Assembly (NCBI RefSeq): GCF_900187565.1
Contig: NZ_FYED01000006.1
Location: forward strand, 124,001-188,000
Reading direction: 5' to 3'
From: Pseudomonas sp. Irchel 3A7
GTDB taxonomy: Bacteria > Pseudomonadota > Gammaproteobacteria > Pseudomonadales > Pseudomonadaceae
DNA: 64,000 nucleotides
Part shown: positions 1-64,000 of the stretch, one piece after another
Layout of the letters: each line of letters starts with the position of its first letter
How positions within the stretch are numbered: the stretch's first letter is position 1
Translations under genes and position numbers: made by a program
The notes under the pieces: model-generated
Database searches by the model: none
What the model was told of the DNA's origin: nothing
What the model saw: only the letters and a program-made list of their open reading frames with translations

Positions 1-70
1 AGGACGCCACGGGGGTGTCAGGCATCCCGTGTAATCGTTAACGACCATCGCGAGCACGCTCGCTCCTACA
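1..70. repeat. REPIN remnant at the window edge
   Basis: A REP palindrome (cgcgagcacgctcgctccta) ends near position 70. The preceding bases (gtcaggcatcccg, then cgaccatcgcgagc) closely match the distal part of the REPIN at 57912-58009, so the window probably begins inside a REPIN of that subtype. Confidence 0.7.
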
Positions 71-72
71 GT

Positions 73-99
73 AAAAGCCCCGCTACGCGGGGCTTTTTT
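73..99 (-). terminator. Rho-independent terminator after fapF
   Basis: The stem aaaagcccc / ggggctttt with a short loop lies just beyond the fapF stop codon. U-runs occur on both sides, so it could also act on the other strand. It closes the fap operon. Confidence 0.85.
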
Positions 100-111
100 G
101 TGGGTGTCGGA

Positions 112-1392
112 TCAGAAGTAGTACGGGAATTTCAGGCTGAAGGAAAAGTCTGGCGAGTCCTCGGTCAGACCGATGGACAGGTTGGGAACGATGGTCAGGT
201 TGTCGGTGGCTGCCAGGGTCATGCCGATGTTGAAGTTGGCCGAGTTGTAATCGCTGTTGGTGATCGACTGCCAATCGCCGCCGTCCGGTTTGATCTTGCT
301 CTTGCGGGCGAATTGATCGGTGACCGAGAACGACATACTCATCTTCTCGTTCAAGGCGAATGCAATGCCGGCGCCGATCTGCCAGGAATCACCCAGCTTC
401 ACGTCCCCTTTGACCTTGGAGCCTTCCTGAGGACTGATGTCGCTGAAAGAGTCCTCCATGTTGTAGGTGTAGGACAGGCTGCCAAACAGTACGGCCGGGT
501 CGAAGGTCTTGACCAGCGAGATACCCGGGGTGATGGCCCAGACACCATTGCCGGTAGGCAAGTCCTCGGGCACCGAGAGGTTATCGTTGCCAGGGTCATT
601 GACCAGCTTGATGCCGTAGGGGTCTTTGCCGGTCGGCGCCTTGATGCGCAGTGTAGCGACTGCGTCGGGCAGGCTTTCCGACTCATCCAGAAACTTGTAG
701 GCCACGCCAACGTTCACATCGCCGATGGTCGGGTCGCGGGTGACGCTGGCGTCAGACGTAACCGGGCCTGCGCCACCGGCGCCTCCGGAGGAATACGTCG
801 ATTCGCGATAAACCACGGGAACGTTAATGTCGAACTGCCAGCGTTGTGCAACGTTGTAGCGGGCGGTCAGGTCCAGTGTCCAGTTGTCGGCCTTGATGCG
901 GTCGAGGTTGATGTTGCCGAGAAAAATCGAGTCCAGTGCCAGGAAGCCGTTGAGCGTCAGTGCCCGGGTATCGTAGTGGGTATAGGTCAGGCCGGTTTCG
1001 ACGCTGAACTTGCCGCCACCGAAGAACCCGCTGGCTTCGTCGTACAGGTTCGATACGCTTTGTGCCGGTTCCGAGTCATCCTTGAGCGACTGCCCGTAGG
1101 AACTGCCCGTGGTTCCGGGCGCACCCGCGGCCACTGCCTGACCACCCCGGGTGGTTTCGGCAGGGGATTTGGTCAGGCGTTTGGGAGCAGGTGACGCAGG
1201 TGCCGCTTCGACTTGGCGAACGCGCTGCTCGAGTACCATCAGTGCGTTCTGTTGTGCTTCGTAACGCTGTTTCAACTCCATGAGTTCTTGTTTTAGTGCT
1301 TCAACCTGGGGATCCGTTGCTGCGTAAAGCAAAGTTGCCGGGGCCAGGCCGCTCAAACAAACGATAGCTCTGAACGTTATCGATCGGTGCAT
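112..1392 (-). CDS. fapF: FapF, outer-membrane amyloid secretion porin
   Basis: This 426-residue protein starts with a signal peptide (about residues 1-24), followed by a predicted periplasmic coiled coil with heptads around [20 protein letters not shown] (about 30-60). A flexible Ala/Gly/Ser linker leads to a C-terminal beta-barrel of about 300 residues that ends in Phe (FPYYF), typical of outer-membrane barrels. In known Fap systems FapF forms a trimeric barrel gated by the N-terminal helices and exports FapB and FapC. It is the last gene of fapABCDEF and is followed by a strong terminator. Length and layout fit the family. Confidence 0.9.
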
Positions 1393-1438
1393 GGGTTAGC
1401 CGTCCCTTCTGACTACATCTGATGAGACTGAGCGTAGA

Positions 1439-2185
1439 TCAGAATCCGAGAGTGCGAAGACCTTTGAGCTGATCCAGATTGCCGTTCAACGACCCGGCCG
1501 TGGTTACGTTGTCACGCAACACGACATTGAAGGATGTGAGGTTGCGGACCTGGTTGCTGCCGCCCAGCAACGTCGTATTCTGCATCAGCCCACCCTGGGC
1601 CAGGCGCTGCACGGTACTGCCCTGATTGTTGTTGGCCACGATATTGAGTTGCACGCCATTGCCGGTCGAGGAAATGCTCATCGAGCCTGCACCGTTGGCG
1701 CCGGTCAAGGTCGAGCCTGCGGCCAATGCCTGGCCCTGCTGTTGCGTTACGGGTGCCTGATTAGCCTTTTCGACGTTGATATCAACATTGTTGTAGGCCG
1801 TATTATTGTCACCGGCAGCACGCACCACTTGAGTGACCCCTTGGGTGCTGTTGAGGCCATTGCCGCCAGCAACGGTGCCGGTACCGGTGCTTTGCGAACG
1901 CGCAGAGCCGGTACCATTTTCGTCGATCATCGACACATAGAACTGCGGCTTGATGGTCGACTGCTGAATTTGCATCGAGGAACGTGCCCCGATCACATCA
2001 CCGTTGGCATTTTGCCAGGTGCTGGTCATGACAACGCCGAAACTGATGACCCGTCCCGGCATGACAAAGCGGCCGCGAAGGTTCGCCAGTTCCTGATCTT
2101 TCAGTTCGATGGGTTTGAAAAATTCTGCCTGGGTTGGCAGGCTGGCGGTCAGGCAAACCATTGCCAGCCAGATTGGAGTCTTCAT
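1439..2185 (-). CDS. fapE: FapE, minor extracellular Fap component
   Basis: The product has 248 residues with a signal peptide (about 1-20, cut near TQA-EFF). The mature protein is rich in Asn, Gln, Gly and Ser, with many short beta-prone segments and no enzymatic motif. FapE is known as a secreted minor component associated with Fap fibrils. The gene lies 47 bases after fapD and 46 bases before fapF, so it is co-transcribed. Identification rests on gene order, length and composition. Confidence 0.85.
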   Translation of the reverse strand: MKTPIWLAMVCLTASLPTQAEFFKPIELKDQELANLRGRFVMPGRVISFGVVMTSTWQNANGDVIGARSSMQIQQSTIKPQFYVSMIDENGTGSARSQSTGTGTVAGGNGLNSTQGVTQVVRAAGDNNTAYNNVDINVEKANQAPVTQQQGQALAAGSTLTGANGAGSMSISSTGNGVQLNIVANNNQGSTVQRLAQGGLMQNTTLLGGSNQVRNLTSFNVVLRDNVTTAGSLNGNLDQLKGLRTLGF

Positions 2186-2214
2186 TGAATGCTCCTGGAG
2201 CGTCGTGCTCCCTT

Positions 2215-2243
2215 TTATTAGAAGAAGTGTTATTAGAAGAAGT
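2215..2243. repeat. 15-bp tandem duplication over the fapD stop
   Basis: Two adjacent copies of ttattagaagaagt, period 15, cover the end of fapD. On the minus strand this duplicates the Phe-Phe-stop-stop end of the gene, so the second set of stop codons is untranslated. Confidence 0.8.
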
Positions 2244-2913
2244 CGCTCTGGATGAATCCGAAGTCCATCAACTCAGCGTCCTGCACCGGGCTGAAGGCGT
2301 TGATGCGGTTCTTGGCGGTCAGGGGTAAAGGTGGGTCGAGCAACGCATTGTTTTTGTCGTAGCCCTGGCCGATGACGGCAAAGATGATTCCGTTCCAGCC
2401 TTTGACAAAGTCTTCGACCTTGTAGCGTTTATGACCGAGTACCGGATCGCCGATATACACCCAGCCGTTGTGGACTCTTTGCATGACCACAAAGTGTTTG
2501 TAGCCACGGATATCCATGAGTACAACAACCGGTATCTTGATGTCGTTCAGCGTTTCAGTGGCCACCCGATAGCCACGGGCCCGCATGCCGATACTTTCCA
2601 CGTAACGCTTCATGTCGAGCATGGAAAAGCCCTGAACGCGGACCAGATCCTGATCGGCGTGTGCCAGCATCCCTTCAATGATCTGTTCTTCATTCACGTC
2701 CAGCCAATAGGCCTGACGCAATACGGTCGCCAGCGCAGCCGCGCCGCAACTGAAATCGGTTTTCTGTTGCACCAGGTCGGCAAACTTGCGCTCGCGTATG
2801 CTCTGGATCGGCTTATACACCACCGCGCCACCCGGCAGGATGGAAAGCGGCAGTTGCGCAGCCTCGATCACACTGGACACGCAAAGCAAAAATGCCAAGG
2901 CGATAATTCGCAT
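2233..2913 (-). CDS. fapD: FapD, C39-like cysteine peptidase
   Basis: I chose the ATG at 2913, giving 226 residues. It has AGGGGG nine bases upstream and opens a clear signal peptide (MRIIALAFLLCVSSVIEAAQ). An upstream in-frame ATG at 2976 would add a non-signal extension crossing the terminator hairpin. The C39 signature is complete: Cys in DFSCGAAA, His in YKHFVV and Asp in GDPVLG. FapD is known to be a periplasmic protease required for Fap export, probably acting on other Fap proteins. There is no ABC transporter nearby, unlike bacteriocin C39 exporters. Confidence 0.9.
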   Translation of the reverse strand: MRIIALAFLLCVSSVIEAAQLPLSILPGGAVVYKPIQSIRERKFADLVQQKTDFSCGAAALATVLRQAYWLDVNEEQIIEGMLAHADQDLVRVQGFSMLDMKRYVESIGMRARGYRVATETLNDIKIPVVVLMDIRGYKHFVVMQRVHNGWVYIGDPVLGHKRYKVEDFVKGWNGIIFAVIGQGYDKNNALLDPPLPLTAKNRINAFSPVQDAELMDFGFIQSDFF

Positions 2914-2938
2914 GATTGGACGCCCCCTGGATGTTTTG

Positions 2939-2963
2939 AAAAAAGGCCCCCGTGAGGGGGCCT
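2939..2963 (-). terminator. Terminator hairpin between fapC and fapD
   Basis: On the minus strand an uninterrupted 8-bp stem (aggccccc / gggggcct) with a 4-base loop is followed directly by six U. It lies between the fapC stop (2976) and the fapD start (2913). This is the canonical form of an intrinsic terminator, placed where it would lower fapDEF relative to fapABC. Confidence 0.8.
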
Positions 2964-2975
2964 CCAGAGACAGCA

Positions 2976-4457
2976 TTAGAACGAGGTGTTGGAGATGGCC
3001 AGCGAGTTGCTTTGTTGGTTACCCACACCGGCCGCTACGTTGACGCCTAGGTTGCCGCTGCCGCCATTCACCGAACCGCTCAGGGTTGCAGTGTTGGTGA
3101 CAGGGTTGGCCCAGCCGGTTGGAGTCAGCACTTGATAAGAGACAGAGTTGCTCAAATCATAAGAGCTGCTTTCACTGTAGGCTTTCGCTTTTTCCCACTC
3201 GGATTCGGACGATTTGCTGCCCGATTTTTCGAAGGAAGAGGCGTTCGCTTTCTCGTACGATTTATCGATCGATTTTTCGAACGAGGAATCGCGCGATTTG
3301 TCGTACGAGGATTCGTGCGACCTGTCGTACGAGGAATCGCGCGACCGGTCAAACGAAGATTCGCGCGATTTGTCGAACGACTTATCTACCGCTACGTCAA
3401 GTGTTGCGTCAAGCGATGCGCTGAGCGATGCCTCGGAACTCCTGCTACGGGTGCGATCGCCAAAGCCATTGTTGAAGGTAGTGGAACTGGAAGCCGCTGC
3501 TTCAGCGTCCAAAGTAGCACCCAGAGAAGCAGTCAACGAAGCACTCGAAGAACCGCTGGCACTGCTGCTGTTGGAACCACTCGAGTTGCTGCTGTTGGAA
3601 CCACTCGAAGCACTATTGTTGGAACCGCTTGCACTGCTGCTGTGAGAACCGCTTATATCAGCGCTAAAGGAGCCGCTGGCTTCAGAGCTCTTGGAACCGG
3701 CTTTGTTCCAGCTCGAAGAAGCGCTTTGACTGCCGCTGGCCTCGAAGGACTTATCGCGAGAGAAACTACCGCTTTTGGTTGTGGTGAGGGTGATCGTATC
3801 GAGGCGATAGGTCCGATCGGCGGAGTTGGTCACTACGAGGCCAGGACCGTTTTGATCGGCAGAGGCGGTGGCGGTTGCGCTGCCCAGTGGTGCATTGGAG
3901 TTGGCAATTGCCATGGTGTTTTTCTGCTGGTTCAAATCGCCGCCAGCAATGTTGATCCCCATGTTGCCGCTGCCGTTATTACCCGATCCGCTCATCGTGG
4001 CAGAGTTTGTTACGCCGTAGTTGACCACCTTGTTGTTGTTGCTGTACTGCCGGACGCTGGCGGTGGCGGACGCATTGCCGAACACGAAGCTGTTATCCAG
4101 ACTGGAGTCGGCGCCTGCGTTTGCAATGGCGGCCGCGTTGTCTTGCTGGTTGCCTGCGCCTGCTGCCACGTTGACGCCGACGTTGCCGCTGGTGCCATCG
4201 GCAGAGCTGCTCATCTCGGCGCTGTTCTCAACCCCTTCGTTGTAGATGCGGTTGTTGGTACTGCTCTGCTTATCCCAGGCATTGGCAGTCGCATAGACAG
4301 GGATCTTGGTTGGAGGAGGGGTGTGGTGGCCGCCGTTATGATGGCCATTGTTGTGGCCGTGGCCACGGTCCCTATCGTTTTGTCCAGCTTGTACAGCAAC
4401 AGCCATGACCGCAGCAATTGCGAAAACCAGAGGCTTGAGTGCCATCGAAGGTTTCAT
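2976..4457 (-). CDS. fapC: FapC, major amyloid fibril subunit with a very long linker
   Basis: The protein has 493 residues. A signal peptide (1-24) is followed by a His/Gly/Asn-rich stretch (25-45, six His). Three imperfect amyloid repeats with the motif SGNxGxNxAAGxxNQQ lie at about 55-113, 129-187 and 436-493. Between the second and third is a linker of about 245 residues: Ser/Gly/Asn-rich at 227-310, then seven octads of the form S-[FY]-[DE]-[KR]-[SA]-x-x-[SK] at 360-415. No cysteine is present anywhere. FapC is the main component of Pseudomonas amyloid fibrils, secreted through FapF. GGAG lies seven bases before the ATG. It is long for FapC, and the linker explains the excess. Confidence 0.9.
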   Translation of the reverse strand: MKPSMALKPLVFAIAAVMAVAVQAGQNDRDRGHGHNNGHHNGGHHTPPPTKIPVYATANAWDKQSSTNNRIYNEGVENSAEMSSSADGTSGNVGVNVAAGAGNQQDNAAAIANAGADSSLDNSFVFGNASATASVRQYSNNNKVVNYGVTNSATMSGSGNNGSGNMGINIAGGDLNQQKNTMAIANSNAPLGSATATASADQNGPGLVVTNSADRTYRLDTITLTTTKSGSFSRDKSFEASGSQSASSSWNKAGSKSSEASGSFSADISGSHSSSASGSNNSASSGSNSSNSSGSNSSSASGSSSASLTASLGATLDAEAAASSSTTFNNGFGDRTRSRSSEASLSASLDATLDVAVDKSFDKSRESSFDRSRDSSYDRSHESSYDKSRDSSFEKSIDKSYEKANASSFEKSGSKSSESEWEKAKAYSESSSYDLSNSVSYQVLTPTGWANPVTNTATLSGSVNGGSGNLGVNVAAGVGNQQSNSLAISNTSF

Positions 4458-4509
4458 GGTGATTCTCCGTACTTATTTTAGGTTAAGTGTTGTTTCCTAC
4501 CTGTTTGGG

Positions 4510-5082
4510 TCAATCCACGACCCGTACGCTCAGGGTGTTGGCCATTCGGTTTCCCACCCCGGCGCTCTGATTCAACTGAATCACCCCACGGCTACCGGTG
4601 AAAGCCTGGTCACTGGTGGTGACCTGGCGGAAGCCGGGTGTGGAGTCAGTTGGATCGGAGTTGTTGAGCAGCGCCACGTTCTGTTGCATGAGGACGCTGT
4701 CGTCGATACTTTGCGGCTGAGTACTGATACTGATGCGCAGTGCGTTGGCTTGCTGGTTACTGGCACCCGAGCTCTGGTTAACGCCCAGTGCGCCGTTGCC
4801 ATGGCTGAAGGACGCGCCCTGGATGCTGGACCGAGCTTCCATATTGGGGTCGACCACCGTACGCAACCGTTGGCGGATCTGGGTGCTGGCACTGGCATTG
4901 TGGCCATTGGCGAAGGCCCGGGCGTTGGCTTGTTGTTGCAGATCGCCCGCCGCCTGGTTGACGGCGAGGTTGCCCTGATACTGCATGCCCGAACCGTCGA
5001 TTTCGGCGTTATTGATGACGGGAGATTGGGCAAAGGTCGATGCACTGCAAAACATGGCGAGAATCAGCAGCGTACGATTCAT
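4510..5082 (-). CDS. fapB: FapB, amyloid nucleator subunit
   Basis: The product has 190 residues with a signal peptide (about 1-18, ending TFA-QSP). It carries three imperfect repeats with Gly-x-Leu-x-Val-Asn-Gln and NQQAN motifs, near residues 36-55, 94-113 and 165-185, similar to the FapC repeats. FapB is known as a minor fibril component that likely nucleates FapC. The ATG is one base after the fapA stop, so the two are translationally linked. The mature protein has no Cys. Confidence 0.88.
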   Translation of the reverse strand: MNRTLLILAMFCSASTFAQSPVINNAEIDGSGMQYQGNLAVNQAAGDLQQQANARAFANGHNASASTQIRQRLRTVVDPNMEARSSIQGASFSHGNGALGVNQSSGASNQQANALRISISTQPQSIDDSVLMQQNVALLNNSDPTDSTPGFRQVTTSDQAFTGSRGVIQLNQSAGVGNRMANTLSVRVVD

Positions 5083-5083
5083 C

Positions 5084-5524
5084 TTAACGGTCTCCCGTCA
5101 TGATATTCAGCGCACCCAGGCCTCGCTGGACGCTTGAATTGACCATGTTGGCGATACCGCTGCCGGAGTTGCCCGAACGTCCGGCGGGGAGGTTGGAAAG
5201 CTGGGTCTGGTTGCTGATGTTGCCGCCCAGGTTGCCGGTGCCCTGATTGATCAGGCCGGAGATGCCTGTGCCACTGGTGACGCTTGCAAAGTCGCCGTCG
5301 TTCAACTCGTTCGTTTGTTTGAGGATCTGTTGCGACGGGTTGGCGTTGACAGTGGTGGGGTTGGGGTCGGGAATCACCGGCGCACGGGTGGCCATGCGCG
5401 TTTTGACATCACGGGTGATCACAATGATGCCGTTGTCGGCCTGTACAGGCACGCAGACACTTGAGCCCAGTGCACATCCGATCAGCAGGAGGCTATAGAA
5501 GCTTTTATTATTGAATTTCCCCAC
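5084..5524 (-). CDS. fapA: FapA, Fap chaperone-like periplasmic protein
   Basis: The product has 146 residues and starts at GTG (5524) with AGAAGGA about nine bases upstream. A signal peptide (about 1-29, ending VQA-DNG) precedes a region with one FapB/FapC-like repeat (GNLGGNISNQTQ). FapA is the first gene of the operon; in studied strains it affects the FapB/FapC distribution and is thought to chaperone the fibril subunits in the periplasm. Assignment comes from position, length and the repeat. Confidence 0.85.
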   Translation of the reverse strand: MGKFNNKSFYSLLLIGCALGSSVCVPVQADNGIIVITRDVKTRMATRAPVIPDPNPTTVNANPSQQILKQTNELNDGDFASVTSGTGISGLINQGTGNLGGNISNQTQLSNLPAGRSGNSGSGIANMVNSSVQRGLGALNIMTGDR

Positions 5525-5581
5525 GGCGGCAATTCCTTCTGTGAGTGCAACGCTGGCCCTTATCAGCGGTGCGAGGTACAG

Positions 5582-5597
5582 AGCAGAAGGTGTGCCG
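5582..5597 (-). promoter_or_regulatory. Candidate sigma-54 promoter of the fap operon
   Basis: The minus strand reads CGGCACACCTTCTGCT, which has the -24 GG and -12 GC at the exact 12-base distance and matches GGCAC and TGC of the sigma-54 consensus TGGCAC-N5-TTGCA. A start about 12 bases downstream would give a leader of roughly 45 bases before the fapA GTG. Confidence 0.6.
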
Positions 5598-5657
5598 TTT
5601 TTGGTTTTTCCATTGAAAACAGCGGGTTGGCTTTAATTGTCGAAGTAGTCAAAAAAA

Positions 5658-5759
5658 AATGTAAAGCCACTGAGACAGAACCGCTCTAGAACGCCGTCTC
5701 CGCTGGCGCCATAGCTCGCTACGGGCGCTGCAGGCAAGTTGTATCAGTGGCTTAACATT
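5658..5759. repeat. 102-bp element with terminal inverted repeats
   Basis: Outer arms aatgtaaagccactga and tcagtggcttaacatt match as an inverted repeat in 15 of 16 positions. The interior holds a second smaller inverted repeat (ggcgcc / gggcgc). The structure resembles a miniature inverted-repeat element or a long RNA hairpin between the fap promoter and the kinase gene. Confidence 0.5.
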
Positions 5760-5850
5760 TCTTGCCGAATTGCCCGGAAGGCTTTATCTCGCGGGTTTGC
5801 GCAGGATGAGTGTTTCAGGAATGGACAGTTCGCCAGGGCGGGCACCCCTG

Positions 5851-6375
5851 TCAGGTCTTGAGCAAGCGTGTCACTGCCTCTAATGCCGCGTCCTGGCGCT
5901 GTTGCCAATCCCCTTGCAGGACCTGATATGGCTGGCGGTGCAGGTCGAGCCATTGGCGACTGGCGTGGAAAAACGCCTGGCGTTCTACCAGTTGCGGCTG
6001 GCAACGCTGCCCGTCGTCATGCCAGGCCACGTTTTCAGGGCTCAGCAGCAGATGCAGATCGTAATGCCGTGCCAGCAATGCTTGCTCGATCCACTTCGGG
6101 CAATCGCCAAACAACGTGCGACTCCAAAGGATATTGCTCAAGAGGTGCGTATCAAGAATCAGCAGTGACGGCTGTTTGGCGCGTGCTTCATCCTCCCAAG
6201 TCAGCTGGCCATGTGCTATTGACGAAATGTCATCATAGCGGGTTTCGCGTGCTTTGCTGTCGATGAAGTGCCGAACGTACTCATTGACCAATATGCCGCC
6301 AAAGTTGGCGTGAATCTCGTTCGAAAGCCAGCTTTTACCGCTGGATTCCGGCCCTGTGAGCACCAGGACTTTCAT
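5851..6375 (-). CDS. Small NadR-like P-loop kinase (probable ribosylnicotinamide kinase)
   Basis: The product has 174 residues. Residues 8-15 form a Walker A loop (GPESSGKS), followed by a NadR-type segment with LVNEYVRHF and a Walker B-like strand (LLILDTHLL). This resembles the C-terminal kinase domain of NadR, without the nucleotidyltransferase or DNA-binding parts. Its ATG overlaps the pnuC stop (ATGA), so the two are translationally coupled. The pairing suggests that it phosphorylates nicotinamide riboside brought in by PnuC, trapping it for NAD salvage. The substrate is inferred. Confidence 0.75.
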   Translation of the reverse strand: MKVLVLTGPESSGKSWLSNEIHANFGGILVNEYVRHFIDSKARETRYDDISSIAHGQLTWEDEARAKQPSLLILDTHLLSNILWSRTLFGDCPKWIEQALLARHYDLHLLLSPENVAWHDDGQRCQPQLVERQAFFHASRQWLDLHRQPYQVLQGDWQQRQDAALEAVTRLLKT

Positions 6376-6935
6376 GTGCGCAACGCCGGGGCCGCGCGCC
6401 ATTCGCGCCAGCCCTGCACAGCCAGCAGCAGGAACAATCCATACAAAACGGCCGTCAGGTACAGCGCTTTGTAGACGAACAACCCGACGAAGATCACATC
6501 CAGGACAATCCACAGCGGCCAGCACTGCACGCGTTTTTGCGCCATCCACAATTGCGCCACCAGGCTGAAACCCGTGAGTGCGGCATCGAGCCAGGGTTGG
6601 GCGGCGTCGGTCCAGTGGGCCATGGCGGCGCCCAACAGCAGGCTGCCAATCGCGCCGAGGGCCAGGCCGAACACTACGTATCGACCGTCGAGCCAGCTGA
6701 CCTCGCGCCCATGCCGTGCATCGCCGGCATGGGTCCATTGCCACCAGCCGTAGATCTGCAGGCCGGCATAGATCACTTGCAGCAGCATGTCCGAATACAG
6801 CTTCACTTCGAAAAAGATCCAGCTATAGATAAGCACCATGACCAGGCCGATCGGCCAGCACCAGGGGTTCTGCTTGACCGTCAACCAGACGGCAATGACA
6901 CCGAGAGTGGCGGCAAACAGTTCAAGCCCGGACAT
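6372..6935 (-). CDS. pnuC: PnuC-family nicotinamide riboside transporter
   Basis: The 187-residue hydrophobic protein has about seven membrane segments and the PnuC features: NPWCWPIGLVMVLIY near the start, LQVIYAGLQIYGWWQW in the middle, and WIVLDVIFVGLFVYKALYLTA near the end. It starts at the ATG at 6935. PnuC proteins carry nicotinamide riboside across the inner membrane by facilitated diffusion, driven by intracellular phosphorylation. The overlapping downstream kinase gene supports this substrate over thiamine. A REPIN lies directly upstream; I see no TPP riboswitch. Confidence 0.85.
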   Translation of the reverse strand: MSGLELFAATLGVIAVWLTVKQNPWCWPIGLVMVLIYSWIFFEVKLYSDMLLQVIYAGLQIYGWWQWTHAGDARHGREVSWLDGRYVVFGLALGAIGSLLLGAAMAHWTDAAQPWLDAALTGFSLVAQLWMAQKRVQCWPLWIVLDVIFVGLFVYKALYLTAVLYGLFLLLAVQGWREWRAAPALRT

Positions 6936-6991
6936 GCAGGTTCCTTGAGGGAAGTCAGAGAGGGGGCGGATTGTAACCTCAGGCACCCTCC

Positions 6992-7081
6992 TGTGGGAGC
7001 GAGCCTGCTCGCGAAGAGGCCAACCCAGCCAACATCTATGCCGACTGACCCACCGCTTTCGCGAGCAGGCTCGCTCCCACA
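6992..7081. repeat. REPIN (REP doublet)
   Basis: Two inverted REP copies (tgtgggagcgagcctgctcg and its complement) flank about 45 bases. It lies between the chemoreceptor gene and pnuC. Confidence 0.9.
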
Positions 7082-7107
7082 AGGGGTCATGCAGGTGATT
7101 CTTCGGC

Positions 7108-8742
7108 TTATACGCGGAACTGCCTGAGCAACCCGTTCAACTGCTCACTCAAATCCTTGAGCCGCACGCTCGCCACGCTGGACTGTTCAGCTGCCAGCGC
7201 GGTGCTGTGGGAAAGCCCGGCTGCTTGCGTGACGTTCTGGTTGATGTCCTCGACCACATGCGCCTGCTGCAAGGTCGCGCTGGCAATCGATGCGTTCAGT
7301 CCGTTGAGGTTGCGCAATGCCTGGCCGATGGCATTCAGGCTGGCGCCGGCCAGACCGGCTTGTTCGATCGTGAGTTGCGAAGCGCGACTGCTGTCGCCGA
7401 TCACCTTGACCGCTGCCTCGGAGTGGCTTTGCAGGCGTTCGATCATCGACTGGATTTCTGCTGTGGACTTCTGGGTACGCTGGGCCAGCAGGCGCACTTC
7501 ATCGGCCACCACCGCGAACCCGCGACCTTGCTCGCCAGCGCGGGCCGCTTCGATCGCGGCGTTGAGGGCCAGCAAATTGGTTTGCTCGGCGATGGAGCGG
7601 ATCACTTCCAGGACGCTGCCGATCTGGTTGCTTTCGCTGGCCAGTGTGCGGATCACTTCCACCGCCTGATCGATGGTGGAGGACAGGGTATCGATTTGCT
7701 TGAGACTGCCGTCGATGTTGATCTGGCCTTGTTGCGCCTGGGCTTCGGCATCGCGCATTTCGCTGGCGGCATGCTCGGCGTTCTTCGCCACATCCTGCAC
7801 GCCATAGGTCACTTCATTGATCGCGGTGGCCACCAGTTCCATCTGTTGCGATTGTTGCTGGCTGCGTTGTTGGGCCTGGGTGGCGTCGTTGCCCAGCTCG
7901 CTGGACGATTGCCCCAGGGCACTGGCGGACACCTGCAACTCACCGATCACCAGCCGCAGTTTGGTGGTGAAGGCGTTGAAGTGTCGCGCCAGTTGCGTGA
8001 CTTCATCCTGGCCGTGGGTGTCGAGGCTGCGGGTCAGGTCGCTTTCGCCGCTGGCGATATTGGCCATCGCGTTCACGGTTTCCTGAAGCGGGCGGACGAT
8101 GCTGCGGGCAATCACGATCACCAGCGCCGCCATGATCAGTGCGATGGCCAGGCCGATCGCCGATGCTTCCCAGACCTGGCCGTAGAACTCGGCCTGCATG
8201 TCATCGATGTACACGCCCGAGCCGATCACCCAGCCCCAGGGTTCGAACAGTTTGACGTAGGAGGTCTTTTCCACAGGGTCGCTGGCACCCGGTTTCGGCC
8301 AGCGATAGTTGATGATGCCGGCGCCCTTGGCCTTGGCGACGGCGACCATTTCGTTGAATACCGCAAAGCCGTCCGGGTCGCGGATCGCCGAGAGGTTCTG
8401 GCCATCGAGTTTCGGGTTGGCGGGGTGCATGACCATCACCGGCGTCAGGTCATTGATCCAGAAATAATCGTTCTGGTCATAGCGCAGTCCGCGAACGGCG
8501 GTCAGCGCCTGTTTCTGCGCAGCTTCGCGGGTAAGGGTGCCGGCGGTTTCCAGGCCGTGGTAGTAGGTGAGAATGCCACTGGCGGTTTGCACCACATGCT
8601 GGGTTTTCTGCGCCTTGGCCTCATTGAGGTCTTCGTGAATCTGCTTGAGCATCAAGGCGCCCAATGCCAATAGCATCACGACGGCCACGATCAAGATGAG
8701 CCACAAACGCCGACTGATCGACATATTGCGCAAGCTGTTCAT
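7108..8742 (-). CDS. Methyl-accepting chemotaxis protein with a single Cache domain
   Basis: I start it at the ATG at 8742 (544 residues), preceded by GGAG. It has a TM segment (about 13-33), a periplasmic sCache_2-type domain (about 35-185) with the YFWIND and MVMHP motifs, a second TM (about 190-213), HAMP (about 214-265), and a long cytoplasmic coiled coil. The hairpin tip is highly conserved ([20 protein letters not shown]). Such sCache_2 receptors in Pseudomonas sense small organic acids such as malate, acetate or pyruvate. The exact ligand cannot be read here. It is an orphan receptor with no che genes adjacent. Confidence 0.9.
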
Positions 8743-9007
8743 AACGCGGTGCTCCAGATTCTTGTTTTTGTGGTTGTTCTTGTAAGAAGAGATCGCCAGC
8801 ATCCTGTCCGGCCCGAGAACACGGCAACGCCAATCGGGCTTCTCTCACAGGATTTCGGCCCCGCGCGGAAAAACCTGAATGCAAATTGATTTTTCACGGA
8901 ATTTTCCCCGGCCTGCGGGTATCTTGTGCACGCGGGTTTTCAACTACGCTGAACGCTTTGAAAAATACTGACGGGGCATGCGTTGACGCACAGCCTTTGG
9001 GGGATTG

Positions 9008-9838
9008 ATGGATCTTTGGACTGCCTTTCAGGCATTGATTCTTGGGGTTGTAGAAGGGCTGACAGAATTTTTGCCCATTTCCAGTACCGGGCACCAGATC
9101 ATTGTGGCCGACTTGCTCAATTTCGGTGGCGAGCGCGCCATGGCGTTCAACATCATTATCCAGCTGGGGGCGATCCTGGCGGTGGTGTGGGAATTTCGCC
9201 GCAAGATTTTCGATGTGGTCATTGGTTTGCCGACGCAACCCAGCGCACGACGCTTTACCGCGAACCTGCTGATTGCCTTCTTTCCCGCCGTGGTTCTGGG
9301 GGTGATCTTCGCCGACTTGATCCATCACTATCTGTTCAACCCGATCACGGTGGCCGCCGCGTTGGTGGTGGGCGGTATCGTCATGTTGTGGGCGGAAAAT
9401 CGTCAGCATGAGGTACATGCCGAAACAGTGGACGACATCACCTGGAAAGATGCCCTGAAAGTCGGCTTCGCCCAGTGCCTGGCGATGATTCCGGGGACCT
9501 CGCGCTCCGGCTGCACAATCATCGGTGGTTTGTTGTTCGGCCTGTCGCGCAAGACCGCCACCGAGTTTTCGTTCTTCCTGGCGATGCCGACCATGGTGGG
9601 TGCCGCCGTGTACTCGGGCTACAAGTACCACAAGCTGTTCGTACCGGCCGATTTCCCGGTATTCGCCATCGGCTTCGTCACCGCGTTCATCTTCGCGATG
9701 ATCGCCGTCAGGGGCTTGCTCAAGTTCATTGCCAGCCACAGCTATGCGGCATTTGCCTGGTATCGGATCGCATTCGGGCTGGTCATCCTGGCCACCTGGC
9801 AGTTCGGTTGGGTCGACTGGACCGCGGCCAAGCCATGA
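9008..9838 (+). CDS. uppP: Undecaprenyl-diphosphatase UppP/BacA
   Basis: This 276-residue polytopic membrane protein carries the two signature motifs of the family: [14 protein letters not shown] (about 16-29) and [15 protein letters not shown] (about 160-174), which hold the catalytic Glu, Ser and Arg. It dephosphorylates undecaprenyl pyrophosphate to recycle the lipid carrier for peptidoglycan and other envelope polymers, and overexpression gives bacitracin resistance in relatives. A TTG one codon upstream is possible but the ATG is preferred. The stop overlaps the next gene (ATGA). Confidence 0.95.
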
Positions 9839-10263
9839 GTGACTCGGGCGCGCGCAAACACTCCGCACGCCCATCGGGAGGCGAGATCCGTAATCTTCGG
9901 TTGAAGTTGCTGGTGTTCGCGATCCTGTGCGCGCTGCCGCTGTTCGGTTCGATGTCGATGTGGCTGCGAGGGGTTTCGCTGATCCCCCTGGCGGCCTACG
10001 GCATCGTCAGCGTGCTGGCGTTCTTGCTCTACTGGAGTGACAAGCGCAAGGCGCGCGCCGATCACTGGCGTACCCCGGAGAACGTCCTGCATGCGCTGGA
10101 GTTCGCCGGTGGCTGGCCGGGCGCCTTACTGGCGCAGCAAATGTTTCGGCACAAGACGCGCAAGTTTTCCTTTCAACTGGTGTTCTGGCTCATCGTGCTG
10201 CTGCATCAGGTGTTCTGGATCGACATGCTGTTTCTCGGCGCCCATCTGTTCGCCTTGTTCTGA
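9835..10263 (+). CDS. DUF1294 membrane protein
   Basis: The 142-residue protein has a basic N-terminal tail and about four membrane segments. It contains the DUF1294 signature (LYWSDKRKA, then [21 protein letters not shown]). The function of the family is unknown. The ATG overlaps the uppP stop, so it is co-expressed with uppP. No cold-shock domain, which is fused to DUF1294 in some proteins, is present here. Confidence 0.85.
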
Positions 10264-10282
10264 AAGAAATTGATGCAACCCC

Positions 10283-10387
10283 TGTGGTGAGGGAGCTTGC
10301 TCCCGTTGGACTGCGCAGCAGTCCCCTTCTTTTTGGGGTAAGAGGGGGCCGCTTCGCGGCCCAACGGGAGCAAGCTCCCTCGCCACA
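10283..10387. repeat. Second-type palindromic repeat (GGGAGCTTGCTCCC family)
   Basis: The outer arms (tgtggtgagggagcttgctc and its complement) form a long inverted pair enclosing two further hairpins, one of which is ggccgcttcgcggcc. It differs in sequence from the common REPINs of the window and is related to the element at 27776-27914. Confidence 0.8.
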
Positions 10388-10415
10388 AAATATTCGTCTT
10401 ATTAACGACCGGGGT

Positions 10416-10775
10416 TTAGAGCAACAACCCCACCTGCGTGCGCTTGGGCAACTTGCCGACCACCAGTTGATGGGATCGTCGCAACAAGCCCTGCAACTCT
10501 TCGGCGCCAAGCGGGTAGGGTGTCGCCATGATGATCCACTGGGCCCGCGCCAGATAAGGCGCCGGATGAATGCCGGGACGGTCGCAGTGACCCAGAAACA
10601 GATCCTTGTCGACCTTGAACGCCAGGGATTCGCCACGCAGGTTCTGCAAGGCGAACATCTTGTTGCCGGCCACGGAAAACACCCGCACGCCACCCCATTT
10701 GTAATCCTCTCGAGCACCGGGCAAGGCCAGGCAAAAGGCCGCGACCTGCGCATCACTCATGCGTGCAGCCTTCAT
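10416..10775 (-). CDS. MmcQ/YjbR family protein
   Basis: The product has 119 residues and the hallmarks of the YjbR/CyaY-like fold family: an LALPGAREDYKWGG segment near residues 16-29, KMFAL, and a C-terminal helix with ELQGLLRRSHQLVV. These small proteins are often called DNA-binding because of their fold, but no firm role is known. It stands alone between a palindromic repeat and the LysR gene. Confidence 0.8.
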   Translation of the reverse strand: MKAARMSDAQVAAFCLALPGAREDYKWGGVRVFSVAGNKMFALQNLRGESLAFKVDKDLFLGHCDRPGIHPAPYLARAQWIIMATPYPLGAEELQGLLRRSHQLVVGKLPKRTQVGLLL

Positions 10776-11008
10776 GACAAACAGTCTCCATGGGCATTGA
10801 ATGTATCGATCAAAGGGTTGAGCCGGGCATGTATTGCGGGCGGCGAGTCACCAGCGATCATGCTCACGCTATCGTGCGTCAAGTCCGGTAGAGGGCCTAC
10901 TGCAGCCTCCGCACTCCCTTAGAGCGGTTTCTCCCGGCGGGGTATGTGAAACACGTTCTATCACCTGCGATACTCCGCCCTGTATTCAGACTGCGAGTAA
11001 ATTGCTCC

Positions 11009-11959
11009 GTGTACGATTTCAATGATTTGTACTTTTTTGTTCAGGTCGTCGACCACAACGGTTTCACAAGTGCGAGTAAAAAACTCGACATACCGAAATC
11101 GAAACTGAGCAGGCGCATTGCCTCGCTTGAAGAGCGGCTCGGTGTCCGCCTGATCCAGCGATCAACCCGCAAGTTCACGGTCACAGAGATCGGTCAGGAT
11201 TACTATCGCCATTGCGTGGCGATGCTTGTTGAAGCCGATGCAGCCGAACAAGTGGTCGAGCATTCGCGCTCCGAACCTCAGGGAATCGTGCGTATCAGTT
11301 GCCCACCGGCTTTGGGTGCCATGGGGGTCAGTGACATCATCGCGGAATTCATGGTACTGCACCCTAAAGTTCAGGTGCATATCGATAGTACAAATCGTCG
11401 CGTTGATGTGTTGGGTGAGGGGTATGACATCGCGCTGAGAGTGCGTTTTCCGCCACTGGAGGACGACAACCTGGTGATGAGAGTGTTGGGTGACAGCCAT
11501 CAGAAGCTGGTCGCGCGGCCATCGTTGATTGAAGGGCTGACACTGCAAACACCCAAGGATTTGGCACGTTTGCCGAGCATGGATCTTGGCCCACCCAACC
11601 GTGAGCACAGGTGGACTTTTTTAGGCGCAAAAGATCAACTGATCGAGGCCGTCCACGCGCCAAGATTTGTTACTTCGGACCTTGATGCACTGCACCGCGC
11701 CGCCATACAGGGGGTAGGGGTCGTGCAAATGCCTGAGATCATGGTTCGCCATGCCATACATGATGGGCTCTTGGTGGAAGTACTGCCTGAGTTCGTACTT
11801 CGTAGTGGACTTATCCATGCAGTCTTCCCGTCTCGCAGGGGGTTGTTGCCTTCGGTCCGCGGTCTGATCGATAAGTTGGCTGTGGATTTTGGCGCCAACG
11901 CCGAAGCGGACAGGGTCGCTTGCGAGAAAGCCGGGAAGGCGCATCCGGCCATGCGGTAG
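11009..11959 (+). CDS. LysR-family transcriptional regulator
   Basis: I start it at the GTG at 11009 (316 residues), where the canonical LysR N-terminus (YDFNDLYFFVQVVDHNGFTSA) begins. The ATG at 10946 would add 21 unlikely residues. The helix-turn-helix covers about residues 18-60 (SKKLDIPKSKLSRRIASLEERLGVRLIQRSTR), followed by a substrate-binding domain. It belongs to the large group that often regulates a divergent or neighbouring oxidoreductase gene. No such target is adjacent, and the effector is unknown. Confidence 0.9.
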   Translation: MYDFNDLYFFVQVVDHNGFTSASKKLDIPKSKLSRRIASLEERLGVRLIQRSTRKFTVTEIGQDYYRHCVAMLVEADAAEQVVEHSRSEPQGIVRISCPPALGAMGVSDIIAEFMVLHPKVQVHIDSTNRRVDVLGEGYDIALRVRFPPLEDDNLVMRVLGDSHQKLVARPSLIEGLTLQTPKDLARLPSMDLGPPNREHRWTFLGAKDQLIEAVHAPRFVTSDLDALHRAAIQGVGVVQMPEIMVRHAIHDGLLVEVLPEFVLRSGLIHAVFPSRRGLLPSVRGLIDKLAVDFGANAEADRVACEKAGKAHPAMR

Positions 11960-12224
11960 GTGCAAATGTGGATGACTTTGCCAAAGCCGCCAGGAGAGCC
12001 CTGCGAAGACATCCGCAGCGCCCTGAACCGTACCTTGATCAGGACACAGGTGACGGCGAGTGAAAGGCTGAGCAGCGATGGCTACTCATCTGTACTACCC
12101 GCTTGAGAACGAACGGGATGCAGCTCCTCAAAAAAATAGTGAGAGGATGAGGGGGCAATGGTCCCTTCAGTTCTGAGGTTCTGGTGTGCGCGTTTTTCAG
12201 CGGGGCCAGTCTCGAGATAAAAGC
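11960..12224. other. Gap between the lysR gene and the TGTACA operator
   Basis: I see no convincing gene here. A possible short frame from the ATG at 11964 runs about 47 codons without a recognisable motif or ribosome-binding site. The stretch may be decayed coding sequence. Confidence 0.4.
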
Positions 12225-12248
12225 TGTACAAAATAATAATTTGGTATA
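12225..12248 (+). promoter_or_regulatory. TGTACA-N12-GGTATA operator/promoter
   Basis: TGTACA at 12225 and a variant GGTATA at 12243 are spaced 18 bases apart. The second half and the bases after it (GGTATAGCTTTTAAGG) closely match TGTACAGCTTTTAAAGG at 18557 in the opposite promoter of the same functional cluster. It lies about 40 bases upstream of the chalcone-isomerase-like gene. Confidence 0.6.
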
Positions 12249-12288
12249 GCTTTTAAGGGCGTCTCTTGAGTCTTATCGAGGCCTTTGC

Positions 12289-12840
12289 ATGACCCCGCAG
12301 AAGGACCGCTTATTCCGCCACCTTATCTGTCTCGTTCCGATGCTCCTGAGCGCAGACCTGTTTGCTGATTGGCGCGAGGCTTTACCCGATGCTCGTCGGG
12401 TGGGTAGCGGGGAGCTGCGCGTATTCGGTTTCTCCATCTACAACGCGCAATTCTGGAGCCCACGCCTGATTGCCGGCGATCCGACCGGTGTGAATAGGCC
12501 TTTTGCGCTGGAGCTGACCTACCGCCGCGATATTAGTCGCGAGGATCTGGTCGAGGCCAGCATCAAGGAGATCAGACGCCTGTCGCCCACGCCTCCGAAT
12601 TCGGAGTTGATGGCCCGTTGGGAGCAGGAGATGCGGCAGGCGTTTGTCGATGTGCGCGCCGGTGATCGCATCACAGGCGTCTATTTGCCTGCTGAGGGCG
12701 CACGTTTTTACGTCGGCGAGAATCTACGGCATGTGGTGCGGGATGACGCGTTCGCCAAAGCTTTTTTTGCCATCTGGCTTGATCCCCGAACCCGCAACCC
12801 GCAGTTGCGCGCCCAATTGCTGGGCGCCGCAAAACCCTGA
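12289..12840 (+). CDS. Chalcone-isomerase-like secreted protein
   Basis: The product has 183 residues with a signal peptide (about 1-27, ending LFADWREA). The body matches the bacterial chalcone isomerase-like family: VGSGELRVFGFSIYNAQFW, LELTYRRDISREDLV and FFAIWLDPRTRNPQLRAQLLG. In bacteria these are not flavonoid enzymes; they bind fatty acids or have unknown roles. The gene precedes the DUF3833 lipoprotein and faces the Cfa cluster; both occur in light- or sigma-E-controlled fatty-acid loci. A TGTACA-type site lies upstream. Confidence 0.8.
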   Translation: MTPQKDRLFRHLICLVPMLLSADLFADWREALPDARRVGSGELRVFGFSIYNAQFWSPRLIAGDPTGVNRPFALELTYRRDISREDLVEASIKEIRRLSPTPPNSELMARWEQEMRQAFVDVRAGDRITGVYLPAEGARFYVGENLRHVVRDDAFAKAFFAIWLDPRTRNPQLRAQLLGAAKP

Positions 12841-12859
12841 AACCGTAGAGGAAATGCAC

Positions 12860-13384
12860 ATGTTGAGGATATGGATCTTGGCGTTGTGCATCAGCCTTGC
12901 AAGTTGCAGCCGGGTGGATGTGCAGACCTACAGCCAGGAAATGCCCAAGCTTGATTTGCGCGAATTCTTCGAGGGGCGGGTCGAAGCCTGGGGCATGTTT
13001 CAAAAGCGCTCAGGTGAGGTCACCAAACGCTTCCACGTAGAGATCAATGGCCATTCCGCCGGTAACCAGTTGATCCTCGACGAGTCATTTACATACAGCG
13101 ACGGTACTCAGCAAAAACGGGTGTGGACGCTGACCCCGGCCGGACCTGGCCAATGGCGTGGAACCGCTGGCGACGTGGTGGGCGAAGCGCATGGCGAGGT
13201 TGCAGGGAATACATTGCGCTGGCGCTATGTGCTGAGGTTGCCGGTGGATGGCAAGGAGTATGAGGTTCATTTAGACGACTGGATGTACTTGATGGACAAG
13301 AACACCATAATCAATCGCTCGTTCATGACCAAATTCGAAGTGGAAGTTGGCCAGATCACCTTATTCTTGCGCAAGCAGTCTTGA
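12860..13384 (+). CDS. DUF3833 lipoprotein
   Basis: I prefer the ATG at 12860 (174 residues), which sits eight bases after GAGG; the ATG at 12854 is too close to it. The N-terminus is a lipoprotein signal with the lipobox LASC (Cys at residue 15). The rest matches DUF3833, with YSQEMPKLDLREFFEGRVEAWG and a C-terminal DDWMYLMDKNTIINRSFM motif. The role is unknown but the family co-occurs with Cfa-like methyltransferase loci. It ends one base before the convergent DUF2878 gene. Confidence 0.85.
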   Translation: MLRIWILALCISLASCSRVDVQTYSQEMPKLDLREFFEGRVEAWGMFQKRSGEVTKRFHVEINGHSAGNQLILDESFTYSDGTQQKRVWTLTPAGPGQWRGTAGDVVGEAHGEVAGNTLRWRYVLRLPVDGKEYEVHLDDWMYLMDKNTIINRSFMTKFEVEVGQITLFLRKQS

Positions 13385-13385
13385 G

Positions 13386-13889
13386 TCAACGCGCAGACTC
13401 CAGGGCTATCCGGTGCAATGCCGGCATCAATAGCGCCCATATCAATGCGAGTATCAGGACACTGGGCCAAACACCCAGCGGCAGGCCCACGTCCGCTAAC
13501 CTGGCGCCGCCCCAGTAAGAGAGAGGCCCGCCAAACGCCCCCAGTAGGCTGCCCATCCACCAGGGGCGCTTTGTCCAGCTCAGGCTGTGACGCAAAGTAC
13601 TGGCGAAGAGAAGCCAAAGTATTGCCAGCCAAAGGGGTAAAACAAGCGTGGCACCGGGAAACTGAAATACCCCGAGGTGCAGTAGAGCGCTGTCCAGAAT
13701 CCAACCGCAGGCGGCCACCCATAACAGCAAGCGCCACTCATTGGGGGTCTTTGAAATCCAAAGCAGGTGTATCGCCAGACAAGTTATTGCAATCAGCAAT
13801 AGCCACGGCCGTTGCGCACCCAAAACGCAGGCGAACCAGCCGAGCTGGAAAAGCCCTGCGTTGAGCAACGACCGGCCTCGCACGTTCAC
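13386..13889 (-). CDS. DUF2878 membrane protein
   Basis: The 167-residue hydrophobic protein has about five membrane segments. It starts at a GTG at 13889 that overlaps the stop of the methyltransferase gene (GTGA). The sequence fits DUF2878 (NAGLFQLGWFACVLGA, GWILDSALLHLGVF, LPLWLAILWLLFASTL). It is the last gene of the minus-strand cluster. Its role is unknown; proximity suggests lipid modification in the inner membrane. Confidence 0.85.
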   Translation of the reverse strand: MNVRGRSLLNAGLFQLGWFACVLGAQRPWLLLIAITCLAIHLLWISKTPNEWRLLLWVAACGWILDSALLHLGVFQFPGATLVLPLWLAILWLLFASTLRHSLSWTKRPWWMGSLLGAFGGPLSYWGGARLADVGLPLGVWPSVLILALIWALLMPALHRIALESAR

Positions 13890-15151
13890 GCCTCCAGACC
13901 GAAGGGCTGCGGCCGTGCTCCGGGTTTGGCGAGTAAAAGGTGCGCGGTGCCGATGCTTCGTTCCAGAAAGCCGCCCTCGCAGTAGCACAGGTAAAACTCC
14001 CACAGGCGGTAAAACGTCTGGTCGTAACCCAACGCTTCCAGGTTGTGCCGGCTACGTCGCAGATTGTCATGCCACAGGCGAAGGGTACGGGCGTAATGAA
14101 GGCCGAAGTCCTCCATGTGATGAAGGTTCAGGTCGGTGTCGCGACTGATGGTGTGCAGCATGGAGCTCACCGAAGGCAAGGCACCGCCCGGGAAGATATA
14201 GCGCTGGATGAAGTCGACTGTTTTTTTCGTCTGCTCGTAGCGCTGGTCTCGAATGGTGATGGCTTGCAATAGCATAAGCCCGTGTTCCTTGAGCAGGTGG
14301 GCACACTGTTTGAAGTAAGTGGGCAGAAAGCGGTGGCCGACGGCCTCGATCATCTCGATCGACACCAGCTTGTCGTATTTGCCCGCCAGGTCACGATAGT
14401 CCTGCAACAGCAGGGTAACCCGGCCTTGCAGGCACTGCTCTTCGATACGGCGCTGGGTGTAGGCGAACTGCTCACGCGACAGCGTGGTGGTCGTGACCTT
14501 GCAGCCGTATCGGGTGGCCGCATAAATGGCCATGCTGCCCCAACCGGTGCCGATCTCCAGCAGGTGGTCACTGGGTTTGAGATCGAGCTTTTGGCAGATG
14601 CGCTCCAGCTTGTACATTTGAGCTTGTTGGAGGCTATCGTTGTTTGAGCGGAACATGGCGGCGGAGTACATCATGCTGGGGTCCAGCAGTTGTTCGAACA
14701 GCGCGTTGCCCAGATCGTAATGCGCACAAATGTTGCGTTGCGAGCCTTGGCGGGTGTTGCGGTTGAGCCAATGCAGCGCTTTTACCAAAGGACGGCTTAT
14801 ACGAGCCAGGCCGCGCTCCATTCCATCCAGCACTTCGAGGTTGGCAACGAACACGCGGATCACGGCGGTCAGATCGGGACTGCTCCAGTATCCGTGGATG
14901 TAAGCCTCGCCGGCGCCAATTGAGCCATTGACCGCCACCATGGGCCAGAGCGCCGCATTGTGCACTTCGATTTCGCCATGTGGCGTCGCACCAGGCTGGC
15001 CAAAACTCAGTGGCTCACCGTCGACGATGATTACCAAATGACCGTTGCGCAGGTGCGCCAGCTGACGCAAGACGCCTTTCTTCAATACGCGCGCGCCTAT
15101 CCCGTTGGCAGCAGAGCCAAAGGTCATTGGGGTCAAGCTAGGATTCGTCAT
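13886..15151 (-). CDS. Cfa-like SAM-dependent fatty-acyl methyltransferase
   Basis: I start it at the ATG at 15151 (421 residues), preceded by GGAG. It has an N-terminal lipid-binding part and a C-terminal methyltransferase with SAM loop LLEIGTGWGSMAIYAA (about 190-205), SIEMIEAVGHRF and the conserved HYDLGNALFEQLLD entry motif. It resembles cyclopropane-fatty-acid synthases and the UfaM-type enzymes that methylate phospholipid acyl chains on the way to furan fatty acids. The neighbouring FAD oxidase and SDR favour the second reading, but the product cannot be decided from sequence. Confidence 0.85.
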   Translation of the reverse strand: MTNPSLTPMTFGSAANGIGARVLKKGVLRQLAHLRNGHLVIIVDGEPLSFGQPGATPHGEIEVHNAALWPMVAVNGSIGAGEAYIHGYWSSPDLTAVIRVFVANLEVLDGMERGLARISRPLVKALHWLNRNTRQGSQRNICAHYDLGNALFEQLLDPSMMYSAAMFRSNNDSLQQAQMYKLERICQKLDLKPSDHLLEIGTGWGSMAIYAATRYGCKVTTTTLSREQFAYTQRRIEEQCLQGRVTLLLQDYRDLAGKYDKLVSIEMIEAVGHRFLPTYFKQCAHLLKEHGLMLLQAITIRDQRYEQTKKTVDFIQRYIFPGGALPSVSSMLHTISRDTDLNLHHMEDFGLHYARTLRLWHDNLRRSRHNLEALGYDQTFYRLWEFYLCYCEGGFLERSIGTAHLLLAKPGARPQPFGLEA

Positions 15152-15929
15152 GGCGAGACTCCAGATTCGCGGTGCGATATTCACCGACGGCAGCTTTATG
15201 GGAAAACAGTGGCAGACGCTTGAGCAGCAGACGCAGGGCTTGCGAGTAAATGCCGAGCAGGGTCTTGCCGGTCATCCAGGGAAAGTCCAGAAGGTGGCGA
15301 TGCAGGCTTTGGCGCGTCAGTTCGACACGCTCCAGACCCAGGCCCGCCTCAAATACTTTTTGCTCACCTTGCCAATCCTGCATGGTCACGTGCAGCGCCT
15401 GGCCGGGAGCTGAAAACCGCATGCGGTACTCCAGGTCTCGAGGCAGGAAGGGCGAGACGTGAAAGCTCTTGGCGACCCTGTGGCCTGAGTCACCGGTGGC
15501 GTTGGTCGGCAGCACATAGTGGTAACGCTCTCGCCAAGGGGTATTACTGACTTCGCAGAGAATGGCGGCCAGACTGCCGTCCGATTCAAAGCAATAAAAC
15601 AAGCTGATCGGATTGAAAGACAGCCCCCAGCTGCGCGGCTGGGTGAGCAGACAGATTCTTCCCTGCGGCGCGTGCCCGAGGGCCTGTTCCACACGCTGGC
15701 GCACGGCATCGATCAGGGACATGCCCTGACGCGTTGACTGCGGCAGGTAGTCAGTTTCGCGGAAGGCAAAGGCAGCCCAGCGCGAATGTCCGGCCAGCCA
15801 GGACAAGGCCAGCACCTGTTGTTGTTCCGCCAGATCCAGGTAGAGCATACCCATGCGGTAGCGAAACCCATGGGCGCGCGGCAGCAGCCGGCGGTGGTTG
15901 ACCCAGCCGCGGTACAGGGCGCTGTTCAC
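15138..15929 (-). CDS. DUF1365 protein
   Basis: The product has 263 residues starting at a GTG at 15929 that overlaps the oxidase stop (GTGA). DUF1365 features are clear: NSALYRGWVNHRRLLPRAHGFRYRMGMLYLDL at the start, LLTQPRSWGLSFNPISLFYCF in the middle, and KSFHVSPFLP. These proteins sit almost always between an FAD oxidoreductase and a Cfa-like methyltransferase, as here. Its biochemical role is unknown. Its end overlaps the methyltransferase gene by 14 bases. Confidence 0.88.
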   Translation of the reverse strand: MNSALYRGWVNHRRLLPRAHGFRYRMGMLYLDLAEQQQVLALSWLAGHSRWAAFAFRETDYLPQSTRQGMSLIDAVRQRVEQALGHAPQGRICLLTQPRSWGLSFNPISLFYCFESDGSLAAILCEVSNTPWRERYHYVLPTNATGDSGHRVAKSFHVSPFLPRDLEYRMRFSAPGQALHVTMQDWQGEQKVFEAGLGLERVELTRQSLHRHLLDFPWMTGKTLLGIYSQALRLLLKRLPLFSHKAAVGEYRTANLESRHDES

Positions 15930-17173
15930 AGTCGTTCTCCGAACGCGGCTGCCACTCGCAAGGCACTGACCACGCCGTCCTCGTGGAAACCGTTGGCCCA
16001 GTAGGCGCCGCAGTAATAGCTGTTCTGGGCGCCTTGTAATTCTTGCCATCGTGCCTGAGCAACCATTCCTGCCTGGCTGTATTGCGGGTGGGCGTAGCGG
16101 AAACGGTCGAGGATTTTGCTCGGGTCAATGGCCGCGGTCTGGTTCAGGCTGACGCAGAAGGTGGTGTTGCTCTGTAGCCCTTGCAGGATATTCATGTTGT
16201 AGGTGACAGCGGCCAGATGCTGGGCTGAGTCACCGAGGCGGTAATTCCAGCTCGCCCATGCTCGGCGACGGTTCGGCAACAGACGGGTATCGCTGTGCAG
16301 CACCACATCGTTTTCGGCGTAGTGCAGCGCGCCGAGTATCTCCCGTTCGGCTTGGCTGGGAGCGACCAACAGGCGTAATGCCTGGTCGCTGTGGCAGGCG
16401 AACACTACGTTGTCAAAGCGCTTGCTTCCTGTCGCACAGTGCAGGGTGACCCCACCTAAGTCACGCTCCACCCGATACACCGGGCAGTTGAGGCGGATAC
16501 GTTCGACAAAGCCGGCACTCAAGGCGGATACGTAGCTGCGCGAACCGCCGCTGACCACACGCCATTGTGGCCGATTGGCAAGGGACAGGAGCCCGTGATT
16601 TTTGCAGAAACGTACGAAAAACTGGAGCGGAAAGCGCTGCATCTCGCCCACTGACATCGACCAGATAGCCGACCCCATAGGGACTATGTAGTGTTCGATA
16701 AAACGTTGGCCGTAGCGGTTTTCCCGTAGATAGGCACCCAGCGTGGTCTCGGCAGTTATGCGCTGTTCGTCCAGGTCACGCAGGGCTTGGCTGTTGAAGC
16801 GCAAAATTTCACGCAACATGCCCCAGAATCCAGGTGAAAGCAGATTGCGCCGCTGGGCGAACACCTGGTTGAGGTTGCTGCCATTGTATTCAATGCCGGT
16901 ACGCGGATCCTGAACCGAAAAGCTCATCTCGGTGGGTTGCGAGGCTACGCCGAGTTGATCCAGCAGACGGATGAAGTTGGGATAGGTCCAGTCGTTGAAG
17001 ACGATGAAGCCAGTATCGATGGCATAGCGTTCGCCCTCTATTTCGACGTCAACCGTATGGCTATGACCACCGATCCAGTCACTGGCCTCGAATACAGTGA
17101 CGTCTTGCTGGCGGTGGAGCAGGTAGGCGCAGGTCAGGCCGGAAATACCGCTGCCGATGATGGCTGTTCTCAT
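15926..17173 (-). CDS. FAD-dependent amine-oxidase-like oxidoreductase
   Basis: This 415-residue protein opens with the dinucleotide-binding motif (AIIGSGISGLTCAYLL, about 4-19) and a second FAD contact (FEASDWIGGHSHTVDV). The body includes DTGFIVFNDWTYPNF and a C-terminal YYCGAYWANGFHEDGVVSALRVA that contacts FAD. Members beside cfa and DUF1365 are thought to act on membrane acyl chains. The ATG overlaps the SDR stop, so the cluster is translationally coupled. Confidence 0.88.
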   Translation of the reverse strand: MRTAIIGSGISGLTCAYLLHRQQDVTVFEASDWIGGHSHTVDVEIEGERYAIDTGFIVFNDWTYPNFIRLLDQLGVASQPTEMSFSVQDPRTGIEYNGSNLNQVFAQRRNLLSPGFWGMLREILRFNSQALRDLDEQRITAETTLGAYLRENRYGQRFIEHYIVPMGSAIWSMSVGEMQRFPLQFFVRFCKNHGLLSLANRPQWRVVSGGSRSYVSALSAGFVERIRLNCPVYRVERDLGGVTLHCATGSKRFDNVVFACHSDQALRLLVAPSQAEREILGALHYAENDVVLHSDTRLLPNRRRAWASWNYRLGDSAQHLAAVTYNMNILQGLQSNTTFCVSLNQTAAIDPSKILDRFRYAHPQYSQAGMVAQARWQELQGAQNSYYCGAYWANGFHEDGVVSALRVAAAFGERL

Positions 17174-17931
17174 GAAGATTCTTCTTTAACCGGACGCACC
17201 ATGCATTTGCCCAATGCCAGTTGCAGGCGCTGAGGCAATATGGCCAATGCGCGAAGAGCAGCAATGAATGAACCGGGAAAGGCGATTTCCAATGGCCGTT
17301 TTTCCAACCGGGTGGTGATGTAGGCGGCGGCTTTACCGACCGGCCAACGCATCGGCATCGGGAAATCGTTCTGTTGTGTGAGTGGCGTATCGACGAAGCC
17401 CGGGCTGACGAGCGTGACGTCGATACCCTCGTGTACCAGGTCGATGCGTAACGATTGAAACAGGTAACGCATTGCCGCCTTGGAGGCGCCATAAGCTTCG
17501 GCGCGCGGTAACGGCAGGTAGGTCACCGAACTGCACACTGCCACTAGATGAGGCCGCTGAGCCTTGCGCAACAGCGGTAGGGCAGCTTCCACGCAGTAAG
17601 CAGCGGAAAACAAATTGGCCCGCATCACGCGTTCAATCATGTTGGCTTCAAAGACGCCTGCATCCAAATACTCGCAGGTGCCCGCGTTGAGGATGACCTG
17701 ATCCAGATGACCCCAGACTTGCCCGATTCGCTGCCCCATGGCCTGAACCACGTCAGGCTCAGTCAGGTCACCTGGCAGAAGCAGTACTTGTTGCGGGTAG
17801 TTCCTGTGCAAGCTTTCCAAGGCCTTTACATTGCGGGCACTGACGGCCAGGAAATGACCTTGGGTCAGTAAAATATCCGCCAGGGCGGCGCCAATGCCGC
17901 TGCTGGCTCCAGTGAGCCAGATGCGTTTCAT
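17170..17931 (-). CDS. Short-chain dehydrogenase/reductase
   Basis: The product has 253 residues. It has the NAD(P)-binding GASSGIG motif (about residues 7-13), the NAG motif (LNAGT), and the catalytic Ser and YxxxK (CSSVTYL..YGASK). The start at 17931 overlaps the stop of the NTF2-like gene (ATGA). It belongs to the same coupled cluster and likely oxidises or reduces a lipid intermediate; the substrate is unknown. Confidence 0.88.
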   Translation of the reverse strand: MKRIWLTGASSGIGAALADILLTQGHFLAVSARNVKALESLHRNYPQQVLLLPGDLTEPDVVQAMGQRIGQVWGHLDQVILNAGTCEYLDAGVFEANMIERVMRANLFSAAYCVEAALPLLRKAQRPHLVAVCSSVTYLPLPRAEAYGASKAAMRYLFQSLRIDLVHEGIDVTLVSPGFVDTPLTQQNDFPMPMRWPVGKAAAYITTRLEKRPLEIAFPGSFIAALRALAILPQRLQLALGKCMVRPVKEESS

Positions 17932-18350
17932 GCCAACCTCCCTTTCAGCCAGCCAATGGCGGTCCCCATTAACGGCAGATGCTCGTAGAGCAGGGCGCCT
18001 GCATCGAAATAGTCGCGATGCTGATACACCTTCTCGTGCCATAGCAGATAAGAACAGCCAACAACCTCTATAAGTTGGCCACGGCGTAAACGGGGATGAC
18101 GGTAATGCAGGGTCCAGCGCAAATAGCCGGCACCTTCCTGCATCTGGTCATGGCCGTGAAACGTGAAGCCAAGTTCGCTGACGTTGGCATACAGCTCTGT
18201 GAAGTAGTCGTGTAACGCTGTCAGGCCTTGGATCTCATGGAGCGGATCACTGAAGCGCACATCGTGGCTGTACAGCGCCTTGAGCGTGTGCAGATTACCG
18301 GCGTTCAGCGTTCCGAAGTCTTGGGCGAAACATCGCAGGAAGTCAGACAC
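17928..18350 (-). CDS. NTF2-like (SnoaL-fold) protein
   Basis: The product has 140 residues and starts at a GTG (18350), with GGAG seven bases upstream. It has the NTF2-like pattern: FAQDFGTLNAGNLHTLKALYSHDVRFSDPLHEIQG near the start and a beta-rich second half. Proteins of this kind are the usual first gene of the SDR-FAD-DUF1365-Cfa cluster. They may bind a lipid or isoprenoid ligand. No catalytic residues can be assigned. Confidence 0.8.
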   Translation of the reverse strand: MSDFLRCFAQDFGTLNAGNLHTLKALYSHDVRFSDPLHEIQGLTALHDYFTELYANVSELGFTFHGHDQMQEGAGYLRWTLHYRHPRLRRGQLIEVVGCSYLLWHEKVYQHRDYFDAGALLYEHLPLMGTAIGWLKGRLA

Positions 18351-18513
18351 GTTGCGTCTCCATTGCCCGTCGGGCCTCGGGCAAATTCAAGGACCGTAAG
18401 GGGGGCGCGGCGACAACAGAGGCGGGTCGCGGATCACTCGCCAGGCGGGATGGATCAGTTCGCATGCAAGGGGCGCTGATCCTGGTCTTTCCGGTGTGCG
18501 CGCGATCGACCAT
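18343..18513 (-). CDS. Possible 56-residue leader ORF
   Basis: An open frame from the ATG at 18513 to the TGA at 18343-18345 lies between the TGTACA operator and the NTF2-like gene, overlapping the start of that gene by 8 bases. The product would be Pro/Arg-rich with no known motif. A purine-rich GGGGTAGAG precedes the ATG. It may be a coupling leader, a remnant of a lost upstream gene, or chance. Confidence 0.3.
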   Translation of the reverse strand: MVDRAHTGKTRISAPCMRTDPSRLASDPRPASVVAAPPLRSLNLPEARRAMETQRV

Positions 18514-18536
18514 GGAGCTCTACCCCTTCTCTTTAC

Positions 18537-18611
18537 TTGTACAATTTGATAACTCTTGTACAGCTTTTAAAGGATAGGGTGCGCACTGTACAAGTCAATT
18601 TTTTTGTACAA
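18537..18611. promoter_or_regulatory. Four TGTACA sites upstream of the fatty-acid cluster
   Basis: TGTACA occurs four times, at 18538, 18557, 18587 and 18605. Spacing within the two pairs is 19 and 18 bases, and three copies are extended to TTGTACA(A). They sit in the promoter region of the NTF2-SDR-FAD-DUF1365-Cfa-DUF2878 operon. The layout resembles MerR-type LitR/CarH operators, which control such clusters in light-responsive bacteria. The regulator gene is not in the window. Confidence 0.65.
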
Positions 18612-18890
18612 CTATTTCTGCCAATGTCCGGATCAACATACCGCGACGGCAATCAGGGATTTTGGTCGGATGCACGGGTGGCTGCGCTGGGATTTGATGC
18701 TCAATAGTCAGCGGGGAGAGGTGACCGATCAGCTAACCTCTTGGGCCTTGACGGTATTGCAGGTGAACCTCGATTGTTCTATCGGCAGGACAAACTTTCG
18801 CATTTATGCAGCCTAATCAACTATTGGTTTCGTCTGTAGGATTGTCTCCATCAGATCGCCCTGGCGGCGATCCTCACCTGGAGATCCCAC
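18612..18890. other. Non-coding gap upstream of azoR
   Basis: A 70-codon plus-strand frame here has no family motif and overlaps the operator, so I do not call it a gene. The last 60 bases should hold the azoR promoter; CACCTGGAGATCCCAC just before 18891 is its ribosome-binding region. Confidence 0.5.
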
Positions 18891-19502
18891 ATGAAACTGC
18901 TGCATATCGATTCGAGCATTCTTGGTGACAACTCGGCTTCCCGTCAGCTGAGCAGCGAAGTTGTGAAAGCCTGGCAAACCGCCGAGCCAACGGCCGTGGT
19001 GACCTACCGCGACCTGGCCGCCGATGCCATCAGCCATTTCTCCTCGACCACCCTGGTGGCAGCCGGTACGACCGCTGAACTGCGCGACGCCGCACAACAG
19101 CACGAAGCCGAGCTGAGCGCCTCGACCCTGGCCGAATTCCTTGCCGCCGATGCCGTGGTGATTGCAGCACCGATGTACAACTTCACCATCCCGACTCAGC
19201 TGAAGGCCTGGATCGACCGCATCGCCGTTGCCGGCCAGACTTTCCGCTATACCGAAGCCGGTCCTGAAGGCCTGTGCGGTGGCAAGAAAGTGGTGATCGT
19301 TTCGACTTCCGGTGGTCTGCATGCGGGCCAGGCGACCGGCGTTGCCCACGAAGAGTACTTGAAAGTGATGTTCGGTTTCCTCGGCATCACCGATATCGAA
19401 TTCGTCCGCGCCCACGGCCTGGCCTACGGTGACGAAGTGCGTATCAAAGCCATGAGCGACGCCCACACGCAAATCAGTGAGCAACTGTTCGCCGCCGCGT
19501 AA
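18891..19502 (+). CDS. azoR: FMN-dependent NADH-azoreductase
   Basis: The product has 203 residues. The N-terminus [21 protein letters not shown] is the AzoR/AcpD signature; [18 protein letters not shown] and SGGLHAG contact the flavin. It is a cytosolic flavodoxin-like two-electron reductase acting on quinones and azo compounds, usually as a dimer. It is monocistronic, with GGAG upstream and a terminator downstream. Length agrees with the family (about 200). Confidence 0.95.
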
Positions 19503-19540
19503 GGCGTGCGTAAAGACGTCGAACGACGCAGGCAATCCCC

Positions 19541-19589
19541 AAAAAACTCTGTATTCTGATCACGCAAGGGTCAGGTGCGGAGTTTTTTG
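19541..19589 (+). terminator. Terminator after azoR
   Basis: The arms aaaaaactc and gagttttttg pair around an inner hairpin (ctgatc / ggtcag), giving a U-run on the plus strand just after azoR. Confidence 0.7.
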
Positions 19590-19678
19590 TTTCTAGCTGT
19601 TGCATGATTTCAACGGTATGGCCCGGGTTATGCAGTCGAGGGTGAACGTCTCCGGTTCGGTACAGGGTGGGGCATCCC

Positions 19679-20716
19679 ATGATGCGTCTTTGTGCAACAT
19701 TACTGATGTGTCTGTTCAGCAGCCTGAATTCAGTGCACGCCGCCCCTGCGCCGCATCCTCACTGGAGCGTCGGCTACCACGAGATGAGTTTCCTCGATCC
19801 CCTTGATCTGCAACCGATGCGCGCCATCGCGTTCTATCCGTCCAGCGAAAAAGAGCACGCCAGCAAGCTTGAGGGGTACACGGTCGAGGCCGGCGAAGAC
19901 ACCAAAGTCGCCATGGGCCGTTTTCCCCTGCTGATGCTGTCCCACGGCAACACCGGAACCCCGCTGGCCCTGCATGACCTGGTCACGTCGCTGGCACGCA
20001 AGGGGTTCGTGGTGGTGGCGGTGATTCATCCGGGGGACAACTCTAAAGACCATAGTCGGCTCGGCACCATCAGCAACCTCTACGGCCGGCCGATCCAGAT
20101 TTCCGAAGCCATCACTGCAACGCTGGGCGACCGCATGCTGGCGCCGTTCGTCAATGCCGATCAGGTTGGCGTCATCGGTTATTCGGCGGGTGGAGAGACA
20201 GCGTTGATACTGTCTGGCGCGACACCGGACCTGGATCGCCTGCGCCGTTACTGTCAGGAACGTCCGGACGACCGCGATGCCTGTAATACCCAGGGCGAGC
20301 TGATCGTCGACCGTGATGACTTGCAACCGGTGGCTGACCCGCGCGTCCGTGCGTTGTTGCTGATGGCGCCGCTGAGCCTCAAGTTCGGTCGTCATACCCT
20401 GGCCGACGTGCATGTGCCGGTACTGCTGTACAGCGGTGACGGCGACAAACTGGTGCCCTTCGACAAAAACGCCGCCGCACTGGCGCGCAAACTGCCAGTC
20501 ACGCCAGACTTCAAATTACTGGCCGGGGCAGGGCACTTCGTGTTCATGGCGCCGTGCAACGACGAACAGATCGTGATCATGCCGGCACTGTGCACCGATG
20601 CCGATGGCGTCGACCGTGAAGACATTCATCGCAATCTGATTTCCGAGGCCGGGCGCTTCTTCTCCCATACCCTGGGCAAGGCGACCCGGGCGGGGATGCA
20701 GACCGCGGATCAATAG
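19679..20716 (+). CDS. Secreted alpha/beta-hydrolase (dienelactone-hydrolase-like)
   Basis: I start it at the ATG at 19679 (345 residues), about eight bases after AGGGTGGGG. A signal peptide ends near SVHA-APA. The alpha/beta-hydrolase core shows LLMLSHGNTGTP (oxyanion region), the nucleophile elbow GYSAGGE, Asp in SGDGDKLVPF and His in GAGHFVFMAP. This is the pattern of predicted dienelactone hydrolases or PAF-acetylhydrolase-like esterases in the periplasm. The substrate is unknown. Confidence 0.85.
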   Translation: MMRLCATLLMCLFSSLNSVHAAPAPHPHWSVGYHEMSFLDPLDLQPMRAIAFYPSSEKEHASKLEGYTVEAGEDTKVAMGRFPLLMLSHGNTGTPLALHDLVTSLARKGFVVVAVIHPGDNSKDHSRLGTISNLYGRPIQISEAITATLGDRMLAPFVNADQVGVIGYSAGGETALILSGATPDLDRLRRYCQERPDDRDACNTQGELIVDRDDLQPVADPRVRALLLMAPLSLKFGRHTLADVHVPVLLYSGDGDKLVPFDKNAAALARKLPVTPDFKLLAGAGHFVFMAPCNDEQIVIMPALCTDADGVDREDIHRNLISEAGRFFSHTLGKATRAGMQTADQ

Positions 20717-20718
20717 AT

Positions 20719-20740
20719 GCCCACAGGGATTGCGGTGGGC
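20719..20740. terminator. Weak hairpin between convergent genes
   Basis: A 6-bp stem (gcccac / gtgggc) lies between the stops of the hydrolase and MFS genes. There is no U-run, so termination is uncertain. Confidence 0.3.
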
Positions 20741-20741
20741 C

Positions 20742-21929
20742 TTAATCCATCGCCCGGCGCTTGAGCAGCAATGTCAACGCCAACGCACTCACCGACAGCA
20801 ACGCCGCGATAAAGAAAATCCACGAATACCCCAGGTTCAGCGCCACCGCGCCCATCAATGGCCCGGCAATGGCCAGCGCCAGATCGAAAAACACCGCATA
20901 GGCACTCAACCCCGCGCCACGGCTGGAGTTGGGCACTTGCTTGATCGCCTCGACGCCCAGGGCCGGATACACCAGCGACAGGCCGAATCCGGTCAGCCCG
21001 GCGCCGATCAAGGCGTAGCCCGTCGACGGCGCGAACCACAGCAGCGCCAGACCGACGGTTTCGATGGTCATGCAGGCAATGGCCGAGGTAAATCCACCGA
21101 AGCGGCTGATGCTGGAGATGAACAACAACCGCGCCAGAATGAAGCACACGCCGAATACCGTCAGGCAGTAAGCCGCGCCGGTCCAGCCGCGATTGACGTA
21201 ATACAGGGTGATGAAGGTGGTCAGGGTGCCGTAACCGATGGAGGCCAGGCTCAGGCTCGCACCGAAGGGCGCAATGCGCCCGAACACGGCCCGGAAGGGC
21301 AGGCGTTCACCCCGTACCACCGGCACCGAAGGTTTGTTGCGGATCAACAGCAGCCCCAGCGCGGCCAGCACCGACAGGGCGATCCCCAGGCTGGTGAACC
21401 CCAGTTGATCGACCATCACCACACCCAGCGGCGCGCCGATGGCAATTGCGCCATAGGACGCGATGCCGTTCCATGAAATCGAGCGCGCCGTGTGTTCGGC
21501 ACCCACCTGGCCCATGCACCAACTGATGGTGCCGACCCCGATCAAGCCTTGGGCGATGCCGAGCAACAGGCGGCCGGCGATCAGGATCAGCAGGCTGAGC
21601 AACGGCAAGCTTTGCAACATCGTCGACAGCAGCGTCAGCACGCCGCTCAACACAATGCCGGACAAGCCGTAAACGATCGCGCGCTTGGTGCCGATGCTGT
21701 CGGACATGCGCCCGGCCATGGGCCGGCTGAGCAGGGTGGCGAGGTACTGCGAACCGATGGTCAATCCCGCGATGACTGCGCTGAACCCGAGCTGCTCGTG
21801 AACATACCCCGGCAACACCGCAATCGGCAGGCCGATGCAAAGGAAGGCAATAAAGGTATAGAAAACGATAGAGACGATCTGCAGGGTGATCGCCATGGAG
21901 CTTTGCGGTGGCTGTTGCTGCGCAGACAT
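20742..21929 (-). CDS. MFS transporter, YhhS-like
   Basis: The 395-residue protein has about twelve membrane segments. Loop 2-3 has the MFS motif in the form LATLLSRPMAGRMSDSIGTKRA, and the fifth segment has a GLIGVGTISWCMGQVG motif. It is close to the YhhS/UPF0226 group of efflux-type MFS proteins of about 400 residues. The substrate is unknown. It is convergent with the hydrolase gene and transcribed alone. Confidence 0.85.
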   Translation of the reverse strand: MSAQQQPPQSSMAITLQIVSIVFYTFIAFLCIGLPIAVLPGYVHEQLGFSAVIAGLTIGSQYLATLLSRPMAGRMSDSIGTKRAIVYGLSGIVLSGVLTLLSTMLQSLPLLSLLILIAGRLLLGIAQGLIGVGTISWCMGQVGAEHTARSISWNGIASYGAIAIGAPLGVVMVDQLGFTSLGIALSVLAALGLLLIRNKPSVPVVRGERLPFRAVFGRIAPFGASLSLASIGYGTLTTFITLYYVNRGWTGAAYCLTVFGVCFILARLLFISSISRFGGFTSAIACMTIETVGLALLWFAPSTGYALIGAGLTGFGLSLVYPALGVEAIKQVPNSSRGAGLSAYAVFFDLALAIAGPLMGAVALNLGYSWIFFIAALLSVSALALTLLLKRRAMD

Positions 21930-22040
21930 GAGGGCTCGTTCGCGGGCGGCGGTGGGAGAACTGCATGATGGCTTGGCGGCGGGATAAAAGGAAGCAGGCT
22001 AACTACTTGTCTCTAAATCATCGTTGTTCATAAGGACCGC

Positions 22041-22106
22041 TTCGCGAGCAGGCTCGCTCCCACAGGGGAATGCATTCCAAATGTGGGAGCGAGCCTGCTC
22101 GCGAAT
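22041..22106. repeat. REPIN (REP doublet)
   Basis: Inverted REP copies face outward around a short AT-rich centre, between the MFS gene promoter side and the ybiT terminator. Confidence 0.9.
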
Positions 22107-22139
22107 GGTCTTGGCAAAAAAAATCAGGTCATGAAATGC

Positions 22140-22170
22140 AAAAAGCCCCATCACCAGGACAGGGCTTTTT
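22140..22170 (-). terminator. Terminator after ybiT
   Basis: The stem aaaaagccc / gggcttttt around a 13-base loop lies 35 bases after the ybiT stop on the minus strand. Confidence 0.8.
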
Positions 22171-22204
22171 CTTGCAGCTTGCAGCTTGAAACTGATAGCT
22201 GCCC

Positions 22205-23791
22205 TTAGAACACCACACCCTGGCTACGCAGGTAGTCATCGTAGGTGCCGCTGAAGTCGGTCACGCCATTGGGGCTCAGCTCGATGATGCGGGTGGCCAG
22301 GGACGATACGAACTCGCGGTCGTGGCTGACGAAGATCAGCGTGCCCGGGTAGTTCTCCAGCGCCAGGTTCAGCGCCTCGATGGATTCCATGTCCAGGTGG
22401 TTGGTCGGTTCGTCCATCACCAGTACGTTCGGTTTTTGCAGGATCAGCTTGCCGAACAGCATGCGACCTTGCTCACCACCGGAGATGACCTTGACCGACT
22501 TGAGGATCTCGTCGTTGGAGAACAGCATGCGACCCAGAGTGCCGCGAATGATCTGCTCGCCCTGCGTCCACTGACCCATCCAGTCGAACAGGCTGACATC
22601 GTCTTCGAAGTCGTGGGCGTGGTCCTGGGCGTAGTAGCCCAGCTCCGCGCTTTCGGTCCACTTCACGGAACCGGCGTCCGGGTTCAGTTCGCCCATCAGC
22701 GTGCGCAGCAGGGTGGTCTTGCCGATACCGTTCGGGCCGATGATCGCTACGCGCTCGCCGGCTTCGACGGTGAAGCTGAAGTTCTTGAACAGGGTCTTGC
22801 CGTCGAAACCCTTGGACATCTGCTCGATGGTCACGGCCTGGCGGTGCAGTTTCTTGGTCTGTTCGAAGCGGATGAACGGGCTTACGCGGCTCGATGGCTT
22901 GACTTCGGCCAGCTGGATCTTGTCGATCTGCTTGGCGCGGGAAGTGGCCTGCTTGGCTTTCGAGGCGTTGGCCGAGAAGCGGCTGACGAAGGTCTGCAGT
23001 TCGGCGATCTGTGCTTTTTTCTTGGCGTTGTCCGACAGCAGTTGTTCGCGGGACTGGGTCGCCGCGGTCATGTACTCGTCGTAGTTGCCCGGGAACAGGC
23101 GCAGTTCACCGTAGTCCAGGTCGGCCATGTGGGTGCAGACGCTGTTGAGGAAGTGACGGTCGTGGGAAATGATGATCATGGTGCTGTTACGCGCCGTGAG
23201 AATTGTTTCCAGCCAGCGGATGGTGTTGATGTCCAGGTGGTTGGTCGGTTCGTCGAGCAACAGCACTTCCGGATCGGAGAACAGCGCCTGCGCCAGCAGC
23301 ACGCGCAGTTTCCAGCCTGGTGCGACTTCGGTCATCGGGCCGAAATGCTGTTCCAGGGGAATGCCCAGGCCCAGCAACAGTTCGCCGGCGCGGGATTCGG
23401 CGGTGTAGCCGTCCATTTCGGCGAACTCGGTTTCCAGCTCGGCCACGGCCATGCCGTCTTCTTCGCTCATTTCCGGCAGCGAGTAGATGCGGTCGCGCTC
23501 AGCCTTGACCTTCCACAGCTCTTCGTGGCCCATGATCACGGTGTCGATCACGGTGAATTCTTCGTAGGCGAACTGGTCCTGGCGCAATTTACCCAGGCGT
23601 ACGTTCGGCTCGAGCATGACCTGGCCACCGGATGGCTCGAGGTCACCGCCCAGAATCTTCATGAATGTCGACTTGCCGCAACCGTTGGCGCCGATCAAGC
23701 CATAACGGTTGCCACCGTTGAACTTGACCGAGACGTTTTCGAAAAGCGGCTTGGCGCCGAACTGCATCGTGATGTTAGCTGTAGAGATCAA
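22205..23791 (-). CDS. ybiT: ABC-F ATPase YbiT
   Basis: I start it at the TTG at 23791 (528 residues). AGGA lies seven bases upstream, and homology to E. coli YbiT (530 residues) begins there; the in-frame ATG upstream would add 28 residues not seen in the family. There are two ABC domains, with Walker A GANGCGKS and GPNGIGKT, and two DEPTNHLD Walker B motifs. Between them is the P-site tRNA interaction motif linker rich in Lys/Ala. ABC-F proteins bind ribosomes and modulate translation. It has no membrane part. Confidence 0.9.
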
Positions 23792-24162
23792 AGGTTTTTC
23801 CTGCGAAGCATTCTGAGTAGCAAGGGGTGCGGCCGAGTCGAAGTGCGCTGAGGCCGGGGTCATACCCGTCATCAACCAAGGGGGGGCGCGTAAAGTTTGG
23901 CGGCGATTGTACTGGTCTGGCTCTTTAAACGATAGGGCAATAAGACCGCAGCGCTGCTTTGACCATTCCCGGTGGACAGATTTTCACACTTGAACGCTAA
24001 CAATTGGTTACAGACGATGGCTAAAATGCCATCTTTCGACCGGATGCCGATGTCCGGCGTCGCTCAAGGACGGGCGCAGAGACCGCTGTTTCGTTTTCAG
24101 ACGCTGCACAAGACCCGCAGGTTGCTGGCTGGCAGGGGGCGCAGTTTGTTCACTTCTGACGT
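23792..24162. other. Gap between ybiT and lpxO
   Basis: This 371-base divergent region should hold the promoters of both genes. I see no clear gene, repeat or riboswitch. An in-frame 28-codon extension of ybiT (to 23875) and a short plus-strand frame ending at 24166 are judged non-coding. Confidence 0.5.
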
Positions 24163-25074
24163 GTGACGATTTCCGTGAAACTCATCATTGCCGCAATTTA
24201 CGTTGTATCCGTTGCTTACGTTCACCTGCGTGGTCGCGTGCGTCACAAACTCGGCCGCCAATTGAGCGATCACTCGACGTTTCTCGCACCGATCAATTGC
24301 TTCCTTTATCTGTTCTCGAAGATCCCCAACAAGCCTTACCTCAATCCGGCGGATTTCCCCGACCTGAGTCCATTGCAGGCCCACTGGGAAGAAATTCGCG
24401 CCGAAGGCCAGAACCTGCTGCGGGCCGGTGAGATCAAGCGTTCGAACCAGTACGACGATGTCGGCTTCAACTCGTTTTTCAAGACCGGCTGGAAACGCTT
24501 CTATCTCAAGTGGTACGGCGACAGCCACCCGTCGGCAATGAAACTCTGCCCGCGCACCACCGAGCTGGTGCAGAGCATTGGCTCGATCAAGGCTGCCATG
24601 TTCGCCGAGTTGCCCCCGGGTTCCAAACTGGTGCGTCACCGAGACCCCTATGCCGGTTCCTACCGTTACCACCTGGGCCTGGAAACGCCCAACGACGCCG
24701 GTTGCTACATCAATGTCGACGGCCAGAACTACCACTGGCGCGACGGTGAAGCGGTAATGTTCGACGAGACCTATATTCATTACGCCGAAAACACCACCGG
24801 GCAGAACCGCATCATTCTGTTCTGCGATGTCGAGCGTCCGATGAAGTACCGTTGGGCGGCAGCGTTCAATGGCTGGTTCAGCCGCACCGTCATGTCGGCC
24901 GCCGGCGCTCCGAACGAGGCGGGCGACAAGACCGGTGGCATCAATCGTCTGTTCGGCAAGATCTACAAGATTCGCCTGCATGGCAAGGAACTGAAGAAGC
25001 GCAACCGCAAACTCTATTACCTGCAGAAGTGGGCGATCTTTGGTGGTTTGCTGGCGATCTTTGTCCTGATCTGA
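24163..25074 (+). CDS. lpxO: Lipid A 2-hydroxylase LpxO-like dioxygenase
   Basis: The product has 303 residues starting at GTG 24163; a GTG at 24175 is an alternative. It has an N-terminal membrane anchor (about 5-22) and a C-terminal one (about 285-302). The aspartyl/asparaginyl beta-hydroxylase core has HxD at 159-161 (HRD), a distal His at 206 in YIHYAEN, and Arg in NRIILF. These are iron and 2-oxoglutarate ligands. LpxO enzymes add a 2-OH group to lipid A acyl chains at the inner membrane. Pseudomonas often has two copies; which one this is cannot be told. Confidence 0.85.
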   Translation: MTISVKLIIAAIYVVSVAYVHLRGRVRHKLGRQLSDHSTFLAPINCFLYLFSKIPNKPYLNPADFPDLSPLQAHWEEIRAEGQNLLRAGEIKRSNQYDDVGFNSFFKTGWKRFYLKWYGDSHPSAMKLCPRTTELVQSIGSIKAAMFAELPPGSKLVRHRDPYAGSYRYHLGLETPNDAGCYINVDGQNYHWRDGEAVMFDETYIHYAENTTGQNRIILFCDVERPMKYRWAAAFNGWFSRTVMSAAGAPNEAGDKTGGINRLFGKIYKIRLHGKELKKRNRKLYYLQKWAIFGGLLAIFVLI

Positions 25075-25081
25075 AAAAGCC

Positions 25082-25158
25082 TTCGCGAGCGGGCTCGCTC
25101 CCACATGGGGCCTGCGTGCACCGCAAATCCCCTGTGGGAGCGAGCCTGCTCGCGAAGA
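25082..25158. repeat. REPIN (REP doublet)
   Basis: Inverted REP copies lie between the convergent lpxO and ku genes. Confidence 0.9.
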
Positions 25159-25177
25159 GGCCGGGACATTCAACAGA

Positions 25178-26038
25178 TCACTTGCTGACTTTCTTTCTTG
25201 CCGCAGGTTTGCTTGCAGCTTTGGGCTTGGAGGCTGGCTTATCTGCCCCCTTGCCACCCAGGCTACGCTTGAGCAACTCGGTCAAATCGATCACATCCGC
25301 CGTCTTGCGAGCCTCTTCCCCCGTATCCGTTTCAACATCCTCGATCTTGCCTTCATGGGCCTTTTTGTCCACCAACGCCATGATCTTGTCTTCGAACTCA
25401 TCCCGATAATCGTCCGGCGACCACTCGGCGCTCATGTCTTGCACCAGGCGCTTGGCCATGTCCAGTTCACCCTTGGCCAGTTCGGCCTTGGTCACGTCCG
25501 GACCCAGGGCGAGCTCATCCAGGCTGCGCACTTCCGCCGGCCAGCGCAGTTTCACCAGCACCAGGGCCGATTCCAGCGGCATCAAGGCGGCGAGGTACTG
25601 ACGGGTATGCAGCACCACGCGCGCCAGCGCGACTTTGTTGGTTTTGGTGAGGGTTTCACGCAGAAGTGCGTAGACCTTGCCGCCGCGCTTGTCCGGTGCC
25701 AGGTAGTAAGGCGTGTCGATGTTCTGCAACGGAATCTGCTCGCTGTCGACAAAGGAAAAGATATCGATGGTCTGGGTCGACATCGGATGTGCGGAGCGGA
25801 TTTCCTCTTCGCTGAGCACCACGTAGCGGCCTTTTTCGTAAGCGACACCTTTGACGATGTGTTCCTTGGTGACTTCCTTGCCGGTGACTTTATTCACGCG
25901 CTTGTAGCCCACCGGGTCCATGCTGCGACTGTCGAGCCAGTCGAAATCCACCCCTTGCGATGAAGTCGCCGAGACCAGCGCCACAGGAATATGCACCAGC
26001 CCGAAACTGATTGCGCCTTTCCAGATTGCCCGTGCCAT
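25178..26038 (-). CDS. ku: Ku protein of non-homologous end joining
   Basis: The product has 286 residues. It starts with the bacterial Ku signature (RAIWKGAISFGLVHIPVALVSA) and carries a beta-barrel core with YKRVNKVTGKEV and PYYLAPDKRGGKVYALLRETL. The C-terminal tail (about 255-286) is Lys/Ala/Pro-rich, typical of the extension that aids DNA binding and LigD recruitment. Ku homodimers bind double-strand break ends. No ligD gene is seen in the window, so its ligase partner must be elsewhere. Confidence 0.95.
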   Translation of the reverse strand: MARAIWKGAISFGLVHIPVALVSATSSQGVDFDWLDSRSMDPVGYKRVNKVTGKEVTKEHIVKGVAYEKGRYVVLSEEEIRSAHPMSTQTIDIFSFVDSEQIPLQNIDTPYYLAPDKRGGKVYALLRETLTKTNKVALARVVLHTRQYLAALMPLESALVLVKLRWPAEVRSLDELALGPDVTKAELAKGELDMAKRLVQDMSAEWSPDDYRDEFEDKIMALVDKKAHEGKIEDVETDTGEEARKTADVIDLTELLKRSLGGKGADKPASKPKAASKPAARKKVSK

Positions 26039-26229
26039 GGTCGTCTACTCGCAAGTGATGTTCAGGTGACCCGCGCCCTTGTGCAAAAGTTTCAGTGACT
26101 TGCAGTCCGTTCCAGTGCTGGATCAACTTCGTGTTACATCTCGCTGTGGAGGTTTTGGTTAACAAATCCGAACCCTGGGCGTAGCGTGCTATCGAAGACA
26201 CTATTCACGCATTCGTCGAGAGGCTTCCC

Positions 26230-26586
26230 ATGAACCGATGCGTACCCGGCCTCATCCTGCTGGCCTTGAGCGGCGTTCTCGGCCATCAGGTTCTCGCGCA
26301 GGGCGTTTCGCCGCGAGAACCGTTGCAGGTCGCCCAAAACCTGCCAAACAGCAACAACAATCCCTACAACAGCCCGATCCGCCGTGCCAACCCCAACAGC
26401 ATGCAGGGCACCCAACCCAGCGCGCCGGCCATTCGCGGGCCCAATACCGTGCCGGTGCCGCGACCGCCGACCCTCGACAACGGCGGCATTGGCAATCGCT
26501 ATCCGCAAACTCAGTCGCCCCCTGCCAGTGCGCCGAAATTCATACCCAATCCACCTCATCGAGATGCTGCCACCGGCAATCGCTGA
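26230..26586 (+). CDS. Secreted Pro/Asn-rich small protein
   Basis: The product has 118 residues with a signal peptide (about 1-23, ending VLA-QGV). The mature part is low-complexity, rich in Pro, Asn, Arg and Ser, with no Cys and no known domain. It lies 28 bases upstream of the PQQ-type dehydrogenase gene in the same orientation, so it is probably co-transcribed. A role beside that periplasmic enzyme is only a guess. Confidence 0.6.
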   Translation: MNRCVPGLILLALSGVLGHQVLAQGVSPREPLQVAQNLPNSNNNPYNSPIRRANPNSMQGTQPSAPAIRGPNTVPVPRPPTLDNGGIGNRYPQTQSPPASAPKFIPNPPHRDAATGNR

Positions 26587-26614
26587 ACCATCTACATGAC
26601 AAAAGGAACCGTCC

Positions 26615-27766
26615 ATGTTTTGCAAATCTCTCCCGGCCTTTGCATGCGCCGGCGCTTTACTGGCCGCCACGCTGCCTGCCTTGGCGGCGCCTTCCCAGGA
26701 CCTGAAAAGCGAGCAGGGCACCCTGGAGGTCACGCCGATCGTCCAGGGGCTGGAGCATCCTTGGGCGCTGGCATTCCTTCCTGACCGCAAGGGCATGCTG
26801 GTGACCGAACGACCCGGCAACCTGCGAGTGGTGAGCGCCGACGGCAAACTCTCGGCACCCATCAACGGCGTACCCAAGGTCTGGGCCAAAGGGCAGGGCG
26901 GTTTGCTGGATGTGGCGTTGTCACCGGATTTCAAGCAGGACCGCACGATCTATCTGTCGTACGCCGAAGGTGGCGGTCAGGGTGGCAAGGCCGGCACGGC
27001 CGTCGGTCGCGGGCAGTTGTCCGAAGATCTGGCGAACCTGAAGAATTTCACCGTGATTTTCCGTCAGGAACCCAAGCTTTCCGTCGGCAACCATTTCGGT
27101 TCGCGACTGGTGTTCGACCGCGATGGTTATCTGTTCATTACCTTGGGCGAAAACAATGATCGCCCGACCGCCCAGGATCTCGACAAACTGCAAGGTAAGG
27201 TCGTGCGGATCTACCCGGATGGCAAGGTGCCGAACGACAACCCCTTTGTCGGTCAGGCGGGTGTGCGCCCGGAGATCTGGGCCTACGGCGTTCGCAACCC
27301 GCAAGGCGCGGCGCTCAATCCCTGGACCGGCACCCTTTGGGAAAACGAGCACGGTCCCCGGGGCGGCGACGAGATCAACATCATTGAACGTGGCAAGAAT
27401 TACGGTTGGCCGCTGGCCACCCACGGCATCAACTATTCCGGCCTGCCGATCCCGGAAGCCAACGGAAAAACCGCCGAGGGCACCCTCCGGCCGCACCATG
27501 TCTGGGAAAAATCCCCGGGGCTGAGCGGCATGGCGTTCTACGACGGGGATCGCTTCAAGGCCTGGCAGCACAACGCATTTATCGGCGCACTGGTGACCCA
27601 GGAACTGATCCGCCTGCAATTTGACGGCGACAAGGTCGTTCACGAAGAGCGCTTGCTGGGCGAACTCAACAAGCGCATCCGCGATGTACGGCAGGGACCG
27701 GATGGGTATTTGTACGTGCTGACCGATGAAGAGAACGGGGCGTTGTACAAGATCGGCCTCAAGTAG
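26615..27766 (+). CDS. PQQ-dependent soluble sugar dehydrogenase (Asd/YliI-like)
   Basis: The product has 383 residues with a signal peptide (about 1-25, ending LAA-PSQ). It is a six-bladed beta-propeller of the glucose/sorbosone dehydrogenase family: GLEHPWALAFLPD near the start, GNHFGSRLVFDRDGYLFITLGE with the catalytic His, YGVRNPQGAALNPWTGTLWENEHGPRGGDEIN, and GKNYGWP. Relatives in E. coli oxidise aldoses with PQQ in the periplasm. The exact sugar is unknown. Its 3' end overlaps the convergent GNAT frame by 8 bases. Confidence 0.88.
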   Translation: MFCKSLPAFACAGALLAATLPALAAPSQDLKSEQGTLEVTPIVQGLEHPWALAFLPDRKGMLVTERPGNLRVVSADGKLSAPINGVPKVWAKGQGGLLDVALSPDFKQDRTIYLSYAEGGGQGGKAGTAVGRGQLSEDLANLKNFTVIFRQEPKLSVGNHFGSRLVFDRDGYLFITLGENNDRPTAQDLDKLQGKVVRIYPDGKVPNDNPFVGQAGVRPEIWAYGVRNPQGAALNPWTGTLWENEHGPRGGDEINIIERGKNYGWPLATHGINYSGLPIPEANGKTAEGTLRPHHVWEKSPGLSGMAFYDGDRFKAWQHNAFIGALVTQELIRLQFDGDKVVHEERLLGELNKRIRDVRQGPDGYLYVLTDEENGALYKIGLK

Positions 27767-28358
27767 CTTTTGATCCTGTGGCGAGGGAGCTTGCTCCCGT
27801 TGGGGTGCGAAGCGCCCCCCGGCATTCTTTCTGGCTCATCGTGCAAACAGGTCTTGCGACGGCTGCGCCGCCGAACGGGACGGTGCGGCGATCCGACAAG
27901 CTCCCTCGCCGCAGGATGCGTTTTTCCAGGCGCAATGCATCGGCATGGTCCTGGTAATAGTCTTTCACCAGGGCAAAGCGCTGGTAACCATTACGCTCAT
28001 ACAGAGCAATCGCCCCTGGATTGTCGATCCGCACCTCCAGGCGCAAATAGGCGCAATCGTGCTCTAGAGCGCAGGCTTCGACGCGATCGAGTAACTGCTT
28101 GCCCAGTCCATTGCCCCGGGCCTGGGCCGCGATGGCAATCGAATACAGACGCGCGAGCGACGTGCCTCGGTGGAACAGCACCACCGCATAACCCAACAGA
28201 TGCTCACCGCGTTGGGCCACCAGCAGTTGTCCGTGGGCGCGGCTGATCATCCATTGAAAGCTGCGACGGTTGAGCCGGTCTGTGGTGAAGCATTGCTCTT
28301 CCAGTTGCAATAAAGCGGGTAAGTCTTTGATTACCGCCGAACGAAAAAGGGTATTCAT
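27759..28358 (-). CDS. GNAT acetyltransferase, 3' end read through a palindromic repeat
   Basis: The frame encodes 199 residues. Residues 1 to about 149 are a clean GNAT domain with the acetyl-CoA loop (IAAQARGNGLGKQLL), ending in HADALRLEKRIL. The remaining 50 or so codons are translated from the palindromic repeat at 27776-27914 and are not protein-like. As I recall, relatives beside RimK-like genes continue into a C39-like peptidase domain. That part is absent here, so this is probably a truncated but perhaps active GNAT. It is divergent from the RimK-like gene. Confidence 0.7.
   Translation of the reverse strand: MNTLFRSAVIKDLPALLQLEEQCFTTDRLNRRSFQWMISRAHGQLLVAQRGEHLLGYAVVLFHRGTSLARLYSIAIAAQARGNGLGKQLLDRVEACALEHDCAYLRLEVRIDNPGAIALYERNGYQRFALVKDYYQDHADALRLEKRILRRGSLSDRRTVPFGGAAVARPVCTMSQKECRGALRTPTGASSLATGSKAT
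27776..27914. repeat. Second-type palindromic repeat invading the GNAT 3' end
   Basis: Outer arms tgtggcgagggagcttg and caagctccctcgccgca form the element; the interior holds further GC-rich arms. It begins exactly at the end of the recognisable GNAT sequence. Confidence 0.75.
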
Positions 28359-28450
28359 ATGACCGCCGTAAAAGTTGCGTAACGGAACGAGACTTTCAAA
28401 AAATCTCGTGCTTAATAGGAAAGGTCTTGTTCTCCAACGGATCAATCACT

Positions 28451-30025
28451 ATGTCAGCGGTACAAGGTCATTGGCGCGAAGTATCCGAGCAAACTTTGCC
28501 AGCGGCAACTTATTTAAAAGACACCAGCAGAACTTCGAGCCAGTTGATTATCATCGTCGAACGCAAGGAAGACTGGGCCTCTTATTTTCCCAGCGAAGAC
28601 ATCGTCACGGCTCAGGAATACCTGGAACAAACCCGCGACAATGAGCAAGGCAAGCGCGTTCAGGTCATCAACCTGTGCCGCAGCTACAAGTACCTGGGGC
28701 ACGGTTATTACTGCTCGCTGCTGGGCGAAGCCCGCGGGCACAAGGTCATTCCGTCGGTGCGGACTATCAGCGAACTGACCCGGAAATCCCTGTATGGATT
28801 GGCGCTGGACGATCTGGATAAAGCCCTGGAAAAAGCCCTCAGCCATCATGCTTACAGCGACACCGAGGGTTTTACCCTGACACTTTATTTCGGCAAGACC
28901 CATATTGAACCCTTGCAGGATCTGGCCCGACAGTTATTCGAAGTCTTTGCCTGCCCTATCTTGTTAGTTGAATTTCGCCGAACGAATGGCTGGCACATCG
29001 AAGGCATAAAGTCCGGCGCACTGCACAAGTTGCGAGAGGATCAGGAAGATCAATTCGCCCATTCCCTGGACAGTTTCAGTCGCAAGATCTGGCGCCTGCC
29101 GCGTTCACGACGGCTGGCCCGTTATGACCTGGCCATCCTGCACGATCCCCAGGAGGCTTTGCCGCCGTCGAATGCCAAGGCGCTGGACAATTTTGTCAGG
29201 GTCGGCAGGACGCTGGGTATCGACGTCGAATTGATCGAACGCAAGGATTACGCACGGATTGCCGAGTACGACGGCCTGTTGATCCGCGAGACCACCAGCG
29301 TCGACAACCACACATACCGCTTCGCCAAGAAGGCCGAGAGCGAAGGACTGGTGGTGATGGACGACCCGGCGTCGATCCTGCGTTGCACCAATAAGGTGTA
29401 CCTGACCGACCTGCTCAAGAGCCATCAACTGGGCATGCCCGCCACCGAAATCCTCTACAAGGAGCGACCGGAAGACTTCGAACGGGTTGGCGAACGGCTG
29501 GGATTTCCGCTGGTGTTGAAAATCCCCGACGGGTGTTTCTCCCGAGGCGTGATCAAGGTCGAAAGCCGGCAAGCGCTGCTCGAAGCCACCGCCGAGCTGT
29601 TCGAACACTCGGTACTGTTGCTGGCACAGGAGTTCTTTTACACCGAATACGACTGGCGCATCGGTGTGCTCAACCGCAAACCGATCTTTGCCTGCCAATA
29701 CTTTATGTCCAAGGGCCACTGGCAAATCTACAACCACAAGGCCAAGGGCCAGGCCATCAACGGCGAATGCCGCACCCTGGCGGTTCACGAAGCGCCGCGG
29801 GCAGTGGTGGAACTGGCGGTCAAAACCGCCAACCTGATCGGCGATGGCCTCTACGGGGTCGACCTCAAGCAGTCCGGCGACAAAGTGGTGGTGATCGAAG
29901 TCAACGACAACCCGAACCTGGACGCCGGCATCGAAGACGCCTACCTGCAGGACGACCTGTATTCATTGGTGCTGGAAGAGTTTGTTCGCCGCCTGGAGCT
30001 TAAACGTCGCGGCCAGGCCTGGTGA
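28451..30025 (+). CDS. RimK-like ATP-grasp ligase with RLAN N-terminal domain
   Basis: The product has 524 residues. The first 200 or so fit the RLAN domain that precedes some RimK-like ATP-grasp enzymes (LIIIVERKEDWASYFPSEDI, NLCRSYKYLGHGYYCSLLGEARGHK). The C-terminal 300 form an ATP-grasp ligase with KIPDGCFSRGVIKV, EFFYTEYDWRIGVL and VVVIEVNDNPNLDAG, carrying metal-binding Glu and Asn. Such enzymes link amino acids to peptides or proteins. Comparative work has placed RLAN-ATP-grasp genes with GNAT and papain-like peptidase genes as a peptide-modification system; a GNAT is divergent here. The target is unknown. Confidence 0.82.
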   Translation: MSAVQGHWREVSEQTLPAATYLKDTSRTSSQLIIIVERKEDWASYFPSEDIVTAQEYLEQTRDNEQGKRVQVINLCRSYKYLGHGYYCSLLGEARGHKVIPSVRTISELTRKSLYGLALDDLDKALEKALSHHAYSDTEGFTLTLYFGKTHIEPLQDLARQLFEVFACPILLVEFRRTNGWHIEGIKSGALHKLREDQEDQFAHSLDSFSRKIWRLPRSRRLARYDLAILHDPQEALPPSNAKALDNFVRVGRTLGIDVELIERKDYARIAEYDGLLIRETTSVDNHTYRFAKKAESEGLVVMDDPASILRCTNKVYLTDLLKSHQLGMPATEILYKERPEDFERVGERLGFPLVLKIPDGCFSRGVIKVESRQALLEATAELFEHSVLLLAQEFFYTEYDWRIGVLNRKPIFACQYFMSKGHWQIYNHKAKGQAINGECRTLAVHEAPRAVVELAVKTANLIGDGLYGVDLKQSGDKVVVIEVNDNPNLDAGIEDAYLQDDLYSLVLEEFVRRLELKRRGQAW

Positions 30026-30032
30026 GCGGCCG

Positions 30033-30956
30033 ATGATCAAGCGTTTTCAATTGGCGGATGGCGCGTTGCACGCCGTTGATCGCCTGGATGCCGACGTCAT
30101 GTTGTTCAGCAACCCCGATGCCGCCGAGCGGGACCTGCTGCACAGTCACTTCAAGCTTGATGAGCATGCCCTGGCTTCGGCGCTTGACCCCGATGAGGTT
30201 TCACGGATCGAGTTCCACCCCGACAACCTGTTCCTGATCTGGAAGCGCCCGGAAAACTACTCGGGTGCCGGTAGTCTGTCTTTCGAAGTATCGTCCTGCG
30301 GCCTGCTGTTTTGTGCGGATCGCCTGCTGGTAATCGCCACTGACGACGCACCGCTCAATGGGCTCGGCAGGGGAAAGGCATTGAACACGCCGCAGGATGT
30401 GTTACTTGATCTGTTGTTCAACAACATCCATCACTATTTGGGTCACCTGAAAGTCATCAAGCTGGTTGCCCGGGAGTTGCAACAGAAATTCAACGCATCG
30501 ATGCAGAATCAGCACCTGATCCAGATGTTCAATCTCAGCGAAAGCCTGATCTATTACATCAACGCCATCCACAGCAATGGTGCAGTCCTGACCCGGCTGC
30601 GCAACCATGCGCAAAAGGAACATTTCGACGCCCATGCCATTGGCCTGATCGACGATCTGATCATCGAAAACAACCAGTGCTACAAACAGGCTGAAATCTA
30701 CTCGACGGTGTTCTCCGGGCTGATCGACGCGCGCGGCAACCTGATGAACAACAGCATGAACAACCTGCTACGCAAGTTGACGTTGATCAACGTGGTATTC
30801 CTGCCGTTGAACCTGATCGCGAGCATTGGCGGCATGTCCGAGTTCAGCATGATGACGGCAGGTACGCCGTGGTGGGTTTCCTATCCGATGTTTCTGAGCG
30901 CAATGATGCTGGGGGCGGGGGTGATGGTGCTTGGGCTGAAGCGCTTGGCGAAGTGA
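30033..30956 (+). CDS. CorA/ZntB-family metal transporter with altered GMN motif
   Basis: The product has 307 residues and starts 7 bases after the ligase stop, so it is in the same operon. It has a large cytoplasmic N-terminal domain and two C-terminal membrane segments (about 250-270 and 283-303) in CorA order. The signature loop reads SIGGMSEFSMM, so the canonical GMN is GMS. This departs from both Mg-transporting CorA and Zn-transporting ZntB, and the ion cannot be assigned. Confidence 0.8.
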   Translation: MIKRFQLADGALHAVDRLDADVMLFSNPDAAERDLLHSHFKLDEHALASALDPDEVSRIEFHPDNLFLIWKRPENYSGAGSLSFEVSSCGLLFCADRLLVIATDDAPLNGLGRGKALNTPQDVLLDLLFNNIHHYLGHLKVIKLVARELQQKFNASMQNQHLIQMFNLSESLIYYINAIHSNGAVLTRLRNHAQKEHFDAHAIGLIDDLIIENNQCYKQAEIYSTVFSGLIDARGNLMNNSMNNLLRKLTLINVVFLPLNLIASIGGMSEFSMMTAGTPWWVSYPMFLSAMMLGAGVMVLGLKRLAK

Positions 30957-30977
30957 ATCAGGTGACTGTAAGACCGT

Positions 30978-31051
30978 CTTCGCGAGCAGGCTCGCTCCCA
31001 CAGGGATCTGCGGCGTTACTGCTTTCCGTGGGAGCAAGCCTGCTCGCGAAG
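30978..31051. repeat. REPIN (REP doublet)
   Basis: Inverted REP copies lie between the convergent CorA-like and DUF2834 genes. Confidence 0.9.
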
Positions 31052-31080
31052 GCAATACCAACAGTACTTCAAATTCGGGA

Positions 31081-31416
31081 TCAGCCCTGTTGCGAAACAC
31101 TCACCGATTTTTTGATGTCCTTGAGATTACGCACCACCAGATACAACAACGGCCCAACCGACACAAATACAGCAGTAACCACCAGATACGGCACCACCGA
31201 CCACCCCGATTTCCCGCGCTTGCGCGCATCCTTGTACATCCAGATGCCGGCCAGCGTCGCCAGCAAATAAAGATCAATGACCACCTGCGCTGTATCCGGG
31301 CGTGACATGAGGCTGATGCCAAAATCGATCAAAGACTGTTCGGCCTGGAGCATCACCGAAACGGTGTAGCCGGCAAAGGCAATCAGGGCAATCAGGGGTA
31401 GGGCGACAGGCTTCAT
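31081..31416 (-). CDS. DUF2834 small membrane protein
   Basis: The product has 111 residues starting at ATG 31416 behind a strong AAGGAGGGAAACC. It has three membrane segments and the DUF2834 motif DLYLLATLAGIWMYKDARKRGKS. The family has no known function. It is monocistronic, between a REPIN and a divergent terminator region. Confidence 0.8.
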   Translation of the reverse strand: MKPVALPLIALIAFAGYTVSVMLQAEQSLIDFGISLMSRPDTAQVVIDLYLLATLAGIWMYKDARKRGKSGWSVVPYLVVTAVFVSVGPLLYLVVRNLKDIKKSVSVSQQG

Positions 31417-31598
31417 GGTTTCCCTCCTTGGGACGATGAGCAGAATTGCCAGCCTACAGCCGCCGATGGACATTAGCCATTGACTTGCCATCAGCACCCG
31501 GCTAGTTTTCGGGCATGACTTCCACAGTATTGCGCTGCCAGCCAAGCATTATTACCGCCATTCCTCATTTGGCGGGCTAGCTCACGACTGCAGCACCC

Positions 31599-31622
31599 AA
31601 CCCGCCCTAGAGGCGGGTTTTC
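31599..31622 (+). terminator. Terminator-like hairpin upstream of threonine dehydratase
   Basis: The stem acccgcc / ggcgggt with a 4-base loop and following U-run (ttttcatttt) lies 40 bases upstream of the dehydratase ATG. It could act as a leader attenuator or block upstream transcription. Confidence 0.55.
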
Positions 31623-31663
31623 ATTTTCTGTCTCGGGGTTCTGATCAATATCAGGAGACGAAC

Positions 31664-32674
31664 ATGAGCGCCACCGCCCAACAGACCCTGCTAGAGCATT
31701 ACGTCAAAAAGATCCTCGCCGCGCCGGTCTACGAACTGGCCGTGTGTACGCCGCTGCAACCGGCCCCCGCGTTGTCCCAGGCGCTGGGCAATAAGATTCT
31801 GCTCAAGCGCGAAGATCTGCAGCCGACCTTTTCCTTCAAGATCCGTGGTGCCTACAACAAACTGGTGAACCTGAGCACCGCGCAAAAAGTTCACGGCGTG
31901 ATCACCGCTTCGGCCGGCAATCATGCCCAGGGCGTGGCACTGGCAGCTCGGGAGTTAGGCATCGAGGCCACGATAGTCATGCCTGCCACCACGCCGGAGT
32001 TAAAGGTGCTGGGCGTGCGCAGTCGCGGCGCCGAGGCATTGCTGCACGGTGAGAGCTTTCCGTTTGCCTTGACCCATGCGCTGGAACTGGCACAGCAAAC
32101 CGGCAAGACCTTTGTTTCGCCCTTCGACGATCCGGATGTGATCGCCGGACAGGGCACTGTCGCCATGGAGATCCTGCGCCAACATCAGGGGGCGCTGGAC
32201 GCGATCTTTGTCCCGGTGGGAGGTGGCGGCTTGATCGCCGGCATCGCGGCGTACGTCAAATACCTGCGGCCTGAAGTGCGCATCATCGGCGTAGAGTCAG
32301 AACATTCCGCTTGCTTGCGCGCAGCGCTACAAGTCGATGAGCGTGTGGTCCTGCCCACCGTGGGCACCTTTGCCGATGGCGTGGCGGTCGCGCAAATCGG
32401 TGCCCATGGCTTCGAATTGTGCCGGTTTTGCGTCGATGAAGTGCTGACAGTCAGCAATGATGAACTTTGCTCCGCGATCAAGAATATCTACGACGATACC
32501 CGTTCGATCACCGAGCCTTCCGGCGCCCTGGCCGTAGCCGGGATCAAGCAGTACGTAGCGTGCACCGGCGCCCGGGGCCAGAGCCTCGTGGCCATAGATT
32601 CTGGCGCCAACATCAATTTCGACAGTTTGCGGTATGTGGCAGAACGCGCCGGGTTAAGTGACGCTCCGGCGTGA
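31664..32674 (+). CDS. Short threonine/serine dehydratase
   Basis: The product has 336 residues. It is a PLP fold-type II enzyme with the lysine motif (PTFSFKIRGAYNKL, Schiff-base Lys near residue 59), the ASAGNHAQGVA loop, and the glycine-rich PVGGGGLIAGIA. It lacks the C-terminal ACT-like regulatory domains of biosynthetic IlvA (about 500 residues), so it is likely a catabolic or allosterically unregulated deaminase forming 2-oxobutyrate or pyruvate. GGAGA precedes the ATG. Confidence 0.9.
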   Translation: MSATAQQTLLEHYVKKILAAPVYELAVCTPLQPAPALSQALGNKILLKREDLQPTFSFKIRGAYNKLVNLSTAQKVHGVITASAGNHAQGVALAARELGIEATIVMPATTPELKVLGVRSRGAEALLHGESFPFALTHALELAQQTGKTFVSPFDDPDVIAGQGTVAMEILRQHQGALDAIFVPVGGGGLIAGIAAYVKYLRPEVRIIGVESEHSACLRAALQVDERVVLPTVGTFADGVAVAQIGAHGFELCRFCVDEVLTVSNDELCSAIKNIYDDTRSITEPSGALAVAGIKQYVACTGARGQSLVAIDSGANINFDSLRYVAERAGLSDAPA

Positions 32675-33021
32675 AGGTGGTGGTCAGCAGCGGACACATG
32701 AAGGTCCGCTCCGGCACGATAATCCGGTTACTCCATGACAGCTTTGTCGAGCTGACCCGACGCCGCAGGTCGAATTTTTTACGCCGTCTCAACTATTGCA
32801 AACAGGCAAGTGTGTGCAAATTGCACGGTGATCGCAGGCGCTTTTTTGCAAATTGCATGGCAGGTGTTAATGCGAGGTTACACAAAACCTTGATTTACCG
32901 ATGAACAACCGGGCGCATTCCAAGGCATGTTTTATGCTGTATCTGTTCTTGAGCTGACCGGGATATCAAATGAGTCAGCGCCGATGGTTGATTGGCAGTC
33001 TCACAAAAGGAGAGGGTCGCC
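32675..33021. other. Gap between dehydratase and DUF1652 genes
   Basis: Apart from the paired TGCAAATTGCA sites, this region shows no convincing gene. AAAGGAGAGGG close to 33022 is the ribosome-binding site of the DUF1652 gene. Confidence 0.6.
32815..32857. promoter_or_regulatory. Two TGCAAATTGCA sites, 32 bp apart
   Basis: Identical 11-base near-palindromes start at 32815 and 32847, three helical turns apart. They lie about 165 bases upstream of the DUF1652 gene. They look like operator sites for a dimeric regulator that I cannot name. Confidence 0.5.
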
Positions 33022-33294
33022 ATGTTTCTTTCTGCCTTGGAACTTCGCAATATCATTGAAAGCAGTTTCCTGCCGAGACGCTGCCAATGCACGCTGTCGC
33101 CGGATTTGTCGATGACCGTAAAAGTGTACGCCGATGGGGAAACCGACCATTTGGATCTGTTGAAGACGGGTATCGATGCCCGGCGACTCAATGGCTGTCG
33201 GGAAATCAACGAACTGATCGCAGGGTTGCGCACCGATCTCCAGCATCACTACATCGAACCCGGGCATACCCAGCCGATGCGTAAAGCACTTTAA
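33022..33294 (+). CDS. DUF1652 protein
   Basis: The product has 90 residues starting at ATG 33022 behind AAAGGAGAGGG. It has the DUF1652 pattern (LELRNIIESSFLPRRCQCTL and later RLNGCREINELIAGLRTDL). This small cytosolic family is largely restricted to Pseudomonas and has no known function. Its stop overlaps that of the convergent gene by four bases. Confidence 0.8.
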   Translation: MFLSALELRNIIESSFLPRRCQCTLSPDLSMTVKVYADGETDHLDLLKTGIDARRLNGCREINELIAGLRTDLQHHYIEPGHTQPMRKAL

Positions 33295-33686
33295 CCCGCG
33301 GCTTCGAACTCCACCGACACGCGCCGGGTCTGAAAAAAAGCCAGGCCCAGCGCCAGTTCCACTCCGACCGCAAGCAAGATACCCGGTCCGGCATGGCCAT
33401 TGAGCCATTCACCGAAGCCCAGTACCGCCAACCCCCAGCATCCGACCATGAAGCCATTGCTCAGCGCATTGCGAGTCGCAGAGGGCGCTTCGTTGCGCAC
33501 CAGATAAAACATCACGCCCAACGCCAGAAACAGCACCGCCGTGCGTCGGGCAATCAGACCTGCCGCCAGTGAATAGTCGATATCCCAGGTGGCCAGCATC
33601 CAGTCGGGTATTACACCCCAGATCAAGGCCAGCAACAGACACAAAACGGCGGTAAAAATCGACAACGTGCGAAACGAGAACTGCAT
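33291..33686 (-). CDS. Small four-TM membrane protein
   Basis: The product has 131 residues and about four hydrophobic segments (near 7-27, 40-62, 75-92 and 98-116), including RRTAVLFLALGVMFYLVRNEAPSATRNAL. I do not recognise the family with certainty. It is transcribed alone, with its end overlapping the DUF1652 gene. Confidence 0.65.
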   Translation of the reverse strand: MQFSFRTLSIFTAVLCLLLALIWGVIPDWMLATWDIDYSLAAGLIARRTAVLFLALGVMFYLVRNEAPSATRNALSNGFMVGCWGLAVLGFGEWLNGHAGPGILLAVGVELALGLAFFQTRRVSVEFEAAG

Positions 33687-33773
33687 GGCTGATCCTTGCG
33701 GCAGTGAGGGATCCAGAGCATAGCGTCAGATCCCTCACGCGAATACCGCAAGGCGTTATTTCAGACTTTTCCG

Positions 33774-34046
33774 TCAGTTCTGATAACTGCAGGCGTCAGA
33801 AAGTTTCCGGTAAGCGAGCTCCGCAGGTTTACCCGACTGATCATCGATGTAGGTCATTTTCGCAGTGATCACTTCACAGTCGAGTGTGTCGGGTTCGGTC
33901 AGCGCAATGACCTTGCCTACATGCAGAGGCATGCCGTAGTGGTAAGAGGGCACGGCTTGAGAGGAGGTGGTGTCGTTGGCCTGGGCCAGACCGGTAAACG
34001 AGACACACACAAAGGCAGCGGAAACGAGCAGGGCGCGCGAGTTCAT
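33774..34046 (-). CDS. DUF2790 secreted protein
   Basis: The product has 90 residues starting at ATG 34046, with a signal peptide (about 1-23, ending AQA-NDT). The mature part matches DUF2790: YHYGMPLHVGKVIAL, then CEVITAKMTYIDDQSGKPAELAYRKLSDAC, with two Cys that could pair. DUF2790 proteins are small periplasmic Pseudomonas proteins, several linked to copper or stress responses. The role here is unknown. Confidence 0.85.
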   Translation of the reverse strand: MNSRALLVSAAFVCVSFTGLAQANDTTSSQAVPSYHYGMPLHVGKVIALTEPDTLDCEVITAKMTYIDDQSGKPAELAYRKLSDACSYQN

Positions 34047-34491
34047 GAGGCAATCTCCAGTGCAGTCGCAAGGTTGCTCGACGTGTCGTCGAACCTGCCG
34101 CACTGGGCGTCAGAGGACTCTGAAGGCGTGCGGTCCAGTAAGTGTTGGACCGCACGATTAAGCATTGGTTAACCCACCTGAACGCCACCTGTCGCTTTGC
34201 CACTACCGTTTGGCGGTTCTCCTGCAGGAGCGAGCATGGTTAGTGATGCACGTGAACGATAACGCGTGAGGTCAGAGGCCCAGCAGCGGCCTAAGGTTTT
34301 TCGCCAGCGAGCTCGCTCCTACAGCATTCCAATCCCGTTCAGACTAAAGTCGTCTGCATTCAGGAAAAGCCCTCTGCCATCATTGCCCCTCACCCCCGCG
34401 TGTTCACTTCCCCGGCCAGCCACTGGTCCGGGCGAAGGCTATTTTTGGCTGCGTGCGCCCTGGCGTCCGCGCAGCACTGTTGGAGTTTTTC
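34047..34491. other. Gap upstream of the OprD-like gene
   Basis: This 445-base region holds divergent promoters and a diverged REPIN (34219-34323). I see no further gene. TTGGAG lies six bases before the porin ATG. Confidence 0.5.
34219..34323. repeat. Diverged REPIN
   Basis: A degenerate REP (ctgcaggagcgagc) and an inverted copy (gcgagctcgctcctacag) are separated by about 70 bases. Confidence 0.6.
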
Positions 34492-35793
34492 ATGCGTCCC
34501 CCCTTTACCTTGATCACCGCGCGCCAGTCACTCGGCTTCGGCGCTTTAGTCCTGTGTGCCGGTTTTACCGGACCGACTCAAGCGGGCGGTTTCATCGATG
34601 ACAGCAAGGCAAACATCGAATCGCGCACGGTGTATTTCAATCGTGATTTTCGTGACGGGCACACGTCTACCGAGCAAGGCGCGTCCAAGCGCGAAGAGTC
34701 GGCCCAAGGCTTTATTCTCAACCTGCAATCGGGGTACACCGAGGGTACGGTCGGGTTTGGTGTCGATGCATTGGGCATGCTCGGTATCAAGCTCGACTCC
34801 AGCCCGGACCGTAGCAACAGCGGCCTGCTACCCTCCAGCGGCAGTAACCCGCGAGGCTCGGTGGACCAATACGCCAAGCTCGGCCTGACCGCCAAGGTCC
34901 GGGTCTCGCAAAGCGTGTTGAAGTACGGCGCGTTGTTGCCGGACGTGCCGTTGCTCAAATACAACGACGGACGTCTGCTGCCGACGATGTTCAACGGCGC
35001 GATGCTTACGTCCAGGGAGGTCAAGGATCTGTCCTTCATGGCCGCGCGCCTGGACAAGTACACCGCCCGGGATTCCACGGATTCCCAGGACATCCGCGTG
35101 CACTGCAAGAACAAGCGCTATGCCTGCAACATCACAGCCGATCATTTCGATATGTATGGCTTTGACTACAAGATCAATGAACGCCTGACCGGCCAGTATC
35201 ACTACGCCGAACTCGAAGACATCTACCGCCAGCATTTTCTCGGCTTGCTGGCCAACCAGCCCTTGGGCGGCGGCGTGCTCAAGGCCGATTTGCGCTTGCT
35301 CAAGAGTGCCGACAGCGGCGCGGCCCGCGCGGGCTCCATCGACAACCGGGCGTTGAGCGGGATGCTTGCCTACGCCATCAGCGGCCATACGTTCAGCGCC
35401 GGTTGGCAGCGTATGAACGGTGACAACTCGATGCCGTACCTGGATGGCACCAATCCGTATCTGGTCAACTACGTGCAGGTCAACGACTTTGCCGCCGCGC
35501 AAGAGCGCTCATGGCAGTTGCGTTACGACTATGATTTCAAGGCCATCGGCCTCAACGGCCTGACGTTCCTGACCCGCTACGTGAATGGCGACCACATCAA
35601 GGTGCCGGGCAGCGATCAGGAAGGCAAGGAGTGGGAGCGCGACAGCGAACTCAAGTACGTGGTGCAGAGCGGGGCGTTCAAGGATGTCAGCCTGCGCTTG
35701 CGCAACGCGACGTATCGGACCAACTACGAAAAATTCGCCCGGGATGTGGATGAGACCCGGTTGATCATCAGCTACAACTTTTCGGTTTTGTAG
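34492..35793 (+). CDS. OprD-family outer-membrane porin
   Basis: The product has 433 residues with a signal peptide (about 1-32, ending TQA-GGF). The OprD pattern is clear: FIDDSKANIESRTVYFNRDFRDG at the mature N-terminus, an 18-strand barrel, KYGALLPDVPLLKYNDGRLLPTMFNG, and a C-terminal YNFSVL. OprD porins admit specific small nutrients. It is convergent with the mannitol operon, so a role in polyol uptake is possible but not shown. Confidence 0.9.
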   Translation: MRPPFTLITARQSLGFGALVLCAGFTGPTQAGGFIDDSKANIESRTVYFNRDFRDGHTSTEQGASKREESAQGFILNLQSGYTEGTVGFGVDALGMLGIKLDSSPDRSNSGLLPSSGSNPRGSVDQYAKLGLTAKVRVSQSVLKYGALLPDVPLLKYNDGRLLPTMFNGAMLTSREVKDLSFMAARLDKYTARDSTDSQDIRVHCKNKRYACNITADHFDMYGFDYKINERLTGQYHYAELEDIYRQHFLGLLANQPLGGGVLKADLRLLKSADSGAARAGSIDNRALSGMLAYAISGHTFSAGWQRMNGDNSMPYLDGTNPYLVNYVQVNDFAAAQERSWQLRYDYDFKAIGLNGLTFLTRYVNGDHIKVPGSDQEGKEWERDSELKYVVQSGAFKDVSLRLRNATYRTNYEKFARDVDETRLIISYNFSVL

Positions 35794-35807
35794 CGCCTGG
35801 CAGAATG

Positions 35808-35884
35808 CCTTCGCGAGCAGGCTCGCTCCCACACTGGATCTTCAGTGAACACAAAACCTGTGGGAGCGAGCCTGCTCGCGAAGA
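35808..35884. repeat. REPIN (REP doublet)
   Basis: Inverted REP copies lie between the convergent OprD-like and mtlZ genes. Confidence 0.9.
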
Positions 35885-35895
35885 GGCCATCAGCT

Positions 35896-36840
35896 TCACT
35901 GAAGCGTTAACTGATGCCGATACGGCAAATCCGGCCCGGTTTTGCCGCAAGTCAGAGCAGCTGCCTGAACCGCAAACCGAACCATGCCGTCGATCTGCTC
36001 ACGACTGAGCCGCTGCAAACCCTCCACCGAATCCATCTGCTGCTCGGTCAACCAGGCAATCAACGCCGCCTGGAACGTATCGCCAGCCCCCACGGTATCG
36101 GCGATCTGCACCGAACAGGCCGGCACCGACCATGACCCAAACGCACGACTGAACACCGTCGCACCTTCACCACCCCGGGTCAGGAACACCAACTGGCAGC
36201 GATGCTGCAGCCAGCCGTCGATGACCCGCGCAGGATCCTGCTCGGGATACAGCAGGCTCAAGTCCTCATCGCTGACCTTGATCAGGTCGGCATGCTCGAC
36301 CAGGGTGGCAATCCGCGAACGCCACAGCTCGATGTTCGGTTGCGGATTGAGCCGCACGTTGGGATCGAGGCTGATCAGTCGCTTGCCGCTTTCGCGCTGC
36401 ACCAGTGCCAGCAAGGTATCGGCAATCGGTTGCACCACCAGCGAGAACGAGCCGATATGCAGTCCGCGCACCTCAGGCCCGAGCGTCGGCAGATGTTCGG
36501 GCCTCAACTGCCTGTCAGCGCAGCCTTCACCCCGGAAGCTGTAGTGCGGCGAGCCATTGGCGCCGACCGCGACCATCGCCAGGGTCGTGGGCGCGGCGCA
36601 ATCCAGCAGATAGTCCGTGCGCACACCTTCTTCCTGCAGCACTTGCAGCAAACGCCGACCCAGGTAGTCGGTGGACAGCCCGGCAAGCAGCGCGGCGTCC
36701 ACGCCCAAACGACGCAAACCCACGGCGACGTTGAACGGCGAGCCGCCGGCAATGGCCTTGAAATTCACTTTTGAAGCCAGACCGCTGGCATCGTTTTCAC
36801 TGAAGAAATCGAACAGCGCTTCGCCACACACCAGATACAT
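35896..36840 (-). CDS. mtlZ: Fructokinase MtlZ (PfkB family)
   Basis: The product has 314 residues. It is a PfkB/ribokinase-fold sugar kinase with GGSPFNVAVGLRRLG near residue 32 and the C-terminal anion-hole and base motif DTVGAGDTFQAALIAWL (about 249-265). As the last gene of the mtl operon it should phosphorylate the fructose made by mannitol oxidation to fructose-6-phosphate. It lies 13 bases after mtlY. Confidence 0.9.
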   Translation of the reverse strand: MYLVCGEALFDFFSENDASGLASKVNFKAIAGGSPFNVAVGLRRLGVDAALLAGLSTDYLGRRLLQVLQEEGVRTDYLLDCAAPTTLAMVAVGANGSPHYSFRGEGCADRQLRPEHLPTLGPEVRGLHIGSFSLVVQPIADTLLALVQRESGKRLISLDPNVRLNPQPNIELWRSRIATLVEHADLIKVSDEDLSLLYPEQDPARVIDGWLQHRCQLVFLTRGGEGATVFSRAFGSWSVPACSVQIADTVGAGDTFQAALIAWLTEQQMDSVEGLQRLSREQIDGMVRFAVQAAALTCGKTGPDLPYRHQLTLQ

Positions 36841-36853
36841 AGTTGTTCACTCT

Positions 36854-38350
36854 TTAAAGGGTTGCGACATGCTGTTGATAGCGTTCATAGGCCTTTTGCG
36901 AGGCTGTTACGTTTTCGGCAATCGGCAGGGTTTCACTGGCCTGGTCGAGTTTCACGCAACGCGCGCACAGATCGGCCAGACTGTCCTCTTGCCCGTTTGC
37001 CCAGGACTTGCACCAGGCCGCCTGAATCGCCGCGCCAAGGGCGGCGGCTTCACTTTGCTCGGTGCAGATCACGGGGCTGTTCATGGTATCGGCGACGATC
37101 TGGCGCCACACCTGACTTTTCGAGCCACCGCCGATCAGGCAGATGCTGCGGCTTTGTAAGCCATTGTGGCGCATCAGGTCCAGCCCATATCGCAATCCGA
37201 ACGTGGTGCCTTCGACCACGGCACGGCACAGGTTGGCCCGGGTCAGATTGGTCATGGTCAAGCCCAGCACGCTACCGGTGGCGTGGGGCAGGGCGGGGAC
37301 ACGTTCACCGTTGAGGAACGGCAGCATGCACACTCCTTCGGCCCCGATGGGGGACTGGCTCACCAGGTCGTTGAAGGGTTTGATGTCCAGTTCCAACAGT
37401 TCACGAATGACGCCGGTGGCATTGGTCAGGTTCATGGTGCAGATCAGCGGCAGCCAGCCGCCACTGGAAGAACAGAAGGTCGCGACCGACGCATCCGCGC
37501 TGATTTTCGGCTGGTCGGCATAGGCGTAAACCGTGCCGGATGAACCGAGGCTTATGGTGATCGCGCCGGGCTGGATGTTGCCGGTGCCGATGGCACCCAT
37601 CATGTTGTCGCCGCCGCCGCTGGACACCAGCGCTTGCGGGTTGATGCCCAGGTGTTCGGCGATACCCGGCAGTACGGTGCCGACAGCCGCGTGGGCGTCG
37701 ATCAGTTCCGGCAGCGCGGCTTGCAGGCGCCCGGTGGGGTCAATGTCGCGCAGTAACTGCAAATCCCACTGACGGCTGCGCACGTTGAAGTAGCCGGTGC
37801 CGGAAGCATCGCCGTATTCGCTGCAACTGCGGCCGGTGAGCCAATAGTTGAGGTAGTCATGGGGCAGCAGGATGCGGGCGATACGGGAAAAGACTTCCGG
37901 GTGTTGCTCTTTGGTCCACAGCAGCTTGGACAGGGTGTACCCCGGTGCGATAACCACGCCAAGGCGTTCCAGCGAGCCCTTTTCGCCGCCCAGATGAGCC
38001 AGCAATCGATCGTTTTCCGCGATGGTTTCGGTGTCGCACCAGAGTTTGGCCGGGCGCAGGACCTGGCCCTGATCGTCGAGCAGCACCAGGCCATGTTGCT
38101 GGCCGGAAACGCCGATGCCGAGGATGTCCATGCCGTCGACATTGGCCGCCAACAGCGCGCGGCGGGTGGCGAGGGTGAACGCTTCCAGCCATTGCGTGGT
38201 GTCTTGCTCGCGACGACCGTTGGCGCCGCTGATCAGCGTATGCGCCGCCGAGCCCTGGCCCAGGACCTGGCCGCTGAGGGCATCGAGGATAAGGGCTTTG
38301 GTACCTTGGGTGCCGCAGTCGATGCCCAGGAATAGTTGTCGGGTTGCCAT
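36854..38350 (-). CDS. mtlY: Xylulokinase MtlY
   Basis: The product has 498 residues. It is an FGGY-family kinase with LGIDCGTQGTKALILD at the start, SGQQHGLVLLD, and the GGGSKSQVWRQIVADTMNSPV motif near the C-terminus. It phosphorylates D-xylulose, the product of arabitol oxidation by MtlD, so the operon can also handle D-arabitol. It is separated from mtlD by a REPIN. Confidence 0.9.
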   Translation of the reverse strand: MATRQLFLGIDCGTQGTKALILDALSGQVLGQGSAAHTLISGANGRREQDTTQWLEAFTLATRRALLAANVDGMDILGIGVSGQQHGLVLLDDQGQVLRPAKLWCDTETIAENDRLLAHLGGEKGSLERLGVVIAPGYTLSKLLWTKEQHPEVFSRIARILLPHDYLNYWLTGRSCSEYGDASGTGYFNVRSRQWDLQLLRDIDPTGRLQAALPELIDAHAAVGTVLPGIAEHLGINPQALVSSGGGDNMMGAIGTGNIQPGAITISLGSSGTVYAYADQPKISADASVATFCSSSGGWLPLICTMNLTNATGVIRELLELDIKPFNDLVSQSPIGAEGVCMLPFLNGERVPALPHATGSVLGLTMTNLTRANLCRAVVEGTTFGLRYGLDLMRHNGLQSRSICLIGGGSKSQVWRQIVADTMNSPVICTEQSEAAALGAAIQAAWCKSWANGQEDSLADLCARCVKLDQASETLPIAENVTASQKAYERYQQHVATL

Positions 38351-38390
38351 GGAAAAGTCCTTGGTGTGTCAGGTCGATCTCGGTGAAGCC

Positions 38391-38458
38391 CTTCGCGAGC
38401 AGGCTCGCTCCCACATTTGAAATGCATTCGCCTGTGGGAGCGAGCCTGCTCGCGAAGA
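38391..38458. repeat. REPIN inside the mtl operon (mtlD-mtlY gap)
   Basis: Inverted REP copies sit in the 131-base gap between mtlD and mtlY. Confidence 0.9.
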
Positions 38459-38481
38459 CGGCAGTGCATCCACTGCCTTAC

Positions 38482-39954
38482 TTAAGCCAGCACCCGCTCC
38501 AGAGTCCGCGTCACCCCAACCTCCCGCAAACTGTTGCAACACCACTCAAACGCCGCGACAAACTCCGCCGAACGCGGTATCGCCGAACCAAAAATCTCCT
38601 CGACCCCCAGCAACCGCTGGGTGATCAATGCATCGTCGGCCACCAATGCCTGACAGAACGCCGCCCGCGGATCAGGAATCGAGTAAGTGTCGCCATGCTC
38701 ATCCACGCCCTTCAAATACAACGCCCAGGCCGCCACCACCAGCGCCGCACGCCTGGTTTCCCGGCCATCGGCGATCAAGCGGTTGATCGTGGGAACGGTG
38801 AACTTGGGAAACTTCGACGAACCATCCGAACACACGCGCTCCAGTTGATCGGCAATGGCCTGATTGGAAAAGCGCGCCACCAGAGTGTTCTTGTACTCGG
38901 TCAGGTCGATCCCCGGTACCGGCGACAGTTGCGGTGTGACGTCTAGGTCCATGTAGGCGCGCATGTAACGCACGAACAATGGGTCGTTCATGGTCTCGTG
39001 AACAAAACGATAGCCCTTCAAAAAGCCCAGATACGTCAGCGCCAGATGACTGCCGTTGAGCAGCTTGATCTTCATCTCTTCGTAAGGCGTGACGTCGTCG
39101 GTGAACTGCACGCCGACCTTTTCCCAGGCCGGGCGGCCGTTGACGAATTTGTCTTCCAGCACCCATTGCACAAACGGCTCGCAGACCACTGGCCAGGCAT
39201 CGTCCACGCCGTGCTTGTCCGCCAGTTGCAGGCGATGTTCGGTGCTGGTCATTGGCGTGATGCGGTCGACCATGGCATTGGGGAAGCTCACGTTGCCCTC
39301 GATCCAGTCCCGCAACCCGGCATCCCGCAGCGCGGCAAAGGTCAGCAATGCCTTGCGGGTTACCGCGCCGTTGTGCGGCAGGTTATCGCAGGACATCAAG
39401 GTAAATGCCGGTGTGCCTTGCGCCCGGCGTTTGGCCAGCGCGGCGCAAAGGAAACCGAACACGGTTTTCGGTGCATCCGGGTGCGCCAGGTCGTGCTGGA
39501 TCTGCGGCAGATGGGCCATGAATTCGCCAGAGCTGTCATCGATGCAATAGCCGCCTTCGGTGATGGTCAGCGAAACGATGCGGATCTGCGGATCGGCGAG
39601 TTTATCGATCAGCGCCCGGGCACTGTCCTCGGCCAGCAGCATGTCACGGATCGCCCCGATCACCCGGATTTCGGTGTCGTCGGTATCACCCAGTTCGAAC
39701 AGGGTGAACAGGCAGTCCTGCTCCTTGAGATCGTCCCGGGCGCGACGATCCTCGGCACGCAGGCCGACGCCGCAGATAGCCCAGTCCAGGCCTTCGCCCA
39801 GGTTCATCAACGCGTCGGTGTAATACGCCTGATGGGCGCGGTGGAAACCGCCGACGCCGATATGCGCGATGCCCTGGCGAGTGTCGCTCAGGGAGTAGGC
39901 GGGCAGCACTACCTCGGGGGCGAGACGGTTGAGGTTTTGTTTGTTCAGTTTCAT
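38482..39954 (-). CDS. mtlD: Mannitol dehydrogenase MtlD
   Basis: I start it at ATG 39954 (490 residues). It is a polyol-specific long-chain dehydrogenase with IAHIGVGGFHRAHQAYYTD near the start (NAD-binding) and the catalytic Lys region KIKLLNGSHLALTYLG. It oxidises D-mannitol to D-fructose with NAD, and relatives also accept sorbitol and D-arabitol. It lies directly downstream of mtlK in the operon. Confidence 0.93.
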   Translation of the reverse strand: MKLNKQNLNRLAPEVVLPAYSLSDTRQGIAHIGVGGFHRAHQAYYTDALMNLGEGLDWAICGVGLRAEDRRARDDLKEQDCLFTLFELGDTDDTEIRVIGAIRDMLLAEDSARALIDKLADPQIRIVSLTITEGGYCIDDSSGEFMAHLPQIQHDLAHPDAPKTVFGFLCAALAKRRAQGTPAFTLMSCDNLPHNGAVTRKALLTFAALRDAGLRDWIEGNVSFPNAMVDRITPMTSTEHRLQLADKHGVDDAWPVVCEPFVQWVLEDKFVNGRPAWEKVGVQFTDDVTPYEEMKIKLLNGSHLALTYLGFLKGYRFVHETMNDPLFVRYMRAYMDLDVTPQLSPVPGIDLTEYKNTLVARFSNQAIADQLERVCSDGSSKFPKFTVPTINRLIADGRETRRAALVVAAWALYLKGVDEHGDTYSIPDPRAAFCQALVADDALITQRLLGVEEIFGSAIPRSAEFVAAFEWCCNSLREVGVTRTLERVLA

Positions 39955-39971
39955 CACAAGCACTCGATAAG

Positions 39972-41075
39972 TCAGGCGGCAGCGCGCAACGGGCGGGTCA
40001 GCGCCACGCCGTTGGCATCGAATAAATGACAGTGGCCGGCATCCAGGTGCAGGCTCAGGGTTTCGCCGTAGCGGCTGGCCAGGTCACCGCGAACGCGCAG
40101 GGTCAGGGCTTCGCCGGAAGCGGTCCGCACGTGACAGAAGGTGTCGCTGCCCAGGCGTTCGCTGACATCGGCGGTGACTTGCAAGGTGCAGTCGCCCGGC
40201 TTGGCCAACTCCAGATGTTCCGGGCGGATACCCAGGGTGACGGCGCCGCCGACGCTCAGGTTGGCGCCGCTCAGCGGCAGGCTGATGCGGGTGCCGGCCT
40301 CCAGTTGCACTTCGCAGCCCTGGCTGTCGACCCGGGTGACCTGGCCCTTGAGGAAACCCATCTTCGGTGTGCCGAGAAAGCCTGCGACAAACAGGTTGGC
40401 CGGCTGGTGATACAGGTCCAGGGGCGAGCCGACCTGCTCGATCTTGCCGCCATTGAGCACCACGACCTTGTCGGCCATGGTCATGGCTTCGACCTGGTCG
40501 TGGGTCACGTAGATCATGGTGGCTTGCAGTTCTTTGTGCAGGCGCAGCAGCTCCAGGCGCATCTGCACCCGCAGGGCGGCGTCGAGGTTGGATAACGGCT
40601 CATCGAACAGGAAGATTTTCGGGTTGCGCACGATGGCCCGGCCAATCGCAACGCGCTGGCGCTGGCCACCGGACAACTGTTTCGGCTTGCGTTCCAGCAT
40701 CGGCCCCAGCTCGAGGATGCGCGCCGCTTCGCCGACTTTTTTCTCGACTTCGGCTTTCGGCACGCCAGCCAGATCGAGGGCGAACGACATGTTCTTGCGC
40801 ACGCTCATGTGCGGATACAGGGCATAGGTCTGGAACACCATCGCCAGGTCGCGTTTGGCCGGGCTGACCTCGGTGATGTCACGCCCGTCGAGTTCAATGG
40901 TGCCGCCGCTGACTTCCTCAAGGCCGGCGATCAGGCGCAACAGGGTGGATTTGCCGCAACCCGACGGGCCGACGAACACCACGAATTCCTTGTCGTTCAC
41001 TTCCAGGTCGATGCCCTTGATGATGGAAAAGCCTTCGAAGCCTTTTTGCAGATTCTTGATTTTCAGGTTGGCCAT
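39972..41075 (-). CDS. mtlK: Polyol ABC transporter ATPase MtlK
   Basis: The product has 367 residues. The ABC ATPase domain has Walker [10 protein letters not shown] (about 37-45), the signature [14 protein letters not shown], Walker B ILFDEP (as FLFDEP) and the H-loop VTHDQ. A C-terminal MalK-type TOBE/OB region follows (from about 240). It energises MtlEFG mannitol uptake and, like MalK, may pair with a regulatory partner. A REPIN separates it from mtlG. Confidence 0.92.
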
Positions 41076-41125
41076 GGTGATGGGCCTCCGCTTGTTTTTA
41101 TTCAGTTGAGCCGGGCGTGCTTTTC

Positions 41126-41215
41126 TGTGGGAGCGAGCCTGCTCGCGAATGCGGTGTGTCAGTCGACATCAACATTGACTGGCGCACCGCTTTCGTGAGC
41201 AGGCTCGCTCCCACA
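41126..41215. repeat. REPIN inside the mtl operon (mtlG-mtlK gap)
   Basis: Inverted REP copies sit in the 157-base gap between mtlG and mtlK. Confidence 0.9.
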
Positions 41216-41232
41216 AGGAATCGGATCGATCT

Positions 41233-42063
41233 TCATTTCACGGCGCCAAACGACAGACCACGCACCAGTTGTTTCTGGCTGATCCAGCCGAAGATCAGGA
41301 TCGGTGCACAGGCCAGGGTCGAGACCGCCGACAACTTGGCCCAGAACAACCCTTCGGGGCTCGAATACGAGGCGATCAACGCGGTCAGTGGGGCGGCTTT
41401 CGACGAGGTCAGGTTCAGCGACCAGAACGCTTCGTTCCAGCACAGGATCAGCGACAGCAGCACGGTGGACGCCAGGCCGCCCTTGGCGATCGGCAGCAGT
41501 ACCCGGAGCATTTCCTGCCACAGGGTGGCGCCGTCCAGGCGGGCGGCTTCGAGGATGTCCTTGGGAATGTCCTTGAAGTAGGTGTAAATCATCCAGACCA
41601 CGATCGGCAGGTTGATCAGGGTGTAGATCACGATCAGCGCGATGCGTGTGTCGAGCAGGCCGAAACTCTTGGCCAGCAGGTAGATCGGCATCAACACGCC
41701 CACCGGCGGCAGCATCTTGGTGGAGAGCATCCACAGCAGTGTGCCTTTGGTGCGCTGGGTTTCGTAGAACGCCATGGAGTAGGCCGCCGGCACCGCAATC
41801 AGCAGGCACAGGGCCGTGGCGCTGAAGGAGATCACCACCGAGTTCCAGGCGAAGCTGAAGTAGTCGCTGCGCTCGTTGATGTGCAGGTAGTTCTCCAGCG
41901 TTGGCGTGAAGATGAACTGCGGTGGCGTGGCGAAGGCGTCGATTTCGGTTTTGAAGCTGGTCAGTACCATCCAGAAAATCGGGAAGAAGATCAGGATGGC
42001 GATGGCCCAGGCCAGGGTGCCGAGCAGCAGGCTTTGCAGGCGGCGGGATTGTTGTAGGGTCAT
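41233..42063 (-). CDS. mtlG: Polyol ABC permease MtlG
   Basis: The product has 276 residues and six membrane segments. It has the MalG-like EAA loop (EAARLDGATLWQEMLRVLLPI), the cytoplasmic contact with the ATPase. It pairs with MtlF to form the inner-membrane channel. The start lies 10 bases after mtlF. Confidence 0.92.
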   Translation of the reverse strand: MTLQQSRRLQSLLLGTLAWAIAILIFFPIFWMVLTSFKTEIDAFATPPQFIFTPTLENYLHINERSDYFSFAWNSVVISFSATALCLLIAVPAAYSMAFYETQRTKGTLLWMLSTKMLPPVGVLMPIYLLAKSFGLLDTRIALIVIYTLINLPIVVWMIYTYFKDIPKDILEAARLDGATLWQEMLRVLLPIAKGGLASTVLLSLILCWNEAFWSLNLTSSKAAPLTALIASYSSPEGLFWAKLSAVSTLACAPILIFGWISQKQLVRGLSFGAVK

Positions 42064-42073
42064 GGCGCGGGCC

Positions 42074-43000
42074 TCAGGCTTTGTCGGTCAGGTTTTTGCC
42101 GATCATCCGCACCAGGACGATGGCCGCGATGTTGGCAATCACCACCGCAATCAAGCCGCCGGCAGATGCCATGCCGACGTCGAACTGAACCAGCGCCTGG
42201 TTGTAGATCAGGTAGGCGAGGTTGGTCGAGGCGTAGCCGGGGCCGCCGTTGGTGGTGGTGAAGATTTCGGCGAATACCGAGAGCAGGAAGATGGTTTCGA
42301 TCATCACCACCACCGCAATCGGCCGCGCCAGATGTGGCAAGGTCAGGTGCCAGAAAATCGCGATCGGTCCGGCACCGTCCAGGCGCGCGGCTTCCTTTTG
42401 TTCCTGGTCGAGGGACTGCATGGCGGTCATCAGGATCAGGATCGCGAAGGGCAGCCATTGCCACGAGACAATGATGATGATCGACAGCAGCGGGTAGTGC
42501 GCCAGCCAGTCCACCGGTTGCGCGCCGAACAGCTTCCAGACGTAGGCGAGAATCCCCGACACCGGATGGAATATCAGGTTTTTCCAGATCAGCGCGCCGA
42601 CGGTGGGCATGATGAAGAACGGCGAGATCAGCAAGACCCGCACAATGCCGCGACAGAGAAAGTCACTGGCCTCCAGCAGCGCGCTGATCAACACCCCCAG
42701 CACCACGCTGATCAACAGCACGCTGCCCACCAGTAGCAAGGTGTTGGTGGCACCGGGCATGAACCCCGAATCCGTGAGGAAGTAAGTGAAGTTCTCCAGC
42801 CCGACGAATTCGTTTTCGCCGGGGTAGAGCAGGTTGTAGCGGATCATCGAGAAGTAAACAGTCATGCCCAGCGGCACGATCATCCACAACAGCAGCAACG
42901 CCACCGAAGGGCTGACCAGAAACCAGCCGGGGTTGGTCAACCGGCTTTTACGCAGCGGTTGGGGGAGTTCCATGTGAGCTTTGGCAGTTGAAGTATTCAT
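42074..43000 (-). CDS. mtlF: Polyol ABC permease MtlF
   Basis: The product has 308 residues and six membrane segments. The MalF-like EAA loop reads EAARLDGAGPIAIFWHLTLP. It forms a heterodimer with MtlG. The N-terminus has a short cytoplasmic tail rich in Lys/Arg before the first segment. A large gap with REP elements separates it from mtlE. Confidence 0.92.
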   Translation of the reverse strand: MNTSTAKAHMELPQPLRKSRLTNPGWFLVSPSVALLLLWMIVPLGMTVYFSMIRYNLLYPGENEFVGLENFTYFLTDSGFMPGATNTLLLVGSVLLISVVLGVLISALLEASDFLCRGIVRVLLISPFFIMPTVGALIWKNLIFHPVSGILAYVWKLFGAQPVDWLAHYPLLSIIIIVSWQWLPFAILILMTAMQSLDQEQKEAARLDGAGPIAIFWHLTLPHLARPIAVVVMIETIFLLSVFAEIFTTTNGGPGYASTNLAYLIYNQALVQFDVGMASAGGLIAVVIANIAAIVLVRMIGKNLTDKA

Positions 43001-43037
43001 GGCGTAAACACCGATAAGAAACAGACAAATGAACCAC

Positions 43038-43184
43038 TGTGGGAGCGAGCCTGCTCGCGAAGGGGCCGGGACTGCCGATGCATCTTCTGCGACTGGACCA
43101 CCGCTTTCGCGAGCAGGCTCGCTCCCACAATGACGTCATTGGACCTGTGGGAGCGTGGCTTGCCCGCGATGGAGGCAACGCGGT
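43038..43184. repeat. REPIN plus extra REP in the mtlE-mtlF gap
   Basis: A REP doublet at 43038-43129 is followed by a diverged single REP (tgtgggagcgtggcttgcccgcgatgg). Both lie between mtlE and mtlF. Confidence 0.88.
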
Positions 43185-43223
43185 GTCCGGGTAATCAGGA
43201 CAGTCGCAACCACCGCACTGTTG

Positions 43224-44534
43224 TTATTTGGGATAACCCGCGCGCTTCATCTCGCGTTCGGTGGTTTGCTGGGCGGCGGCCAGGGCCTGGTCGACCGTGG
43301 TCTGGCCGATCAATGCCGCCGAGAACAGTTTGCCGACCTGGGTGCCGACAGCCTGGAATTCGGGGATGGTCACCAGCTGGATGCCGATGTACGGCACGGG
43401 TTTGGCGCTCGGCTTGCCCGGGTCCGCCGCCTTGAGCGATTCCAGGGTGACTTTGGCGAACGGCGCGGCATTCATGTAGGCCTCGCTGTAAGTCGAGGCC
43501 CGGGTACCGGGCGGTACGTTGGCGATGCCGTCTGTCTTGGCCACCAGTTCGCCGTACTCCTTGGACGTGGCCCAGGCGCTGAAGGTTTTCGCCGCGTCCT
43601 TGGCCTTGGAACTGGTCGGGATCGCCAGTGCCCAGGAGTACAACCAGGCCGAGCCTTTGTCGGTGGCTTCATCGGGCGCGAAGGTGAAGCCGACGTGGTC
43701 GCTGACCTTGCTCTGGGTCTTGTCGGTGACGAACGAGCCGGCGACGCTGGCATCGACCCATATCGCACATTTGCCGCTGTTGAACAGCGCCAGGTTTTCG
43801 TTGAAACCGTTGCTCGAAGCACCCGGAGGGCCGGATTGTTTCATGGTGTCGACGTAGAAGTTCAGCGCGTTTTTCCACTCGGGGCCGCTGAATTCCGGTT
43901 TCCACTGCTCGTCGAACCAGCGTGCGCCGTAAGCATTGGCGACGGTGGTGATCAATGCCATGTTCTCGCCCCAGCCGGCCTTGCCGCGCAGGCAGATGCC
44001 GTACTGTTCTTTATCCTTGTGGGTGAGCTTGCTGGCGAATTCGCCGATCTGGGTCCATGTCGGGCGCTCGGGCATGGTCAGGCCGGCGTCCTTGAACAGA
44101 TCGGTGCGGTAATAGGTGATCGAGCTTTCGGCATAGAACGGCAGGGCATACAGCGAACCCTTCACCGACAAGCCTTCACGCACCGAGGGAAACACATCGT
44201 CGAGGGCATAGCTGGCAGGCAGATCCTTCATCGGTTCCAGCCAACCCTTGGCGCCCCAGAGTGCGGCTTCGTACATGCCGATGGTCAGCACGTCGAACTG
44301 CCCGCCCTGGGTGGCGATGTCGGTGGTCAGGCGCTGACGCAAGACGTTTTCTTCGAGCACCACCCAATTGAGCTTGATCTGCGGATGCTCGGCCTCGAAG
44401 GTTTTCGAGAGCTTCTGCATGCGGATCATATCGCTGTTGTTGACGGTGGCGATGGTCAGGGTCTGGGCGCCGAGGCTGACGCTGCTGAGGGTCATGCAGG
44501 TGAGGGCTAGCAGAGCTTTTACAGAAGGTTGCAT
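43224..44534 (-). CDS. mtlE: Polyol-binding periplasmic protein MtlE
   Basis: The product has 436 residues with a signal peptide (about 1-23, ending LGA-QTL). It is a family-1 solute-binding protein with the features of sorbitol/mannitol binders (YGICLRGKAGWGENMA, PGTRASTYSEAYMNAAPFAK). As the first gene of the operon it has a strong AAGGAG eight bases before the ATG. It captures mannitol and related polyols for MtlFGK. Confidence 0.93.
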   Translation of the reverse strand: MQPSVKALLALTCMTLSSVSLGAQTLTIATVNNSDMIRMQKLSKTFEAEHPQIKLNWVVLEENVLRQRLTTDIATQGGQFDVLTIGMYEAALWGAKGWLEPMKDLPASYALDDVFPSVREGLSVKGSLYALPFYAESSITYYRTDLFKDAGLTMPERPTWTQIGEFASKLTHKDKEQYGICLRGKAGWGENMALITTVANAYGARWFDEQWKPEFSGPEWKNALNFYVDTMKQSGPPGASSNGFNENLALFNSGKCAIWVDASVAGSFVTDKTQSKVSDHVGFTFAPDEATDKGSAWLYSWALAIPTSSKAKDAAKTFSAWATSKEYGELVAKTDGIANVPPGTRASTYSEAYMNAAPFAKVTLESLKAADPGKPSAKPVPYIGIQLVTIPEFQAVGTQVGKLFSAALIGQTTVDQALAAAQQTTEREMKRAGYPK

Positions 44535-44576
44535 CGTGCACTCCTTTTCTGCACCCGGCGGGATACAGAAGGACAG

Positions 44577-44584
44577 TTATTGTT
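44577..44584 (-). promoter_or_regulatory. Hfq/Crc catabolite-activity motif in the mtlE leader
   Basis: The minus strand reads AACAATAA, an exact AAnAANAA match, in the A-rich stretch CACAAAAACAATAA about 43 bases upstream of the mtlE ATG. Such motifs mediate translational catabolite repression in Pseudomonas. Confidence 0.5.
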
Positions 44585-44658
44585 TTTGTGTCTTCCGACG
44601 GCAGGAAGAATGTGCGCTGATTACAGCCTTCAATTGAGGGCGAGACAAATCATCCCTC

Positions 44659-44685
44659 GCACTTGGATTGATACTATTTTGCACT
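44659..44685 (-). promoter_or_regulatory. Candidate MtlR half-sites
   Basis: Two AGTGC direct repeats on the minus strand are spaced 22 bases, two helical turns, apart between mtlR and mtlE. This is the usual geometry of an AraC-family activator site. Confidence 0.4.
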
Positions 44686-44778
44686 GGGGTTGGGGGTGGT
44701 TAACGTAGAGAAGGGCTTTTCAGCGAGGGGGCGGTATCGGATACGTACAGGTTTCAGCTGTGAAAACAGGCCATAACC

Positions 44779-44868
44779 TGTGGGAGCGAGCCTGCTCGCG
44801 AATGCGGTATTTCAGTCAAAAAACCTGTCGCCTGACACATCGCTTTCGCGAGCAGGCTCGCTCCCACA
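44779..44868. repeat. REPIN between mtlR and mtlE
   Basis: Inverted REP copies lie directly after the mtlR stop on the minus strand. Confidence 0.9.
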
Positions 44869-44877
44869 GGGGTGTGC

Positions 44878-45783
44878 TCAGGTGAGGTTCTGCTCGGTCA
44901 GCCGCTGCACCACCAACCGCCGATAGTGCGACGGGGTCATGCCCTTGAGCTGCTGGAAGCGCCGGTTGAAATTGGAAATGTTGTTGAAGCCTGATTCGAA
45001 GCACACATCGGTCACCGGTTTGTCGCCATCGGCCAGCAGCTCGCAGGACTTGCTGATGCGCAGGCGATTGACGAACTCGATGAAGCAGCGTCCGGTGGCC
45101 TGTTTGAACACCCGGCTGAAGTACGTCGGCTTCATGCCCAGATGCTCGGCGACTTCCTCCAGCGTCAAGTCCCGGGCGTAGTGAGCGAAGATGTAATCCA
45201 CCGCCCGGTTGGTGCGGTCGATGTTGTGCTCGTCCGCCAGTTGCGGCGTGGTCGCGCCGGACAGCAACTGGTAATCGTCGCAGGCCGCGAGCACTTCCAG
45301 CAGTATGAAAAAGTGCCCGAGGCGGGTCATTCCTGTGGTATCGGCAATGCGCTGCATCAGCTCCATGGCTTTGCGAATCGTCTGCTTGCAGCGAAATTCG
45401 ATGCCGTACTGCGCACGCTCCAGCAACGGCGCGAGGGTCTTGAGCTCGGCGAACACCTGATAGCCGCTGTCGAACAACTCGTCGGTGAAATTGACCAACA
45501 TGTCGCGCTTGGCCACCACCTCGTCTTCGGCGACCTGGCTGATCCAGTTGTGGGGCAGGTTGGGGCCGGTGAGGAACAGGGTTTCAGGGTAGAAATTACC
45601 GATGTAGTCGCCGATGAATACCTTGCCGGAGCTGGCGACGATCAGGTGCAGTTCGTATTCCTTGTGGAAATGCCAGCGCACCAGGGGGCAGGGGAAGCCA
45701 TGCTGGCGATAGATGATGGACAACCCGTTGTGGTCGTCCATCAGCTCATAGGAAGGGTCGGTCACTTTGGCAGTGCGGTTCAT
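44878..45783 (-). CDS. mtlR: AraC-family mannitol regulator MtlR
   Basis: The product has 301 residues. An N-terminal cupin-like effector domain (about 10-150; HFHKEYELHLIVASSGKVFIGDYIG) is followed by two helix-turn-helix motifs (about 190-290), with DLTLEEVAEHLGMKPTYFSRVFKQATG and the FESGFNNISNFNRRFQQLKGMTPSHYRR signature. It lies just upstream of mtlE, as known for P. fluorescens MtlR, the polyol-dependent activator of the operon. Confidence 0.92.
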   Translation of the reverse strand: MNRTAKVTDPSYELMDDHNGLSIIYRQHGFPCPLVRWHFHKEYELHLIVASSGKVFIGDYIGNFYPETLFLTGPNLPHNWISQVAEDEVVAKRDMLVNFTDELFDSGYQVFAELKTLAPLLERAQYGIEFRCKQTIRKAMELMQRIADTTGMTRLGHFFILLEVLAACDDYQLLSGATTPQLADEHNIDRTNRAVDYIFAHYARDLTLEEVAEHLGMKPTYFSRVFKQATGRCFIEFVNRLRISKSCELLADGDKPVTDVCFESGFNNISNFNRRFQQLKGMTPSHYRRLVVQRLTEQNLT

Positions 45784-45859
45784 ATCGGGACGCTTTTGTT
45801 GTTATCGCCCGCTGATCATGCCTCGTTCGGGGCAGCCATGCCAATCGACGGATCACCCC

Positions 45860-45962
45860 CTGTAGGAGCGAGCTCTGCTCGCGATGGTCGTCAACGATAA
45901 CGCGCCCTGCCTGAATGATCGCGGTGTCCAGACGTTTTTCGCGAGCAGAGCTCGCTCCTACA
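45860..45962. repeat. REPIN, GAGCTCTGCTCGCGA subtype
   Basis: Inverted copies of taggagcgagctctgctcgc lie between mtlR and the glycosyltransferase gene and overlap the end of the latter by a few bases. Confidence 0.88.
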
Positions 45963-47247
45963 GACGGTTTTTCGCTTCGATCCATTGCGCCATGTATTGC
46001 GTACTCTTGTGCTGATGATGACGCAGCATGCTGCCGGTGAAGTTATTCCGTCTGATGGGCGGCAGATGTTCCAGGCAATGCTCAATCCTGGCAATCAAGG
46101 CAGGACCATGAACACGCTGCTGGTAACGATTGACCAGCAGCTGCAGTCCTTGTGCCTGCGCATCCAGCCATCGGCGCTTGTCCTGGTGGAGTTGCACGGC
46201 ACTGTCGGCGAATGCCCGGGCCGTGCGGGTCACCGCCCCCGGCCATGGTTCCTCGCCATGCATCGCCTCTGCACCCACCGGCGTCGTGACATTGGGCGTG
46301 CCAGTGAGCATCGCATCGACAATCTTGCCCTTGACCCCGGCACCGAAACGCAGCGGCGCCAGACACACCCGTGCCGCCGACATGACCTGCAGCGCATCCT
46401 CCGCCCAGTTCATCACATGGAAACCCTGGGCCGGGTTGTGCAGGGCAGTCGCCTTGGGCGGTGTGTAGGCGCCATAGATGTGCAATTGAGCACCGGGCAG
46501 TTGCGCACGGATCAGCGGCCAGATTGCGGTTTTCAGCCAGAGCACCGCATCCCAGTTGGGGGCGTGGCGGAAGTTGCCGATATGCAGAAAGTGCGCACGC
46601 GCTTCGAATGGCACGGGCGCCGTACTCGGCAGATCAACCATCAACGGACACCAGTGCAACAGATCCCGGGGCAACTTGAATTGCTCGACCAGCAATTCGA
46701 TTTCCACCTCGGAGATCATCAGGTTCAAGTCGCAACGATAAATCGCCGCGATCTCCCGTTTAGCCAGATCCGTGTCGGCCATGAACTCAAACTCTTCACG
46801 CAACGCCGGTGCGAACAGTTCGCTGAAATCATTGGCATCATCGCTGGCCTTCAAACGCTGCTTGAGCCGCTGGTGTCGGGCGTCGCGCAGGCTTTGCAGG
46901 TCCGAGGTCTCAAGCACCCGCAGCGCATCGGGGCAGTATTTTTCAACGCGCCAGCCGAACTGTTCTTCCATCATGAAGCGATCGAACAACACCACATCCG
47001 GGGCCAACTCGCTGATAAAAGTGTCGAAACTGCTGTCGTTCAGCTCGATCGGTACTTCGTCAATGCCCAGTGCTGCCAGGTCTGCCCGGTGTTCGCCGGA
47101 GCGTGCGGGACTGCTGAAGGTGATGTCCCAGCTGTGCTGCCGGAAGCTCTCGAGGATTTGCATCATATGCCCGCCTGCTGCGGAAGAGCGGGGCTCGGGC
47201 CAGACGTAACCAATGACCAGGACTTTGGTTGCGCGGGGCTGACTCAT
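45958..47247 (-). CDS. Glycosyltransferase (GT-B, family 4-like)
   Basis: I start it at ATG 47247 (429 residues), behind AAGG. It has an N-terminal KVLVIGYVWPEPRSSAAGGHM and a C-terminal donor-binding half with FLHIGNFRHAPNWDAVLWL, LHIYGAY, VCLAPLRFGAGVKGKIVDAM and TTPVGAEAM, the pattern of retaining GT-B glycosyltransferases. The acceptor is unknown. It lies 67 bases downstream of a receiver gene, so the two may form an operon. The stop falls inside the REPIN. Confidence 0.8.
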   Translation of the reverse strand: MSQPRATKVLVIGYVWPEPRSSAAGGHMMQILESFRQHSWDITFSSPARSGEHRADLAALGIDEVPIELNDSSFDTFISELAPDVVLFDRFMMEEQFGWRVEKYCPDALRVLETSDLQSLRDARHQRLKQRLKASDDANDFSELFAPALREEFEFMADTDLAKREIAAIYRCDLNLMISEVEIELLVEQFKLPRDLLHWCPLMVDLPSTAPVPFEARAHFLHIGNFRHAPNWDAVLWLKTAIWPLIRAQLPGAQLHIYGAYTPPKATALHNPAQGFHVMNWAEDALQVMSAARVCLAPLRFGAGVKGKIVDAMLTGTPNVTTPVGAEAMHGEEPWPGAVTRTARAFADSAVQLHQDKRRWLDAQAQGLQLLVNRYQQRVHGPALIARIEHCLEHLPPIRRNNFTGSMLRHHQHKSTQYMAQWIEAKNRL

Positions 47248-47314
47248 GAACGGGGATTCCTTGAAACGGGCAAAGGGCAGGGGAAAAAGGGGAGTGATTA
47301 AACCACGGCGGGTA

Positions 47315-47680
47315 TCAGGATTTGTCGAGGATACTTTTGACCTTGTCACGCAACTGATCAATGGAGAACGGTTTACCGATCACATGCATGTCCGCAGGCA
47401 CCTCAATGTTTTCGGCATAACCGCTGGCAAACAGGATCGGCAGCGTGGGGCGCAGCGAACGCGCCTCGTTGGCCAGTTCCCGCCCGTCCATTATCGGTAG
47501 CCCGACGTCGGTCATCATCAGGTCGATGTGGCGATTCAGGTCGTTGAGCAATGCCAGAGCCTGCTCACTGCCGTCGGCCTCCAGCACCTTGAACTCCAGC
47601 TCCTCCAGCACATCGACAATCAGCATGCGCACGATGGAGTCGTCTTCGACAACCAGAATGGTGGAGGCGTTGGCAGGCAT
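47315..47680 (-). CDS. Stand-alone response regulator receiver
   Basis: The product has 121 residues starting at ATG 47680. It is a single CheY-like receiver with the acidic pair ED (12-13), phospho-acceptor Asp58 (LMMTDVGLP), the Thr/Ser switch (FASGYAE) and Lys in GKPFS. It has no output domain. It is divergent from the large hybrid kinase and likely takes part in that phosphorelay. Confidence 0.9.
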   Translation of the reverse strand: MPANASTILVVEDDSIVRMLIVDVLEELEFKVLEADGSEQALALLNDLNRHIDLMMTDVGLPIMDGRELANEARSLRPTLPILFASGYAENIEVPADMHVIGKPFSIDQLRDKVKSILDKS

Positions 47681-47929
47681 AGTGAAAGTCTCGAGGTAAT
47701 TGGGTGGTTGCCGGTCAATCGAAATCGCCGACCCTATTGCATGAGTAAGTGGCGGATCCCGACAAGTTCCCAACGCGCTATAAAAAGAATAGTGGAAAGG
47801 ATAACCGCATCCTCTGGTGCGGTAGCAGCTGAATGTAGGACTTTGCGCCATAACCCGTGAGAAAGTTGGATCGATGCGTCGGTTTTGGGGCAAACTCCTT
47901 GTTTTTCACCCGTTCAACAAGGCTTGACT

Positions 47930-50900
47930 ATGACCTCCGTGTCTTCGGTTGATGAGCAACGATTTCGTAAACTCCTGAGCCGCAACATCAGCCTGCCGCT
48001 GGGCGTCGGCGCCATCAGTGCGGTTTTTTTCGTGTCGCTGATCACGTACCTGCTGTCGACGATCCAGTGGGTCGAGCACACGGACCGGGTGATCAATAAC
48101 GCCAATGAAGCGGTCAAGCTGACGGTCGATCTGGAAACCGGCATGCGCGGTTTCCTGCTCAGTGGTGACGACAAGTTTCTCGAACCCTATGAAACGGCCA
48201 AGCCGCGAATCGAGGTCGTGCTCAATACCTTGCTGGAGTTGACCGCCGACAATCCGGTGCAGACCGACCGCCTGCACCGCCTGCAAGCCTTGCAGGTGGA
48301 GTGGGCCGACTACGCGCAATCCATGATCGATTTGCAGCGCACCAGCGGTGACTACCGCAGCGCGGTGCGGGCCGGAAAGGGCAAACGCCTGACCGATGAG
48401 ATCCGCAAGCAGTTCGAAGATGTGATCGACATGGAGCAACAGCTGCGCGCCGCCCGTAACGAGGAAGTACGCCGCACCACGATCTGGAGCATTGCCCTTT
48501 ATCTGTTGTTCATCGCTGCCATCAGCGGGTTGCTGGCTTATATCGGTCGCCGCGATCTGATGAGCCTTTCAGAGCAGTACGGCGTCAACCTTGCCAGGCA
48601 GCAGGCCAGCGCCGAGCGCCTGGAGCGCCAGGCCTGGCTGCGCAATGGTCAGACCGAACTGGCCGAACAAGTGCTGGGCCAACTGTCCCTTAATTTGCTG
48701 GGACGCAACATTCTGCAGTTTTGCGCGCAGTACCTGGGCACCGCAGTAGCGGCCATCTACGTGCGTGAGGAGCACGGCGGACTCACGCGCGTGGCGTCGT
48801 ACGGCCTGTCCCGCGAGCAAGAGGAGCGGGATCAACAGATTTACGGCGATGAAGGGATTGTCGGCCAGGCGGCGCAACAGGCGCGGCTGATTCGCCTGGA
48901 CGATGTGCCGAGCAACTACTTCAAGGTCAGTTCCGGTCTCGGTGAAGGCCTGCCGCGCAGCGTGCTGGTGGTGCCGACCAGCGATGATGATCGGGTCAAC
49001 GGGGTCATCGAGCTGGGTTTCCTGCGCCTGCCGGACGAGCGTGACATCGAATTGCTCGAGCTGATTGCCGGCAACATCGGCACCTCCATCGAAGCCGCGC
49101 GCTATCGCCAGCGCTTGCAGGAAGTGCTGGCTGAAACCCAGCAACTCAATGAAGAGTTGCAAGTTCAGCAGGAAGAACTCAAGACCGCCAACGAAGAACT
49201 CGAAGAGCAGTCGCGGATTCTCAAGGAGTCCCAGGCGCACCTGGAAACCCAGCAGGTCGAGCTGGAGCAGACCAACGAACAATTGGCCGAACAGGCCGAA
49301 GTTCTGGCCGAACAACGCGACGCCATGGACCTGAAGAATACCGAACTGAATCAGGCCCAGGCCCAGCTCGAAGAGCGCGCCGAGGAGTTGCAGCGCTCGA
49401 GCAAATACAAGTCGGAATTTCTCGCCAACATGTCCCACGAACTGCGCACGCCGCTGAACAGTTCGCTGATCCTCGCCAAGTTGCTGGCGGAAAACCCCCA
49501 GGAAAACCTCAGCGCCGAACAGGTCAAGTTTGCCGAGTCGATCTACTTCGCAGGCAACGACTTGCTCAACCTGATCAACGACATCCTCGATATTTCCAAG
49601 GTCGAGGCCGGCAAGCTGGAAATCCGCCCGGAGAACACCAGCGTGGCACGTCTGGTGGATGGTTTGCGCGGGATGTTTGAACCACTGGCGGCGGACAAAC
49701 AACTGCAGTTCCACGTCGAGTTGCAGGATGGGGCGCCGGCCATGATGTTCACTGATCGCCAGCGTCTGGAGCAGGTGATCAAGAACCTGTTGTCCAACGC
49801 GGTGAAATTCACCGATAAGGGGCACGTCAGCTTGAGCGTGGCCTCGGCACCGCACGACGGTGTTGCGTTCATCATTCGCGATTCCGGGATCGGCATCGCC
49901 GAGGATCAGCAGGTAAGTATCTTCGAAGCCTTCCGCCAGGCCGACGGCACCACCAACCGCCGTTACGGCGGCACCGGTCTGGGCCTGTCGATTTCCCGCG
50001 ACCTGGCAGCATTGCTGGGCGGTTCCATCAGTGTGTTCAGTACGCCGGGGCAGGGCAGCACCTTTACCCTGATCTTGCCCCAACAATACGTTGAACCGGG
50101 GGACGAGCCCGTTGAACCGATGCAAACCAGGCCGCTGGCGCACGTTCCGAATCCGGCGCCGGCACCGCTCAAGCCATTGATCGCCGAAGTCGATATCCCG
50201 CGTTTCAACGATGACCGCGGCAAGGCGCCGTTCACTACCCGCTGCATCCTGGTGGTGGAAGACGAGCCAAACTTTGCGCACATCCTCTACGACCTTGCCC
50301 ATGAATTGGGTTATCAGTGCCTGGTGGCCCACGGCGCGGACGAAGGCTACGACCTGGCCCGGGAATTTGTTCCCGATGCGATCCTGCTCGATATGCGCCT
50401 GCCGGACCATTCCGGCCTGACCGTGCTGCAACGCCTGAAGGAACACGCCGAAACCCGGCACATTCCGGTGCATGTGATTTCGGTCGAAGATCGGGTGGAA
50501 GCGGCGATGCACATGGGCGCCGTCGGTTATGCGGTCAAACCGACCACCCGTGAAGAACTCAAGGACGTGTTTGCGCGCCTGGAAGCGAAATTGACCCAGA
50601 AGGTCAAGCGCGTGCTGCTGGTGGAAGACGATGATTTGCAGCGCGACAGCATTTCACGGCTGATCGGCGACGATGACATCGAGATCACCGCAGTCGGTTA
50701 CGCCCAGGAGGCGCTGGACCTGCTGCGCACGACAATCTTCGACTGCATGATCATCGACCTCAAGTTGCCGGACATGCTCGGCGGCGACCTGCTCAAGCGG
50801 ATGTCCACCGAGGACATCTGCTCGTTTCCGCCAGTCATCGTTTACACCGGGCGCAACCTGACCCGGGACGAAGAGGCCGAACTGCGCAAGTACTCACGTT

Positions 50901-51421
50901 CGATCATCATCAAGGGCGCACGCTCGCCCGAGCGCTTGCTCGATGAGGTGACACTCTTTCTGCACAAAGTCGAATCCCGGCTGTCCCATGAACGCCAGAC
51001 CATGCTCAAGACCGCGCGCAGTCGCGACAAGGTCTTCGAAGGTCGCAAAGTGCTGCTGGTGGACGACGATGTACGCAACATCTTCGCCCTCACCAGTGCG
51101 CTGGAGCAAAAGGGAGCCGTGGTGATCATCGGCCGAAACGGACGTGAAGCGATTGCACGATTGAATGAAGTCGAAGACATCGACCTGGTGTTGATGGACG
51201 TGATGATGCCGGAGATGGATGGTTTCGAAGCCACTATCGAGATCCGCAAGGACCCGCGCTGGCGCAAGCTGCCGATCATTGCGGTGACGGCCAAGGCCAT
51301 GAAGGACGATCAGGAGCGTTGCCTGCAAGCGGGAGCCAACGACTACCTGGCCAAGCCCATCGACCTGGATCGGCTGTTTTCGCTGATTCGTGTGTGGTTA
51401 CCGAAAATGGAACGTATCTAG
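47930..51421 (+). CDS. Hybrid histidine kinase, CHASE3-GAF-HK with three receivers
   Basis: I start it at ATG 47930 (1163 residues), behind AAGG. The order is: TM (about 20-42), CHASE3-like sensor (about 45-185), TM (about 187-208), GAF (about 245-395), an unusually long Gln/Glu-rich coiled coil (about 398-490), HisKA with His503 (MSHELRTP), HATPase, then three receivers (about 770-885, 895-1015 and 1040-1155) each with a phospho-acceptor Asp. A cheR gene follows at once (TAGTG). No output domain is present, so the receivers likely serve phosphorelay or modulation. Confidence 0.9.
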   Translation: MTSVSSVDEQRFRKLLSRNISLPLGVGAISAVFFVSLITYLLSTIQWVEHTDRVINNANEAVKLTVDLETGMRGFLLSGDDKFLEPYETAKPRIEVVLNTLLELTADNPVQTDRLHRLQALQVEWADYAQSMIDLQRTSGDYRSAVRAGKGKRLTDEIRKQFEDVIDMEQQLRAARNEEVRRTTIWSIALYLLFIAAISGLLAYIGRRDLMSLSEQYGVNLARQQASAERLERQAWLRNGQTELAEQVLGQLSLNLLGRNILQFCAQYLGTAVAAIYVREEHGGLTRVASYGLSREQEERDQQIYGDEGIVGQAAQQARLIRLDDVPSNYFKVSSGLGEGLPRSVLVVPTSDDDRVNGVIELGFLRLPDERDIELLELIAGNIGTSIEAARYRQRLQEVLAETQQLNEELQVQQEELKTANEELEEQSRILKESQAHLETQQVELEQTNEQLAEQAEVLAEQRDAMDLKNTELNQAQAQLEERAEELQRSSKYKSEFLANMSHELRTPLNSSLILAKLLAENPQENLSAEQVKFAESIYFAGNDLLNLINDILDISKVEAGKLEIRPENTSVARLVDGLRGMFEPLAADKQLQFHVELQDGAPAMMFTDRQRLEQVIKNLLSNAVKFTDKGHVSLSVASAPHDGVAFIIRDSGIGIAEDQQVSIFEAFRQADGTTNRRYGGTGLGLSISRDLAALLGGSISVFSTPGQGSTFTLILPQQYVEPGDEPVEPMQTRPLAHVPNPAPAPLKPLIAEVDIPRFNDDRGKAPFTTRCILVVEDEPNFAHILYDLAHELGYQCLVAHGADEGYDLAREFVPDAILLDMRLPDHSGLTVLQRLKEHAETRHIPVHVISVEDRVEAAMHMGAVGYAVKPTTREELKDVFARLEAKLTQKVKRVLLVEDDDLQRDSISRLIGDDDIEITAVGYAQEALDLLRTTIFDCMIIDLKLPDMLGGDLLKRMSTEDICSFPPVIVYTGRNLTRDEEAELRKYSRSIIIKGARSPERLLDEVTLFLHKVESRLSHERQTMLKTARSRDKVFEGRKVLLVDDDVRNIFALTSALEQKGAVVIIGRNGREAIARLNEVEDIDLVLMDVMMPEMDGFEATIEIRKDPRWRKLPIIAVTAKAMKDDQERCLQAGANDYLAKPIDLDRLFSLIRVWLPKMERI

Positions 51422-52254
51422 TGGAGGGCAATTTTTCAGTGGAGCGAAATAGCGAGATCGAATTGCGGCTGCTGATCGAGGCGATCTACCTCAAGTACAG
51501 CTACGATTTTCGCGATTACTCCGGCGCGTCAATCAAGCGCCGGGTGACCCACGCGTTGAGCCAGTTCGAGTGCAATACCATTTCGGCCTTGCAGGAAAAG
51601 GTCCTGCACGATCCCGCCGCCTTCATGCAGTTGCTGCAGTTGCTGACGATTCCGGTCAGCGAAATGTTCCGCGACCCTTCGCACTTCCTGGCGATTCGCC
51701 GGGAGGTCGTGCCACTGCTCAAGACCTATCCATCGATCAAGGTCTGGATCGCCGGTTGCAGCACCGGCGAAGAGGTCTATTCGATGGCCATCCTGCTGCG
51801 CGAAGAAGGCCTGCTCGATCGCACCATCATCTACGCTACCGACATCAATCCGCGCTCGCTGGAAAAAGCCAAGCAAGGGATTTTCTCGATGGAGAATGTC
51901 CGCGCCTACACTGCTAATTACCAGCAGGCAGGTGGCCAGCGTTCGTTCGCCGACTACTACACGGCGGCTTATGGTTATGCGATTTTCGACAAGTCGTTGT
52001 GTGAGAACGTGACCTTCGCCGATCACAGCCTGGCAACGGACAGTGTATTTTCAGAAACTCAATTAATTTCATGTCGTAACGTATTGATTTATTTTAATAA
52101 AAGCCTCCAGGATCGTGCATTCGGACTGTTTCACGAGTCCCTGTGCCACCGGGGCTTCCTGGTGCTGGGCAGCAAGGAAACCCCGGATTTTTCGGCCTTC
52201 GGCAATCAGTTCGAGCCGCTGGTCAAACAAGAACGGATCTACCGAAAATCATGA
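51421..52254 (+). CDS. CheR-type methyltransferase
   Basis: The product has 277 residues starting at a GTG (51421) that overlaps the kinase stop by one base. It has a CheR N-terminal helical domain and a SAM-binding fold with VWIAGCSTGEEVYSMAI (about 108-124), YATDINPRSLEKAKQGIF and ISCRNVLIYF. CheR methylates glutamates on chemoreceptor coiled coils. No receptor is encoded nearby, so the target may be the hybrid kinase itself. The end overlaps cheB (ATGA). Confidence 0.9.
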   Translation: MEGNFSVERNSEIELRLLIEAIYLKYSYDFRDYSGASIKRRVTHALSQFECNTISALQEKVLHDPAAFMQLLQLLTIPVSEMFRDPSHFLAIRREVVPLLKTYPSIKVWIAGCSTGEEVYSMAILLREEGLLDRTIIYATDINPRSLEKAKQGIFSMENVRAYTANYQQAGGQRSFADYYTAAYGYAIFDKSLCENVTFADHSLATDSVFSETQLISCRNVLIYFNKSLQDRAFGLFHESLCHRGFLVLGSKETPDFSAFGNQFEPLVKQERIYRKS

Positions 52255-52844
52255 ACGGTGCAACAGGTTTGCCTTCTATAGAAGCGATCGTGATCGGCGC
52301 CTCGGCCGGTGGCGTTGAGGCGCTGCTGAGTATTCTCGGGCCGCTGCGGGAAGGTTTCGCGCTGCCCATCATCGTGGTCCTGCATCTGCCGAACGAGCGC
52401 CGCAGTCAATTGGCGGAAGTCTTCGCCCGGCGGGTTGCCCTGCCGGTCATGGAGGCCAGTGACAAGACACCGATCGAAGCCGGAACACTGTATTTCGCAG
52501 CGCCCGGTTATCACTTGTCGGTGGAGCGGGACCGCAGTTTCTCCTTGAGCCTGGAGGACCGTGTGCATTATTCGCGGCCCGCCATCGATTATCTGTTCGA
52601 ATCGGCCGCCGACGCTTACGGCCCGGCCCTGGCCGCGGTGTTGCTGACTGGTGCCAACCGCGATGGCGCCCACGGCATGACGCAGGTCAAGCGCCATGGT
52701 GGCCTGACAATCGTGCAGGACCCGGACGAGGCCCAGGTCGCGACCATGCCCCAGGCCGCGCTGGATATTCACCAGCCCGACCATATTCTCTCTATCCGCG
52801 GCATCGGCCGTCTGCTTGTCGAGCTGGAACGAATCGCATGCTAA
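52251..52844 (+). CDS. CheB-type methylesterase without receiver domain
   Basis: The product has 197 residues, only the C-terminal methylesterase part of CheB. The catalytic triad is visible: Ser18 (GASAGG), His45 (VLHLPN) and Asp138 (NRDGAHGM). The usual N-terminal receiver is missing, so activity would not be directly phosphorylation-controlled; the next gene starts with a receiver. The genes overlap on both sides, showing tight coupling. Confidence 0.9.
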   Translation: MNGATGLPSIEAIVIGASAGGVEALLSILGPLREGFALPIIVVLHLPNERRSQLAEVFARRVALPVMEASDKTPIEAGTLYFAAPGYHLSVERDRSFSLSLEDRVHYSRPAIDYLFESAADAYGPALAAVLLTGANRDGAHGMTQVKRHGGLTIVQDPDEAQVATMPQAALDIHQPDHILSIRGIGRLLVELERIAC

Positions 52845-54019
52845 GTCATATCCAGGCCAAACTGCTGATCGTTGACGATCTGCCGGAGAATCTGTTGGCA
52901 CTTGAAGCGCTGATCAAGCGCGAAGATCGTATCGTTTTCAAAGCACAGTCGGCCGACGAGGCCCTGTCGTTGCTGCTGCAACACGAATTCGCCATGGCCA
53001 TTCTCGATGTGCAGATGCCGGGCATGAACGGCTTCGAACTGGCCGAATTGATGCGTGGTACGGAAAAGACCAAAAACATACCGATCGTGTTCGTCAGCGC
53101 CGCCGGCCGTGAACTGAACTACGCGTTCAAGGGTTATGAAAGCGGTGCCGTGGATTTCCTGCACAAGCCGCTAGACATTCATGCGGTCAAGAGCAAGGTC
53201 AATGTGTTTGTCGAGTTGTTTCGCCAGAGCAAGGCCATGAAACAGCAGGTCGAAGCGCTGGAACAGAGTCGCCGCGAACAAGAGGCTTTGCTGGCGCAGT
53301 TGCAAAGCACGCAACGGGAATTGGAGCAGGCGGTGCGCATGCGCGATGACTTCATGTCCATCGTCGCCCACGAAGTGCGCACACCGCTCAATGGCCTGAT
53401 CCTGGAAACCCAGTTGCGCAAGATGCACCTGGCCCGGGACAACGCTGCCGCGTTTACCCTCGATAAAATGCACGCCATGGTCGACCGCGACGAACGGCAG
53501 ATCAAAAGCCTGATCCGCTTGATCGAAGACATGCTCGATGTGTCGCGCATTCGCACCGGCAAGCTGTCGATCCGGCCGACCTGCTTTGATCTGTCGGTGT
53601 TGGTTCGTAGTTTGTTACAGAATTTTTCCCAGCAGATCGAGGCCGCCGAGGCTTCCGTGACGCTTGAAGCCGAGCAACCGGTGATTGGCAAGTGGGATGA
53701 GTTCCGCATTGAGCAGGTGATTTCCAACCTGCTGACCAACGCCCTGCGATACGGAGCCAAGAGCCCGATCACCGTGAAGGTGTACAGTGACAACGCTGAG
53801 GCCCGGGTAGAGGTCCGTGATTTCGGGATCGGCATCAGTGAAGAAAACCAGCAACGGATTTTCCAGCAGTTCGAGCGGGTGTCGGCCAAGCATGCCGTCG
53901 CCGGACTGGGCCTGGGATTGTTTATTTCCGAACAGATTGTCACCGCCCATGGCGGTACCATTACCGTCGAAAGCCGGATTGGCGAAGGCGCCCTGTTTCG
54001 CGTTTGTCTGCCGCTGTAG
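52838..54019 (+). CDS. Receiver-histidine kinase (REC-HisKA-HATPase)
   Basis: The product has 393 residues. A receiver (about 5-120, Asp57 in ILDVQMPG) is followed by a coiled coil (about 125-165) and a kinase core with His178 (VAHEVRTP), the N box NLLTNALRYG and the G box GLGLGLFIS. It has no membrane segment or ligand sensor. The receiver may accept phosphate from the upstream hybrid kinase. It starts within the cheB end. Confidence 0.9.
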   Translation: MLSHIQAKLLIVDDLPENLLALEALIKREDRIVFKAQSADEALSLLLQHEFAMAILDVQMPGMNGFELAELMRGTEKTKNIPIVFVSAAGRELNYAFKGYESGAVDFLHKPLDIHAVKSKVNVFVELFRQSKAMKQQVEALEQSRREQEALLAQLQSTQRELEQAVRMRDDFMSIVAHEVRTPLNGLILETQLRKMHLARDNAAAFTLDKMHAMVDRDERQIKSLIRLIEDMLDVSRIRTGKLSIRPTCFDLSVLVRSLLQNFSQQIEAAEASVTLEAEQPVIGKWDEFRIEQVISNLLTNALRYGAKSPITVKVYSDNAEARVEVRDFGIGISEENQQRIFQQFERVSAKHAVAGLGLGLFISEQIVTAHGGTITVESRIGEGALFRVCLPL

Positions 54020-54096
54020 GAAAACAGCCCGATAAACGCAACCTCTGATCGACCCCACGGTCGTATCAGCAGCTATTGACCGAACAAAGGCTTCCC

Positions 54097-54474
54097 ATGA
54101 GTGAAGATGCACAAGATGTCGTACTGATCGTCGAAGATGACCCCTCGATTCTGATGGTACTGTCGGCCTATCTGTCGGGGGAGGGTTACCGGGTATTGCA
54201 GGCGGAAAACGGCGAACAGGCCTTTGAAATCCTCGCCAGCAAGCCGCACCTGGACATGATGATCACGGACTTCCGGCTGCCGGGCGGTATCTCCGGCGTA
54301 CAGATCGCCGAACCCGCCGTGAAGCTGCGGCCGGAACTCAAGGTGATTTTCATCAGCGGCTACCCGCAGGAAATCCGCGAAACTGACAGCCCGATCACCC
54401 GTACAGCACCCATCCTGGCCAAGCCGTTCGACCTGGATGTGTTGCAGGAAATCATGCAGGACATGCTGTCCTGA
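54097..54474 (+). CDS. Stand-alone response regulator receiver
   Basis: The product has 125 residues. It is a single receiver with ED at 13-14, Asp58 (MITDFRLPGG), SGYPQE and AKPFD. It closes the plus-strand signalling operon (kinase-cheR-cheB-kinase-receiver). No output domain is present. Confidence 0.9.
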   Translation: MSEDAQDVVLIVEDDPSILMVLSAYLSGEGYRVLQAENGEQAFEILASKPHLDMMITDFRLPGGISGVQIAEPAVKLRPELKVIFISGYPQEIRETDSPITRTAPILAKPFDLDVLQEIMQDMLS

Positions 54475-54499
54475 CGACTGTGAGCCTGGTAATGAACCT

Positions 54500-54590
54500 T
54501 GTGGGAGCGAGCCTGCTCGCGAAAGCGGTGGGTCAATCGCCAATGATGCAGGATGTGCCGCCGTCTTCGCGAGCAGGCTCGCTCCCACAA
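54500..54590. repeat. REPIN, same internal sequence as the 134-bp array
   Basis: The REP doublet has an interior (gcggtgggtcaatcgcca, gatgcaggatgtgccg) nearly identical to the tandem units at 62580-63077. Confidence 0.9.
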
Positions 54591-54614
54591 TTGACCACAT
54601 TTTCCGGCAGGGCA

Positions 54615-56285
54615 TCAAATTCTTATCATCTCCCGCACCTTCGCCGTCAACAGGTCGAAGGTGAACGGCTTGGTGATCATCTGCATGCCTGAATCGAGGA
54701 AACCACCGCGCACGGCCGCGTGTTCGGCGTAACCGGTGATAAACAACACCTTGAGTTCAGGCCGGTGCTGCCGGCCGATTTCCGCCAGTTGCCGGCCATT
54801 CATCCCAGGAAGCCCGACATCGCTGATCATCAGATCGATACGTTGCCCGGAATCAAGGATCGGCATCGCGCTGTCCGCATCGCCGGCCTCGACAAAGGCA
54901 TAGCCCAGTTCGCTTAACACCGTGCTGACCAATACCCGCACCGCGGGATCGTCCTCGACGATCAACACCGTTTCACCGTTGCTGGCAAACAGCGGATGCG
55001 AGCTTTCAACCGGAAGGTCCCGTGGCACTTCACCCCCGAAACGCGGCAGGTACAGGCTCACTGTGGTGCCTTTACCCACTTCACTTTGAATGGCCACGTG
55101 TCCGCGCGACTGTTTGCTGAAGCCGTAGATCATCGATAACCCCAGCCCCGTGCCCTGACCGATGGGTTTGGTGGTGAAGAAGGGATCGAAGGCGCGGTTG
55201 ATGGTGCTTTGCGGCATGCCACAGCCGGTATCGGTCACACTGAGTACCACGTAATCGCCCGGATCAAGATTGCTGTGAGGTTGGGTGAATTGCGCGTCCA
55301 GATGCCGGTTCGAAGTCTTGACCACCAGGTTGCCGCCATCGGGCATGGCGTCCCGGGCGTTGATCACCAGATTGAGCAGGGCGCTTTCCAGTTGATTCGG
55401 GTCAGCCTCGGCCACCCACAGTTGCTCGCTCAGCTGCATGTCCAGGCGAATGCTTTCGTCGACACTGCGTTGCAACAACTCGCCCATGGACACCACCAGG
55501 TTATTCATCTGCACGGGTTTGGAATCCAGCGACTGCCGACGAGAAAACGCCAGCAGGCGATGGGTCAGGCCTGCCGCACGGTTGGCGGAGGTCACGCCGA
55601 GGTCGATCAGGCTGTCCAGATCCTCAAGGCGCCCCCGGGCCAGGCGCCGGCGCAGTAATTCCAGGCTGCCGATGATGCCGGTCAGCATGTTATTGAAGTC
55701 GTGGGCGATACCGCCGGTGAGTTGCCCGACCGCCTCCATTTTCTGCGACTGGCGCAGCACTTCTTCGTTATGACGCAACTGTGCGGTGCGCTCTTCAACC
55801 TGCTGCTCCAGGGTTTCCAGGGTGTTTTGCAATCGCAGTTCGCTTTGGCTCAAATCGACCAGCCGATCCCTGGCTTCGTACTGTCGTCGGCGGCCGCGCA
55901 AGGCGGTGGTCACCAGGCTGATCAAGGTGACCGGATGAAAAGGGCGCTCAAGGAACGTGACGTTGCCCAGTTGCGGGCCGAAACGCGAGGCCGGGTTCTG
56001 TTCCGGGCCACCATGGTGAGTCAGCAAGACGATCGGCAGATCGGACCAGGCAGGTTGCTGTTCGATCAGCCTGAGCAGCGGTTCAAGATCCTGGCCCAGC
56101 AAGGCTTCCGAGGACACCAGCAGCAAGCCTGCACCTTGCTCCAGTTCGTTGCAGAGCTCGCGCAGATCCCGGCTGATGACCCCGTCGAAACCCGCTTCAT
56201 TGAGCATCATCAGCGCAATCTGGCTGTCGCGACCCAGTGGCGCGAGAATGATCGCGCGCTCGGACGTCGCTTCCTGGAGCATCAC
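54615..56285 (-). CDS. Hybrid histidine kinase coupled to KaiC
   Basis: The product has 556 residues. The N-terminal 1-130 looks like a receiver without its Asp (strand LLLVSSEAL). A coiled coil follows, then HisKA with His195 (GGIAHDFNNMLTGI), HATPase (NARDAMPDGGN, GTGLGLSMIYGF) and a C-terminal receiver with Asp in MISDVGLPGMNG (about 432-552). There is no TM segment, so it is cytosolic. Its ATG overlaps the kaiC stop (ATGA), so the two are made together. Confidence 0.9.
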   Translation of the reverse strand: MMLQEATSERAIILAPLGRDSQIALMMLNEAGFDGVISRDLRELCNELEQGAGLLLVSSEALLGQDLEPLLRLIEQQPAWSDLPIVLLTHHGGPEQNPASRFGPQLGNVTFLERPFHPVTLISLVTTALRGRRRQYEARDRLVDLSQSELRLQNTLETLEQQVEERTAQLRHNEEVLRQSQKMEAVGQLTGGIAHDFNNMLTGIIGSLELLRRRLARGRLEDLDSLIDLGVTSANRAAGLTHRLLAFSRRQSLDSKPVQMNNLVVSMGELLQRSVDESIRLDMQLSEQLWVAEADPNQLESALLNLVINARDAMPDGGNLVVKTSNRHLDAQFTQPHSNLDPGDYVVLSVTDTGCGMPQSTINRAFDPFFTTKPIGQGTGLGLSMIYGFSKQSRGHVAIQSEVGKGTTVSLYLPRFGGEVPRDLPVESSHPLFASNGETVLIVEDDPAVRVLVSTVLSELGYAFVEAGDADSAMPILDSGQRIDLMISDVGLPGMNGRQLAEIGRQHRPELKVLFITGYAEHAAVRGGFLDSGMQMITKPFTFDLLTAKVREMIRI

Positions 56286-57799
56286 GGCTGTTCATCCCCG
56301 AGCAAGGGCATGCTCGCGCCATGGTAAGTCGGCACCCCACGCAGTACACCCTGGAAAGCTTCCAGCGGTTCACCGATGGTCATGCCTTTGACGCTGATCC
56401 GGTATTCACGGATGGTCGACTCATGGCTGCCGGTGCGCTTCTTGATGATAGAGATGGCCCGGCGCACCTTGCCCAGCGCTTCGAAGTAACGCAGCAGGAT
56501 GACCGTATCGGCCAGGTAGGTGATGTCCACCGGGGCCTGCATGTCGCCGACCAGACCGTGTTGAGCGACGGTCATGAACGTCGCCGCGCCTTTGCGGTTG
56601 AGGTACAGCAGCAACTCGTGCATGTGCAGCACCAAGGCGTTTTCTTCCGGCATCGCGGCCTGATAGCCATTGATGCTGTCGATCACCACCGTCTTGATGT
56701 CGCGCTCGTCGACGCAACGACGCACCCGATGGGAAAACTCGCCGGGGGACAGTTCGGCGGCATCCACTTGTTCGATCAGCAGATTGCCGGTGTCTTGCAG
56801 CGCCTGCAGGTCGATGCCCAATGGCTTCATGCGCTCGAACAACAAGCCCAGTTCTTCGTCGAAAATGAACAGCGCGGCTTTTTCGCCCCGGGCCACGGCA
56901 GCGGCGGCGAAGATCATCGAAATCAGGGATTTGCCGGTACCGGCCGGGCCGAGGATCAGGGTACTGGACCCGGTCTCGATGCCGCCGCCGAGCAAGGCGT
57001 CCATTTCCCGGATGCCGCTGGTCAACTGCTGACGCAGGTAGGCGCCGCGGTGTTCGGCCGCCACCAGCCGCGGGAACACGTGCACGCCATCACCCATGAT
57101 GGTGAAGTCATGAAAACCGCCGCGGTATTTCTGGCCCCGGTACTTCACCACCCGGATGCGTCGGCGTTCGGCGCCGTAATTGGGGGTCAGCTCCTCCAGG
57201 CGAATCACCCCATGGGCCACGCTGTGCACGGTTTTGTCGAGGGATTCGGTGGTCAGGTCGTCCAGCAGCAGGACGGTGGCGTCGTAGCGCACGAAGTAGT
57301 GCTTGATCGCGAGAATCTGTCGGCGATAGCGCAGGGAGCTCTGCGCCAGCAAGCGAATCTCGGACAGGCTGTCGAGGACCACGCGGGTGGGTTTGACCCG
57401 TTCGACCACTTCGAAGATCTGCCTGGTGGCTTCGCCCAACTCGAGGTCGGAGGAGTACAGCAGCGTCTGCTGATGCTCGGCATTGAGCAGGTTTTCCGGC
57501 GGCGTCAGTTCGAAAATGGACACGTTCTGGTCCAGTTCCCAACCATGGGAACGGGCACCCTGACGCAGTTCGCGTTCGGTTTCGGACAACGTGATGTAAA
57601 GCGAGCGCTCGCCAGCCTGGGCCCCGGCCAACAGAAAGTGCAGGGCGACAGTGGTCTTGCCGGTTCCGGGTTCGCCTTCCAGCAGGAACACGTGGCCACG
57701 GGACAGGCCACCATCAAGAATGTCATCCAGACCTTCGATCCCGGTGGCGGCTTTTACGCTGATCATTTCGTTGGCTGTAGACAAAGAATGCCCTCTCAT
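56282..57799 (-). CDS. kaiC: KaiC-like double RecA ATPase
   Basis: The product has 505 residues with two RecA-like halves: Walker A GEPGTGKT (42-49) and GPAGTGKS (284-291), and the CI and CII DSLSEIR / DSINGYQ motifs. The CII catalytic EE is present (315-316); CI reads ETE. The sites matching cyanobacterial Ser431/Thr432 appear to be Thr427/Tyr428, by eye. No kaiA or kaiB is nearby. KaiC homologues of Pseudomonas and Legionella have been linked to stress and daily rhythms; coupling here is to a hybrid kinase. Confidence 0.88.
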   Translation of the reverse strand: MRGHSLSTANEMISVKAATGIEGLDDILDGGLSRGHVFLLEGEPGTGKTTVALHFLLAGAQAGERSLYITLSETERELRQGARSHGWELDQNVSIFELTPPENLLNAEHQQTLLYSSDLELGEATRQIFEVVERVKPTRVVLDSLSEIRLLAQSSLRYRRQILAIKHYFVRYDATVLLLDDLTTESLDKTVHSVAHGVIRLEELTPNYGAERRRIRVVKYRGQKYRGGFHDFTIMGDGVHVFPRLVAAEHRGAYLRQQLTSGIREMDALLGGGIETGSSTLILGPAGTGKSLISMIFAAAAVARGEKAALFIFDEELGLLFERMKPLGIDLQALQDTGNLLIEQVDAAELSPGEFSHRVRRCVDERDIKTVVIDSINGYQAAMPEENALVLHMHELLLYLNRKGAATFMTVAQHGLVGDMQAPVDITYLADTVILLRYFEALGKVRRAISIIKKRTGSHESTIREYRISVKGMTIGEPLEAFQGVLRGVPTYHGASMPLLGDEQP

Positions 57800-57911
57800 G
57801 ACTAGGGGGAAGCGAGGCAGCAGGCGTCAGGTGCCTGAACGTGCTACCTGTTCACTTGACCTTTGGTCGCGACGAGCGTTCAACCTTTTGTACCGAGATG
57901 TGTTTACTGAC

Positions 57912-58009
57912 CTGTAGGAGCGAGCTTGCTCGCGAAAAACCTGAGGGCTTCGCGGAGAGTCAGGCATCCCGCGCCATCGTTGACCACCATCGCGAGCGAG
58001 CTCCTACAG
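57912..58009. repeat. REPIN, TAGGAGCGAGCTTGCTCGCGA subtype
   Basis: A REP doublet between the kaiC and TPR genes. Its distal part matches the first 70 bases of the window. Confidence 0.85.
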
Positions 58010-58012
58010 TCT

Positions 58013-59068
58013 TTAAAGCCCCTGTTGGAGAGCCGGATCGTCCGGATTTTGCTGTTCCAGTTGCGCCAGCAGTATCTGTACGTTCTGCAACTGTCCGCTT
58101 TCTTTCCAGTAATTGATCAACAATACCCGGGCCTTGCGATCGTTGGGGTGGCGCTGGACGATTTCCTGCAACTGCTTTTGCGCGGCCTCCAGCTCCTGCT
58201 CGCCGTGCAGTGTGGTCGCCAGGTCATAGCGGTAATCCTTGTTGTCCGGTTCAAGCTCGACGGCCTTGGACAGGCCGAGCAGGGCGAATTCGCTTTGACC
58301 GTGATGCAGCAACCACAGGCCCAGGGCGTGTTGCAGATAAGCCGAATCGGGTTGTGCTTTAAGCTGTTTGGCCAATAGCTGGCGGGCCGCGTCACTTTGG
58401 CCCTGCCTATCGAGTACTTCGATCTGCATCACCAGCGCCGGCAGGTTGTCGGGGGCAAGGCGCAAGGTGTGGTCGAGTTCCTGTTGTGCCTCTTTCAATT
58501 CGGCATTGTGCAAATACAGGCGAGCCAGCTGGTAGTGGGTGTCGGCGCTTTCCGGGGTGTTTTTGAGCACCTGCTGCCAGGCATCGATGGCCTGTTCCAG
58601 CGGCCCGAAGTACAAGCCAAGGTCATCCGGCGACAACCCCAGCAATGCGTTGACGGCAGCCAGCCGCACGCTTTGCTCGCTGTCATCGAGCAATGGCCCG
58701 AGCAACAGGCTGCGCTGGCCGCTGGGCACCAAGCCGCTGATGCTCTTGATCGCTGCGATACGAACCTCAGGCACTTCGTGTTGCAAGTCCGCATCCGCCA
58801 GCTTCAAGGCCACGGAGCTGGGGTAGTTGGGCAATTCGGCATGCAGCCAGACGCGCCGCTTGGGCGAAAGGTCCGGGCGGGCCAATTGCTGGTAAAGCAC
58901 CCGCGCAGCGCCGGGCTGGCCGGCGCGGGCCTGGGCCAGTGCTTCGCTGTAGCCGCGCTTGATCGCCTCAGGCACCACAGGGGTTGTACTGCGTAGGGAA
59001 AACCACGCAAGGCCGACGATGAGCAGGGCGCAGAGGCTGATGAGCAGGTAGCGGCGGGACTGGGGCAT
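58013..59068 (-). CDS. Membrane-anchored HEAT/TPR repeat protein
   Basis: I start it at ATG 59068 (351 residues). An N-terminal membrane segment (about 7-26) is followed by HEAT-like repeats (about 55-150; EVRIAAIKSISGLVP, SVRLAAVNALLGLS) and then TPR units (about 155-345; DTHYQLARLYLHNAELKEAQQEL, SAYLQHALGLWLLHHGQSEFAL). It resembles the C-terminal part of multihaem-cytochrome/TPR proteins but has no CXXCH. A periplasmic scaffold is likely. It is divergent from the efflux operon. Confidence 0.7.
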   Translation of the reverse strand: MPQSRRYLLISLCALLIVGLAWFSLRSTTPVVPEAIKRGYSEALAQARAGQPGAARVLYQQLARPDLSPKRRVWLHAELPNYPSSVALKLADADLQHEVPEVRIAAIKSISGLVPSGQRSLLLGPLLDDSEQSVRLAAVNALLGLSPDDLGLYFGPLEQAIDAWQQVLKNTPESADTHYQLARLYLHNAELKEAQQELDHTLRLAPDNLPALVMQIEVLDRQGQSDAARQLLAKQLKAQPDSAYLQHALGLWLLHHGQSEFALLGLSKAVELEPDNKDYRYDLATTLHGEQELEAAQKQLQEIVQRHPNDRKARVLLINYWKESGQLQNVQILLAQLEQQNPDDPALQQGL

Positions 59069-59282
59069 GCAGGAATCCGGGAGCTGGCAAGCTTTTGCAA
59101 AGTGAGCAGCTTCGGTCAGGAGGGGCTGTGAGTCAAACGTTGACGCCGCAGCCCCTGATCTGACGTCGGGTGAATTTGCCGGTGATTCACCGAGTTTGCC
59201 CGCCGATGTCGTCAACGCCAAAACCTGTCGAGGCATCCAGGTAGTGACTACGCTTGCTGGATAGCCGTCCACGAGCCTTCCC

Positions 59283-61418
59283 ATGCAACCGTTGCTTCAG
59301 TATTTCAAGGCAATCCTGCACCCAGGCCCCGGGGTGTTGCTGTTCGCCATGAGAACCATCACGGCCGGGCTGTTGACGCTGTACCTGGCTTTCATCTTCG
59401 ACCTCGAACAGCCCAAATGGTCGATCATGGCCGTGGTTATTGTCAGCCAGCCCCTGGCCGGCATGACCCTGGCCCGCAGTTTCGGTCAGGTCATCGGTAC
59501 CACGCTGGGCGCGATCGTGGCGGTGGTGATCATGGCGATATTCCCCCAGGCACCGGTGCCTTTCCTTATTACGTTGTCGCTGTGGTTGGCGCTGTGTACC
59601 GCCGGTGGCACCTTGTTGCGCTACACCAGTTCCCAGGCCTTTGTGCTCAGCGGCTACACGGCGGTGGTGGTAGGGCTGCTGGCGGTGCCCGATCCGGACG
59701 GCACCTTCCTGCTGGCCGTGACTCGGGTGACCGAAACGCTGCTGGCGGTGGCCTGCGTGTGTGTCGTCAGTTTGCTGACCGCGCGCCCGGAAGCCGTGGC
59801 CAAGGATTACTTCGCCAGGATCGATCAGGTGATCAAGCTGCTGGCGACCCATGCCGGCGCCGTCATTCGTACCGAGGAAAGCGAGGCCGACTTCCACCGT
59901 CGGCAAATGCAGTTGCTCGGGCAGATCAGCGCGCTGGAGGGGGTACGTCGGCATTTGTATTACGACGCCCCGCGGTTGCGCAGCGCCGACGATCTGGTGC
60001 AATTGCTCGGCAATCAACTGTTGTTGCTGACGGCGCGGCTCACCGCCTTGCGTCACCAGCGCGAGTTGTTGCTTGAACGCTGGGAAGGCGAGATCCCGGC
60101 TGAAATACAGCAATTGCTCAGCGAAGAGTTGGCCTTTCTCGATGAACTGGCCCGGCAAGGACGCGCCTTGCCTGATGAGCAGCGGCGCCGGTTTGCCGCC
60201 TTGCAGCAACGCTTCGATGCCCTGGCTTACCGCTCGGAGCAACTGATCGAGCCTCTGAAGGCCACATTACGCTCGCTGTCATGGTCATTGCGCTGGGAAC
60301 AGGCGCGGATGCTGCAACAGCTTGAAACCATCCTGGAACTGAGCGATGCGATCCAGAGTGGACGCAAGGCCAGCAGCATGTTTCGCGGCAAGGCGAACCC
60401 GTTGCACCTGGACTACACCCTGGCGGCAATGAACGCCATCCGTGCTTACTGCGCGCTGATGGTGGCGGGCCTGATCTGGATCGAAACCGGTTGGGACGGC
60501 GCGCGGGGCGGGATGATCGTGGCGGGGATCCTCTGCTCGTTGATGGCGACGTTTCCCCGGCCGCTGCTGGCAGCCCAGAGTTATGCCCGGGGCCTGGGGC
60601 TGGCACTGGTGGTGTCGGCGGTGCTCCAGTTTTCGCTGGTGCCGATGATCAGCAGTTTCGAACTGTTGGCCTTGTTGCTGGCGCCTTTGCTGTATGCCGT
60701 CGCGGTGGGCTTGTCCAGCCCGCCCACCACCGGCACCGGGATCGGTCTCGGGCTGTCGACCTTTCTGCTATTGGGTCCGCAGAACACCGGACTGGGGCAG
60801 AACACCGCGATCCAGTGGTTCGAATTTGCCGGTGCCTACACGTGCGCCGCCGCGCTGGCGTTGAGTGTGTATGCCTTGATCTTCCCCTTCAGGCCTGCGC
60901 TGCGCATTCGTCGATTGCATCAGGAAAACTGCGAGCAGGTCTATGCCTTGCAGAAAATCCCGGCCACTGATGAAAACCAGTTTGCCTTCGAGAGTCGCAT
61001 GGTCGACCGCCTGACCATGATGCTGGGGTTGTTGCCCGCCATCCAGGACAAACCATCGCGCGACCTGTTCGAAGTCAGTCTCGGCTGCCTGGCCCTGGGC
61101 ATCGCCCTGAACCAGCTCCGACAGCAGGGGCAGAACAATGTGCTGCTGAGTTCGCAAACCCAAACCCGGTTGTTCGACACCGTTCGGGATACCGGGCGGC
61201 TGATCGCCGGTCGCCCCGGCATTGAAGTCGATTACGTACTCGACAGCCTGCACGCCTTGGGCGATGAGCTGGATGCACTGCACTCCAGCGTCCATGAACA
61301 CTTATGGTCGGTGTTTCGCATGCGCGTGGCGTTGTTGATCGTGGTGTCCTTTCTGGAACGCCATCGTGGTCACTTTGAACCTGTCCCATCGCAAGGAGTA
61401 CCGGCGCTTGCCCATTGA
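59283..61418 (+). CDS. FUSC/AaeB-like efflux protein
   Basis: The product has 711 residues. Two sets of about six membrane segments (near 20-165 and 385-535) are separated by a helical cytoplasmic region, the FUSC/AaeB layout. The motif QPKWSIMAVVIVSQPLAGMTLARSFGQVIGT is typical. AaeB-like proteins export aromatic acids with an HlyD partner. The downstream DUF1656 and HlyD genes overlap or follow closely, as in that family. Confidence 0.88.
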   Translation: MQPLLQYFKAILHPGPGVLLFAMRTITAGLLTLYLAFIFDLEQPKWSIMAVVIVSQPLAGMTLARSFGQVIGTTLGAIVAVVIMAIFPQAPVPFLITLSLWLALCTAGGTLLRYTSSQAFVLSGYTAVVVGLLAVPDPDGTFLLAVTRVTETLLAVACVCVVSLLTARPEAVAKDYFARIDQVIKLLATHAGAVIRTEESEADFHRRQMQLLGQISALEGVRRHLYYDAPRLRSADDLVQLLGNQLLLLTARLTALRHQRELLLERWEGEIPAEIQQLLSEELAFLDELARQGRALPDEQRRRFAALQQRFDALAYRSEQLIEPLKATLRSLSWSLRWEQARMLQQLETILELSDAIQSGRKASSMFRGKANPLHLDYTLAAMNAIRAYCALMVAGLIWIETGWDGARGGMIVAGILCSLMATFPRPLLAAQSYARGLGLALVVSAVLQFSLVPMISSFELLALLLAPLLYAVAVGLSSPPTTGTGIGLGLSTFLLLGPQNTGLGQNTAIQWFEFAGAYTCAAALALSVYALIFPFRPALRIRRLHQENCEQVYALQKIPATDENQFAFESRMVDRLTMMLGLLPAIQDKPSRDLFEVSLGCLALGIALNQLRQQGQNNVLLSSQTQTRLFDTVRDTGRLIAGRPGIEVDYVLDSLHALGDELDALHSSVHEHLWSVFRMRVALLIVVSFLERHRGHFEPVPSQGVPALAH

Positions 61419-61608
61419 TCTTGAAATAGGCGGTGTCTACCTGCCGCCGATTGCCCAGGCGCTGCTGCTGGGCCTGCCGATTTTCCTGCTGCTGGACTGG
61501 ATCCTGCGGCGCCTGGGCGTGCTGCAATTCGTCTGGCATGAAGCCTTGTTCGAAGGCGCGTTGTACGCCTGCGTGTGCGCGACGTTGATTCTGGTGATGG
61601 GAGCCTGA
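61408..61608 (+). CDS. DUF1656 (AaeX-like) small membrane protein
   Basis: The product has 66 residues starting at a TTG (61408) with AAGGAG nine bases upstream, inside the end of the FUSC gene. It has two membrane segments and the DUF1656 opening IDLEIGGVYLPPI. It is a constant partner of FUSC and HlyD genes; its role is unknown. The stop is four bases before the HlyD gene. Confidence 0.85.
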   Translation: MPIDLEIGGVYLPPIAQALLLGLPIFLLLDWILRRLGVLQFVWHEALFEGALYACVCATLILVMGA

Positions 61609-61612
61609 TGCC

Positions 61613-62578
61613 TTGAAGAAGATCCTTGCTCAACTCACGACCCTGGCGGTGGTGGTGCTGGCTTTTGTGCTCGGATGGTTCGCCTGGGAGCACTACACCC
61701 GTGCCCCCTGGACCCGGGATGCACGGGTGCGTGCCGATGTGGTGACCTTGTCTGCCGACGTCGCCGGACGCATCGTCAACCTCGGCGTGCACGACAACCA
61801 GCATGTGGAGAAGGGCCAGTTGCTGCTGGAAATCGATCCTTCGCGCTACGCCCTGGCGGTGGACCATGCCAAGCGATCGGTGGAAGTGGCCAAAGCTTCG
61901 CTTGGGCAATCCGAAGCGGCCATTGTCGCCAGCCAGGCGCTGCTGCGTCAGCGTCAAAGCGAAGAGCGCCGCCGGCGAACCCTCAAGGAACGTTCGGCGA
62001 TTTCTGGCGAAGAATGGGAGAAATCCAGCACCGAGGTGTCGGTGGCCCAGGCTGATTTGCTGCGCAACCAGGCCAACCTGGGATTTGCCCAGGCCAACGT
62101 GCAACTGGCTATTGCCGCGTTGGCCGAGGCTGAGCACGACCTTGAACGCACCCGGGTCGAATCGCCGGTTAGCGGGTATGTGACCAATCTGCTGACCCGT
62201 CAGGGCGACTACGCGACAGCGGGTGGTCCATTGGTGGCGCTGGTGGACAGCGACTCGTTTTATGTCAGTGGCTATTTCGAAGAAACCAAACTGCCGCGAA
62301 TCGTAGAGGGTGACCGGGTCGACATCGAATTGATGAGTGGCGAACGTTTCGGCGGCACCGTGCAAAGCATCGCCTTCGCCATCGCCGACCGGGAAAACCT
62401 GCCGGGTGGGCGTTTACTGGCCAATATCAACCCCAGTTACACCTGGGTGAAACTGGCACAGCGTGTGCCGGTGCGGATCAAGATCGATGCGGACTATGCC
62501 GGCAAAGACAAACTGCGTGCCGGTACAACCGCCACGGTGACCGTCCAGGAAAACCGTAATATCCAGGATCGCCAATGA
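61613..62578 (+). CDS. HlyD/AaeA-like membrane fusion protein
   Basis: The product has 321 residues starting at TTG 61613 behind GGGAG. It has an N-terminal membrane anchor (about 5-25), a barrel-sandwich lipoyl half (APWTRDARVRADVVTLSADVAG and VESPVSGYV), a helical hairpin between them, and a C-terminal beta-barrel. It would link the FUSC pump to an outer-membrane channel. The OM efflux gene at 63176 is nearby but on the other strand. Confidence 0.88.
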   Translation: MKKILAQLTTLAVVVLAFVLGWFAWEHYTRAPWTRDARVRADVVTLSADVAGRIVNLGVHDNQHVEKGQLLLEIDPSRYALAVDHAKRSVEVAKASLGQSEAAIVASQALLRQRQSEERRRRTLKERSAISGEEWEKSSTEVSVAQADLLRNQANLGFAQANVQLAIAALAEAEHDLERTRVESPVSGYVTNLLTRQGDYATAGGPLVALVDSDSFYVSGYFEETKLPRIVEGDRVDIELMSGERFGGTVQSIAFAIADRENLPGGRLLANINPSYTWVKLAQRVPVRIKIDADYAGKDKLRAGTTATVTVQENRNIQDRQ

Positions 62579-62579
62579 T

Positions 62580-63077
62580 CCCTGTGGGAGCGAGCCTGCT
62601 CGCGAAAGCGGTGGGTCAAGCGCCAGCGATGCAGGATGTGCCGGCGTCTTCGCGAGCAGGGTCGCTCCCACACTGGTTGTGTGTCGAGCCCACAATCAAC
62701 TTCAACAACAGTCCCCTGTGGGAGCGAGCCTGCTCGCGAAAGCGGTGTGTCGGCCGCCAGCGATGCAGGATGTGCCGGCGTCTTCGCGAGCAGGCTCGCT
62801 CTCACACTGGTTGTGTGTCGAGCCCGCAATCAACTTCAACAACAGTCCCCTGTGGGAGCGAGCCTGCTCGCGAAAGCGGTGGGTCAATCGCCAGCGATGC
62901 AGGATGTGCCGGCGTCTTCGCAAGCGGGCTCGCTCCCACACTGGTTGTGTGTCGAGCCCACAATCAACTTCAACAACAGTTCCCTGTGGGAGCGAGCCTG
63001 CTCGCGAAAGCGGTGGGTCAAGCGCCAGCGATGCAGGATGTGCCGGCGTCTTCGCGAGCAGGCTCGCTCTCACAGGG
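62580..63077. repeat. Tandem array of 134-bp REPIN units
   Basis: Units start at 62580, 62714, 62848 and 62982, an exact 134-base period, with a final unit of about 96 bases. Each unit has an outward REP doublet around gatgcaggatgtgccggcgt and a linker (ctggttgtgtgtcgagccc, caatcaacttcaacaacagt). Copies differ by only a few bases. A single related REPIN is at 54500. Confidence 0.95.
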
Positions 63078-63092
63078 ATTTACATTGCTTTC

Positions 63093-63128
63093 AAAAAAAA
63101 GCCCCGCGACCGGAATGGGGCGCGGGGC
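63093..63128 (-). terminator. Terminator of the OM efflux gene
   Basis: The stem gccccgcg / cgcggggc with eight U on the minus strand lies about 48 bases after the gene stop. Confidence 0.88.
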
Positions 63129-63175
63129 AAAGAATTGGTTGGTTGCGGCCAACCAAAGGAGCTCTGTAAAAACGA

Positions 63176-64000
63176 TTACTTGCTGGCGACTGTCTCCGGC
63201 TGCCAGCCGCCACCGAGGGCCTTGTAGATCGCGACGATGCCGCGATACAGATCGACTTCGGCCTGGGCCTGGGTGTCTTCCGCCGCCAGGCGTTCACGCT
63301 GGGCATCGAGCAGCACGAGGAAGTCGGCGGAGCCTTCGCGGTAGCGGACTTCGGCGAGGTCGGCAGCGGAACGGCTCGATTCACTCTGACGTATCAGCGA
63401 GATCAGGCGCTGTTGGCGTTTGCCGTAGTCGCTGAAGGCGTTTTCCGATTCTTCCAGGGCCAGCAACACCTGCTGCTCGTAACTCGCCAGCGCGCCTTCG
63501 GCATCGGCATCGGCACCACGCAGGCGGGCACGCACACTGCCCAGGTCGAATGCCGCCCAAGTGATGCTCGGACCGAGCGCCCAGGCGTTGGCCGCCGAGG
63601 AGCCGATCTGCGAACCACGCCCGGCGGTGAACCCGAGGAAGCCGCTGAGGCTGACACGCGGGAACAGATCAGCCTTGGCCACGCCGATACGCGCCGTGGC
63701 CGAGGCCAGTTGGCGTTCGGCGCTGAGAATGTCCGGACGGCGTTGCAGCAGCTCACCCGGATCACCGATCGGCAGGGCCTTGGCAATCGCGGGCAAGTCT
63801 TTCGGGCTCAGGTCCACGTTCAACTTGTCCGGGCGCTGACCCAGCAGCGTGGCGATACGGTTTTTCTGCCGCACCTGCTCGGCCTGCAATTGCGGCACGC
63901 TGGCTTCGACCGAAGCCAGGCGGGCATCGGCACGCTCGACATCGAGCTGATCGCCAACGCCGGCATCGCGCAGGCTGACAGTGATCTTGCGCGACTCCTG
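63176..64000 (-). CDS. Outer-membrane efflux lipoprotein (NodT/OprM type), partial
   Basis: The C-terminal 274 residues are present; the start is beyond the window. The sequence has TolC/NodT-like features: IATLLGQRPDKLNVDLSPKDLP, GDPGELLQRRPDILSAERQLASATARIGVAKADLFPRVSLSGFLG and DLAEVRYREGSADFLVLLDAQRERLAAED. Such channels complete RND or other tripartite pumps. The reading frame is open to 64000. It is in reverse orientation to the FUSC operon, so it probably belongs to a separate pump upstream of it. Confidence 0.88.
   Translation of the reverse strand, partial: QESRKITVSLRDAGVGDQLDVERADARLASVEASVPQLQAEQVRQKNRIATLLGQRPDKLNVDLSPKDLPAIAKALPIGDPGELLQRRPDILSAERQLASATARIGVAKADLFPRVSLSGFLGFTAGRGSQIGSSAANAWALGPSITWAAFDLGSVRARLRGADADAEGALASYEQQVLLALEESENAFSDYGKRQQRLISLIRQSESSRSAADLAEVRYREGSADFLVLLDAQRERLAAEDTQAQAEVDLYRGIVAIYKALGGGWQPETVASK

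Follow-up and report, generated by a model that had tools for sequence, protein, structure and literature searches.

Putative blue-light operators flanking two converging operons, one probably for furan fatty acids, in Pseudomonas

Genes and operator sites of the two operons

The window, by which we mean the whole 64,000-nucleotide stretch of Pseudomonas DNA that was analysed, contains two converging operons with TGTACA-type sites at their outer ends. On the plus strand lie chal (12289..12840), encoding a chalcone-isomerase-like (Chalcone_3) protein with an apparent signal peptide recognized by eye, and a DUF3833 gene (12860..13384) whose product has a lipobox-like LASC motif, also read by eye, and a predicted ten-strand beta-barrel. 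The fold of chal is common to plant chalcone isomerases and the fatty-acid-binding protein AtFAP1. On the minus strand, the annotated ufa operon begins with a gene for an NTF2/SnoaL-like protein (17928..18350, GTG start). It is followed by genes for a short-chain dehydrogenase (SDR; 17170..17931), which has a 59% identical homologue, SDR2, behind phr on contig C13, for an FAD amine-oxidase-like protein, probably UfaD (15926..17173), a DUF1365 protein, probably UfaO (15138..15932), a Cfa-like SAM methyltransferase, probably UfaM (13886..15151), and finally a DUF2878 protein (13386..13913) whose start codon is uncertain.

The Amino_oxidase and DUF1365 domains score above their cut-offs and place the UfaD-like and UfaO-like proteins in the ufa operon by domain, with gene context adding to the former. 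The Cfa-like protein belongs to the CMAS family and lies under the NCBIfam Cfa cut-offs (best 287 against 400 bits), with no UfaM-specific model listed. The three roles follow excerpts of an account of UfaM-UfaD-UfaO in Rhodobacter sphaeroides and Rhodopseudomonas palustris, where a Cfa-like methyltransferase, an oxidoreductase and a DUF1365 protein are likewise found (PMC7380195). In the same excerpts, three further operon genes, RSP1087-1089, were not needed, and no role was found for NTF2, SDR, DUF2878, chal or DUF3833 proteins. The likely function of the two gene groups is the synthesis and handling of furan fatty acids that protect against light. A literature search gave nothing joining furan fatty acid, Pseudomonas and blue light, and DUF3833 and chalcone isomerase-like proteins were absent among the matches listed for the operon or the Cfa context.

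A 56-codon leader frame (18343..18513, minus strand), whose TGA overlaps the NTF2 start, was considered as a further coding gene and rejected. The frame is kept in genome G046, with 24 of 56 residues identical, and its sequence appears unconstrained; differences are spread evenly over the codon positions (23, 19 and 21) and therefore give no evidence for a selected peptide. The corresponding figures for NTF2 are 13, 6 and 45.

Upstream of the ufa operon, TGTACA starts at 18538, 18557, 18587 and 18605, with start-to-start distances of 19 and 18 that correspond to spacers of N13 and N12. Operator site 1 (TGTACA-N12-TGTACA; 18587..18610, minus strand) is an exact fit to the consensus T(G/A)TACA-N12-TGTA(C/T)A and holds the -35 element TTGACT (18593-18598) between its halves; the predicted -10, TATCCT on the minus strand (18571..18576), lies 16 nt away. 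Site 2 (TGTACA-N13-TGTACA; 18538..18562, minus strand) has N13 instead of the consensus N12 and stands just downstream of the predicted start point. By position, one site thus covers the -35 and the other lies between the predicted start point and the start codon. At the chal promoter there is just a single site, the putative light operator of the chal-DUF3833 operon (TGTACA-N12-GGTATA; 12225..12248, plus strand), whose right half departs from TGTACA at two bases and falls outside the strict PplR1 consensus. This half-site possibly doubles as an extended -10 (TG-G-TATAGC, 12245-12250).

The initial annotation had reported these motifs and spacings, the protein domains and the facing arrangement of the genes, all of which were confirmed. 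The 17-base match it saw between the second half of the 12225 site and 18557 stands as a shared stretch and falls short of full identity, at 14 of 17 bases. What it called a split cluster is better described as a complete stand-alone ufa operon facing chal-DUF3833, with the copy behind pplR1-phr deleted.

Rarity of the motif and regulators elsewhere in the genome

TGTACA occurs 15 times in the window against 5.7 expected, a count that none of 100 shuffles reached (maximum 12), and in none of 20,000 first-order resamples did a 121-bp region like that around 18538-18610 hold four copies. Across the whole 6.52 Mb genome, a search for TGTACA pairs that had been proposed in the initial annotation found TGTACA-N11-14-TGTACA at three places, two in the window and only one outside it, and the control pattern at none. 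From composition alone, one would expect roughly 0.3 pairs with N12 or N13 in a genome. The pair outside the window (C24:79006) lies within an open frame of 516 codons, judged porin-like by eye, and was rejected as a regulon member; its 24 bases or their complement are also found in G034, G047 and G138. The looser pattern TRTACA-N11-13-KGTAYA gave six places against no forward and three reverse-strand control matches, the latter being a limit on the 12225 site, which is detected by this pattern. Non-coding sites outside the window detected in this way are at the repressor-photolyase locus, where the site at C13 45103 also overlaps a mechanical 81-codon frame and was treated as intergenic because it lies upstream of RudS-LitR1-phr. 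A one-mismatch genome scan showed no enrichment (six places against five for the control) and adds nothing; the pairs it gave at C7:20342, C18:142269 and C26:87823 are internal to open frames and were rejected as regulon members. In 149 genomes of the genus, 392 pairs were counted, compared with 18 for the control.

Two class II LitR-type genes were identified, LitR1 on contig C13 and LitR2 on C9. LitR1 combines MerR_1 with the B12-binding_2 helical domain as its only B12-related match, and LitR2 has MerR_1 with no B12 domain match; both fit class II, whose members carry at most B12-binding_2 and no B12-binding domain. In lacking B12-binding_2, LitR2 differs from PmlR2, for which that domain is reported. 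A short LOV gene lies near LitR2 on C9, and no second one was found in the genome at E 1e-30. Its 158 aa product has a PAS_9 domain, no effector domain and the adduct cysteine, within DCRFLQ in the translation; its best PDB chains are 7yx0, 7r5n and 7a6p, with 3sw1, which we take to be PpSB1-LOV, also among them. The photolyase gene (phr) is on C13, in an operon with RudS and LitR1 that carries the same operator, 23 of 24 bases being identical to site 1. Promoter duplication was rejected as the source of this identity: the flanks align poorly and both sites fit the genus consensus, and a shared consensus therefore suffices. In the 18 kb LitR2-LOV-folM stretch of C9, nothing came within one mismatch of the operator.

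The expectation that a LitR gene would lie outside the window was borne out, since none of the nine MerR_1 matches in the genome is on C18, the contig that carries the window. The proposal of a distant LitR-type regulator holds for the two class II genes and for the operator on the regulator's own operon. It is not supported for the B12-binding domain that had been expected in a LitR protein, which had no match in LitR1 or LitR2, the two of the nine that were scanned. Light control itself is supported, at the level of sequence, by the LitR, LOV and photolyase genes and the PplR/PmlR operator.

Pseudomonas putida KT2440 reportedly has a related set of proteins, PplR1-3 and PpSB1-2-LOV, said to have been described by Sumi et al. 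in 2020. Its reported consensus (see also PMC9758184) is the one given above, and its regulon is reported to include pplR1, phrB, ufaM, folE and cryB; three LitR genes and a pair of LOV genes are described there, against two LitR among nine MerR_1 and one LOV at the above threshold here. Class II proteins act without B12, through a short LOV protein, and in P. mendocina a footprint, PmlR2 repression and LOV anti-repression have been demonstrated on the same consensus, with 25-33-fold light induction of ufaM (PMC9758184). Both P. mendocina and this genome have a class II LitR gene near a short LOV gene. Furthermore, P. mendocina P6650 resembles the ufa promoter in its double TGTACA-N12-TGTACA operator, of which the first site covers the -35 and the second falls between the transcription start and the start codon, and its TTGACT-N16-TATGAT shares the -35 and N16 spacing (PMC9758184). 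In the sections of the literature considered, the only site like that at 12225 is the TGTACA-N12-GGTATA in the P. mendocina folM promoter region, for which there is a gel shift of the region and no footprint (PMC9758184). There are also differences. The nine-gene pmlR1 operon of P. mendocina includes ufaM, which belongs to the regulon there, whereas the ufa genes of this genome form an operon of their own in which one of the sites is N13. A second arm, chal-DUF3833 with its GGTATA-type site, also sets this genome apart from the PmlR2/PmSB-LOV system (PMC9758184). Judged by its genes and operators, we identify the regulator as PplR/PmlR–SB-LOV, a system already described in Pseudomonas.

Conservation and relocation across Pseudomonas

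The double operator is present at 71 of 75 ufa loci, with a spacing of 49-52 in 70 of the 71 and the -35 TTGACT inside site 1. The scan called none in L211, L232, L246 and L261; checked separately, L211 has two exact pairs 53 bases apart, the automatic scan having read the wrong orientation. NTF2 follows pplR1–phr in one operon at 83 of 106 places (counting L260 and L261 as phr-linked though NTF2 is truncated there), and an NTF2 match is absent in 44 of 149 genomes. The tree left out L055, L260 and L261, whose proteins are incomplete, and L180 and L192 are the same AL03 region. In this genome the pplR1-phr-linked ufa copy has been lost by deletion, with an NTF2 scar and an intact SDR still in place, and the remaining copy is divergent and stand-alone with its own double operator. 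Of the relatives, one combines a complete pplR1-linked copy with a damaged stand-alone one, and another a complete copy with relics.

The chal operator, aligned over 12 loci, keeps TGTACA in 11, GTATA in 12 and N12 in 12, while its spacer varies. It is also kept where chal-DUF3833 is separate from the ufa genes (L050, L051 and L054). A called site adjoins chal in six of nine close Pseudomonas (L049-L057); in L054, L056 and L057 none was called directly upstream at the scan threshold, and the alignment shows both halves. Among the 25 other chal loci (L058-L082; 34 in all), only L075 has any called site. GGTATA recurs in the gap between the renalase-like and TIGR01777-like genes at 10 of 12 loci, and DUF3833 is absent from the REP124 locus L053.

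The switch itself is already known; what this genome adds is the move to an unusual chromosomal position, together with a second group of genes. Tentatively, and with less than even confidence, we suggest that the ufa operon may be a portable light-controlled unit with three addresses (behind pplR1-phr, behind a short LOV gene, or stand-alone, as here opposite chal-DUF3833). Each address would supply its own LitR operator, and copies would displace one another until one working set is left. In the same proposal chal-DUF3833 would be a separately switched envelope arm, with one protein of chalcone-isomerase fold and one lipocalin-like lipoprotein that would bind or carry furan acyl chains. Its operator would belong to a second class, one half-site of which is the promoter's extended -10.

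A blue-light switch and its alternatives

We favour the reading, with a probability of roughly 0.83, that both promoters carry operators of the Pseudomonas class II LitR/short-LOV blue-light switch. It is favoured because of the rarity of the operator in this genome and its abundance across the genus, its presence on LitR1-phr, the LitR1, LitR2, LOV and photolyase genes, the conserved double and chal operators, the P. mendocina data (PMC9758184), the deletion scar and the absence of ChrR. Counted against it are the N13 of site 2, the departure of the 12225 site from the consensus in its right half, the reverse-strand control matches of the looser pattern, the unenriched one-mismatch scan, the lack of B12-binding_2 in LitR2, the single LOV gene at the above threshold where P. 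putida uses two, and the lack of a close site on C9. With repression, light release and chemistry borrowed from published relatives, LitR (PplR1/PmlR2 type, from C13 and C9) would in the dark occupy site 1 over the -35 and site 2 past the start point, keeping RNA polymerase off ufa. It would also occupy the 12225 site, whose right half probably overlaps the extended -10, so that chal-DUF3833 would be silent. In blue light, the short LOV protein would form its flavin-cysteine adduct, bind the LitR helix-turn-helix and remove LitR from the DNA. UfaM, UfaD and UfaO would then be made, alongside photolyase and RudS from the C13 operon, and would convert vaccenoyl chains to furan fatty acids, which scavenge singlet oxygen. 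More speculatively, chal and DUF3833 may act in the envelope, binding the modified acyl chains or moving them. What survived deletion of the copy behind pplR1-phr is the divergent, stand-alone ufa operon.

The same elements might be wired differently, with LitR1 and LitR2 dividing the sites or one of them activating, and with the arms differing in their light response, a possibility that overlaps the switch reading. The two divergent LitR genes, the two site classes (double TGTACA/TGTACA with an embedded -35, and single TGTACA-N12-GGTATA) and the N13 variant are consistent with this, but P. mendocina shows simple PmlR2 repression (PMC9758184) and we regard it as unlikely. A slightly smaller chance attaches to the chal site being a relic or a chance partial match, with light control confined to the ufa operon. 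The two departures in its right half and the three close relatives with no called site directly upstream would fit, but the 12-locus alignment includes these three and keeps both halves and N12 against a variable spacer. Its retention where chal-DUF3833 lies apart from ufa and the recurrence of GGTATA in the renalase-like/TIGR01777-like gap also argue against a relic.

Control by sigma-E/ChrR, which the initial annotation had allowed for, would mean that, as in Rhodobacter, an extracytoplasmic sigma factor makes the cluster respond to singlet oxygen, with TGTACA incidental. In the excerpts considered, control of the furan pathway of Rhodobacter and Rhodopseudomonas does involve ChrR, an R. sphaeroides chrR mutant has raised furan acid levels, and UfaM is singlet-oxygen-inducible (PMC7380195). 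Here, however, the genome has no ChrR (TIGR02451) match, the control search having found ChrR in Caulobacter, and the ufa promoter has sigma-70-like -35/-10 boxes and conserved operators; this alternative is very improbable. Chance clustering of an AT-rich palindrome, for which only the simplicity of the motif speaks, has a negligible probability after the shuffle, whole-genome and genus-wide controls.

Under the light-switch reading, a regulator that had been postulated can now be assigned to particular genes, and its sites are open to testing. The light operator stays with a lipid pathway for light protection even as that pathway changes its place in the chromosome, and two conserved proteins of unknown function can be added to the probable light regulon, where they are candidates for a part in dealing with furan fatty acids.

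Paired operators and the ufa promoter

The two converging operons meet at about 13385 in the gene reading of the window. Gene calls and domain searches place a chalcone-isomerase-like gene (chal, 12289-12840) and a DUF3833 gene (12860-13384) on the + strand. Genes for NTF2/SnoaL-like, SDR, FAD amine-oxidase-like, DUF1365, Cfa-like and DUF2878 proteins run on the − strand from 18350 down to 13386, with neighbours overlapping by anything from a few bases to some tens. This ufa operon is a probable furan fatty acid set, for which UfaM has been described as a methyltransferase, UfaD as a desaturase and UfaO as the DUF1365 protein, with the furan acid protecting against singlet oxygen (PMC7380195). 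Plant relatives of Ufa enzymes have also been reported (PMC10940516).

A motif scan located TGTACA at 18538, 18557, 18587 and 18605 in the ufa promoter, and TGTACA-N12-GGTATA at 12225 on the chal promoter side. TGTACA-type counts were above chance at four scales (window, local stretch, genome and genus), and the pairing described in the initial annotation is real. Across 149 genus genomes, a set that includes Irchel 3A7 itself, TGTACA-N12/13-TGTACA gave 392 forward matches vs 18 for the reversed control and was present in 145/149. The looser pattern TRTACA-N11-13-KGTAYA occurs at 6 places in the whole genome (3 in the window, 2 on contig C13 and 1 in a long coding frame), and its control at 0 forward and 3 reverse. 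The non-coding sites of this pattern thus lie at the LitR1-photolyase locus and at both operons of the window. A one-mismatch genome scan gave 6 places vs 5 control places, the added places all lying within open frames.

Reading along the − strand, site 1 (TGTACA-N12-TGTACA, 18587-18610) holds a predicted −35 element, TTGACT, between its halves (18593-18598), followed after 16 bases by TATCCT (18571-18576) and then by site 2 (TGTACA-N13-TGTACA, 18538-18562). This is the layout of P6650, the Pseudomonas mendocina promoter with a footprinted double operator. There, two TGTACA-N12-TGTACA sites lie within the region that PmlR2 protects, one over the −35 and the other between the start point and the start codon, and PmlR2 is a repressor in vitro; on illumination the LOV protein binds PmlR2 and hinders its DNA binding, and light raises ufaM 25-33-fold (PMC9758184). 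Two sites were found in 71/75 further ufa loci of the genus, by a second-site search that allowed ≤3 mismatches only 44-57 bases away, so that individual weak sites may be chance. Their spacing was 49-52 bases in 70/71 and exactly 50 in 39/71, a peak that is unlikely to have arisen by chance. The site 1 consensus from 63 N12 sequences of these loci is T(G/A)TACAAAnnATTTGACTTGTACA.

A leader ORF of 56 codons (18343-18513, − strand), whose TGA overlaps the NTF2 start, may serve translational coupling, substituting for the photolyase end of the usual operon. The leader ORF of genome G046 has equal length, with 24/56 residues identical and no codon-position bias. Upstream ORFs of 4 to 41 codons, ending at the NTF2-start overlap, were seen in five relatives (L052, L053, L055, L056 and L057).

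Regulator, photolyase and LOV genes

A search of the 6.52 Mb genome (29 contigs) for MerR_1 gave 9 matches, of which the two examined, with frames of about 385 codons, are LitR-like. The distant LitR-type regulator suggested earlier is therefore borne out, with LitR1 encoded on C13 and LitR2 on contig C9. The B12-binding domain expected of it was absent from both in the domain search; LitR1 has MerR_1 and B12-binding_2, and of these LitR2 has MerR_1 alone. LitR1 matches CarH. Citing their own P. putida work, the authors of PMC9758184 state that B12 is not needed, whereas PMC11417400 terms class II LitR B12-dependent.

On C13 the leftward order is RudS (2-thiouracil desulfurase and DUF1722 domains), LitR1, photolyase and SDR2, with TGTACA-N12-TGTATA in front; RudS is described in the same operon in PMC11417400. 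Beside the RudS-LitR1 group, TGTACA-N12-GGTATA (L016:10264-10287) lies between renalase-like FAD and TIGR01777-like genes, and a hemH-like gene follows; these names were assigned by eye. In this gap TGTACA is kept in 12/12 loci and GGTATA in 10/12, making the two flanking genes further candidates for light control.

On C9, a short LOV gene is followed by a gene lacking any Pfam match, then by LitR2, a gene with an ABM domain and an SDR named folM-like here. The folM promoter region of P. mendocina is shifted by PmlR2, and TGTACA-N12-GGTATA was pointed out there (PMC9758184). The PDB entries that match the short LOV protein best (7yx0, 7r5n and 7a6p) are of the 'sensory box' type. The 219-aa protein without Pfam match (L017:7387-8046), which has a 93% identical counterpart in the same position in genome G002, is possibly a third component of the light switch.

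Position and descent of the ufa operon

NTF2 was found in 105/149 genus genomes, at 106 places. It lies behind pplR1-phr, the LitR-type regulator and photolyase genes, at 83 of these (28/30, 54/75 and the second copy of G046), two of them truncated, and directly behind a short LOV gene at 12/75 loci. The 11 stand-alone places are the window, G046 and 9/75 loci, the nine having an upstream neighbour that is outside the query genes or distant. In each of these nine a TGTACA pair (≤1 mismatch) starts no more than 119 bases from the NTF2 match; in the window, the upstream distances from pair start to NTF2 are 188 and 237 bases.

Ten named relatives found via chal have one NTF2 match each and two or three LitR matches each. 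NTF2 lies behind phr in P. migulae, P. brassicacearum 38D7, P. reinekei and sp. AL03 (apparently the same record as G058, with the same coordinates), and faces chal in P. umsongensis, sp. REP124, P. endophytica, sp. 7P_10.2 and P. helleri. Behind phr these five have only SDR among the query genes in the stretch read, and DUF3833 is missing at the REP124 locus. In UBA4617, NTF2 is behind a LOV gene and faces DUF3833-chal. DUF3833 also faces the operon from the far side at L225, L232, L235, L244, L246, L252 and L258. Its occurrence in stand-alone and LOV-linked loci indicates that the facing layout is wider than the species group of Irchel 3A7.

On C13, the photolyase gene ends just before ATGAGT, the opening bases of pplR1-linked NTF2; no more than about ten bases on, roughly the final 35 bases of NTF2 remain, and the SDR2 frame that comes next is open. 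Past SDR2, colinearity with G046 (83% identity) picks up again beyond a gap, in which G046 carries the FAD, DUF1365, cfa and DUF2878 genes on about 3.8 kb. The usual ufa copy was thus lost by deletions. In two other species (L261 of G136 and L260 of G085), a truncated NTF2 lies behind phr and the FAD-to-DUF2878 genes are absent in the stretch read; loss at this address thus looks recurrent.

Two intermediates were found. G046 combines a complete copy behind phr with a stand-alone one that lacks cfa and whose FAD gene is in two pieces. In AL03 the copy behind phr is likewise complete, and DUF2878, cfa and DUF1365 fragments lie beside chal-DUF3833. Four concatenated proteins from each of 84 loci (57 behind phr, 13 LOV-linked, 9 other stand-alone and 5 window-type) were placed in a midpoint-rooted tree. 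In it the 5 window-type copies group as a single clade (support 1.0), nested in an otherwise phr-linked group (0.98) and distant from the copies that G046 and AL03 carry behind phr. By this placement the window copy is an old divergent lineage and did not arise by recent duplication nearby; either transfer or differential loss would fit the tree.

The chal-DUF3833 arm

Among 12 aligned loci, the chal site has TGTACA in 11 and TATACA in the remaining one, N12 and GTATA in all 12, and GGTATA in 8. The sequence of the spacer between the halves varies. CTTTTAA stands behind the GTATA block in 7 of 12, and TATA(A/G) with the following base may form an extended −10. At 11 mostly betaproteobacterial loci (Deefgea, Iodobacter and others), chal and DUF3833 share a single run with FAD, DUF1365 and cfa, which ties them to the furan pathway; no TGTACA pairs were found there at the scan threshold.

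The chal model (pLDDT 84) has a chalcone-isomerase fold, and its structure matches include the Arabidopsis fatty-acid-binding proteins FAP1 and FAP3 (11 and 14% identity). DUF3833 (pLDDT 90.8) is modelled as a ten-strand barrel, called calycin-like here, with weak matches to BFA1, a CpeS lyase, Ycf58 and nitrophorins. A signal peptide and lipobox were read by eye in this arm, and we propose an envelope role for the two proteins, binding furan acyl chains.

The light switch is of a known kind, with its regulator genes now located, and a light response of the Irchel 3A7 operons is predicted. Three parts of the picture were not met in the literature searched, though some of this may already be in print in the P. 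putida work: the move of the ufa operon under a retained operator, the intermediates, and a chal-DUF3833 arm under separate control.
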